Assembly: GCA_903945375.1 (NCBI GenBank)
Contig: CAJAVP010000060.1
Coordinates: 1 to 37,094, forward strand
Length of the DNA: 37,094 nucleotides
DNA from: an uncultured Methylococcaceae bacterium
GTDB taxonomy: Bacteria; Pseudomonadota; Gammaproteobacteria; Methylococcales; Methylomonadaceae
Direction: 5' to 3'
Of the stretch, positions 1 to 37,094 are shown one piece after another (position 1 is the first letter of the stretch; each line of letters begins with the position of its first letter). Both the position numbers and the translations under genes were made by a program. The notes beneath the pieces were generated by a model. That model was not told the DNA's origin. It did no database searches and saw nothing but the letters and a program-made list of their open reading frames with translations.

Positions 1-645
1 AGTTGGAAAAGACTTCTGAGAGGGACTTTTAATTCTGATTTAGATGTTGAAAATAAAAGAATGCTTATTAAGCAGGTACTTAATAAATTAGACATCAGTA
101 ACGTGGAGACATCCTTACAAAGCATTATCCAAAGCTTTATCTATAATTCTGGGATTACAGATGAATGGCGGAAAATAATTGTTGAACAAACTGAAATTCT
201 TAAATATTGTGATAAGCACCGGATTCGTAAATACTCAGATGATTGGATTTATCTTCTTAAAAGAGAAAGGATGAGTGGTAGTCATGTTGAATTATATACT
301 TATCATTTAATGCTCAACTATTTGACACAGATACCTCTTGCTCCTTTTGTTGACATAAAATATCGAGAAGTGAGCAGTGAATCTGAAAAACCTTATGTCT
401 ATCTTGATGGATGGGTATTTAATGACACACCAAATGTACTTAAAATTTTTTACATAGATGGTAAGTTTCGTCTGGAGTTAGGCTGCCAAAATGGAGAGTT
501 TCCTGTTCAGCTAAAAGATGTGTTTAAAAATAAGTTTTCATTTGTAGACATTGCTAATAATGACTGGATTGCTGTTGATATTGATAAACAAATTATTAAA
601 ACCAAACTTTGTGAACTGATTAAATTATGCAATGATTTTTCCTGA
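1..645 (+). CDS. C-terminal part of an unknown protein (5' end outside window)
   Basis: The reading frame is open from the first base and stops with TGA at 643-645; the first internal ATG is at 61. Twenty sense codons precede that ATG without a stop, so the true start probably lies upstream of the window and only the C-terminal ~214 residues are seen. The product is hydrophilic, with no signal peptide or membrane segment, and I recognise no domain. It ends 64 bp before the helicase gene at 710 on the same strand, so the two may form one operon; a link to that helicase is an inference from position only. Confidence 0.65.
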   Translation, partial: SWKRLLRGTFNSDLDVENKRMLIKQVLNKLDISNVETSLQSIIQSFIYNSGITDEWRKIIVEQTEILKYCDKHRIRKYSDDWIYLLKRERMSGSHVELYTYHLMLNYLTQIPLAPFVDIKYREVSSESEKPYVYLDGWVFNDTPNVLKIFYIDGKFRLELGCQNGEFPVQLKDVFKNKFSFVDIANNDWIAVDIDKQIIKTKLCELIKLCNDFS

Positions 646-2086
646 CTAGATCACCAAATTTATAGGTCAAAACTGTTATCCATCATTAATACCTATTAGG
701 AGCTAACTTGTGACTACATTTTATCTACCACTAGAAGAAGCAAATAAATATGATCCGTCGTTTAATATAAACAGACCGGAATTCGCTAAACTAAAAAGTG
801 ATTTTAATGGTTGCACTGTTTTTCACAGGTTGAACATTGAGCACCGTAATTATTTAGAAAATCAAAATATTTTGGATTGGTTCGATTTTGTTATTGTTCA
901 TCCCAAAAAAGAGGTGGTTTGTATAAATGAATCGTACATCTATTCTGATGAAACAACCGCGTTGACGTTGAGTCTTCTGAGAGAAAATATTCAAACATTA
1001 CTTCCTGATCAAATTAATATCGTAGAAAACTTAGATGCTGCTCAGGAGCAATTTATAAATTGGTGTGATATTGATAATTATGACGAGAAGAAAATAATCG
1101 ATTTTTTAAAAAATACTATGCAAATTGCTATATTGCCTTCAGTAGACTTTAAGCAAAGGACGCTTACCCGTGATAAGCGATTTAATGAATATTCTACGAA
1201 ATATGGCTTGGTTAGGGAGATAGATTCAGAATTTATTACAATGGATAAAACTAAAAAGGAAATTTATCTTTACGTGAATACCTGTGCAGGTAGCGGAAAA
1301 ACGATTTCAGCGATTTATGCTTATAGACGATTCATTGAGCTTGGTAAAAAGCCGATTTTAGTCTGTTACAATCATCTATTAGGCAACTTATTGCATACTG
1401 CTGTTCATAATAATTCATCTTTTGGTTATGTCGGTACACTTTATAAATTTGCCAATTGGAAAAGACAACAGCTAAAAATAGTCAACGGAATAAAGACCAA
1501 TCAAACTGACGATCATGTTGATATGCTATTAAGTGAACTTGAGAATATAACTATTGCAGACACTGAAAAGTATGATGCTTTAATTATCGATGAAGGACAA
1601 GATTTTCATGATTACTGGGTTGAGTTATTAACGAAGTACTTAAAGCCAGGTGCTAGCATATTGTGGTTTGAGGATGATAGCCAGAACATTCATACGGTGG
1701 ATCGTAACTGTGGCTTAAATAATATCCCTTCAGTTCTTTTGAATAAAATTAATATGCTTCTTCCTCAGGAGATTAATCATAAGCCCAATTATCGCGTTAC
1801 GAAATGTATTGAAGATTTTTTAATTGCTTTTTTCCCGTTCTATACAACATCATTTAACTTAACAAAGCCTCACTTCGAGTATCATCCAGAACCTAGCATC
1901 ATCAGAGTGTTAGGTTGTAAACCACAAATTAATTTTTATCAGGAAGGCAAGCTACTTGATAAATTGAAAGAAAGGCTAGATGACTTAATAAACAAAGATC
2001 ATATCGCATCAAATGATAAGTAACCAGCCAAAAATTTCTGTATAATTTAAAGCTAGTATCTATAGTAATTCACTAAATGAGCCACG

Positions 2087-3105
2087 ATGAAATTTATAAG
2101 CCCATTGTCCCCCGAACAGCAACAGATGCTTCGCGAAATGATGACTTATCACCCGAATGTTCGCTGCCGACGTCGTGCGCATAGCCTTTTGCTAAGTAAT
2201 CGAGGTTACACCATCCGGCAGATTGCCGATATTTTTGAAGTCGAACGCCGTGCGATCAGTTCTTGCATTGATCAATGGGAAGCCAAAGGAGTGATGGGCG
2301 TTTATGACCAGCCCCGCTCGGGTCGCCCGACTCTGTTTACGCCCGCCGAGGCAGCCTTATTGCCTGACTGGGTTGCCCAAGAGCCGCGCCAACTGAAACA
2401 GGCCATCGCTAGACTAAACGAAAAAACCGGTAAAACCGCCAGTTATTCGACCTGTGTGCGCATTTTAAAAAACTCAAGTGGGTTTGGAAGCGCTGTCGGC
2501 ACTCCTTAAAAGACCGTCGCGATGAAAGCGCTTTTCGCCAAGAACAGCAGTTACAAATCCAATTGCACCAAGCCGAAGCCAAGCAGCAATTGGCGGTTTA
2601 TTACTTTGATGAAACCGGTTTTACTACGACACCTTGTGTGCCTTATGCGTGGCAAAAACCAGCTGAAACGCTTTGCTTGCCCAGCCAGAACAGCAAGCGG
2701 TTGAATATCCTTGGCTTTTTAAACAAACAGAACGACAGCTTTTTTTATACGCAAGAAGGGAATGTCACTTCTCAAACCGTCATCAATGCCTTTGAAGCCT
2801 TTGGGCAACGCTATGCCGAACACTACGCCAAAACACAACAACCCTGTGTCGTTATTCTTGATAATGCGTCGGTTCATACCAGTAAAGCTTTTTTAGCCGT
2901 CCGGGAAAATTGGTATAGCTAGGGGGTGTTAGTGCATTATTTACCCCCTTACAGCCCAGAACTCAACTGGATTGAGATCCTCTGGCGAAACATAAAATAC
3001 CAATGGCTCCCTTTTGATGCTTATCTCAGTTATGCGCATCTCAAAGCGGCAGTTCTTGAAATACTCGCTCAGGTCGGCGAAAAATATACTATAACTTTTG
3101 CCTGA
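2087..3105 (+). pseudogene. IS630-family transposase, -1 frame change plus amber codon
   Basis: An N-terminal helix-turn-helix region (YTIRQIADIFEVERRAISS) is read from the ATG at 2087. The catalytic part is in the -1 frame and shows FDETGF (first Asp), VILDNASVHTSKAF (second Asp) and LPPYSPELNWIE (Glu), the DDE triad of IS630 transposases. The frames connect at the A AAA AAC heptamer at 2467-2473, which would allow ribosomal -1 slippage. A TAG at 2920-2922 then stops the second frame; the codons beyond it, up to TGA at 3103-3105, still encode the conserved Glu region. The slippery site may be functional design; the amber codon looks like inactivation. About 37 residues separate the second Asp and the Glu. 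Confidence 0.88.
2467..2473 (+). promoter_or_regulatory. Possible -1 ribosomal frameshift heptamer (A AAA AAC)
   Basis: The heptamer is in phase with the upstream transposase frame (TTA AAA AAC), matching the X XXY YYZ rule for -1 slippage. A -1 shift here joins the DNA-binding half to the catalytic half without loss of conserved sequence, and the zero frame stops soon after at 2507-2509. An alternative is a simple one-base loss in the A run. Confidence 0.55.
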
Positions 3106-3168
3106 TTACTTATAGAAATTATTAGTTGTTTGCCTGATTCTAAAAATGACCCCAGCCATTCGTTAATA

Positions 3169-3257
3169 AGTAATCAGGCTTAAGTTTTAGTACATTTTTA
3201 AAACGTAACTCGTTGAAAATAAAAATACTGCCGCGCTAAAAAATTTGGCTGATTACT
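3169..3257. mobile_element. 89-bp non-autonomous element (MITE) with IS630-like ends
   Basis: The left end AGTAATCAGGC and the right end GGCTGATTACT are inverted repeats nearly identical to those of the neighbouring IS630 element. TA flanks both sides (3167-3168 and 3258-3259). No coding capacity is present. Excision with one TA restores the helicase frame, which shows that it is an insertion. It was probably mobilised by an IS630 transposase of the neighbouring type. A degenerate relative lies at 17784. Confidence 0.88.
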
Positions 3258-3620
3258 TACTAGAAAAATACAACTATTCAGTACCTTATCCGTATAAGCT
3301 TAATCAGATTGGCAATTATCGATTGAAACGAACAACCGGTGAATATAAAAACGGTGTAAAAGTTTATAAAGAAGAAGATGGCATACTTTGTGAAAGCGTT
3401 ACCCGATACAAAGGCCTTGAAGCACCTGTTGTTCTGGTGACAGATGTTGAAATTCCTAATGGCTTTTCGCCCCATGACTGGGTTCAGTTTTTATATTGCG
3501 CGTTGACAAGGGCAAAAATGCACTTAGAAGTTTTTGTGTGCAGTGATGGAAATATGAGTAAGTGTTTTAAAGCGATCGATGACTCAATAGTTGTCAAACA
3601 ATAAAAATTTTTGCCAGCAC

Positions 3621-4793
3621 TCATTTTACGTTCTTGTCGGCAATCAATTTCATCAATCCAAGCAGACCGATAGCCTTAACCCCTTCAGCCACAGAATAAG
3701 TTTCCGCCCCCGGATAAACCAAAAAACTGGCCGCAGGCTGGACATCATCCCTGGCAAAGTAAAAGCCTTTTTGCAAACTGGGCGCTATGCTGCGTTTGAT
3801 TTCAATCGCCCATGTCGTTTGATCGGGAAAAGTCAGCAATAAATCGCATTCTGCGCCGGCACTGCTGCGGTAAAAACTGGCTTCGCTATGCGGTGGGGCG
3901 GCGGACAGGCAGTTTTCAATTACAAAACCTTCCCAGCTCTTGCCGCACACCGGATGTCCCAGTAATGTTTCCTTTTCGCCGATGCCTAATAAAGCATGGG
4001 TAATACCGCTGTCCCTGATATACGTTTTTGGCGATTTGACCAGTCGCTTACCCGTGTTGCTATGCCAGGGTTTAAGCCGTCGAACCAGCAACAAATCAAC
4101 CAGCAAATCCAGATAACGGGCAACGGTTTTGCCATCAACACCCAATGCAGCCGCTAGTTTTGCGGCATTTAATAACTCGCCTTGATTATGTGCCAGCATA
4201 GTCCAGAAACGGCGCAAGGTTTCCGCAGGAATACGTGGCCCCAATTGCGGAATATCGCGTTCAAGATAAGTTCGGATGAAATCCTGCCGCCATTTCAGGC
4301 TGATTGCATCGTTGCCCGCCAATAGGCTGTCTGGAAAGCCACCACGCAACCACAACAGTTCGGTTTGTTCGGCTACCAATTCCAAAGCATCAAAAGGCGT
4401 CAATTCCAGATAGGAAATCCGTCCGGCTAATGTTTCACTGGATTGCTGCAATAGCTCAATAGATGCTGAACCTAACAGCAAAAATCGTCCTGTACGCAAG
4501 CCTTGCCGCCGCCCTTGGTCAATCAGGCCGCGCAAGCTCTGAAACAGACTCGGCGCACGTTGCACTTCATCAAGAATAACCAGCTTGTCCTGATGGTCGG
4601 CAAGATAAAGTTCGGCATTGTGCAATTTGGCCCGGTCGGCGATGGATTCAAGATCAAGGTAGATGGCGTTACGCTGCCCTGCGATAGTCAAAGCAAGCGT
4701 GGTTTTACCGGCTTGCCTGGGACCCAACAAGGCAACCGCCGGGTAATTTGCCAATAAGAATTCAAGTGTAGATTGTAGTCTGCGCGTTATCAT
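3621..4793 (-). CDS. AAA ATPase with DUF4143 (AAA_14 family)
   Basis: The product (390 residues from the ATG at 4793, 399 from the upstream start at 4820) begins MITRRLQSTLEFLL and then shows Walker A GPRQAGKTTL, Walker B VILDEVQRAP, the sensor-like LLLGSAS, and a C-terminal DUF4143 half with a VWAIEIKRS-like motif near the end (here TTWAIEIKRS). The start at 4793 is preferred because family members usually begin a few residues before the RRL motif. These ATPases are common in accessory regions of bacteria and archaea; their substrate is not known. The gene faces the helicase remnant, its stop lying 16 bp after the helicase stop. Confidence 0.9.
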   Translation of the reverse strand: MITRRLQSTLEFLLANYPAVALLGPRQAGKTTLALTIAGQRNAIYLDLESIADRAKLHNAELYLADHQDKLVILDEVQRAPSLFQSLRGLIDQGRRQGLRTGRFLLLGSASIELLQQSSETLAGRISYLELTPFDALELVAEQTELLWLRGGFPDSLLAGNDAISLKWRQDFIRTYLERDIPQLGPRIPAETLRRFWTMLAHNQGELLNAAKLAAALGVDGKTVARYLDLLVDLLLVRRLKPWHSNTGKRLVKSPKTYIRDSGITHALLGIGEKETLLGHPVCGKSWEGFVIENCLSAAPPHSEASFYRSSAGAECDLLLTFPDQTTWAIEIKRSIAPSLQKGFYFARDDVQPAASFLVYPGAETYSVAEGVKAIGLLGLMKLIADKNVK

Positions 4794-4906
4794 GATTGTA
4801 ATTATGGCATTTAATTCCATAATTGCAATGATGAAAGCGGTGAGCCCACAATTTCATTAAGGAACGGGATACCGTAAACACAAAGTCGTTTGTTTGCGGC
4901 TTATTT

Positions 4907-4924
4907 GGTCGCACTAACCGATAA
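4907..4924 (+). promoter_or_regulatory. Partial copy of the GTCGCA-TAACCG upstream motif
   Basis: GGTCGCACTAACCGATAA lies about 30 bp before the PP2C gene start and matches the core of a longer motif found at 7527, 10609 and 12787. The flanks are less conserved here. A promoter or operator role is inference. Confidence 0.35.
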
Positions 4925-4955
4925 ACTACTCGCCAATCGTTTATTGGATTAAGCC

Positions 4956-5744
4956 ATGACTATTACAAACATTAATAAAGTGCATTACGTTGCGGTCACC
5001 CATTCCGGTAAGCGTTATCGGCAAAATCAGAATGCCTTATTATTGGCAGGAACCGTGCAGCAAACAGCCAATTTTTGGCAAGGTGAACTAAGCCTGGATA
5101 AACCGTTGCGTTTTGCCATCGCAGACGGCGTCGGAGGATTGCCCAATGCGGCAAAAGCCAGCCGTATTTTGTTGCAGGAGCTGGCAGAACTTGATCAAAC
5201 ACAACCCCAGTTATTGCCACGACAACGCTTGATCCCATTACATAATTGCTTGGTGAAAGCTTGCAAAAGCGATCGGACATTGCAGAATGGTGGCTCCACG
5301 CTGATTACCACCGAAATTGCAACGGATGGGCAGATTAGCCTTTGGCATGTGGGGGATTCGCGTGGCTATCTCTATAGTCCTCATGGCTTACGCCGACTAA
5401 CCGACGACCACACGCTGGCATTTTGTCTGAATCGTTCTGGTAATTATTCAACAGCCCAGCAGCAAGCAATAGCAAACACCCCGCTAGGCTAGGCATTGGA
5501 TAATTTGTTTATCTTTTCGCAGGCCGCCGAAGAACCGTTTATTGGCTTGCAACATTTGAAGCTATTACCGGACGAGGTTTTGTTGTTGGTCAGCGACGGT
5601 GTGACGCTGTATTTGTCAGATGACGCATTGGCGGCTTGTTTTGCCAGCGCCAATCTTGTCGCTAATGTTCGACGACTATTTGATGAAGTGATAGAAGCCG
5701 GTGCTGAAGATAATTTGAGCGTGGTGGCAATCGTTGTGACATAA
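4956..5744 (+). pseudogene. PP2C-type protein phosphatase with in-frame amber codon
   Basis: A PP2C (PPM) fold is clear: ADGVGG (residues 56-61), LWHVGDSRGYLY (129-140), LVSDGVTLYLSDD, and a final GAEDNLSVVAIVV, which supply the metal-binding Asp residues. Such enzymes remove phosphate from Ser/Thr of proteins with Mn or Mg. The frame is interrupted by TAG at 5490-5492 (codon 179); the same frame continues to TAA at 5742-5744. The partial paralogue at 10333 has Gln (CAG) at that position, so a single C-to-T change explains the stop. Without suppression the protein loses its last third, including two metal ligands. No protein kinase gene is seen in the window. Confidence 0.85.
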
Positions 5745-5855
5745 AGCCACTCAAACTTCATTAAGATAAAAACTTTAGATCAAAATCGTTTTGCTTCAAT
5801 CAGGGACAAAAGCTCATCGATTACCATGATATAAAATAAATTTAAACAGTTAAAA

Positions 5856-5874
5856 GTAGGCGTTTTTTACCTAC
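5856..5874 (+). other. Small hairpin upstream of fam1 copy A
   Basis: GTAGG at 5856-5860 and CCTAC at 5870-5874 can pair around a T-rich loop, 30 bp before the start of the next gene. It might be a weak terminator for the PP2C gene or a leader structure. The stem is short. Confidence 0.25.
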
Positions 5875-5903
5875 TACTTTCAACTCCATTCGGATTTAAA
5901 ATA

Positions 5904-6485
5904 ATGAATACTACAGATGCCTTGGATTATGTGATCAACGAATTAATAAAGTTCGACCAAAAAATGCGAGATAACACAGACTATTTAAAATTAGAAAATT
6001 TAAATAATGGTTATTGTTACAAAATATTCGCTAGAAATGCTTATGTTGGTGTTTGGAAAGAAAATCAGAAAGCATTCATGATTTCAAGATACAAAATGGG
6101 CGCTAATCCCTTCCTATTTGATGAGTACCATTGGGATACAAATGATGAAAAAAACTTTCCTTTCGGCACCGTTAAGCCAATTGAGCTGATTGAAAAATTC
6201 CCATTCGAATTAAAAGAAAATTATAGCGACAGTGAAGCACAAAAAATCCTTAATTATCTTGATATTTTAGAGGAAAACAATCCGGTTATACCTGGCATTA
6301 ATAGCATACAACATAGAAAGCAATCGGCTATCCAATGGGAATTAAAGCAAGAAGCCAAACGAAAATTTGCCGCGTGGCTCAAGCAACAGGGAATATCTAT
6401 TGCCGATTACACAAAACAACCTAGAAAGAGAAAGATAAGCCTAATGAAAACATATGGCGATATCTTAAAATTAACGGAAAATTGA
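5904..6485 (+). CDS. Unknown protein, fam1 copy A
   Basis: 193 residues, soluble, rich in Lys, Glu and aromatic residues; I recognise no domain. Conserved blocks shared with the copy at 13448 are NAYVGVW, KAFMISRYKMG, EYHWDTND, NFP.GT.KP.ELIEKFPF and a C-terminal charged helix. The TGA stop overlaps the ATG of the next gene (TGATG), implying translational coupling with fam2. The same pair occurs in copy B, so fam1 and fam2 probably work together. Function cannot be assigned. Confidence 0.8.
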   Translation: MNTTDALDYVINELIKFDQKMRDNTDYLKLENLNNGYCYKIFARNAYVGVWKENQKAFMISRYKMGANPFLFDEYHWDTNDEKNFPFGTVKPIELIEKFPFELKENYSDSEAQKILNYLDILEENNPVIPGINSIQHRKQSAIQWELKQEAKRKFAAWLKQQGISIADYTKQPRKRKISLMKTYGDILKLTEN

Positions 6486-7378
6486 TGACTATGAACGACG
6501 AATGGCAAGATAAGAGAATAATAATGACACCCAAGCAACGCGAAATATTGGTGAATTTACATGAACAATTTTGTAGATTGGAATCTTATTTAGGTACTCT
6601 GCTATGTCAAGTGGATGGATTACCAGAGCACTTTGACTCGTTTCAAGATAAAGAAGACGAAGTGTTGGAATTCCCAAAGCATGGTTTTAGCTGTGAGGGC
6701 GAATTCACCGAAGAAGATACCAATGAATGGCTATATTTTAGTAATAGGCTGGCTGCATCTGAACTGTACGACACGCTAAAGAGATTGCATAGAGAAATTT
6801 ATTATGCGAAAGATTACTATGGTGTTGTGCGGCGTCAACTGCATAACTTACCAAAGCACTTTGACTCGGCTCAGGACAATAGCGAATTTAGCACAGATGA
6901 AATTAACGAATTGCTGCGCTTAAATCATAGGCTGGCTGAACTCGAACTGTATTTATGCGATTTGAGCGAAAAAGAATGTGTACATTTAGCCGACCGAGTT
7001 TCCGACACTGATGATGCGCTGGATGACTACGAGATTAATGCGACGCTTCACTTTACGCTACGCGAAGATGATCCGGAATTTGATGAAAATGAAGACAATT
7101 TTTTGGCTCGGCGAAAAATGAGTTTAAAGCGTTTGGACAGGGAATGGGGTCTAGGAGATGGGCAAGATCATCGCGTATCTGCGCTTTCTTTTCCGGGTGG
7201 TCTTAATGAAGCTTCTCATTGCTGGCTATTCCACGACCTTTATGACCACCACTACGGTCTGGAGCAACCGGCTTTAACTCTGCAAGACTGTTTGCGCGTT
7301 GGATCAATCTGGGTGGATGTCGCGGTTCGTCATCAGGCGACGCTGGCTATTAAATCGGGTAAATGGCAAAAATATTAG
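6485..7378 (+). CDS. Unknown protein, fam2 copy A, with internal duplication
   Basis: 297 residues from the ATG at 6485, chosen because it overlaps the fam1 stop and matches the start of copy B (MTMN.EWQDKR). The acidic N-terminal half contains two versions of a block with the motif LP.HFDS.QD followed by an acidic stretch and NRLA.SELY/HRLAELELY; copy B has only one, so an ~80-residue tandem duplication occurred here. The C-terminal half is conserved: REDDPEFDE, WGLGDG.DHRVS, HCWLFHDLYDH and GSIWVDVAVRHQATLAI. His and Asp in FHDLYDH could be functional, but this is a guess. No known domain is recognised. Confidence 0.82.
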   Translation: MTMNDEWQDKRIIMTPKQREILVNLHEQFCRLESYLGTLLCQVDGLPEHFDSFQDKEDEVLEFPKHGFSCEGEFTEEDTNEWLYFSNRLAASELYDTLKRLHREIYYAKDYYGVVRRQLHNLPKHFDSAQDNSEFSTDEINELLRLNHRLAELELYLCDLSEKECVHLADRVSDTDDALDDYEINATLHFTLREDDPEFDENEDNFLARRKMSLKRLDREWGLGDGQDHRVSALSFPGGLNEASHCWLFHDLYDHHYGLEQPALTLQDCLRVGSIWVDVAVRHQATLAIKSGKWQKY

Positions 7379-7526
7379 CCCAGGCAAGCTTAAAGCAAGC
7401 GATGCAGCATTAGGATTAGCGTCGATGACAGGTGGATTTATGTGGAAACTGAACTGCTAGATAGCTTGCTAGGATAGACCAGACAGTTAAGACGAACTTT
7501 TTCGTTTACCTTGTCAATATTACAAC

Positions 7527-7566
7527 TTGCATACGTCTTATCTCGTCGCAGTAACCGCTTATTATG
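7527..7566 (+). promoter_or_regulatory. Conserved upstream motif, copy 1
   Basis: The stretch contains TTGCATACGTC and GTCGCAGTAACCGCTTATTA and is shared, at about 40 bp, with 10609-10647 and 12787-12826, each time about 50 bp before a fam3 start or its remnant. Conservation outside the coding region suggests a promoter or operator. TTGCAT could serve as a -35 box; I cannot define a firm -10 box. Confidence 0.55.
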
Positions 7567-7617
7567 TCTTCCGACACAGTTAAGTCTCAAACCATATATC
7601 AAGAAGAAAATCATCTC

Positions 7618-8037
7618 ATGCCCATGCTAATTGAACATATCGATGCCATTGCCCGTAAAAAACAACGCGATGTATTGTATTTGACGTTTCATTCCAAAAA
7701 ATCTGCCGATATTGGCCTATGGGACGGTACGTCAGACGATTGGGAGCAAAATCCCATGCGTGAAACGGTCTGCCAATGGCTTACGGAACACCATATTATC
7801 TGGCAGCCTTGCGGCTTCGTTGCCGATGTCAACATGATGTGCAGCTATCAAGGGCAAATTTATCTGGACGTGCCGTATGATGAAAACGATCCGATGTATG
7901 AATTAGTCCGCGATTATTTGGAGACCCCCGATGGCAGCATGCGTTTTGAGACAGTCAATTTTTGGTATTTGCCCTTGGCAAAAGCCATGGAGAATGCCCA
8001 TCACGATGAACCGGGCTTTTGGGGAAAAATGGGCTGA
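7618..8037 (+). CDS. Unknown protein, fam3 copy A (frameshifted C-terminus)
   Basis: The start at 7618 (MPMLIEHIDAIARKK) is chosen because it matches copy B exactly, while the more upstream ATG at 7564 lies inside the conserved upstream motif. The 139-residue product is soluble and about 85-90% identical to copy B, with blocks RDVLYLTFHSKKSADIGLWD, PCG.VADVNMMCSY, LDVPYDE and FETVNFWYLPLAKAMENAHH. A run of four G at 8021-8024, where copy B has three, shifts the frame and replaces the last residues, ending the protein early at TGA. Function unknown; the high identity of the copies indicates a recent duplication or gene conversion. Confidence 0.8.
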   Translation: MPMLIEHIDAIARKKQRDVLYLTFHSKKSADIGLWDGTSDDWEQNPMRETVCQWLTEHHIIWQPCGFVADVNMMCSYQGQIYLDVPYDENDPMYELVRDYLETPDGSMRFETVNFWYLPLAKAMENAHHDEPGFWGKMG

Positions 8038-8115
8038 AAATTTTTAGATACAAAATTCAGACAGTAAGAAAGTTAAGTGAACAAAACATCATAAAAACTG
8101 AAAGGATGAAAATAA

Positions 8116-10230
8116 ATGAATCAAAATAACAGTGCTGTTGTAACTACATTAAGTTTGGTTCAAATTGCTGCATGGCAAAATACAACTCAAGCAAGTTCAG
8201 AAATGATGGCGAAAGTTCCTTCATTGCAACGCGGCGCTGTCTGGAATCCAGGTCAAGTCGAGTTGCTTTGGGATTCAATTTTACGAGGATTTCCAATCGG
8301 TGCATTTGTGGTGTGCAAGGCATTGCAAAATCAATACAGCCGTAAAGGCCAGAATGACCGGAGTAATAACGACATTCAGCCAACACATCATCTTTTGGAT
8401 GGACAACAACGCGCCAACGCCATTGCCTTGGGTTTTGACGATCCCTTTTTAGATATGAGCGAACCATCGCCTCGTGCCGTGCTGTGGTTAGATCTATCAC
8501 CTAAATTCGCTAAGAACAGTACGCGAAGTTTTTTATTACGGGTTACAACCGAAGCTCATCCTTGGGGTTACAGCATAAACGATGAGGCAAAGAGCATTCC
8601 CCACTATAAGATGCGCGAAGCTATTGGGAAGTACGGTAAAAAACGCCAAGATCTTAAATTGACGGACACTTGGCCAATTGACGCCACCGCTCCAATCCCT
8701 TTTGCATGGTTGATGCGAAATATAAATGCGTCACAGCACTCTGAATCTGATTTTTGGGATGCAATCATTAAGCTTTGTGAAGAGCCTGATAAGCCTTGGT
8801 CAAATCAAGGCTGGGTGAAAAGTGTTAGCGATAACAAAGAGTCCATGGAAAAAGCACAAATTTTTACGGGATTAAATTATGCCAATAAGCTACGCATTGT
8901 AGCGCTGGAAGTTCCCGAAGCAGTGATAAAAATCGACAGGAATACGGCAGAGGGCAGTCAACTTGAGACTAATCATGAACATGTCGCTAATGTAGAACAT
9001 CTCTTTCAAAGGTTAAACGCTGGTGGAACCGTACTGAACGGTGAAGAGCTTGCGTATTCGATGATTAAAGCTTACTGGCCTGAGGTTGAGGATCCGATAG
9101 AAAAACTTGTTGTAAAACGCATGCCCGCTTCACGATTGGTAATGCTGGGAGCACGCACCGCTTTGTCCAAACAAAAACCGGATAAATTGCCTGGCTCACT
9201 AACAGTCAGTGCCATGCGTAACCTAGCCCAGCAAAAAAACCAACACATCTATGATTTTTTTATGCCACCTCATGGCCAAGACGCACCCATCAAATTAGTT
9301 CTTGAACAAGTCGATAATTGGTTAGGGGAAAATTCCATTGATGATATTGGCCTGCCTCCTTTTTTGCTGTCCTCAATGGCACGCAGCGTGCCAGATGTTT
9401 ACTTGTTATTAATGTGGCTGGCTGATCAGTTTTTTTCAAAACCAGGTAATCAGACTGGTGATATACGTAAACGGCTAATTGGGCTTGCTACAACATTGCA
9501 TTGGTTTGGGGTAAATAGACGTGAAGCGGTCGCCAAGTTATACGAAATGTTAAACAAACAAGATAATCTATTTAGTGACGAAACTTTTAAGGGAATATTG
9601 CGTGATATTTATGAACTCGATGGTGAAAAAATTGGATTTCATCAAATACCGACTCCAGATGAGTTGGACAAGCTCATTATTTTGCCTATAAATGAAGAAA
9701 CGCTCAAACACTGGAATTGGTGGAAGCTGGTAAAAAATGTCGAAGGGCAAGAATTACAGTACTATCAAACAGTGCAACACATTAAACAAGAAAAAAATTT
9801 ACTGCTTTTTGCCCAACGAGGACATTTAAAAACAGCATACCCAAATTATGATCCTTCACGACAAGATTTATGGGAACAGCATAATCGACTTTGGGACTAC
9901 GATCATATTTTGCCATCCAAAATTATTTACTATAAACAGAACATTTCCAGTGGCGTTAAGGAATGGGTTTACAGTATCGCCAATCTTCGCGCTTGGCCTA
10001 TGGAAGACAACCGTTCTGATCAAGCCGAAGCGCCTGCTTTAAAATTAACTTCGGCAACAGATTTAATGGAAAGTTTTATTGATGCCAACGAGCTTAATGG
10101 TTTTCAGCGTGGCTACGACAACATAACAGATTTCAATAATGCCATCGTCTTTGTTGAGAGTGCTAAAACACGATTGTTGCGAATTTACAAAGAATGGTAT
10201 GACACATTGGATATTGGTTTTCTGATGTAA
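8116..10230 (+). CDS. GmrSD-like DUF262 protein with C-terminal HNH (DUF1524-type) motif
   Basis: 704 residues. The N-terminal DUF262 (ParB/Srx-like) domain shows VPSLQRGAVWN, LWDSILRGFPIGAF and HLLDGQQRANAI (DGQQR at 95-99), the nucleotide-binding signature of GmrS-type domains. VEHLFQRLNAGGTVLNGEELAYSMIK is also typical. Near the C-terminus, WDYDHILPSK (His at 597) followed by NLRAWPMEDN (Asn at 623) forms an HNH-type site as in GmrD/DUF1524. The family includes type IV restriction enzymes acting on modified DNA and the SspE and BrxU defence proteins. The exact target here cannot be read from sequence. The RBS AAAGGA lies nine bases before the ATG. It stands between two copies of the repeated cassette. 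Confidence 0.88.
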   Translation: MNQNNSAVVTTLSLVQIAAWQNTTQASSEMMAKVPSLQRGAVWNPGQVELLWDSILRGFPIGAFVVCKALQNQYSRKGQNDRSNNDIQPTHHLLDGQQRANAIALGFDDPFLDMSEPSPRAVLWLDLSPKFAKNSTRSFLLRVTTEAHPWGYSINDEAKSIPHYKMREAIGKYGKKRQDLKLTDTWPIDATAPIPFAWLMRNINASQHSESDFWDAIIKLCEEPDKPWSNQGWVKSVSDNKESMEKAQIFTGLNYANKLRIVALEVPEAVIKIDRNTAEGSQLETNHEHVANVEHLFQRLNAGGTVLNGEELAYSMIKAYWPEVEDPIEKLVVKRMPASRLVMLGARTALSKQKPDKLPGSLTVSAMRNLAQQKNQHIYDFFMPPHGQDAPIKLVLEQVDNWLGENSIDDIGLPPFLLSSMARSVPDVYLLLMWLADQFFSKPGNQTGDIRKRLIGLATTLHWFGVNRREAVAKLYEMLNKQDNLFSDETFKGILRDIYELDGEKIGFHQIPTPDELDKLIILPINEETLKHWNWWKLVKNVEGQELQYYQTVQHIKQEKNLLLFAQRGHLKTAYPNYDPSRQDLWEQHNRLWDYDHILPSKIIYYKQNISSGVKEWVYSIANLRAWPMEDNRSDQAEAPALKLTSATDLMESFIDANELNGFQRGYDNITDFNNAIVFVESAKTRLLRIYKEWYDTLDIGFLM

Positions 10231-10259
10231 AGCTCTCAATTCTGGAAATTTCCAAAAAG

Positions 10260-10335
10260 TGTTCAGCTTGAAACCAGAATCAGTGTTCAGATTAGATCAG
10301 AATGGGCGTTGTTCAAGTTGGACCAGAATATGCGG
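10260..10335. repeat. Three degenerate tandem repeats, possible end of an IS21-type element
   Basis: Three units beginning TGTTCA at 10260, 10284 and 10310 share the pattern TGTTCA..TTGGACCAGAAT with spacing of 24 and 26 bases. Multiple repeats of this kind occur at the ends of IS21-family elements, so this may be the remaining tip of one. It abuts the 5'-truncated PP2C copy directly, which fits an insertion followed by deletion. No istA or istB gene remains here. Confidence 0.45.
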
Positions 10336-10593
10336 GGGCAGGCACTGGATAATCTGTTCATCTATTCGCAGGCTGCTGAAGAACCGTTTATCGGTTTGCA
10401 ACGCTTTAAGTTATTGCCGGATGAGATTTTACTGTTGGTCAGCGACGGCGTGACCTTGTATTTATCAGATGACGCGCTTGCCGCTTGTCTTGCGGGCACT
10501 GATCTGGTCGCTAATGTCCGGCGGCTGTTTGGTGAAGTCATGGCCGCCGGCGCTGAAGATAATTTGATTGCGGTAGCAATCGTCGTGAAATAA
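10333..10593 (+). pseudogene. 5'-truncated PP2C phosphatase tail (copy B)
   Basis: The segment RGQALDNLFIYSQAAEEPF through EDNLIAVAIVVK is about 85% identical to the last third of the PP2C at 4956-5744. The N-terminal two thirds, with the first metal-binding Asp motif and the GDSRG motif, are absent and replaced by the TGTTCA repeats. An open frame begins at an ATG at 10309 within those repeats, but the protein would lack an active site. It provides the Gln codon that shows the amber of copy A to be a mutation. Confidence 0.85.
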
Positions 10594-10608
10594 GACCCTA
10601 TTTTTAAT

Positions 10609-10647
10609 TTGCATACGTCCCAAATTGTCGCATTAACCGCTTATTAT
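10609..10647 (+). promoter_or_regulatory. Conserved upstream motif, copy 2
   Basis: TTGCATACGTCC and TTGTCGCATTAACCGCTTAT match the motif at 7527 closely. It directly follows the PP2C tail, and a decayed fam3 start follows it, so it marks a third, mostly deleted copy of the cassette. Confidence 0.55.
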
Positions 10648-10690
10648 TTTTTTAGGCAAAGTTAAGACTAAAATGTACAGTCCTCACATA

Positions 10691-10726
10691 AAGAAGGAAA
10701 TATCTTCGTATCCATATCATTAAACC
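10691..10726 (+). pseudogene. Decayed start of a fam3 gene
   Basis: AAGAAGGAAATATCTTCGTA and the next bases up to CATTAAAC align with the fam3 leader and first codons at 7600-7636 (AAGAAGAAAATCATCTCATG and on). The start codon is GTA and the homology stops after a few codons. It is a relic only and makes no protein. Confidence 0.4.
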
Positions 10727-10786
10727 GTGGTGCGTAAGTTCTGACATTCAATAGTGCGTACAGCGCGGTTTGTCAAAGCTAAAATA

Positions 10787-10911
10787 TGAATTAAGAGCTA
10801 AATTCAACAATGCAAAATCAAATACTTAAAACAGGCCAAATGCCTATAGCGGAAAAGTATTGTTTATAAGGCATTGATATTCAAAACCGTAAGTTTTTAG
10901 CTCTTAATTCA
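10787..10911. repeat. 125-bp fold-back element with nested inverted repeats
   Basis: TGAATTAAGAGCTAAA at 10787-10802 is perfectly complementary to TTTAGCTCTTAATTCA at 10896-10911. Inside, AAATGCCTATA (about 10838-10848) can pair with TATAAGGCATT (10865-10875), so the segment can form an extended stem. It carries no open frame. It could be a miniature transposable element or a structured RNA; nothing in the sequence decides between them. Confidence 0.55.
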
Positions 10912-11120
10912 CATTAAAGCTTCTCCCAAAAAGCTTGTACAGTTTTAAAAGGGAAGTCCTTTTCTACCAATTATTTAAAAAAATTTGCTGTATCTCGCGT
11001 AGGCATGAAGAGTATTTGTCCCAGATGACTTTTCAATATACAGCGGTTTCAATGTCGGTTGGTTTGTACTCTGCCAGCTAACAAAATGTTATTAACCTGA
11101 TCTGAAAACGCTGTAACACT

Positions 11121-12644
11121 ATGAAATCCATAAAATTTGATTTAATCGTCGAAAGAAAGGTCAGTGCCTTACAGGAAAAATTTAATCTTCTTCATGTTAT
11201 TGGTCTTTTTGAAACAGGTCATTTGGAGCAATGGCTATCTCTCAAATTGGATGCCGTTCACTCCATCGATAAAGCACAGGATGAAATTGCCATTGCCAAA
11301 GACTTATGCGCTATTTTTGACATTGAAATCAGCGAGGAAGATTTAATCGACGACATAAAGTTGTTGTGTCTCCGGCAACAGCACCTGAAATCAAATAATA
11401 GCCTGTTTGAACACTGTGTCGCCGATATTAAGACATTGTTTGGACATCATTCTGCCAATCGCAAGGTACATCACAAAATAAATTTGCTTAGGTATCCCCA
11501 GAAAATGTACATGAAATCTAATAAAACACTGTTTGAACATGATTCTGTCAATCGCAAAAGAAATTGCAAGCCAAAAATTACCGAAACTCGAATTAAACGA
11601 TTTATTGTGCGTGATGATGGCACAGTAATAGACACAAAAACGAAATTAATGTGGTGCCGTTATTCTGTTGGGCAAAGTTGGAAACATGGCGAAGTGCTGG
11701 GTCAAGACAAAACAATGACTTGGGACAGGGCGAAGGTGTGTGCAGATGCTTTCAATCAACAGGAGATGTGCGGTGGTTTTGCAGATTGGCGATTGCCAAC
11801 GATTGATGAATTGGAAAGTTTCGTTTTTCCTGGTTTGCCATCAGAAATACCCTTTTGGTCATCTACGCCCTACCTCGAAAATAATTACGTTTGGTATGGT
11901 TATGCCACGAATGACCGCATCATGAGTCTCTACACCAAAGTGGATAACCCTATATCGGTTCGTTTAACTCGAACTGCTTTTGACATTGAAATCAGTGAAG
12001 AAGATTTACTCGACGATATAGACGATATAGACGATATAGACGATATAGACGATATAGAGGATATAGACGATATAGAGGAAGATTTCATCGACGAGACTGT
12101 TTCGTTATCTCATCAGGAAATGAAAAATAAGTATCTGGAGTCAAAAGTATCGCTTCTTGAACACCATGCTATCGATGACAAGCCAAAAATTCCTAAATCC
12201 CGTATTGGGAAATTTATTGCTTATGAAGATGGCACAGCACTGGATACGATAACCAGATTAATGTGGCACCGATACGCTGTTGGGCAACATTGGCAAAATG
12301 GCGAAGTGGATGGTAAAGCGAAGGGAATGGCATGGGACGAGGCAATGGAGTACGCCGATGCTTTCAATCAACTGGATGAGTGCGGGCGCTTTACTGATTG
12401 GCGATTGCCAACAATTGACGAACTAAAAAGCATTGTTGAAGAAAATAGAGGTGTAAAAATTAATCAAACTGTTTTTCCTAATACCCCTGCTAGAAAATTT
12501 TGGTCATCTTCGCCCTACGTTGGCATTTCTGATGCCGTTTGGTATGTTGATTTCAATGACAGCCACGTCTACTTTGCCGATTGGAATTACGATTTTGCGG
12601 TTCGTTTAGTCCGTACCTGCAACTTCAATTATTCAACTTTTTAG
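11121..12644 (+). CDS. Protein with two DUF1566 (Lcl_C) domains and an Asp-Asp-Ile repeat
   Basis: 507 residues, no signal peptide. Two DUF1566 domains lie at about 160-286 and 362-500; each has D.TTKLMW-like (here DTKTKLMWCRY and DTITRLMWHRY), a TWDRA/AWDEA block, ADAFNQ, DWRLPTIDEL and FWSS.PY. The domain is related to the C-type lectin-like/FGE fold and often occurs in surface or effector proteins; its role here is unknown. The helix-rich N-terminus contains FDIEISEEDLIDDI, repeated at about 287-300, so the protein arose by internal duplication. Between the domains is an acidic linker of DDI repeats encoded by 9-bp tandem repeats. It ends with TAG, showing that TAG is an ordinary stop in this genome. 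Confidence 0.85.
   Translation: MKSIKFDLIVERKVSALQEKFNLLHVIGLFETGHLEQWLSLKLDAVHSIDKAQDEIAIAKDLCAIFDIEISEEDLIDDIKLLCLRQQHLKSNNSLFEHCVADIKTLFGHHSANRKVHHKINLLRYPQKMYMKSNKTLFEHDSVNRKRNCKPKITETRIKRFIVRDDGTVIDTKTKLMWCRYSVGQSWKHGEVLGQDKTMTWDRAKVCADAFNQQEMCGGFADWRLPTIDELESFVFPGLPSEIPFWSSTPYLENNYVWYGYATNDRIMSLYTKVDNPISVRLTRTAFDIEISEEDLLDDIDDIDDIDDIDDIEDIDDIEEDFIDETVSLSHQEMKNKYLESKVSLLEHHAIDDKPKIPKSRIGKFIAYEDGTALDTITRLMWHRYAVGQHWQNGEVDGKAKGMAWDEAMEYADAFNQLDECGRFTDWRLPTIDELKSIVEENRGVKINQTVFPNTPARKFWSSSPYVGISDAVWYVDFNDSHVYFADWNYDFAVRLVRTCNFNYSTF
12012..12074 (+). repeat. Seven 9-bp tandem repeats (GACGATATA) in the DUF1566 gene
   Basis: Five perfect GACGATATA units are followed by GAGGATATA and another GACGATATA. 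The unit length is a multiple of three, so changes in copy number would lengthen or shorten the Asp-Asp-Ile linker without shifting the frame. Confidence 0.9.
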
Positions 12645-12653
12645 GATGTGATT

Positions 12654-12734
12654 ATGACTTCTACAACACTAGAAATTTCAGGCTCCTTCTTTAATAGATT
12701 TACATCAGCAAAATTTAATCCGTATTACAAATGA
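12654..12734 (+). CDS. Very small ORF or gene remnant after the DUF1566 gene
   Basis: An ATG at 12654, with GGATG five bases after the upstream stop, opens a 26-codon frame (MTSTTLEISGSFFNRF and ten more residues) that ends in TGA. It is not recognised and is probably a remnant or chance frame. Confidence 0.2.
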   Translation: MTSTTLEISGSFFNRFTSAKFNPYYK

Positions 12735-12786
12735 AACAAGGCAAGGATTTGTTAACCTAAAAACATCATAAGTGTCTATTTTTAAT

Positions 12787-12826
12787 TTTCATACGCCCTA
12801 TTTTGTCGCACTAACCGCTTATGATG
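12787..12826 (+). promoter_or_regulatory. Conserved upstream motif, copy 3
   Basis: TTTCATACGCCC and TTTTGTCGCACTAACCGCTTAT match copies 1 and 2. It lies 56 bp before the fam3 copy B start. The spacing to the start resembles that in copy A, supporting a role in expression of fam3. Confidence 0.55.
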
Positions 12827-12882
12827 ACTTTCGACAAATAGGGTTAAATAACCGGTCATAATACAAAACAGGAAATAATCAC

Positions 12883-13311
12883 ATGCCTATGCTAATCGAA
12901 CATATCGATGCTATTGCCCGTAAAAAACAACGCGATGTATTGTATTTGACGTTTCATTCCAAAAAATCTGCCGATATTGGCCTTTGGGACGGTAGCTCAG
13001 ATAATTGGGAGCAAAATCCCATGCGCGAGACAGTCTGTCAATGGCTGACGGATCACCAGATTTCCTGGAAGCCTTGCGGTTATGTTGCCGATGTCAACAT
13101 GATGTGCAGCTATCGGGGACAAATTTATCTGGACGTGCCGTATGATGAAAGTGATCCGCAGTATGTGTTAGTGCGTGATTATTTAGAGAATCCTGATGGC
13201 AGTATGCGTTTTGAAACAGTCAATTTTTGGTATTTGCCCTTGGCAAAAGCCATGGAAAACGCCCATCACGATGAACCGGGCTTTTGGGAAAAATGGGCTG
13301 AAAATTTTTAA
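12883..13311 (+). CDS. Unknown protein, fam3 copy B (intact)
   Basis: 142 residues, start supported by AGGAAA about seven bases upstream. It is nearly identical to fam3 copy A but ends GFWEKWAENF, which is likely the ancestral C-terminus. Conserved Trp, Asp and Cys residues (LWDGSSDNWEQNPMRETV, PCGYVADVNMMC) suggest a compact fold; no known domain is recognised. It precedes fam1 and fam2, whereas in copy A it follows them. Confidence 0.82.
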   Translation: MPMLIEHIDAIARKKQRDVLYLTFHSKKSADIGLWDGSSDNWEQNPMRETVCQWLTDHQISWKPCGYVADVNMMCSYRGQIYLDVPYDESDPQYVLVRDYLENPDGSMRFETVNFWYLPLAKAMENAHHDEPGFWEKWAENF

Positions 13312-13447
13312 CTGGCATCACAAAAATGCATCTTTTCTAAGGGAAAATTTAGCAGCCTAAAGCGGGTCAATCGTGCCAGTCAGATAGTAAACATTAACGG
13401 TCTATCTCAAACCTAATAACGCTAAAATCAATAGAGCCAGAATAACA

Positions 13448-13909
13448 ATGGAAATGGAAAATACAAACTACATGAAAATGGAGAATTTAACGGATGGATA
13501 TGGTTATAAAATTTTAGCCAGAAATGCTTATGTAGGTGTTTGGATAACCAAGATGAAAGCATTCATGATTTCAAGATACAAAATGGGCGATTATCCTTTT
13601 TTATTTTATGAATACCATTGGGATACGAATGATGCAATCAATTTCCCTTATGGAACTGCTAAGCCAATGGAACTAATAGAAAAATTTCCTTTTAAAATAA
13701 AAGACGAGTACACCGATGCAGAGTCCAAACAAATTATTCATTATCTTGACGAATTAGAGGAAATCAATCCAGTCACGCCAGGAATAAATACTTTACAGCA
13801 AAGAAAACAAGCGGCTATCAATTGGGAAAAAAGGCTAGAAGCCAAACGATGTTTGGCTAGGGAACTCGAACAACAAGGCATTTCTTGCCGACTACGAAAA
13901 ACTGCTTAA
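13448..13909 (+). pseudogene. fam1 copy B, C-terminus lost by a 2-base deletion
   Basis: The 153-residue frame aligns with fam1 copy A from residue 20 on (MENTNYMKMENL against DNTDYLKLENL). After GIS the frame diverges: copy A has TCTATTGCCGA where this copy has TCTTGCCGA near 13883-13890, so two bases are missing and the last ~28 residues are replaced by CRLRKTA. In the restored frame the homology continues to the fam2 start (ADYEKLLKER). The short protein may be partly functional, since the conserved core remains; I call it a damaged gene with this reservation. It also lacks the first ~19 residues of copy A. Confidence 0.65.
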
Positions 13910-13961
13910 AGAGAGGAAGTCTAATATAAGCAAATGGCGATGTTTTAGAATCGAGTGGCTG

Positions 13962-14621
13962 ATGACCATGAACGTCGAATGGCAAGATAAGAGAGTAATA
14001 ATGACACCCAAACAACGCGAAATATTAGTAAATTTTCAGGAACAAATTTGTAACTTGGAATCTTACCTTGGCAGTATGCGGCGTCAACTGCGTGAATTAC
14101 CAAAGCACTTTGACTCGGCTCAGAACAAAAGCGAATTCACCACAGACGAAATCAGCGAATTGCTGCGCTTTAATGATAGGCTGGCTGAGATTGAACACTA
14201 CTTATGCGATTTGGGCGCAAAAGAAGATTTACATGTCGCAGCTCGTGTTTCTGATAGTAATGATGCTTTAAATGATTACGAAATTGATGCGACGCTTTAC
14301 TTTACCCTACGCGAAGATGATCCCGAATTTGATGAAGATGACGACAATTTTTTGACCCAGCGAACCATGAGCCTAAAACATTTAGATAAGAAATGGGGCT
14401 TAGGCGATGGACGGGATCATCGGGTATCTATCCCCCATTTTCCAGGCAGTCTTAATGAAATAGCCCATTGCTGGTTATTCCACGATCTTTATGATCACAG
14501 CTATGGTCTTGAGCAACCGGCTTTAAGTCTACAAGACTGTTTACGCGTTGGCTCAATCTGGGTGGATGTTGCGGTTCGTCATCAGGCGACGCTGGCTATT
14601 AAATCGGGTAAGTGGCACTAA
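13962..14621 (+). CDS. Unknown protein, fam2 copy B
   Basis: 219 residues, starting MTMNVEWQDKRVIMTPKQRE, matching fam2 copy A. It has a single LPKHFDSAQ block, so it probably shows the ancestral layout before the duplication in copy A. The C-terminal half with REDDPEFDEDDDNF, HCWLFHDLYDH and the VGSIWVDVAVRHQ tail is highly conserved. Function unknown. Confidence 0.82.
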   Translation: MTMNVEWQDKRVIMTPKQREILVNFQEQICNLESYLGSMRRQLRELPKHFDSAQNKSEFTTDEISELLRFNDRLAEIEHYLCDLGAKEDLHVAARVSDSNDALNDYEIDATLYFTLREDDPEFDEDDDNFLTQRTMSLKHLDKKWGLGDGRDHRVSIPHFPGSLNEIAHCWLFHDLYDHSYGLEQPALSLQDCLRVGSIWVDVAVRHQATLAIKSGKWH

Positions 14622-14694
14622 CAACATTAAGCAGTTTGGTTGATCTGGTGCGACCTTATGCAACCATAATCAAATCCCAAATATCAGGTGATTG

Positions 14695-15546
14695 ATGGCA
14701 ACAATAATTAAGCGACTACCTGAAAACAAACAAGGCAAAGATTATGTTGTAGGCGATTTGCATGGCTGCTTTAGTCTGCTTGACGTGCTGCTCGCAAAAG
14801 TGCATTTCGATAAACAAAAGGATCGGCTCTTTTCGGTCGGAGACTTGATTGATCGGGGGCCAGAGTCTTTGCATTGCCTGTTCCTTTTGGAAGAACCGTG
14901 GTTTATGGCGGTATGCGGAAATCATGAGTCCATGTGCCTGGATTTCTTCTTGCCCTACCGGGTAAATGACACGTTGAAGGTATCTGACTGTGCCAGTTCC
15001 AACCTCTTTTTTGATAACGGCGGCGCTTGGATTGAACAGTATTATCAAGCTAACCGGCAATGCATGACCCCTGAATTCAATCGTGGCCTAGACCTGCTCC
15101 TGGACATGCCGCTTATTTTGGTAGTAGGAGAAGGCGAAAACCGCTTTCATGTCATTCACGCCGAACTCATCAGATCCCAATATAACTTTGCCAAGACAGC
15201 CACATGGCTAAACAGTGACATCGACCGCTGGTTTTCCGAACAACGTATTCCGTCCATTGTTTCGGAAAACTTACTTTGGAGTCGAACGCTGATGTCCGGC
15301 AGATTTTCAAAGCACCCTAACGCCACAATCCAACCCGGGCTTTCCACGACTTTCTGTGGGCATTCCTATGCCCCCAAACCTCAGAAAGTGTTGTCACATA
15401 TCTGCGTAGACACGGGTGCTTTTTTATCGAGTAGTGAGGATATCCAAGAGAGTGCCGATTTTGGCTTAACTCTGTTCGACGTTCAGGCATCACGTTGGTA
15501 TTTAGCGTCTTATCAACGGCATGAAATTATTCAGGGCGAATTTTAG
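14695..15546 (+). CDS. Metallo-dependent Ser/Thr protein phosphatase (PrpA/lambda PPase type)
   Basis: 283 residues from the ATG at 14695, preceded by AGGTG. Metal-site motifs are in order: GDLHG (20-24), GDLIDRG (49-55) and GNHESM (75-80), then an HAEL His and a C-terminal CGHSYAP with VDTGAF, as in lambda-type PPP phosphatases. Such enzymes use two metal ions to remove phosphate from Ser/Thr and sometimes His or Tyr residues. Together with the PP2C at 4956, it suggests that reversible protein phosphorylation belongs to this block, but no kinase is seen here. The TTG at 14692 is a less likely start. Confidence 0.92.
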   Translation: MATIIKRLPENKQGKDYVVGDLHGCFSLLDVLLAKVHFDKQKDRLFSVGDLIDRGPESLHCLFLLEEPWFMAVCGNHESMCLDFFLPYRVNDTLKVSDCASSNLFFDNGGAWIEQYYQANRQCMTPEFNRGLDLLLDMPLILVVGEGENRFHVIHAELIRSQYNFAKTATWLNSDIDRWFSEQRIPSIVSENLLWSRTLMSGRFSKHPNATIQPGLSTTFCGHSYAPKPQKVLSHICVDTGAFLSSSEDIQESADFGLTLFDVQASRWYLASYQRHEIIQGEF

Positions 15547-15862
15547 GATTCAGTTTATTGTTAGTGGCTGCATGAATGGGGATAACCGTCATCGATTTTA
15601 TACTTGAAGGTAAAAGAAACCGGTTTTCGCGGCTATTTATTGGTTGATGGCATTAATGGCAATTTCGATGAGGGCGTATTTTTGTATGAAATAGCGTTAA
15701 TCTTGAATGCCTAATTTTGGTTGATATGAAATTCAGCAACCAGATAATCAGAGTACAGCGTAATTCTCCGGATTAATTTCACCCGTAATAACCGAAATAT
15801 CAAGACTAGAACTAAAGTTATACGAAATATTTCCTAAAGCAAAATTTAACCGAGCCAATTCT
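15547..15862. other. Gap with a 36-residue gene fragment
   Basis: No full gene is seen. A frame from 15604 to TAA at 15712-15714 reads LKVKETGFRGYLLVDGINGN and on, which looks like a protein fragment without its own start. The remaining bases up to the WYL-GGDEF gene show nothing I can name. Confidence 0.35.
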
Positions 15863-17155
15863 ATGAACCATAGCCCAGCAGAAGCCCTTCTCTATCATCT
15901 GGTAAACCGCTACCTGCGCCAGCTAATGCCGGCTGAATATCTTGCTGAATTGCAAGACCGTTTTACATCAGCTGAACAACAGGTCAAGGATCATCCTGAA
16001 ACCTTGGCCTGGAGCCAGCGGGTCTTGTGGTTATCGCACTGGGAGGGTGTGTTGTCCAGCAATCCCCAACCTGATGCCATTGTTGCAACACTGTCCACCG
16101 CATTGCTGAACAATAAAAAAGTAACCCTTCGCTACCAAGGCAACGATAAAGCTTTTCAGTTCAACTTGTTTGGTTTGATTAAGCGCGATCAGAATTTATT
16201 GGTTGTGGGTTCTTACTGGCAGTACAACGACCCGTTCGTTCTGGCCGTGCGCAAGATTGAAGACATTAGCTTGACGGATTATCCTGCCGTTCAGCCTGAG
16301 CCGGATTTTAACGTAACAGATTTTATGTACAGGCAATTGAATTTTCATCATGCTCAGGAAAAACTCGACTGCTTGCACATTGAGTTTTCTGAAGAATTGT
16401 ACAGCTATGTCCAGAATCATCTTCCTGAAGCGGACAAGATCGAAATGATTGCACCGACTGATTATCATCATGACGATTATTTTTTACTGAAAGCGCAAGG
16501 CGTTTTCGATGGCGAGCGATTGCGTCAGTGGATCAGCGGCTTTGGGCATAAAGCGCAAGTATTAAAGCCGGATGATTTACGTTTGGTAATGGAACAGTGG
16601 CGGCTTGATACCCGCCTCAATTTGTTGAATGCAACTGAATCTAAACGCTGTTTAAATCGCGAAATACAGCGCTGCCTGCGTAACAATCAGATGAGCTTTG
16701 GGCTGCTCACTCTTGATCTGGATCATTTCAAGCAGGTTAACGATGGTAATGGTCATGATTTCGGTGACAAAGTTCTTCTGGAAGTTGCCAACTGTATTCG
16801 TATCTATGACGAGGCGGCACGGGATGGTGGTGAAGAATTCAGCATTCTATTACCTGACACCAACGCAGCGGAAGCATTGAAAGTCGCCGAACGTATCCGC
16901 GATGCCATTGAAAAGCTACAACTGGTTAATGATGATGGCAATGTTGTGTCGGTAACCGCCAGTATTGGTTTATCGATCTATCCTGATGATTTGCCGGATG
17001 AGCTAAAAACAAGGATTGAGCAAGGCGATGAGATAGCCCAATTAAGTCAATCCATTGCTGATGCTATTTTTCATCAAGCTGACCAGGCGCTTTACCAAGC
17101 CAAAGAACAGGGACGAAATCGGGTTTGTCGGGCGGGTAATGGTTTAGGCGAATAA
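15863..17155 (+). CDS. WYL-GGDEF fusion protein, probable diguanylate cyclase
   Basis: 430 residues. Residues about 73-140 (ALLNNKKVTLRYQGN, NLFGLIKRDQNLLVVGSYW, AVRKIEDISLTDYP) match a WYL domain in which the WYL tripeptide is NLL; residues about 168-245 (LHIEFSEELYSYV, RLRQWISGFGHKAQVLKPDDLR) match the WYL C-terminal extension. Residues about 250-422 are a GGDEF domain with LTLDLDHFKQVND, the active-site GGEEF (322-326) and an RxxD inhibitory site (RIYD, 313-316), so cyclic di-GMP synthesis with product feedback is likely. No helix-turn-helix precedes the WYL domain, unlike in WYL transcription factors. WYL domains are thought to bind nucleic-acid or nucleotide-type ligands; that one controls the cyclase here is inference. 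Confidence 0.85.
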   Translation: MNHSPAEALLYHLVNRYLRQLMPAEYLAELQDRFTSAEQQVKDHPETLAWSQRVLWLSHWEGVLSSNPQPDAIVATLSTALLNNKKVTLRYQGNDKAFQFNLFGLIKRDQNLLVVGSYWQYNDPFVLAVRKIEDISLTDYPAVQPEPDFNVTDFMYRQLNFHHAQEKLDCLHIEFSEELYSYVQNHLPEADKIEMIAPTDYHHDDYFLLKAQGVFDGERLRQWISGFGHKAQVLKPDDLRLVMEQWRLDTRLNLLNATESKRCLNREIQRCLRNNQMSFGLLTLDLDHFKQVNDGNGHDFGDKVLLEVANCIRIYDEAARDGGEEFSILLPDTNAAEALKVAERIRDAIEKLQLVNDDGNVVSVTASIGLSIYPDDLPDELKTRIEQGDEIAQLSQSIADAIFHQADQALYQAKEQGRNRVCRAGNGLGE

Positions 17156-17534
17156 TTGACTGGTTTTATAAATAAAGGGTTACGGAATGTTAGCGTTATC
17201 TTAATTTATCAAGAAAAAGTTTCTGTATATTTTTTAAACGCATAAATGTAACTTCTCAATACCCCATGGCACCTATCAAGGTGAAAATATTACAGCGAAT
17301 ATGAAAAATGAAATTGCTCGTTATTTTGATGCAGGCCAAATCAAATACATTTTCGATGACCACGAAACGTATTCAAATGACGACAAAGATGTTGTGCAAT
17401 TTATTTTGAATTTATCTGAATCATCTTATTGACCGATGTTTAACAACCCGAAATTTTACACACTCGGAATTTTTAAACCCACCGTACTAGAATTTTTATG
17501 ATTAGTAATACTAACCTCCAATGGAGATACCACA
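17156..17534. other. Mostly non-coding stretch before the 87-residue ORF
   Basis: Only the small frame at 17301-17432 is of note. An RBS-like GGAG lies at 17522-17525 for the next gene. I see no terminator with a clear stem. Confidence 0.4.
17301..17432 (+). CDS. Possible 43-residue small protein or remnant
   Basis: The frame MKNEIARYFDAGQIKYIFDD and on to NLSESSY is acidic and compositionally protein-like. No clear ribosome binding site is seen. It may be the C-terminal remainder of a longer gene. Not recognised. Confidence 0.35.
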   Translation: MKNEIARYFDAGQIKYIFDDHETYSNDDKDVVQFILNLSESSY

Positions 17535-17798
17535 ATGAACGCAATTAACGAGCTAGCATTCACTAAAGACTTTAGTCTTGCACAAAAATTAGAACTGATC
17601 ATACCTGGATTAGTACTGGCGTCAGGTGAAGACGATGAGGCAATCGGATTTGCAACTAAGAGATTACTTACAGATGATGAGATTTGCGCAGTAGGTAATG
17701 GTCTTAAAATGTATTTTCACTGTGAAGATCGTGATGAGGAGTTCCCCAGCTATGTCTATACTTACGAAAACGTGCCTTGGGTCAGTAACCAAGCTTAA
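17535..17798 (+). CDS. Small unknown acidic protein, C-terminus formed by a repeat
   Basis: 87 residues with GGAG upstream of the ATG. It starts MNAINELAFTKDFSLAQKLE and is acidic; no domain is recognised. The last codons (VSNQA, TAA) lie within the left end of the MITE-like repeat at 17784, so the present stop is probably supplied by that repeat, and the ancestral protein may have been longer. Confidence 0.5.
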   Translation: MNAINELAFTKDFSLAQKLELIIPGLVLASGEDDEAIGFATKRLLTDDEICAVGNGLKMYFHCEDRDEEFPSYVYTYENVPWVSNQA

Positions 17799-17899
17799 GT
17801 TTTGGCATATTTTTACAGCATAAGCAATTGAAAATAAAACTGTAAGGCAGTTTCGCGCTAGCAAACCGCCATCGGTGCGCCACGGAATGGCGGATTGCT
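17784..17899. repeat. Degenerate relative of the 89-bp MITE, with an internal hairpin
   Basis: AGTAACCAAGCTTAAGTTTT and the following AT-rich part, including TTGAAAATAAAA and CGCGCTA, align with the element at 3169-3257. The possible right end GGCGGATTGCT is displaced by an insert in which CCGCCAT and ATGGCGG pair; the hairpin is followed by CTTTTT and might act as a terminator. No TA flanks remain clear. Together with 3169 this shows a dispersed repeat family. Confidence 0.6.
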
Positions 17900-18128
17900 T
17901 TTTAGTGTTCTGATGAACATTATTCGCTTTTCTGATCAGCAACAATAAATAGCAGACGATTTTCTAAGGTCAATTCAATTACCGAAAGGCAATAGTCGAT
18001 GTTTTGAAACCTACCACAAGGAGAATGAAGAATTAAATAGCCTTAAAAATTCTTTTTTTAAAACCACATGCTTGCTTCGTTGCAATGAAGTAATTTGGCA
18101 TCACTTACCCGTTTAATTAGGAAACTAA
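17900..18128. other. Non-coding leader of the PD-(D/E)XK gene
   Basis: No gene-like frame is visible here. The last bases hold TAGGAAACTAAATG, an RBS with good spacing for the gene at 18129. Confidence 0.4.
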
Positions 18129-19175
18129 ATGACAGATGAACAACTAGAAGAAATATTAAAAGAATCAAGACGATTAACCATTCCCGCTGTTGAAAAAAAT
18201 ATATTTTCTATTGGTGGGCGTGGTCATTATGAAAATCCGATTAGTGATCTCCTCGCATTCTTCTTGGATGTACACGAGATTCATGGATTTGGTGATCTAG
18301 TCCTGAGATCACTCAATGAAGCTGCTGGACTATCTTCGGATGATATTGACCTAATTGCAACGCCTCAGAGAGAAGTGCAAACAACTGATGAAAAAAGGAT
18401 TGATATTCTGTTTGAGGGTGAGCGATATGTAACTATGATCGAAAATAAGATTCGTCATTGGGCTGCCAACCCATTTGGCAGTTACGATGCTTATCTAAAC
18501 GAAAAATATCACAACAAAAGAATTAATCGAGTGCTTTTATCTATCCGTAAAGAAACGCCGCCAGAAGGTTGGGTTTCATTAACCTACAAAAACTTATTAG
18601 CCCGTATTAGAGAAAACCTTGGTGATTACATCATTAAGAATCCGTACTCTAAATGGCTAGTTTTATTTCGTGAATTTCTCCTTAATATTGAGCAAGAGTG
18701 TGAGCCAGACCCTATGACTAACGAACGATTTGAATTTGCATATAAAAATTATCAAGCCATATACGAACTGCAAAAAATCGCAATTGGCTACATTGACGAA
18801 TTACTGAAAAGGGGGCTTGATGCAATAAGATTGGATTCTGATACAGAAGAATCAGCAGTATTTAGCAAAAAACAAGTCTGGGGTGAACATGGTACTGCGT
18901 TACTGTTTCATCGTAAGAATTGGGGAGGTCAATCAAATATCACGTTGCTGCTGAGTCCGACTGGCTTGTTCCTTGTGCGGCTTTATGTGTATGACATTCA
19001 AGATTGCGATGTTCCCAAACTTCGAGAAATGATAGTTAATGATAAGTATATGAAATTCTGGACGGAATCAAAAACCATCCGTTGCTTTGGAGATTTCGAG
19101 AATTCAAAATTGGATGCCATTCTTAAAGAAATTCAGGAAGTCGCACAAATACTAAATAGCTATTATTCCAGTTAA
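18129..19175 (+). CDS. PD-(D/E)XK nuclease family protein (PDDEXK_4 type)
   Basis: 348 residues. The N-terminal NPISDLLAFFLD block, then EKRIDILFEG (Asp92) and VTMIENKI (Glu105, Lys107), form a PD-(D/E)XK catalytic core of the PDDEXK_4 type; the following SYDAYLNEKYHNKRINRVLLSI is also typical. The C-terminal half (about 200-348) is unassigned and may recognise a target or partner. Enzymes of this type probably cut DNA with Mg, and many are found in defence loci. AGGA lies upstream of the ATG. The sirtuin gene follows after only 19 bp, so both are likely co-transcribed. Confidence 0.85.
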   Translation: MTDEQLEEILKESRRLTIPAVEKNIFSIGGRGHYENPISDLLAFFLDVHEIHGFGDLVLRSLNEAAGLSSDDIDLIATPQREVQTTDEKRIDILFEGERYVTMIENKIRHWAANPFGSYDAYLNEKYHNKRINRVLLSIRKETPPEGWVSLTYKNLLARIRENLGDYIIKNPYSKWLVLFREFLLNIEQECEPDPMTNERFEFAYKNYQAIYELQKIAIGYIDELLKRGLDAIRLDSDTEESAVFSKKQVWGEHGTALLFHRKNWGGQSNITLLLSPTGLFLVRLYVYDIQDCDVPKLREMIVNDKYMKFWTESKTIRCFGDFENSKLDAILKEIQEVAQILNSYYSS

Positions 19176-19194
19176 TCGGCTAAAAAGGACAACC

Positions 19195-19941
19195 ATGCAA
19201 TTTGACGACGAACTGCTCAACCGCTTACGCCAAGCAAAACGGCTGGTATTCTTTACCGGTGCCGGAACTTCAACAGAAAGTGGTGTCCCGACTTTTCGGG
19301 ATGAGCAAAACAGTCTCTGGATTAATTTTGATGCAACCCGTTTTGCCACAGAATCGGGATTCCGCGCTAATCCAGGCCAGGTTTGGCAATGGTACGCAGA
19401 ACGCCGCCAGCAATTACAAACCCTATCACCTAATCCGGCACATCGGGTGATGGCGGCTTGGCAAGATAAAACCGCTGGTGTCACGGTCATTACCCAAAAC
19501 ATCGATGGTTTTCATCAACAGGCGGGTAGCCGTGACGTGATCGAATTGCATGGCAATATTACCGCGAACAAATGCGTTGATTTTGGTCATGTCGCCCCAA
19601 TGGATGTGAATCTTAGTGACCAGCCGCCGCATTGCCAGCAATGTGGAAGTCTGTTGCGCCCGGATATCGTATGGTTTGGTGAAGCACTGCCCGCAGTGGC
19701 CTATCATTTTGCGGAACAACTCTGTTTTGATTGCGAAGTGTTTGTCTGCATCGGTTGTTCCATGGAAGTCTACCCGGCTGCCAGTTTGCCGTTCAATGCC
19801 GCACGCTCTGGTGCTTATCTGATTCAGATCAATCCTCAAGCCACGCCGTTAGATGAGGTCGCTGACTGCAATCTGTACGGCAAAGCGGGTGAAATTCTGC
19901 CACAGTTATGGCAAGCCGTTTGGCAAGAGCCGCTGCCATGA
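19195..19941 (+). CDS. Sirtuin (SIR2 family NAD-dependent protein deacylase) 1
   Basis: 248 residues. NAD-binding GAGTSTESG (22-30), FRDE, the TQNIDGFH motif (100-106), and the catalytic His119 in ELHG are present. Tyr67 and Arg70 (WYAERR) match the Tyr-x-x-Arg pair that recognises succinyl or malonyl groups in CobB/SIRT5-type sirtuins. The zinc site is unusual: the second pair CQQC (147-150) is intact, but the first pair has Cys127 followed by VDF rather than a second Cys; His132 could substitute. The enzyme would remove acyl groups from lysine using NAD. AAGGA lies six bases before ATG. The TGA stop overlaps the next start. Confidence 0.92.
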   Translation: MQFDDELLNRLRQAKRLVFFTGAGTSTESGVPTFRDEQNSLWINFDATRFATESGFRANPGQVWQWYAERRQQLQTLSPNPAHRVMAAWQDKTAGVTVITQNIDGFHQQAGSRDVIELHGNITANKCVDFGHVAPMDVNLSDQPPHCQQCGSLLRPDIVWFGEALPAVAYHFAEQLCFDCEVFVCIGCSMEVYPAASLPFNAARSGAYLIQINPQATPLDEVADCNLYGKAGEILPQLWQAVWQEPLP

Positions 19942-20420
19942 AGCCACATTTCCCAAAAGTCCGCCGCCGTATTCAGCGTGCTTTTTTAGCTTGGTATGCC
20001 AAACATCAGGACACAGTACCGTTGCCATTACAGCATGTCAGACGCAAAAATGATTATTTAGCGTTTACTTTAACGGGTTTACATCCGGCGATTACGTTCG
20101 GCCTGACTTGGGAATTGGTTGTTTATGTGGAATGGCAAGGAATATGTTGGGATTTATTGGCAAGTTTTGAATCCTGGCCCCGACACAGTGCTGATGGCTA
20201 TTATTGCGAGTTGTGCAAGCCAGAAGCACGGACACTTTTTCACAGCCGCAAAGCCTTATGGCAAGACCAAGTGTTCGAGCCTTTTTTGCAATGGCTAAAC
20301 GAAAGCTTGCTGCCGTCGAGATTCTTGGGTTTGTATACCGTTGGACGGGCAAGCACTTACGCGAAACTATTGATTGAACCTGATCCAGAAGCTTATAGGA
20401 TGTTGCCACTTTGGATATAG
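19938..20420 (+). CDS. Unknown protein translationally coupled to sirtuin 1
   Basis: 160 residues. The ATG at 19938 is chosen because it overlaps the sirtuin stop as ATGA and begins MKPHFPKVRRR. The N-terminus is basic; the middle has LTGLHPAITFGLTWELVVYVEW and WDLLASFE.WP, and a pair of Cys in YYCELCKPEA. I recognise no domain. Its place between two sirtuins makes it a candidate partner or substrate, which is inference only. Confidence 0.75.
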   Translation: MKPHFPKVRRRIQRAFLAWYAKHQDTVPLPLQHVRRKNDYLAFTLTGLHPAITFGLTWELVVYVEWQGICWDLLASFESWPRHSADGYYCELCKPEARTLFHSRKALWQDQVFEPFLQWLNESLLPSRFLGLYTVGRASTYAKLLIEPDPEAYRMLPLWI

Positions 20421-20503
20421 GAGAAACCGACAGTTGCTAGCGACTCACAGACACATTGTCCTGTTACCCTGAATTTCTCCAATAATTGAAGTGGATTGAC
20501 AAC

Positions 20504-21274
20504 ATGGACTTTAGCGACGACTTATTGAAAACCTTGCTTCACGCAAAGCATATTGTAGTTTTTACCGGAGCTGGCATGTCGGCAGAAAGCGGTATAGCCA
20601 CTTTCCGAGATGCTGGCACAGGGCTTTGGGAACAATACGACCCTTGTGTGCTGGCTAGTCCTCAAGGCTATCGTGCGGACAAGGCTCTGGTCTGGGGCTG
20701 GTATGAATGGCGGCGTATGCAGGTCTTGCGTGCGGAACCGAACGCTGGGCATCTTGCCGTCGCCGAGTTGGCAAAGCGCGTTGAACGGTTGACACTGATT
20801 ACCCAAAATGTCGATGATTTACACGAGCGTTCCGGCAATACCGATGTCGTGCATTTACACGGCAGCCTGCATTCTCCCCGCTGTTTTGCTTGTGCCCGAC
20901 CTTATACATTTACGGACGGCATCCCGGACGAACCGGTTGGCGGGCGTCGTCTGGCTCCACCGCATTGCCAACATTGTAAGGGCCCGATTCGTCCGGGAGT
21001 GGTGTGGTTCGGAGAAGTGCTGTCGGAAGCCGCCTGGAAGCAAGCCGAGCAAGCGGCTTCGCAGTGCGATGTTTTTTTCTCTATCGGCACTTCCTCTTTG
21101 GTTTGGCCGGCTGCACAACTGCCGGTTACGGCTTCTGCAAAAGGCGCCACGGTGATACAAATCAACCCCGGCGCAACGGCATTAGATAGCAAGGCACATT
21201 TCAATTTAAGGGGTAAAGCAGGTGAGATCATGCCAGCATTGCTTGATGCGTTACCCGTGGCGGTTTCTTATTAA
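20504..21274 (+). CDS. Sirtuin (SIR2 family NAD-dependent protein deacylase) 2
   Basis: 256 residues from the ATG at 20504. All key parts are present: GAGMSAESG, ATFRDA, TQNVDDLH, catalytic His119 (HLHG), Tyr67 and Arg70 (WYEWRR), and both zinc pairs, CFAC (127-130) and CQHC (155-158). The Tyr/Arg pair suggests deacylation of acidic acyl groups, as in CobB/SIRT5-type enzymes. It is related to sirtuin 1 along the whole length, so a local duplication is possible. A gap of 83 bp follows the previous stop. An alternative TTG start at 20486 is less likely. Confidence 0.93.
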   Translation: MDFSDDLLKTLLHAKHIVVFTGAGMSAESGIATFRDAGTGLWEQYDPCVLASPQGYRADKALVWGWYEWRRMQVLRAEPNAGHLAVAELAKRVERLTLITQNVDDLHERSGNTDVVHLHGSLHSPRCFACARPYTFTDGIPDEPVGGRRLAPPHCQHCKGPIRPGVVWFGEVLSEAAWKQAEQAASQCDVFFSIGTSSLVWPAAQLPVTASAKGATVIQINPGATALDSKAHFNLRGKAGEIMPALLDALPVAVSY

Positions 21275-21303
21275 TTTTATTGTTGCAACAGAGGTTAGAC
21301 AGC

Positions 21304-24051
21304 ATGCAAATCAGACTTGGATACGGATTGGACGGCATGAAACCCAAACGGATGCACTCCACTATCGGCGAAAAAGAAGTCGGCCCGGCAGGCTTCCTGT
21401 CTATTCTGGAAACACAATGTGGCATCGCTCCGGTAACGGATTCACCGACGACGCGCATTATTCAATATCTGGGGTGCCTTAAGGCCTGCGATAGTCCAGG
21501 CCGTTTTTACCATCATTCTTTTGCAATCGATCAATTCAATGTCGCCAAGACCTTGCTGCAATGGCGTGATAGCTGGTATGAGGCCGGTTGGAACGGCCTG
21601 TTCTCAAGTGAGGTATCCAGCCGTCTGGCTGAAATGGCGGATGTTGAACAGTTAGCTGCGGGAAAAGTCAGTTTCGGTTTTGGCCAACGGCAACAAACGG
21701 TTTTGGCAAGGTTAAAGACGCAAAAAACACAGATTGAACGCGTTATCTTGTTAGACCGGCTCGTTGATTTTTCGCCACTCTGGCAGCAAATCTTGCAATC
21801 ATTTGACGTTACTGAACAGCCTGTTTTATTACCGCCCACACCATCAAACAATGATCTCTACCGCTTACAAAGCACTTTAGCGCAACTGGCCTCCGAAAGC
21901 TTAAACAAAGACGCAGACGGTTCCATCAAAAAAACCAAATTGGCGGGGGATCACAGCTTCGTTGTGGTTAAAGCCCGATCCAAAGCCATTTCTGCCCACT
22001 TGGTCAGTCAATGGCTTGCAGCGCAAGCCGCACAAAACCAGGAAAAAACCGTAGCGGTGTTAACCGACAGCGATGGTGTAGACATGGACGATGCCTTGTC
22101 CGCCGTTGGTTTACCCCGACTGGGGTTTGAAAAGACATCACCCTGGCGGCCCGTGCTACAAGTTTTGCCCATTGCATTGGAGTTATTGTGGGAACCTTTG
22201 AATCCTGACATGTTGTTACAATTCTTAATGCACCCAGTTGGCGTATTGCCGGGCAGAATCCGCCATCCGTTAGCCGATGTGGTGGCAAACGCTCCAGGTA
22301 TTGGTGGCGAACAATGGCGGCAAATGCTAACCCAACTGCTCGAAAAAGAAAATGAGCGCGAAGATTACAGTGATGAACGGTTTAAACAGTTACAAACCGA
22401 TCTTGATTATTGGTTTGCCAGTTCCCGTTATACTTCCGAGGCAGGATTGCCGATTGATATCGCCAAACAACGTATCTTGAAAGTGACCCATTGGTTGGCC
22501 CAACAACAATCGCGCTGGGAAGATGAAGCAATGCGGGCACTATTTGGCGCCGCATACAGCCAAGCCGGTGAACTGAATACCGCGTTAAGCAATTTACTGG
22601 CTGACGGTACGACACACATCAAACCAGAACAGTTACGCTATTTATTGGACCAGTTGACCGGTGCGGGTACCGGCATTGTCGATCAATACGCTGAATGCAT
22701 TCCCAATCAAGCGCAATGGTTGGCAGGCGCCAGCCAGCCGGATAGTTTTAACCAAACGGTCAATACGCTGATTTGGTGGGATTTACGGCCTACGGTTTCA
22801 CAATCAACCCACCCTTGGTCTAGGCAAGAGTTAAAACAATTAAGCAATAATGGCGTACTGTTGCCGGAACTTGACCAGCAATTGCAGAGGCAGGCATCAA
22901 GCTGGTTAAAACCCATCAATGCGACTTTAGACCGTTTGATCATTGTTTTGCATGACAACGAAGAAGCGCATCATCCGCTATGGGATCAAATTTGCAGTTG
23001 TCTGGAAGGCTGGCAGGAAATTGGGGTGGAAGACAGTGTGCTGGGAGGAAACGCTATCAGCGTCTTCAACAACCTTACAACAGAAAAGACCGAAGATAAA
23101 CCGTTACCTAGCTTAAGTCGCTGGTGGCAACTGGATTCAGGCAAGCATTTGGTGCCACGTGAGCAGGAGTCATATTCCAGTCTAGAGGCTTTCTTCAACA
23201 GCCCTTACCAATGGGTACTGCGCTACAAAGCCCGTTTGACTGCCGGTACTTTGCAATCTTTAAGTGATGGCAATTTGTTAAAGGGCAATCTGGTGCATCA
23301 TCTTTACGAGCGATGTTTTAGCGAAAATCCCGCCTTATTAACCACTAAAAATGCCAATGAATCAGACCTCAACCGCTGGTTTGACCAAGCTATCCAAGCC
23401 CTGCTGACCCAAGAAGGAGCAGTGCTGTTGCAGCCCGGCAGGCTGGTAGAAAAAGAACAGTTTGTAGATACCGCCCGAAAATCCTTGCATGAATTGGTTC
23501 GACAGCTAAAGACTGCAAACGTGGTGCAGATTGAAATGGAACAAGCGCAGGAAGCCGTGTTCTTTGGCGGCAATTTGCGCGGCTTTATCGATATGAAAGT
23601 TACTAATGCTGAAGGTAAGGAAGCGGTGATTGATATTAAATGGGGGGGTGCAAAATATCGCAAAGCGAGTTTAAAAGACAATGCACACCTGCAATTGGTG
23701 ACGTATTCCTATATGCGGCAACAAAACAGTGCTGCAAAGCAATGGCCGGCAGTGGCTTATTTTGTTATCGACGGCGGCGGGGCAATGCTTGCACAGAACA
23801 CCGATTATTTCCCTGAAGCCATCGGTATCAATCCGGATGCCAATGAAAACCATGCCGTAATCTGGCAGAAAATGAAAAAAACCTGGGAGTGGCGGCGTAA
23901 ACAACTCGATAGTGGCTTGATTGAAGTGACCGTTGGCGGCACTGAAGCCGATATCCATTCAGACCCTGGCGAGGATGCCCTGATCATTCCAGAATTCAGC
24001 GATGGCTTTAACGATTACAAGGTGCTGACCGGTTGGGGAGAATTATCATGA
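21304..24051 (+). CDS. AddB-like/PD-(D/E)XK nuclease-helicase subunit
   Basis: 915 residues. The start ATG at 21304 has AGAGG ten bases upstream; the frame is open to 21280. The N-terminus reads MQIRLGYGLDGMKP and then VGPAGFLSILETQCGI, as in AddB-like subunits that accompany UvrD-type helicases. The C-terminal third is a RecB-type nuclease: YSSLEAFFNSPYQWVLRYKA, a GFIDMKV Asp near 760, VIDIKWGG near 776 and LQLVTYSYM near 797. The middle lacks an obvious Walker A. Such proteins act with AddA in end resection and repair of double-strand breaks, or in degrading foreign DNA. The TGA overlaps the start of the next gene (ATGATGA), so the two are made together. Confidence 0.85.
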   Translation: MQIRLGYGLDGMKPKRMHSTIGEKEVGPAGFLSILETQCGIAPVTDSPTTRIIQYLGCLKACDSPGRFYHHSFAIDQFNVAKTLLQWRDSWYEAGWNGLFSSEVSSRLAEMADVEQLAAGKVSFGFGQRQQTVLARLKTQKTQIERVILLDRLVDFSPLWQQILQSFDVTEQPVLLPPTPSNNDLYRLQSTLAQLASESLNKDADGSIKKTKLAGDHSFVVVKARSKAISAHLVSQWLAAQAAQNQEKTVAVLTDSDGVDMDDALSAVGLPRLGFEKTSPWRPVLQVLPIALELLWEPLNPDMLLQFLMHPVGVLPGRIRHPLADVVANAPGIGGEQWRQMLTQLLEKENEREDYSDERFKQLQTDLDYWFASSRYTSEAGLPIDIAKQRILKVTHWLAQQQSRWEDEAMRALFGAAYSQAGELNTALSNLLADGTTHIKPEQLRYLLDQLTGAGTGIVDQYAECIPNQAQWLAGASQPDSFNQTVNTLIWWDLRPTVSQSTHPWSRQELKQLSNNGVLLPELDQQLQRQASSWLKPINATLDRLIIVLHDNEEAHHPLWDQICSCLEGWQEIGVEDSVLGGNAISVFNNLTTEKTEDKPLPSLSRWWQLDSGKHLVPREQESYSSLEAFFNSPYQWVLRYKARLTAGTLQSLSDGNLLKGNLVHHLYERCFSENPALLTTKNANESDLNRWFDQAIQALLTQEGAVLLQPGRLVEKEQFVDTARKSLHELVRQLKTANVVQIEMEQAQEAVFFGGNLRGFIDMKVTNAEGKEAVIDIKWGGAKYRKASLKDNAHLQLVTYSYMRQQNSAAKQWPAVAYFVIDGGGAMLAQNTDYFPEAIGINPDANENHAVIWQKMKKTWEWRRKQLDSGLIEVTVGGTEADIHSDPGEDALIIPEFSDGFNDYKVLTGWGELS

Positions 24052-27000
24052 TGGACCATATCACCTTTATCAGTGCCGGTGCGGGTAGCGGTAAAACCTA
24101 TCGTCTGGCATGCGATTTGGAAAAAATACTGACGACAGAACCTGCCGCCAAACCATCCGGTGTCATTGGCACCACATTTACTAAATTGGCCGCTGGGGAA
24201 TTACGGGAACGTGTCCGGCAACGCCTGAACGGACGCGGCTTTACGCAAATCGCCAACCAGATGGATCAGGCCATGCTGGGCACGGTCAACAGCGTCTGCT
24301 GGCAATTATTGGGCCGCTTTGCCTTCGAAGCCGGTTTGTCTCCCAATCTCAAGGTGGTTGAGGAAGCTGAAGCGAACCGTTTATTCAGCCAGGCACTCGA
24401 ACAGGTGCTCACGTTACAAACTGTTCAGGACATGAATACATTGGCTTTTCGGTTAGATCAGGAAGACTGGAAAAGTATCATTAAGGCCATTGTCAACACC
24501 GCCAGAGCCAATGATCAAACTGTCGAACAAATTATAAACAGCGGCAAAGCCAGTGCTGATTCCTTGCTGTCTTTTTTCCCGAAACCGACATCAAAAAAAC
24601 TGGATAACGAACTCTACAATGCCGTGGAAGCCGCAATTACTTTTATCAAAAACAGTGAAGACAGCACCAAAGGCACACAAAGCTATCTAAATTTGCTACA
24701 AGATCTTGTCGCCCCCATTAAACAGGATAATCTGACTTGGCCGAACTGGGTAAAATTATCGAAAGCCTCCGCTACCAAGAGAAGCCAGGATGCTTCCGAT
24801 GCCGTGCAACGGGTTGCTGCCGATTTTGAAAAACACCCCCGTTTACACGCTGATATTCGAGACTATTGTGAACAGCTTTTTAGCATCGCCGCCTCCGCAT
24901 TGGCGCAATTCCAGGATTTCAAAAAAATCAGGGGATTGATCGACTTTACCGATCAGGAACACTTGCTGTATCAAGCATTGGAAAATCCCCTGGTGCAAGC
25001 GGTATTGCAAGATGAGCTGGAATTACTGATGGTGGATGAATTTCAGGATACCAGCCCGATTCAACTGGCGTTGTTTTTACGTCTGGCCAAACTGGCCAAA
25101 CAGGTCATCTGGGTAGGCGATGTCAAACAAGCCATTTATGGGTTCAGAGGTTCCGACCCGGAACTGATGCAAGCCATCCTCAACCATTTGGAAGCCAACG
25201 GCGGTAACGTCGAAGTGCTTGATACGTCATGGCGTTCCCGCCCCGAGTTGGTCAATTACGTCAATGCAGTGTTTGTCCCCGCTTTCGCCAATTCGTTGCC
25301 GAAAGAACGGGTTGAACTGAAACCGAAACCGGGAAGCTCAAAACAACCTCAAACCGCCCTCGAGCATTGGCAATTGCTCGGCAGCAATAAACCCAAACGG
25401 GCGTTGGCAAAAGGCTTGCAGGAATTTATCGCTGGTGGTTATCAATTAAAGAATAAAGACGATGGCCAATTCAGAACCGCCCACTATGGCGATGTCGCGG
25501 TATTATGCCGAACCCATGCCAATCTGACTGAAATTGCCAATGCCCTATTGGCCTTCAACATCCCCATCAGCCGCAGCCAAACCGGCCTGCTGAACACGCC
25601 GGAAGCCGCCTTAGTGCTGGCCGCCATGCGTTATCTGATTGATCCATCAGACAGCTTGGCAACCGCTGAAATGATCTGTTTATCGCAAGGGGAAACACCG
25701 GAAACTTGGTTGCAATCACGGCTGGATTATATAGCCTCTGAAAACAAACAAGGCCGATGGGGCGATGATAATGCCTTTTTGAACACACTGGCCAAGCAAA
25801 GGGAGCGGGTTCAATACTTAACGCCCTCGGAATTGATGGGCCAGGCGATTCATGCCGGCGATATTCGACGCGTAATTTTAAACTGGCAAACCGATGCCGA
25901 GCGGGCCAAGCAGCGCCTGTTAAATATCGAACAATTATTAGGGTTTGCCGAATCCTATGAAAACCAGTGTAGCAATGAAGGCCATGTCGCCACAGTGACC
26001 GGCTTAATATTATGGCTGAACCAACTGGTTAAAGACGGTGAAGATACTCAGGCCGCCAATACCCAAACCTTGGCCGTGCAACTGTTAACCCATCACGGTG
26101 CCAAAGGACTGGAATGGCCGGTAGTGATTGCCATGGATCTGGAAGCCAATATCAAAAGCAATGTGTGGGGCTTAACAGTTAAAGCCGATAACGGTAACCT
26201 GGATATTACCCAGCCACTAACAGGTCGAAGCCTGCGGTACTGGTTATGGCCATTCGGCTTACAGGCTACTGGCATTAGCGTCAAAGAGCGGGTTGAACAA
26301 TCCGAACACGGTTTGGCCGAACAACGCCGCGCGCAGGAAGAAGCCAAACGCTTGCTCTATGTTAGTCTGACCCGCCCCCGGGATTGTTTAATCATTCCGC
26401 TCAAAGATACCAAGGGCGAATGGCTGCGTGTCTTGGCCGCCGATTGGATGCTACCGGATGATGAAGCCAATAATGAGCTGACCTTACCGGCAAGCAAGGA
26501 AAAAATCCCGGTAATATTTAAGACACTGTTACAAGAAGAAGCACCAGAAAACACGCTAACCGGGCAGCAGGTGCCCCACTGGTTTGCAAATATCCCTTCC
26601 CACCCAACCAAACTTCCCGCCAAACTGTCGCCGTCATTAGTGCCGCCGCTGGAAAAGGCCCGTGTTAGCGAAGAGATCACCTTGGGCGACAGGATCAGCC
26701 TGCAAGGCATCCCGAATATGACCCACTTGGGTGAGGCTATCCATGCCTTGATTGCCACACAGATAATCAACGACCCGATTCACCCAATATTGCTTGCGGA
26801 ACAGGTACTTGGAAATTACGCCATACTGGAGCATATAACCGTAGACGATGCACTGATCTGCGTTGCCCGATTCAGACAGTTTATTGAACAACAGCTGGCC
26901 GCCAAATCTATCCAGATTGAGTACCCGATTGAATACCAACTGCCCAACGGCCAAATAGCCAGTGGCTGGATTGATGCCTTAGTCGAAACTGAGCAGGGTT

Positions 27001-27182
27001 ATGTCATTATCGATCACAAATCCAACCCGCAATCTAAAGCGGATTGGCATGACGTGGCATTAAAATATTCAGGCCAGTTAGCGCTTTATAAGTCAGCGGT
27101 TGAAGCGGCTACCGATAAGCCTGTTGTGGCCTGCTGGGTGCATTTCGCAGTGACGGGTGGCTGTTTGAAAATCAGTTTCTAA
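24048..27182 (+). CDS. AddA-like UvrD helicase with C-terminal nuclease domain
   Basis: 1044 residues from ATG 24048 (ATG 24051 is also possible); GGGGAG lies seven bases upstream. Helicase motifs in order: SAGAGSGKT (9-17), GTTFTKLAAGELRERV, VDEFQDTSPIQ (near 328), GDVKQAIYGFRGSD (near 357), SWRSRPELV, HHGAKGLEWPVV (near 682) and YVSLTRPRDCL (near 771). The C-terminus has SGWIDALVE and VIIDHKSNP, the metal-binding Asp and DxK of a RecB-type PD-(D/E)XK nuclease. It would unwind DNA from ends with ATP and cut one strand, with the partner encoded upstream. The pair may replace or add to RecBCD; no other Rec gene is in the window to judge this. Confidence 0.9.
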   Translation: MMDHITFISAGAGSGKTYRLACDLEKILTTEPAAKPSGVIGTTFTKLAAGELRERVRQRLNGRGFTQIANQMDQAMLGTVNSVCWQLLGRFAFEAGLSPNLKVVEEAEANRLFSQALEQVLTLQTVQDMNTLAFRLDQEDWKSIIKAIVNTARANDQTVEQIINSGKASADSLLSFFPKPTSKKLDNELYNAVEAAITFIKNSEDSTKGTQSYLNLLQDLVAPIKQDNLTWPNWVKLSKASATKRSQDASDAVQRVAADFEKHPRLHADIRDYCEQLFSIAASALAQFQDFKKIRGLIDFTDQEHLLYQALENPLVQAVLQDELELLMVDEFQDTSPIQLALFLRLAKLAKQVIWVGDVKQAIYGFRGSDPELMQAILNHLEANGGNVEVLDTSWRSRPELVNYVNAVFVPAFANSLPKERVELKPKPGSSKQPQTALEHWQLLGSNKPKRALAKGLQEFIAGGYQLKNKDDGQFRTAHYGDVAVLCRTHANLTEIANALLAFNIPISRSQTGLLNTPEAALVLAAMRYLIDPSDSLATAEMICLSQGETPETWLQSRLDYIASENKQGRWGDDNAFLNTLAKQRERVQYLTPSELMGQAIHAGDIRRVILNWQTDAERAKQRLLNIEQLLGFAESYENQCSNEGHVATVTGLILWLNQLVKDGEDTQAANTQTLAVQLLTHHGAKGLEWPVVIAMDLEANIKSNVWGLTVKADNGNLDITQPLTGRSLRYWLWPFGLQATGISVKERVEQSEHGLAEQRRAQEEAKRLLYVSLTRPRDCLIIPLKDTKGEWLRVLAADWMLPDDEANNELTLPASKEKIPVIFKTLLQEEAPENTLTGQQVPHWFANIPSHPTKLPAKLSPSLVPPLEKARVSEEITLGDRISLQGIPNMTHLGEAIHALIATQIINDPIHPILLAEQVLGNYAILEHITVDDALICVARFRQFIEQQLAAKSIQIEYPIEYQLPNGQIASGWIDALVETEQGYVIIDHKSNPQSKADWHDVALKYSGQLALYKSAVEAATDKPVVACWVHFAVTGGCLKISF

Positions 27183-27525
27183 CGCATAGTAGAGCCGTTA
27201 ATGATATTTGCAGCATTGGCTAGGCTTTTACTGGACGATGCCATATTAGGGGTTCCGACACCTAAATTAGGGGTAATTTTCGAGAAAAATTATTGTGATC
27301 GTATGGTATCTGAGTAGCTGTAATATTGCTGTTTTCTCCATTCTGCTAATACCTTGTTTCCATGAGATTGATCGCATACGAATAACTTGTTCATCTTAGT
27401 GCATTTAAGCGTATGCTTGGAGTGCTGCATTGATCTTTAAACCAATTGTTGCCAATTAATCCTTGGCATACCAGCACATTTTCATAATTTGTTAGAAAAC
27501 CCATCAATTATTTGGAGCGTTTGCC
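27183..27525. other. Intergenic stretch after the AddA-like gene
   Basis: No gene is visible. TTAGGGGT occurs twice near 27246 and 27272, with a short palindrome CCTAAATTAGG between. The end holds GGAG at 27514-27517, the RBS of the small basic protein. Confidence 0.4.
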
Positions 27526-27630
27526 ATGAGCAGAGAACAGAAAAGCAATAAGGAAGACAAGAAAAAACCAGCACTGAACCAAAAGGAAAAGAAAGCGGCG
27601 AAGAAAGAGAAGAAAGACGCTAAAAGTTAA
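27526..27630 (+). CDS. Small Lys-rich basic protein, 34 residues
   Basis: The frame MSREQKSNKEDKKKPALNQK and a KKAAKKEKKDAKS tail is preceded by a well spaced GGAG. About 40% of residues are Lys. Short proteins with this MS.EQKSNKE..K.PAL pattern are widespread in proteobacteria as far as I recall; their role is unknown, nucleic-acid binding being a possible guess. It is too short for routine gene finding. Confidence 0.65.
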   Translation: MSREQKSNKEDKKKPALNQKEKKAAKKEKKDAKS

Positions 27631-27699
27631 TGGTGGATAAGGCAACTAAAAGGCATAACTAAATATTGGCTAACAGCCGATACACACTCGCCCTAGAAG

Positions 27700-29061
27700 G
27701 CATAAGTATCTACACAACATTCCCCAAGAATTGCTGTGCAGTCGCTTTTAAAGCCTCCAGCTCCACTTGGGAGTAGGCCTCCATGATTTTGGACATGGAC
27801 AGGAAAACCCATAAGCCCGCCAATAATGCGGGATTGCTGGACGCCTGTTTGTGGCGCATTTGCCTGCCACTGAGCTTAATCAGGAATGTCCGCAGCTCGG
27901 CGGCTTCTTGGCTCGTGTCAGCGGCGATTTCCCAGACCGTCACACAGGCCATGCTGGCGACCAGAAGGCGCTTGGCGATGGCCAAGGCGGATTCCTGTTG
28001 CCACGCTTCCAACTGGTGACCCGCCGATTTGACGAGCTTGAAAAAGCATTCGATTTGCCACCGCCAGTAGTACCAGAGGGCAATGGTGGCGGCATCCACG
28101 CCTGACACGTTGGTCAGCAGCAGCCATTCTGCCAACACGTCGCCGTCTTCGGCTAGGACGCGGCTGACAACCAACCTTGCCGACACGGGAATGCCAGGAA
28201 CAGCCGGTTGTTTGCTTTTCTTCTGGCTGGGTTTGGCAGGGCGGCTCAACGTCACCTCGGCTTGTGCCACCCACTGCCAATAGGTCTTGCCGTGGTAACT
28301 GACTTGCCGGGTCTTGCTGAAGGCCAGTTCTTGAGCCACCGCTTTACAGGCTATGGGTTTGCCCGCGTAGTCCATTTTGGGGTTGTCCTTGACCCGCACC
28401 AACCAGCGGCTACCCGCCGCATCCCAACGGCGGATGTGGCCGACCGAATCGCCTTCGCGGTCAATCAGATGCACCAAGGGCTTGGAAAAACCTTGGTCAT
28501 CCAAGTGCTGGATGCAATCACTCACTTCCTCCAGATGGTTTTTGGCGGGCGACGGGGATGCCGTATCGCCGTAGGTGGCGTAGCTTCCATCGGCGCTAAC
28601 CAGTCGCTGTGCCACCGGTGCCAACGGCAATCCCGTCCGGTCGCTGACGATCAGGCTGGATTGCAGGTCGTATCCCACATCGGTTTCGTGCGTTATGGCG
28701 TAAGTGTCGGTTTTGTTAAGGTGTTTATAGCTTAGCCGCGACCAGTCATGCACGCAGAGGGCGTACTGGAGGCAATGTCGGGCGATGCCCGCATGTGCCG
28801 CGGTCGTGAGCGGTTCCTGAAGTATCGGCAGGCTGACGGACTCGTTCGCGTAGAACCGCCATGCCGCTTGTGTACTGGCGAAGCTGCTGATTTTGTCCGG
28901 CAAGGCTTTCAGCCCGGCGTTCAACGGTTCGCTTGAATTCATATGTTCAAGCACCAGTTGCTGATGACGCTTGATGAGGCGCGGGTCGACTCCCGCCAGT
29001 GTTTTTTAAAATCATTACCCATCATGCCATTTTATTTGCAAACTTGTGTAGATACTTATGC
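27700..29061 (-). mobile_element. IS4-family insertion sequence, 1362 bp
   Basis: Perfect 18-bp inverted repeats, GCATAAGTATCTACACAA at 27700-27717 and its complement at 29044-29061, bound the element. The 7-bp direct repeat CTAGAAG stands immediately outside both ends (27693-27699 and 29062-29068), a target duplication indicating a recent simple insertion. It carries one transposase on the minus strand. Its target lies 16 bp from the 3' end of the group II intron. Confidence 0.93.
27710..28954 (-). CDS. IS4-family transposase (5' end apparently frameshifted)
   Basis: 414 residues from a GTG at 28954. QAAWRFYANESV, SDRTGLPLAPV, LIDREGDSVGH and the signature WYYWRWQIECFFKLVK fit IS4-family DDE transposases; the last matches the Y-(2)-R-(3)-E-(6)-K pattern. 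In the same frame coding-like sequence continues upstream of the GTG (VDPRLIKRHQQLV) but no start is found, while an ATG at 29022 opens another frame, MGNDFKKHWRE, that resembles the usual N-terminus. A small deletion near 28985-28995 probably joined the two badly, so activity is doubtful. Confidence 0.88.
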   Translation of the reverse strand: MLEHMNSSEPLNAGLKALPDKISSFASTQAAWRFYANESVSLPILQEPLTTAAHAGIARHCLQYALCVHDWSRLSYKHLNKTDTYAITHETDVGYDLQSSLIVSDRTGLPLAPVAQRLVSADGSYATYGDTASPSPAKNHLEEVSDCIQHLDDQGFSKPLVHLIDREGDSVGHIRRWDAAGSRWLVRVKDNPKMDYAGKPIACKAVAQELAFSKTRQVSYHGKTYWQWVAQAEVTLSRPAKPSQKKSKQPAVPGIPVSARLVVSRVLAEDGDVLAEWLLLTNVSGVDAATIALWYYWRWQIECFFKLVKSAGHQLEAWQQESALAIAKRLLVASMACVTVWEIAADTSQEAAELRTFLIKLSGRQMRHKQASSNPALLAGLWVFLSMSKIMEAYSQVELEALKATAQQFLGNVV

Positions 29062-29118
29062 CTAGAAGGGGTTCTGGGTGAGTAGACCTGCCAAGTCGCC
29101 TTAGCAGACCCCTCCTCA

Positions 29119-29151
29119 GAACCGGACTTGCAAAACTATTGCATCCGGCTC
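29119..29151 (-). ncRNA. Group II intron domain V
   Basis: The minus strand reads GAGCCGGATGC, a short AT loop region, GCAAGTCCGGTTC: a 33-34 base hairpin with the AGC triad of domain V. A domain VI hairpin (CTGCTAAG/CTTGGCAG) and CTAC with a likely branch-point A follow. Confidence 0.85.
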
Positions 29152-29186
29152 CCGATAGATCAGTGTCCCCACACATATTCAGTGCG

Positions 29187-30512
29187 CTAGAACATCGATA
29201 TGGTTTTCCATGTTTTCGGAAAACCAATTGCATTAAGGCCACGCAGAAGTTTAGTCCACGATACGCGACGTTTACCGCCACGACGGTTTAGCCATTGCAA
29301 AATTATACGCTTTGACCGTTCCAGAAATTGACCAACACGCCTCTTGTTATCAGAGACACCATGATAATTGATCCACCCCTTAATAACCCGAATAACGGTT
29401 TTGAGAACACCAAGCGTGTCCTTCGTATTCAGGTTTTCCCTCAAGAAGCGTCTCATGCCCTTGAGCTTAGCCGCAAATCGATCTCTACGACTCGTGAATT
29501 TCAGTCGCCAGAAACCTTTCAGCGCTAAACCCCAATAGCAGGTGAAGCCGAGAAAATTGAACGATGGTAGTCGTTTTCCTTGCTGATGGGCTATGGATGC
29601 CGCCACGCGACCCGCAGGTATAATCTGGGATTTATCGGCATGCATCTCAAGTCCAGCTTTTGCCAGCCGTTTTGGTAATACCTCATAAAAGCGTTCCGCT
29701 TCACTAAACCGCTCAAACACGAAAACCATGTCATCCGCAAATCTCACCAACTCTACTCGACCATGAATATGCGAGTGCTTAATTGATTCAAACCACTCAT
29801 CAATCACATGGTGCAAGTAGATATTGGCTAAAATTGGCGATAGACTCGAACCCTGTGGACATCCGCAGGTGTTCGCTAAATCATGTTTGCCTTGCCGAAT
29901 GGGCGCTGTAATCAAGATTTCGATCAGCCTTAGAAAGCGACGATCGGATATCTTTCCTCGCAAAATTCTCATCAAAACCTTATGCGGTATTGTGTTGAAG
30001 TATTTGCGGATATCAATCTCAACTATAGCTCCATTTGGATTTTGGTAAGTTGCGCTATTTAATGCCCTTAATGCATCGTGACAATTCTTGCCTGGTCGGT
30101 AACCGTAAGAGCATGGTAGAAATAATGGTTCGTATATCGTGTTTAAGATTACGCTAACGACCATCTGAACTAATTTATCTTCTACACATGAGATCGCCAA
30201 CGGACGAGTACTTCCATCCTCTTTTGGGATTTCGGTTATTCTTGCAGGTTTCGGCTTATATGTGCCACGCCGTATTTTCTGAATGAGACCCGTGAGGTTT
30301 TCATCAAGATTTTTGCCGTAGCTCGCCTTTGTCACTTTATCGATACCGATAGCTTTATTCCCAGCCAGCAACCAGTATTGCTCTTTAAACATATCGACAT
30401 TGATCAGGTGGCCAATGTTGTTAAACACGAGCTGCCGATCTTGCGCCGATAATTCACCTATGCGCTCAAGTTTCGTTGACCATGATATTCTGTCTTCGCT
30501 GTGTACAGTCAT
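29187..30512 (-). CDS. ltrA: Group II intron reverse transcriptase/maturase
   Basis: 441 residues, ATG start. Reverse transcriptase blocks are present: VEIDIRKYFNTIPH, CGCPQGSSLSPILANIYLHHVIDEW and the active site RFADDMV (FADD 258-261). The C-terminus has a maturase (GIIM) region GFWRLKFTSRRDRFAAKLKG and VIKGWINYHGVS. There is no HNH endonuclease domain, as in several bacterial intron classes that use replication forks or hairpins. It is encoded inside the intron and should assist splicing and retrohoming. The frame is intact. Confidence 0.93.
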   Translation of the reverse strand: MTVHSEDRISWSTKLERIGELSAQDRQLVFNNIGHLINVDMFKEQYWLLAGNKAIGIDKVTKASYGKNLDENLTGLIQKIRRGTYKPKPARITEIPKEDGSTRPLAISCVEDKLVQMVVSVILNTIYEPLFLPCSYGYRPGKNCHDALRALNSATYQNPNGAIVEIDIRKYFNTIPHKVLMRILRGKISDRRFLRLIEILITAPIRQGKHDLANTCGCPQGSSLSPILANIYLHHVIDEWFESIKHSHIHGRVELVRFADDMVFVFERFSEAERFYEVLPKRLAKAGLEMHADKSQIIPAGRVAASIAHQQGKRLPSFNFLGFTCYWGLALKGFWRLKFTSRRDRFAAKLKGMRRFLRENLNTKDTLGVLKTVIRVIKGWINYHGVSDNKRRVGQFLERSKRIILQWLNRRGGKRRVSWTKLLRGLNAIGFPKTWKTISMF

Positions 30513-31068
30513 TGTTTCTCTCTTACGCTCGATCTATCTGCCAGCCCTTCGCTCCACAGGCATTACCCTGCTTCAACACTACTATGGCTAACTCCGACTT
30601 CCACTGATTTATCCCAAGCACCTTATGCTCTTCACACTTGTTAGCTTGGTACTCCATTCTTGGAGGAACCAATGGATCTCCTGGGTTCCGCACTGTTCTT
30701 TACAAACTCGCCGACGCCTTCGACTCCGGTGTGTGTTTCAAAAATGGGATTTGCTAGTTTGACCATTTAGAAACCGTGGCCTGCTGACCTTCCAACGTCA
30801 TCGGCACAACACAATAAGGGATTTCGGAGCTGTCACGTTCATCTACTGATTTCGGCTCGAGTGTTTCGCTGTCTACGCTTCGTCTCCATTGTTACCGCCG
30901 AAGACGCAAGACTCGCTATGTAGTGGTCTAGCTAACCTTCTACAGTGGGACTTTCACCCACAAGATCAGTGCAGCTTTTCCCAGCGCACTGGAAGAACCC
31001 CCAAAAGTGTTCGTTCTGAGCTATGTTTATTAAATGTCTATAAGCACCGTTTCATAAAGCCATCACCT

Positions 31069-31626
31069 CTATTTAGGTGTTATCCCTATATCAACGTTTC
31101 GAAACCGAAGGTACGAATACAACGTGGTTTTCGAGATTCCTAATTGTTCAGCAATTTTTTTCACGGGAATGCTTCCATTTTTGTAGAGGGCTTCAGCAAT
31201 GGTTGCCTTTTCTATTGCCGCTTGAGTCATCCCTTTTGGCCGCCCACCTTTTCGACCGCGAGCCCGGGCCGACTTCAACCCGGCCTGTGTTCGTTCACGA
31301 ATTAATTCCCGCTCAAACTCGGCAAGAGAAGCAAAAATACCAAACACCATTCGCCCTTGTGCAGTCGATGTATCAATCGGATCGTTTAAACTGATTAACC
31401 CCACTTTTTTTTCAATTAATTTTGTGGTCAGGTGGATTAAATGGGCCAGGTTTCTGCCCAGCCTATCTAATTTCCAAATGATCAATGTGTCACCTTCCCG
31501 CAGGTTTCGCATAATTTCTTCAAGCACCGGCCTTGACGTTTTTGCACCACTGGCAATTTCTTCATGAATTTGATCACAGCCGGCATTTTTTAATGCGTCA
31601 ACTTGCATGGACAAAGATTGCTCTCT
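31069..31626 (-). pseudogene. Tn3-type serine resolvase, N-terminus missing
   Basis: The product reads REQSLSMQVDALKNAGCDQI, GDTLIIWKLDRLGRNL, FGIFASLAEFERELIRERT and a C-terminal helix-turn-helix IAEQLGISKTTLYSYLRFRN, as in resolvases and DNA invertases. The usual start, with the catalytic Ser in YARVST, is absent: homology stops at REQ, exactly where the inverted-repeat segment at 31627 begins. A TTG or ATG within the remaining frame could start translation, but recombination would not be possible. The intron lies just downstream of its stop. Confidence 0.85.
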
Positions 31627-31835
31627 GGGTGAGTTTAAACAAACGACACTAAAGTCCCATAGAAAATGACGGAAAGCCAGAGCCGATAAGGCTTAGAGTC
31701 AATTATCCACTTCCCAATTTTAACCATGAAAAACTGGCATTTTTTTGGGAAATCAAAAAGTGGCTCAAAACCACGTCAGACACGGCATTGCAAAAAATCT
31801 TATGAAACAATTCTGTCGTTTGTTTAAATTTACCC
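31627..31835. mobile_element. 209-bp segment with Tn3-like terminal inverted repeats
   Basis: The left end GGGTGAGTTTAAACAAACGA and the complement of the right end GGGTAAATTTAAACAAACGA match with a perfect 15-bp core (31634-31648 and 31814-31828), and weaker identity extends to about 37 bases, ending in a CATAAG-like box. Ends that begin GGG and finish TAAG at this length are typical of Tn3-family elements. No 5-bp target duplication is seen (TCTCT against TATAC). No ORF is inside. It may be a Tn3-derived miniature element or the collapsed remains of the transposon that owned the resolvase. Confidence 0.6.
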
Positions 31836-31889
31836 TATACTTGGAAACGTCACGCTAGCTACAAACTTATATTTTTAGAGGTATTCAAT

Positions 31890-32309
31890 TTGAAGAAAAA
31901 CGACCCAATCTCAAAAACTATGTCGGCTAATGTCCTTAGCATTCAGGAAGGTCAAAATTTAAGCGATGTCCGCAATTTGATGTGTGAAGCACATATACAC
32001 CATGTCCCCATTGTTCAAGGTAAGAAACTCAGCGGCTTGGTTAGCTTTACTGATTTGATGAAGATCAATTTGGTAATCAGCGGCGCGGATGAACGCACAA
32101 TCAATGCGATCATTGACCAGCAATTTACGATCAAAGACATCATGTCAACCAACATCACCACCATTAAGTCCAGTGATACAGTGCGGCACGCCTCAGAAAT
32201 ATTGGCACGTGGTGCTTTTCACTCTTTGCCGGTAGTTGATGATGAAGGAAATTTGGTCGGCATTGTTACATCAACGGATCTTATTCGCTACCTGAACGAC
32301 CAATACTGA
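31890..32309 (+). CDS. Protein with two CBS domains
   Basis: 139 residues. The TTG start at 31890 is chosen because AGAGG lies eight bases upstream and because DPISKTMSANVLSIQEGQ, ahead of the first ATG, already belongs to the first CBS domain. CBS 1 (about 3-60) has HIHHVPIV and LSGLVSFTDLM; CBS 2 (about 75-139) has DIMSTNITTIKSSDTV, FHSLPVVDDEGNLVGIVTSTDLIRYL. CBS pairs bind adenine nucleotides such as AMP, ATP or c-di-AMP and regulate partners; a stand-alone pair like this one is common. The partner is unknown. Confidence 0.9.
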   Translation: MKKNDPISKTMSANVLSIQEGQNLSDVRNLMCEAHIHHVPIVQGKKLSGLVSFTDLMKINLVISGADERTINAIIDQQFTIKDIMSTNITTIKSSDTVRHASEILARGAFHSLPVVDDEGNLVGIVTSTDLIRYLNDQY

Positions 32310-32310
32310 T

Positions 32311-32334
32311 CCTATCCCAAGTGTGGGGGATAGG
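32311..32334 (+). terminator. Hairpin directly after the CBS gene
   Basis: CCTATCCC and GGGGATAGG pair over a six-base loop, one base after the TGA stop. No T tract follows, so it may end transcription weakly or protect the transcript. Confidence 0.45.
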
Positions 32335-32603
32335 CATCTCTAAACCGGTATCCCTTTTTCTGCTTCGCCTCAAATAAGAGTAGTTACCCACAAATTCTGT
32401 GTATAACGTTGTTTACAAACCGGTCATTTTATCGCTAACCTTCCGTTAATCCTTGATTTTAGTTGGATTGACTAGAAACTGGTCAGACTGGTTTCATAAG
32501 GTAGCCCTGCCTTAAATCCCTGGGGGGCATCCCCTTTTTTGATATTCCCGAAAGGGAAAGCGTAGCCCCCGAAACCAGGGGTTATGTAATGGTGGTTTGA
32601 GAC
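32335..32603. other. Intergenic stretch with GC hairpins
   Basis: There is no convincing gene. GGGGCATCCCCTTTTTT near 32524-32540 resembles a short terminator. A minus-strand open frame runs over 32472-32696, across the palindromic repeat, and is probably a by-product of it. Confidence 0.4.
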
Positions 32604-32732
32604 GCCGTAGCAACGCATTAGTGCCATAGGATGTGCCGACGTACGAAGCGCATCATTCACGTAACAACTCGAACGATGCGCTTCGTACGTCAGCACATCC
32701 TATAAGCCCATCTTATCGCGTTGCTGCGCGGC
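32604..32732. repeat. Large imperfect palindrome (REP/BIME-like)
   Basis: TAGGATGTGCCGACGTACGA with the following AGCGCATC (from 32627) is matched by GATGCGCTTCGTACGT and CAGCACATCCTA (to 32702) with about two mismatches in 34 positions. Outer arms GTAGCAACGC and GCGTTGCTGC extend it. Such palindromes lie between genes in many copies in gammaproteobacteria, where they may be moved by RayT-like enzymes and act on transcript ends. Only one copy is in this window. Confidence 0.75.
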
Positions 32733-32791
32733 GAGGAAAAGGTCGGCCTTGAATGGACGATGGTGAGCACCAGTTCAAATCCGACAGGCCG

Positions 32792-35014
32792 CTAGATAAC
32801 CAGGAAATCTGATGCCTGCACACTGGCCCCTCCCAGAAGCTCGACAAACGCGACCTGTTCAGTGCCGCCCTTGCCGTCTGGGTCGTATGAGAGAATTCCC
32901 GTCGCGGGATTGAAGATGATATGGTCATCCGCATCCTTTGCCGCACGACCGGACCTGAACATCGACCCGCCTAGTGTGCCGAGGTTCAGTGCGTCGAACG
33001 CCCCGTCGCCGAACTGAACGAGGACGATAAAGTCTTCCCCGCTGACGAAATCGGTGATTTCGTCAGAGCTGCCCGCAAGCCCAGCTAACGGGCCTTCACC
33101 GAGCACGAATCTGTCGATGCTGCTGCCGCCAGTCAGTAAATCGTGACCCGCACCGCCAACCAGCGAGTCATTGTTGAACCCGCCATCTAGGGTATCGTGG
33201 CCCGAGCCGCCAAACAGGTTGTTGGAGTTGAAATCGCCCGTGATCCGATCGTTGAACCGAGAGCCGATCACATTCTCGACATTCAATACCAGATCGGTGC
33301 CGATTTTCTTGCCCGTGGCGCTGTTCATCAGCAGGTTGATCTCGGCACCACTGTCGTTATTGCCGCGCCCAACGTCCTCATAGCTGACGGTGTCGATCCC
33401 GAAGCTGCCTTCAATCCGGTCATCGCCAGCCTTGCCCTGTAGAAAGTCGTTTCCAGAGGCACCGTTGAGCGCATCGGCCTCTTTGGTTCCAATAAGTGTG
33501 TCACTGCTGCTGGTACCGACCCGATCAGCGTTCTCGACCGTCAGGTCATCAAAGCGATTTCCCCCAAGTTCGGTGCCCGAGGGATTGGAAATGCTGAAGC
33601 GGTAGACCTCGTCGCCCCCCTCTAACTCGTCGTTCCGTACAAAGAAATACAGGCTAACAAGACTCTGCTCCGCTGCGAATGAGATGGTGCGGTTGCTGAA
33701 AAACCCGTCCTGAATGCTGCCGCCCAAGGCACCTGCCGTTACCCCGGTCAGGGAAAGCGCTACCGAAGCGGCAGCGGTCGCATCACCCAGTCGATAGATT
33801 TCGACGCTGATCCGGTTGTCAACATCGCCAAGTTCCCTCGCGCTGCTGCGGTTGATGTCTAGAAATACGGCACTAGCGGCGAAGTCCTCGACGTGGCCCA
33901 GAACCTCGCCAGACGTGCCGGCTTGGCCATTGGGGCCGTTGATCCGGCCGATGCCGTCCCAGCCATCATCCGCGTCAGTTTTGCCATCGCCGCCCTTGCC
34001 GCCTGTACCGCCCTCGCCACCCCTACCCGCCGCACCGCTACCGCCCCAGACAAGATTGTCGCCATTGACCCATCCGCCGACGACGGTCATCTGGCCGCTG
34101 TTCAATACGGTTGTCGCGGCATCCTCCCCGTCGCCGCCGCGCCCGGCAAAACCGCCATTGCCCCCGAACCCACCAAATTTACCATTGCCCCCGTCTCCGC
34201 CATTGGCCCCTGATCCGCCAATGCCGCCCCGACCGCCAAACACCTTCATGGACTGGAAATAGACGTCCTTCATTGTCAGCGTTCCGAGGTTCATCACGCC
34301 GGCTGCTGCCTTGCCCCCATCTCCGCCTGCGCCGCTGCCGCTCCCGCCCGGTCCCCCTGGCCCTGCAGGGGCGTTGTTGCCATTTCCACCATCTCCTCCG
34401 GTTCCACCCCTGCCCGCCGTGCCGCCCTGACCGCCGTAGGCATTCACATCAATGAAATTGACCCGGTCAAGTTCCAGTGTGCCGAGGTTGAGGATGCCGC
34501 CCACCGCCGTCTGACCATCCTGCCCCCAGGTGTTGACCGAAAGTCCGCCATTGCCGGGCGATCCCGGTAGGCCGTCATCCCCGCCGTCCAGTCCGTCGAT
34601 GCCGTCGTTCCCCGACTTGCCATCGCGCCCTGCGGCGCCCGCATGCAGATTGTCCTCCATCGCCACATCGATCAGGCGCAATCCCGCCCCGACCTCGACT
34701 TTGACCATGGTGAAGCCAAACTCCTCGGTCGAAGTGGAATTATAGCCCGCGCCGTTATTGCCGGAGAAAATGACGTCGTTCGTGCCGAACTCGATGGTGT
34801 TATCGTTCTCGATCTGCCCGTCAATCGCGATTCTCGCCCCCGCCTTGACCACCAGCGTGTCGCCCAAGCTGACCCGGGCCGCCTCTGCAAAGCGGATGGT
34901 CACCTCTTCGCCGGATTGGATACTTCGTTTCGTGGCGGCTTTAAACGCCTCGTCGAAGGATAACTTCCCGTCGTCAGGAGCATTCACTGTGGTTTCGACC
35001 ATTAGGAATTTCAT
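32792..35014 (-). CDS. Large Gly-rich protein with C-terminal RTX repeats, probable type I secreted
   Basis: 740 residues; GGAG lies six bases before the ATG. Residues 1-125 are a beta-rich N-terminus; 126-370 hold three Gly-rich units, each introduced by a NLGTL-type line (LNLGTLELDRV, MNLGTLTMKDV, LNSGQMTVVGG) and followed by GGxGG runs. About 380-490 resemble a Calx-beta-like module (SVEIYRLGD, FFVRNDELEGGDEVYRFSISNP). Residues 500-640 have GGxGxDxLxGG nonapeptides such as GGSGHDTLDGG and GGAGHDLLTGG, which bind calcium, and the end ASDFLVI fits a type I secretion signal. No N-terminal signal peptide is needed for that route and no secretion genes are near. Its base composition is clearly GC-richer than the neighbours, suggesting transfer. 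Confidence 0.85.
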   Translation of the reverse strand: MKFLMVETTVNAPDDGKLSFDEAFKAATKRSIQSGEEVTIRFAEAARVSLGDTLVVKAGARIAIDGQIENDNTIEFGTNDVIFSGNNGAGYNSTSTEEFGFTMVKVEVGAGLRLIDVAMEDNLHAGAAGRDGKSGNDGIDGLDGGDDGLPGSPGNGGLSVNTWGQDGQTAVGGILNLGTLELDRVNFIDVNAYGGQGGTAGRGGTGGDGGNGNNAPAGPGGPGGSGSGAGGDGGKAAAGVMNLGTLTMKDVYFQSMKVFGGRGGIGGSGANGGDGGNGKFGGFGGNGGFAGRGGDGEDAATTVLNSGQMTVVGGWVNGDNLVWGGSGAAGRGGEGGTGGKGGDGKTDADDGWDGIGRINGPNGQAGTSGEVLGHVEDFAASAVFLDINRSSARELGDVDNRISVEIYRLGDATAAASVALSLTGVTAGALGGSIQDGFFSNRTISFAAEQSLVSLYFFVRNDELEGGDEVYRFSISNPSGTELGGNRFDDLTVENADRVGTSSSDTLIGTKEADALNGASGNDFLQGKAGDDRIEGSFGIDTVSYEDVGRGNNDSGAEINLLMNSATGKKIGTDLVLNVENVIGSRFNDRITGDFNSNNLFGGSGHDTLDGGFNNDSLVGGAGHDLLTGGSSIDRFVLGEGPLAGLAGSSDEITDFVSGEDFIVLVQFGDGAFDALNLGTLGGSMFRSGRAAKDADDHIIFNPATGILSYDPDGKGGTEQVAFVELLGGASVQASDFLVI

Positions 35015-35081
35015 ACAATACTCCGATTAAATTTCGATACTGGTATTCGTAAGGACGGAGGATTTTTTGTTTAGTGCCGCA

Positions 35082-35282
35082 TCAACCGAAGTATCCCACC
35101 ATAAATCCATTATCACAAGCGTCATTTTTCACTCTATCTGACCGACCGGTAACGGTAGGGACACTCGTTGCCGAGCGCCCAAGTTGTGGATAATTGGGAT
35201 TATGGATGAACAAATGACGCACATTTACTTGGAGGTCACCCACTATTCTTGGTAGGAGTCCGTATTTTCCATTGTCGGCCAT
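35082..35282 (-). CDS. Doubtful 66-residue ORF
   Basis: An open frame (MADNGKYGLLPRIVGDLQVN and on) fills much of the gap between the RTX gene and the next. It has no recognised domain and no clear RBS. It may be a chance frame over an old element. Nothing else is seen between 35015 and 35305. Confidence 0.2.
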   Translation of the reverse strand: MADNGKYGLLPRIVGDLQVNVRHLFIHNPNYPQLGRSATSVPTVTGRSDRVKNDACDNGFMVGYFG

Positions 35283-35305
35283 AAACCCAAAAGATAAAAC
35301 TTTAC

Positions 35306-35578
35306 TTACTTCCAGCCAGCAAGTGCGCTACAGGCCTCATCTTCGACTTTGTGGGTTTTTTCCCATTGGGTGATGGACTGTGTTTCATTATCAGACATTT
35401 TGTCATTCATACAGGTGCAATACTTTTGCACAGTATCTACCGACTGACCTTCATCTTTGTTGTCAATCACACATTGGCCTATCCATTTGGCATCATCAGC
35501 TGAACCGGCAAAACTCGGACTACCGAACGCTGCGGAAGCAATTAATATCAAAAGGGAAATGTTGATTTTTGTCTTCAT
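35306..35578 (-). CDS. Small secreted protein with signal peptide, 90 residues
   Basis: The ATG at 35578 is chosen because GGAG lies nine bases upstream and because it opens with a signal peptide, MKTKINISLLILIASAAFGS and PSFA, with likely cleavage before GSADDAKW. The mature part has four Cys (QCVID, YCTCMND, ACSAL), which could form disulphides in the periplasm. No family is recognised. The longer open frame from 35674 is not needed. Confidence 0.8.
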   Translation of the reverse strand: MKTKINISLLILIASAAFGSPSFAGSADDAKWIGQCVIDNKDEGQSVDTVQKYCTCMNDKMSDNETQSITQWEKTHKVEDEACSALAGWK

Positions 35579-35609
35579 TTTTAATCTCCAAATTTGTAAC
35601 GTGGATTCA

Positions 35610-35632
35610 GCCCCCATTTTGCAAATGGGGGC
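35610..35632 (-). terminator. Strong hairpin between two minus-strand genes
   Basis: GCCCCCATTT and AAATGGGGGC form a perfect ten-base stem with a three-base loop, in the gap between the gene ending at 35675 and the one starting at 35578. It probably ends the upstream transcript, although no T tract follows on the minus strand. Confidence 0.5.
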
Positions 35633-35674
35633 GCTTAGGGGTGTTAAACAGCGTGAAAAAATGACCAGAGCCAC

Positions 35675-36322
35675 TTACATAAAGTCCTCGTCATCAAACC
35701 TAATAATGGTGTGAAAACCATCCGCACCACATTTATTAGTCAAGGTGTTTATAATCCGTTGGGATTCAGCGGGCGATTCATAAGGACCGTTCATGTAAAA
35801 AGGTTTTCCATCCCTGCCGTAAATGTATTTCACCGGACATACGCTGGCATCAATAGTGCCAAATAGCTCATTGGCATTTTTATAATCAGGGTGAGGATTA
35901 AAACCCAAATCCTTAGCATAATCAACGACACCATCCAGTAGCTTTTTAGCACAGCTTTGATGCAGTTTTTCAAAGTTTCTTTCGCCGCCAGCAAACATTC
36001 TGTCTTTAATTTTGTATTCATATTCGCTTTCTGGCATCACCATGAACATCGCATCTTTGACTCCCAAACAGAACACATCGGTAACGAAGGCACTCATGGC
36101 AATATCCCCATTGGGGAGACGCCGCGTCACCACTAATTCACCGATGCCGGTAGTGAACAGATCATTGGGTATCAGACATTCGTGAATGGGGTAGCCTACA
36201 TAGGCTTTAGCTTTTTTCATTGATGGAGTGACTTTCCTAACCACGTCCTTTCTTTTTTGTTTTTTCTTGGCTAACTTTTTTTGTCTTTGCTGTGCCGATA
36301 TTGCCATTGCCCTACCCATCAT
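35675..36322 (-). CDS. Unknown conserved-looking protein with basic N-terminus
   Basis: 215 residues from 36322; an ATG at 36307 (MAISAQQRQKKLAKKKQKRK) preceded by TAGGG may be the real start. The Lys-rich N-terminus is followed by YPIHECLIPNDLFTTGIGEL, VTRRLPNGDIAMSAFVTDVFCLGVKDAMF, and a C-terminal half with NPHPDYKNANELFGTIDAS. The VTRRLPNG.IA...F.VDVFCLGVKDA pattern is one I have met in unannotated bacterial proteins, but I cannot name a function. No membrane segment is present. Confidence 0.75.
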   Translation of the reverse strand: MMGRAMAISAQQRQKKLAKKKQKRKDVVRKVTPSMKKAKAYVGYPIHECLIPNDLFTTGIGELVVTRRLPNGDIAMSAFVTDVFCLGVKDAMFMVMPESEYEYKIKDRMFAGGERNFEKLHQSCAKKLLDGVVDYAKDLGFNPHPDYKNANELFGTIDASVCPVKYIYGRDGKPFYMNGPYESPAESQRIINTLTNKCGADGFHTIIRFDDEDFM

Positions 36323-36371
36323 TTTGTGGATTACTTGATCTTCATAGTTATTAAGATCGCGATAATTATTT

Positions 36372-36707
36372 CTACTTGTTAAAACGCCCGTTTTTATTGA
36401 CCCGATATGACTTCATGTTGGTTACTGGTGGCGGTTCTGGTTCGTCATCGTATTCTTCATCGTAATCAGATAAAGGCATAAGGGTACGTTTAATGCTCTG
36501 AGTAACCAACGCCTTAAAGGTACTACCGACCATAATGATGAGTGCCGTCGCTAAAATAGCTGCGGGCACTAAGGCGTTGGCTAGAGAAATTGTCGGAATG
36601 AAATAAATCATCAAATACGCTATACCAATACACAGTCCTACCACTATCAATGCGCTGATGAGTAGAAGAAGTAAAACAACAATAATTACAATAAGGATAG
36701 TAAGCAT
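36372..36707 (-). CDS. Small membrane protein, 111 residues
   Basis: The start ATG at 36707 begins MLTILIVIIVVLLLLLISAL; the frame extends to a TTG at 36755. A very hydrophobic N-terminal stretch (about 1-36) and a second segment (about 45-65) suggest two or three membrane passages, followed by a cytoplasmic-type acidic and proline-rich tail, DYDEEYDDEPEPPP. No family is recognised and no good RBS is seen. It precedes the gene at 36322 by 49 bp on the same strand. Confidence 0.6.
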   Translation of the reverse strand: MLTILIVIIVVLLLLLISALIVVGLCIGIAYLMIYFIPTISLANALVPAAILATALIIMVGSTFKALVTQSIKRTLMPLSDYDEEYDDEPEPPPVTNMKSYRVNKNGRFNK

Positions 36708-37010
36708 GGCTATAAATGAAGTAGAGCGGTAGAAGACTGGACTGATCCTAACCAATCCGACATTTTGTTATCTGTTACCAAACGATGTTGGCTAACGGTT
36801 ACTTGTCAGCCCTTACTAAGGGTTTCAAATTAATCTTACTTGATTGCCTAAATCAAAGGTAGTTAGAGTCCTAATTTAATTTTGGTTTTCATAATAGTGT
36901 TCGCTATGGCATCTTTGGGTGCTTTTTGCAAAATGCACAGCATTTCGTGAGGTACAGTAACTTCTCATTAGTCACAGGCAACACCTTAAGAAATCAGTTA
37001 AAATAACCCG

Positions 37011-37094
37011 ATGGATACCCCTAAGCCACAATTACCTAAAATCAACAATGAAGATCGCACACCGCTAGTTGATGTGCTGTTGGAGTTGCTTGCG
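37011..37094 (+). CDS. Start of a probable IS66-type transposase gene (3' end outside window)
   Basis: The frame MDTPKPQLPKINNEDRTPLV and DVLLELLA is open to the end of the window. The DRTPLVD.LLELL pattern is usual at the N-terminus of one IS66 transposase (TnpC) subgroup, ahead of a coiled coil. With 28 codons only, the call is tentative. Confidence 0.45.
   Translation, partial: MDTPKPQLPKINNEDRTPLVDVLLELLA

Follow-up and report, generated by a model that had tools for sequence, protein, structure and literature searches.

A predicted diguanylate cyclase fused to a WYL regulator core in the order Methylococcales

WYL domains are known to gate transcription and certain enzymes that act on nucleic acids. 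According to the accessible text of a preprint (PMC12340889), the Caulobacter activator DriD carries a winged helix-turn-helix domain (wHTH, residues 1-70) and a three-helix bundle (3HB, residues 79-133) ahead of its WYL and WCX domains, has no enzyme, and acts at promoters with RNA polymerase; the bundle is described as a trigger driven by single-stranded DNA (ssDNA), to which ligand binding by the WYL domain is relayed. PafBC is a heterodimeric transcription activator, and the PafB mutants R211A/R214A, R181A, R181A/R204A/R208A and Y196A lose ssDNA binding (PMC11804915, accessible text). The defence repressors BrxR and CapW, wHTH regulators of defence genes, pair a WYL domain with a C-terminal dimerisation domain (for BrxR, PMC9122601, accessible text), and in WYL-enzyme fusions (Cas3, Mrr-like, HNH, helicases) an enzyme replaces the DNA-binding domain beside WYL (PMC4012209, main text).

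Here, we describe a protein (P0001) encoded in a 37,094-nucleotide stretch of DNA, the window, from an uncultured Methylococcaceae bacterium, the host (GCA_903945375.1, contig CAJAVP010000060.1). It resembles DriD in the order of its 3HB, WYL and WCX domains, PafBC in its WYL-WCX fold, BrxR and CapW in having a WYL domain followed by a dimerisation-type domain, and the cyclases WspR, PleD, DosC and SiaD in the sequence and fold of its catalytic domain. It is a new architecture built from two well-known modules. Searches of main texts, without supplementary tables, for a WYL domain joined with GGDEF, di-GMP or diguanylate cyclase found no paper describing the fusion; "GGDEF" is absent from the main text of the WYL architecture paper PMC4012209, and the architecture survey PMC6789036 states in its accessible text that it omits architectures with fewer than 100 sequences.

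Domain layout and catalytic residues

The gene is a single uninterrupted open reading frame with an ATG start (Table 1). In its product, the GGDEF domain matches PF00990 (E 8.6e-33), and the regulator half scores close to the Pfam cut-offs, with PF13280 (WYL) at 19.4 bits (E 0.0011; cut-off 21.8; 22.9 bits, above it, in a six-frame search) and PF25583 (WCX) at 23.7 bits (E 6.3e-5; cut-off 23.9). Among four relatives scanned, PF13280 lies above its cut-off in L025, L028 and L010 and below it in L033 (20.4), and PF25583 lies above its cut-off in L010 (30.0) and below it in L025 (22.5), L028 (18) and L033 (19.2). The PADLOC WYL model PDLC01652 spans residues 69-243 (E 2.3e-16).

Table 1. Features of the WYL-GGDEF gene, with positions in the window.
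Feature	Positions	Strand	Basis
WYL-GGDEF gene P0001, 430 aa	15863..17155	+	Open reading frame, translation, Pfam
Predicted three-helix bundle (3HB), residues 3-57	15869..16033	+	Model helices 5-21, 24-42 and 45-53; alignment with regulators
Predicted WYL domain, residues 71-160, Sm-like barrel	16073..16342	+	Pfam, PADLOC, AlphaFold2 model, fold search
Predicted WCX domain, residues 166-247, last helix continuing into the GGDEF domain	16358..16603	+	Pfam, alignment, model, fold search
Predicted GGDEF diguanylate cyclase domain, residues 248-424	16604..17134	+	Pfam, sequence and fold matches
GGEEF active-site motif, residues 322-326	16826..16840	+	GGEEF in 11/12 aligned family members
RxxD, possible inhibitory site, residues 313-316	16799..16810	+	R and D in 12/12 columns

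AlphaFold2 models of residues 1-250 (10 rows) and of the whole protein (8 rows) have mean pLDDT values of 80.8 and 81.4 and pTM values of 0.56 and 0.49, respectively. Besides the three helices of Table 1, the N-half model contains a helix and five strands at residues 72-141 and an alpha-beta domain at residues 171-247. Foldseek against the PDB returned DriD as the top match to this model (E 1.1e-10); rows 1-25 are exclusively DriD, PafBC, BrxR or CapW chains, with the BrxR and CapW matches weaker than DriD, and further BrxR and CapW chains appear below row 25 amid unrelated weak rows. Superposed as a whole on DriD, the model fits poorly (TM about 0.34, rmsd 15.8), and we therefore claim the domains rather than an established arrangement of them. 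The full-protein model resembles solved diguanylate cyclases including 3ign, DosC and WspR among the best 50 matches listed, and WYL is not mentioned in the names of the GGDEF/diguanylate cyclase matches listed. Searched against PDB sequences, a profile of the family's N-half gives weak WYL matches only (best E 0.18), and a profile of ten related regulators gives strong matches to DriD and PafBC that cover WYL and WCX only and leave the N-terminal segment uncovered.

Residues 60-250 come out as a WYL/WCX pair in both the AlphaFold2 model and the fold search, as the original prediction had proposed, and its description of WYL and WCX running directly into an apparently active GGDEF domain is borne out by Pfam, PADLOC, the model and the conserved residues. 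It had overlooked residues 3-53, which appear to correspond to the three-helix bundle that lies between wHTH and WYL in DriD. Sequence and predicted structure together confirm a 3HB, a WYL barrel, and WCX and GGDEF domains, the last with its catalytic residues intact, and the transition from WCX to GGDEF is nearly linker-free.

Certain metal- and GTP-binding residues matter in GGDEF domains, and these were compared across the 12 aligned members of the fusion family. D285, D287, K290, G297, H298 and F326 are present in all 12, and N293, D294, D302 and GGEE in all except L020; N293 and D302 are, we assume, the counterparts of guanine-contacting residues. The domain is apparently catalytically intact and is predicted to be a diguanylate cyclase. 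The residue preceding GGEEF is Asp in the window protein and Tyr in 8/12 members. R313 and D316 of RxxD are separated from GGEEF by five residues in 3/12 members and by four in 9/12, and the helix ahead of RxxD lacks four or five residues relative to solved cyclases; because of this shortened helix and variable spacing, product inhibition at RxxD is unsure. Unlike WspR, the family also has about 17 extra residues ahead of the C-terminal ADxALYxAK motif. With 36 GGDEF matches in its genome, the host probably uses c-di-GMP signalling. Promoter matches around the gene are about as frequent as in shuffled sequence (8 found, 7.8 expected), and terminator-like sites are more frequent (7 found, 2.5 expected), several of them inside the gene.

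Relation to WYL regulators and distribution

A profile of residues 1-250 from the 12 family members was run against the open reading frames of the fetched loci, and aligned end to end with 57 WYL regulators, starting at profile position 13 at the latest and ending 6-41 aa short of their C-termini. Outside this count are two relatives that lack a GGDEF domain and match over less of the profile or less strongly (L108, L103), and three partial fusion genes (L013, L021, L023). In the window protein the match begins at residue 1, and all 57 regulators have extra sequence before it, of at least 80 residues in 56 and of 48 residues in the remaining one (L069, cut by a contig end). No GGDEF domain occurs in the open reading frame of any of the 57. 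In an alignment with 32 regulators, the absent segment precedes residues 3-53, which pair with the helices after that segment. An N-terminal segment present in the relatives is by these alignments shown to be lost from the window protein. From the DriD layout and weak Pfam hits we infer that the lost segment was a wHTH: at E-values up to 1, ten regulators gave HTH_11 in three (best E 0.001), HTH_Tnp_Tc3_2 in three, Arg_repressor in one and HTH_12 in one, the scored hits shown being below cut-off. The absence of a DNA-binding domain, likewise proposed earlier, agrees with this missing segment ahead of the 3HB and with the lack of any HTH family among the Pfam matches of the window protein up to E 10. 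The cyclase is added at the point where the regulators end, and the junction resembles an ordinary GGDEF start (D-x-L-T-x-L-Y-N-R) in 8/12 members and has diverged in the window protein, L008, L009 and L010. Judged by sequence and model, the window protein keeps the core of a DriD/PafBC-type regulator, lacks the DNA-binding domain, and has a predicted cyclase attached at the last WCX helix.

The architecture recurs in relatives within the host's order, as the profile search proposed in the original prediction revealed. With a full-length profile, 12 of 301 genomes of the order had matches at E 1e-40 or better, and with the N-half profile 11 of 237 genomes of the family had strong matches, the host and fragments included in the former count and fragments in the latter. 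Two strict peptide patterns found 11 loci in 84,980 species genomes, one of them a Curvibacter regulator and 10 from methanotrophs (Methylococcaceae MAGs, Candidatus Methylobacter titanis, Methylobacter and Methyloprofundus); with patterns this strict, an independent WYL-GGDEF fusion elsewhere could escape. Across 398 genomes of the phylum, the full-length profile found the host only, a weak negative given that scoring was limited to at most 4 of the up to 75 candidates in each genome. Among the rows fetched for the N-half profile, the fusion was likewise found in the host only, both in 369 genomes of the class (at most 7 candidates scored per genome; 18 of 26 non-host rows fetched, the other 8 being open frames of 178-424 codons) and in 398 genomes of the phylum (at most 6 candidates scored per genome). 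Among candidates scored, the fusion was found only in the host's order. In a tree, 13 fusion rows fall on one side of a branch from 32 regulators with support of 100/100 and a long stem, which fits a single origin, although the tree is unrooted and is no proof of it.

The window gene is 100% identical to a gene in a sister MAG, and neighbours shared by the two are therefore not independent evidence. A paralogue in the host (C90) is 73% identical to the window protein; between the two genes dN is 0.17, dS is 1.87 (near saturation) and dN/dS is about 0.09, with like values in the N-half and the GGDEF half, consistent with purifying selection on both. Because it recurs in relatives and is under purifying selection, the fusion is not a product of chance or of an assembly join. 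Copies of the gene at L013, L017 and L022 are truncated, interrupted or fragmentary, which together with the motif loss in L020 suggests that the gene is dispensable. The WYL-GGDEF protein of L020 (3762-5093) has SEQKF in place of the GGDEF motif and is probably catalytically dead, and the copies at L013 (5779-7059) and L022 (near 6800-7300) are interrupted or decayed with internal stops.

A viral origin was rejected: 38 pattern matches in IMG/VR included none encoding a relative, and 50,697 phage records gave no match. Three of 72,556 plasmid records match, all annotated as WYL domain proteins.

Gene neighbourhoods

The window gene stands alone, with a metallophosphatase gene 316 bp upstream. 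Nuclease genes had been offered as its context; the nearest one, encoding a PD-(D/E)XK protein, starts 973 bp downstream and, among fetched stretches, is shared only by the near-identical sister contig, and this part of the original prediction is not supported.

The paralogue C90 closes a tightly packed run of genes (4-bp overlaps or 12-14 bp gaps) that encode, in order, dynamin-like 872 aa, hypothetical 317 aa, dynamin-like 797 aa, GTPase 393 aa, dynamin-like 508 aa and WYL-GGDEF proteins. A second locus (L009) encodes a protein 68% identical to the window protein and the same as that of L025 (Candidatus Methylobacter titanis); upstream of its gene, on the same strand and beyond a 301-bp gap and an 86-aa gene, are three GTPase genes that have LeoA-like PADLOC hits and do not cluster with the GTPases of the C90 run. 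Dynamin_N matches are few, with 8 in the host, 3 of them in the C90 run, and 10 in genome G144, 4 of them (in three genes) at the L009 locus. One WYL-GGDEF copy in G212 has a 785-aa dynamin-like gene about 3.5 kb away. No Dynamin_N match lies near the window copy or the three other G212 copies, nor within 200 kb of a WYL-GGDEF copy on its contig in G110, G156, G064, G138, G190, G294, G214 or G218. A link between WYL-GGDEF and dynamin-like GTPase genes, seen in two lineages with a third nearby, is at most suggestive. It is improbable, but worth stating, that the family supplies the second messenger for a dynamin-like GTPase system of the C90 and L009 type, in which a stress sensed by the WYL domain would raise c-di-GMP that acts on membrane-acting GTPases; if so, the GTPase-linked family would be a c-di-GMP counterpart to nucleotide-signalled defence.

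Several other genes of the window were recorded. The PD-(D/E)XK protein (18129-19175) matches the candidate defence family PDC-S26 (9.5e-90). Two Sir2 genes (19195-19941 and 20486-21274) flank a gene of cluster c3 (19908-20420), a family of 170-223 aa proteins without a Pfam match that also occurs at L008 (8324-8893) and L017 (9077-9748) and lies near three different WYL-GGDEF loci; an 81-aa piece of a relative adjoins the L017 WYL-GGDEF gene. Two pieces about 4.8 kb apart (4956-5492 and 10309-10593) cluster with one PP2C-like gene of L017, as though an insertion with a GmrSD_N gene and further genes had split a PP2C phosphatase gene. Three small genes (clusters c11, c5 and c12) are duplicated with changed order at 5904-8037 and 12883-14621. 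A helicase-like gene (710-3604; PADLOC NERD+UvrD hit) is seemingly broken by a transposase-like insertion (2087-2922), and a putative reverse transcriptase (29187-30512) resembles a group II intron maturase.

WYL groove, mechanism and significance

Nine residues of the WYL half, Y91, N101, F103, G104, R108, G116, K131, D148 and F149, are invariant in the fusion family (12/12). The PafB positions for ssDNA binding were carried onto the family in an inferred residue register, in which R204 was not placed. In this register, the family (n=12) has F, V or C at the place of R181, Tyr in only 1/12 at that of Y196, no basic residue at that of R208, no Arg at that of R211, and Lys in 12/12 at that of R214. 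Tyr at the position of Y196 and Arg at that of R214 are found in all 32 regulators, of which 22 have Arg or Lys at the position of R208, only one has Arg at that of R211 and only three have Arg at that of R181. The groove appears to be retained but re-cut, which makes a different or modified ligand likelier than plain ssDNA; the same changes could also mean that the sensor has lost its ligand.

We think it rather probable that the protein is a soluble diguanylate cyclase, gated by a ligand and derived from a regulator of the DriD/PafBC type; the output of its signal, once transcription, is probably now a small molecule. The WCX domain would form a dimer, a ligand in the WYL groove would rearrange WYL, 3HB and WCX in the manner of DriD, and the terminal WCX helix would relay the change to both GGDEF domains, which would then convert GTP to c-di-GMP. 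For the two close members that end dynamin-like GTPase runs, a signal linked to membranes or to the GTPase system would be a reasonable first guess.

Among other readings, the WYL groove may bind single-stranded DNA or RNA arising from DNA damage or phage attack, with c-di-GMP as the output; this is unlikely, but carries more weight than the remaining two. DriD and PafBC, the nearest solved relatives, are activated by ssDNA (PMC12340889, PMC11804915, accessible texts), and the window region carries genes matching candidate defence models. Four of the five placed PafB positions are lost from the family and the fifth has become Lys, while the regulators keep the Tyr and the last Arg, and in the stretches fetched no other relative has the nuclease neighbour beside it. 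The R211 Arg is missing from 31/32 of the closest regulators as well, so its loss is not decisive; because the related regulators also depart from PafB, other residues may serve for ssDNA. The earlier proposal of a nucleic-acid or nucleotide signal is weakened by the lost positions.

A WYL domain that senses c-di-GMP or a nucleotide related to it, and so lets the product feed back on the cyclase, is the least probable of these readings. Perception of c-di-GMP has been reported for a WYL transcription factor of Lactiplantibacillus plantarum (by a title cited in PMC13075795), and the usual RxxD inhibitory site may be distorted in the fusion family; RxxD is nevertheless kept throughout the aligned members, and feedback may run through the normal site. 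It is slightly less doubtful, but still improbable, that the WYL/WCX half is a fossil dimerisation scaffold beside a cyclase that is constitutive or regulated by expression. Divergence of the groove residues from the regulators and the decay of several members are in keeping with such a scaffold, whereas the nine invariant residues, and purifying selection on the N-half equal to that on the GGDEF half, indicate a sensor that is apparently maintained.

The fusion family is small. In it, an enzyme that makes a second messenger seems to have received the entire allosteric core of a WYL regulator, with the DNA-binding domain left behind. The rate of a cyclase is easily measured and needs no promoter or RNA polymerase, giving a clean view of signal transmission through WYL, WCX and 3HB, and the fusion offers an enzymatic read-out for the identity of the WYL ligand. 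Should that ligand be a nucleic acid, the fusion would couple DNA damage or phage attack to c-di-GMP.
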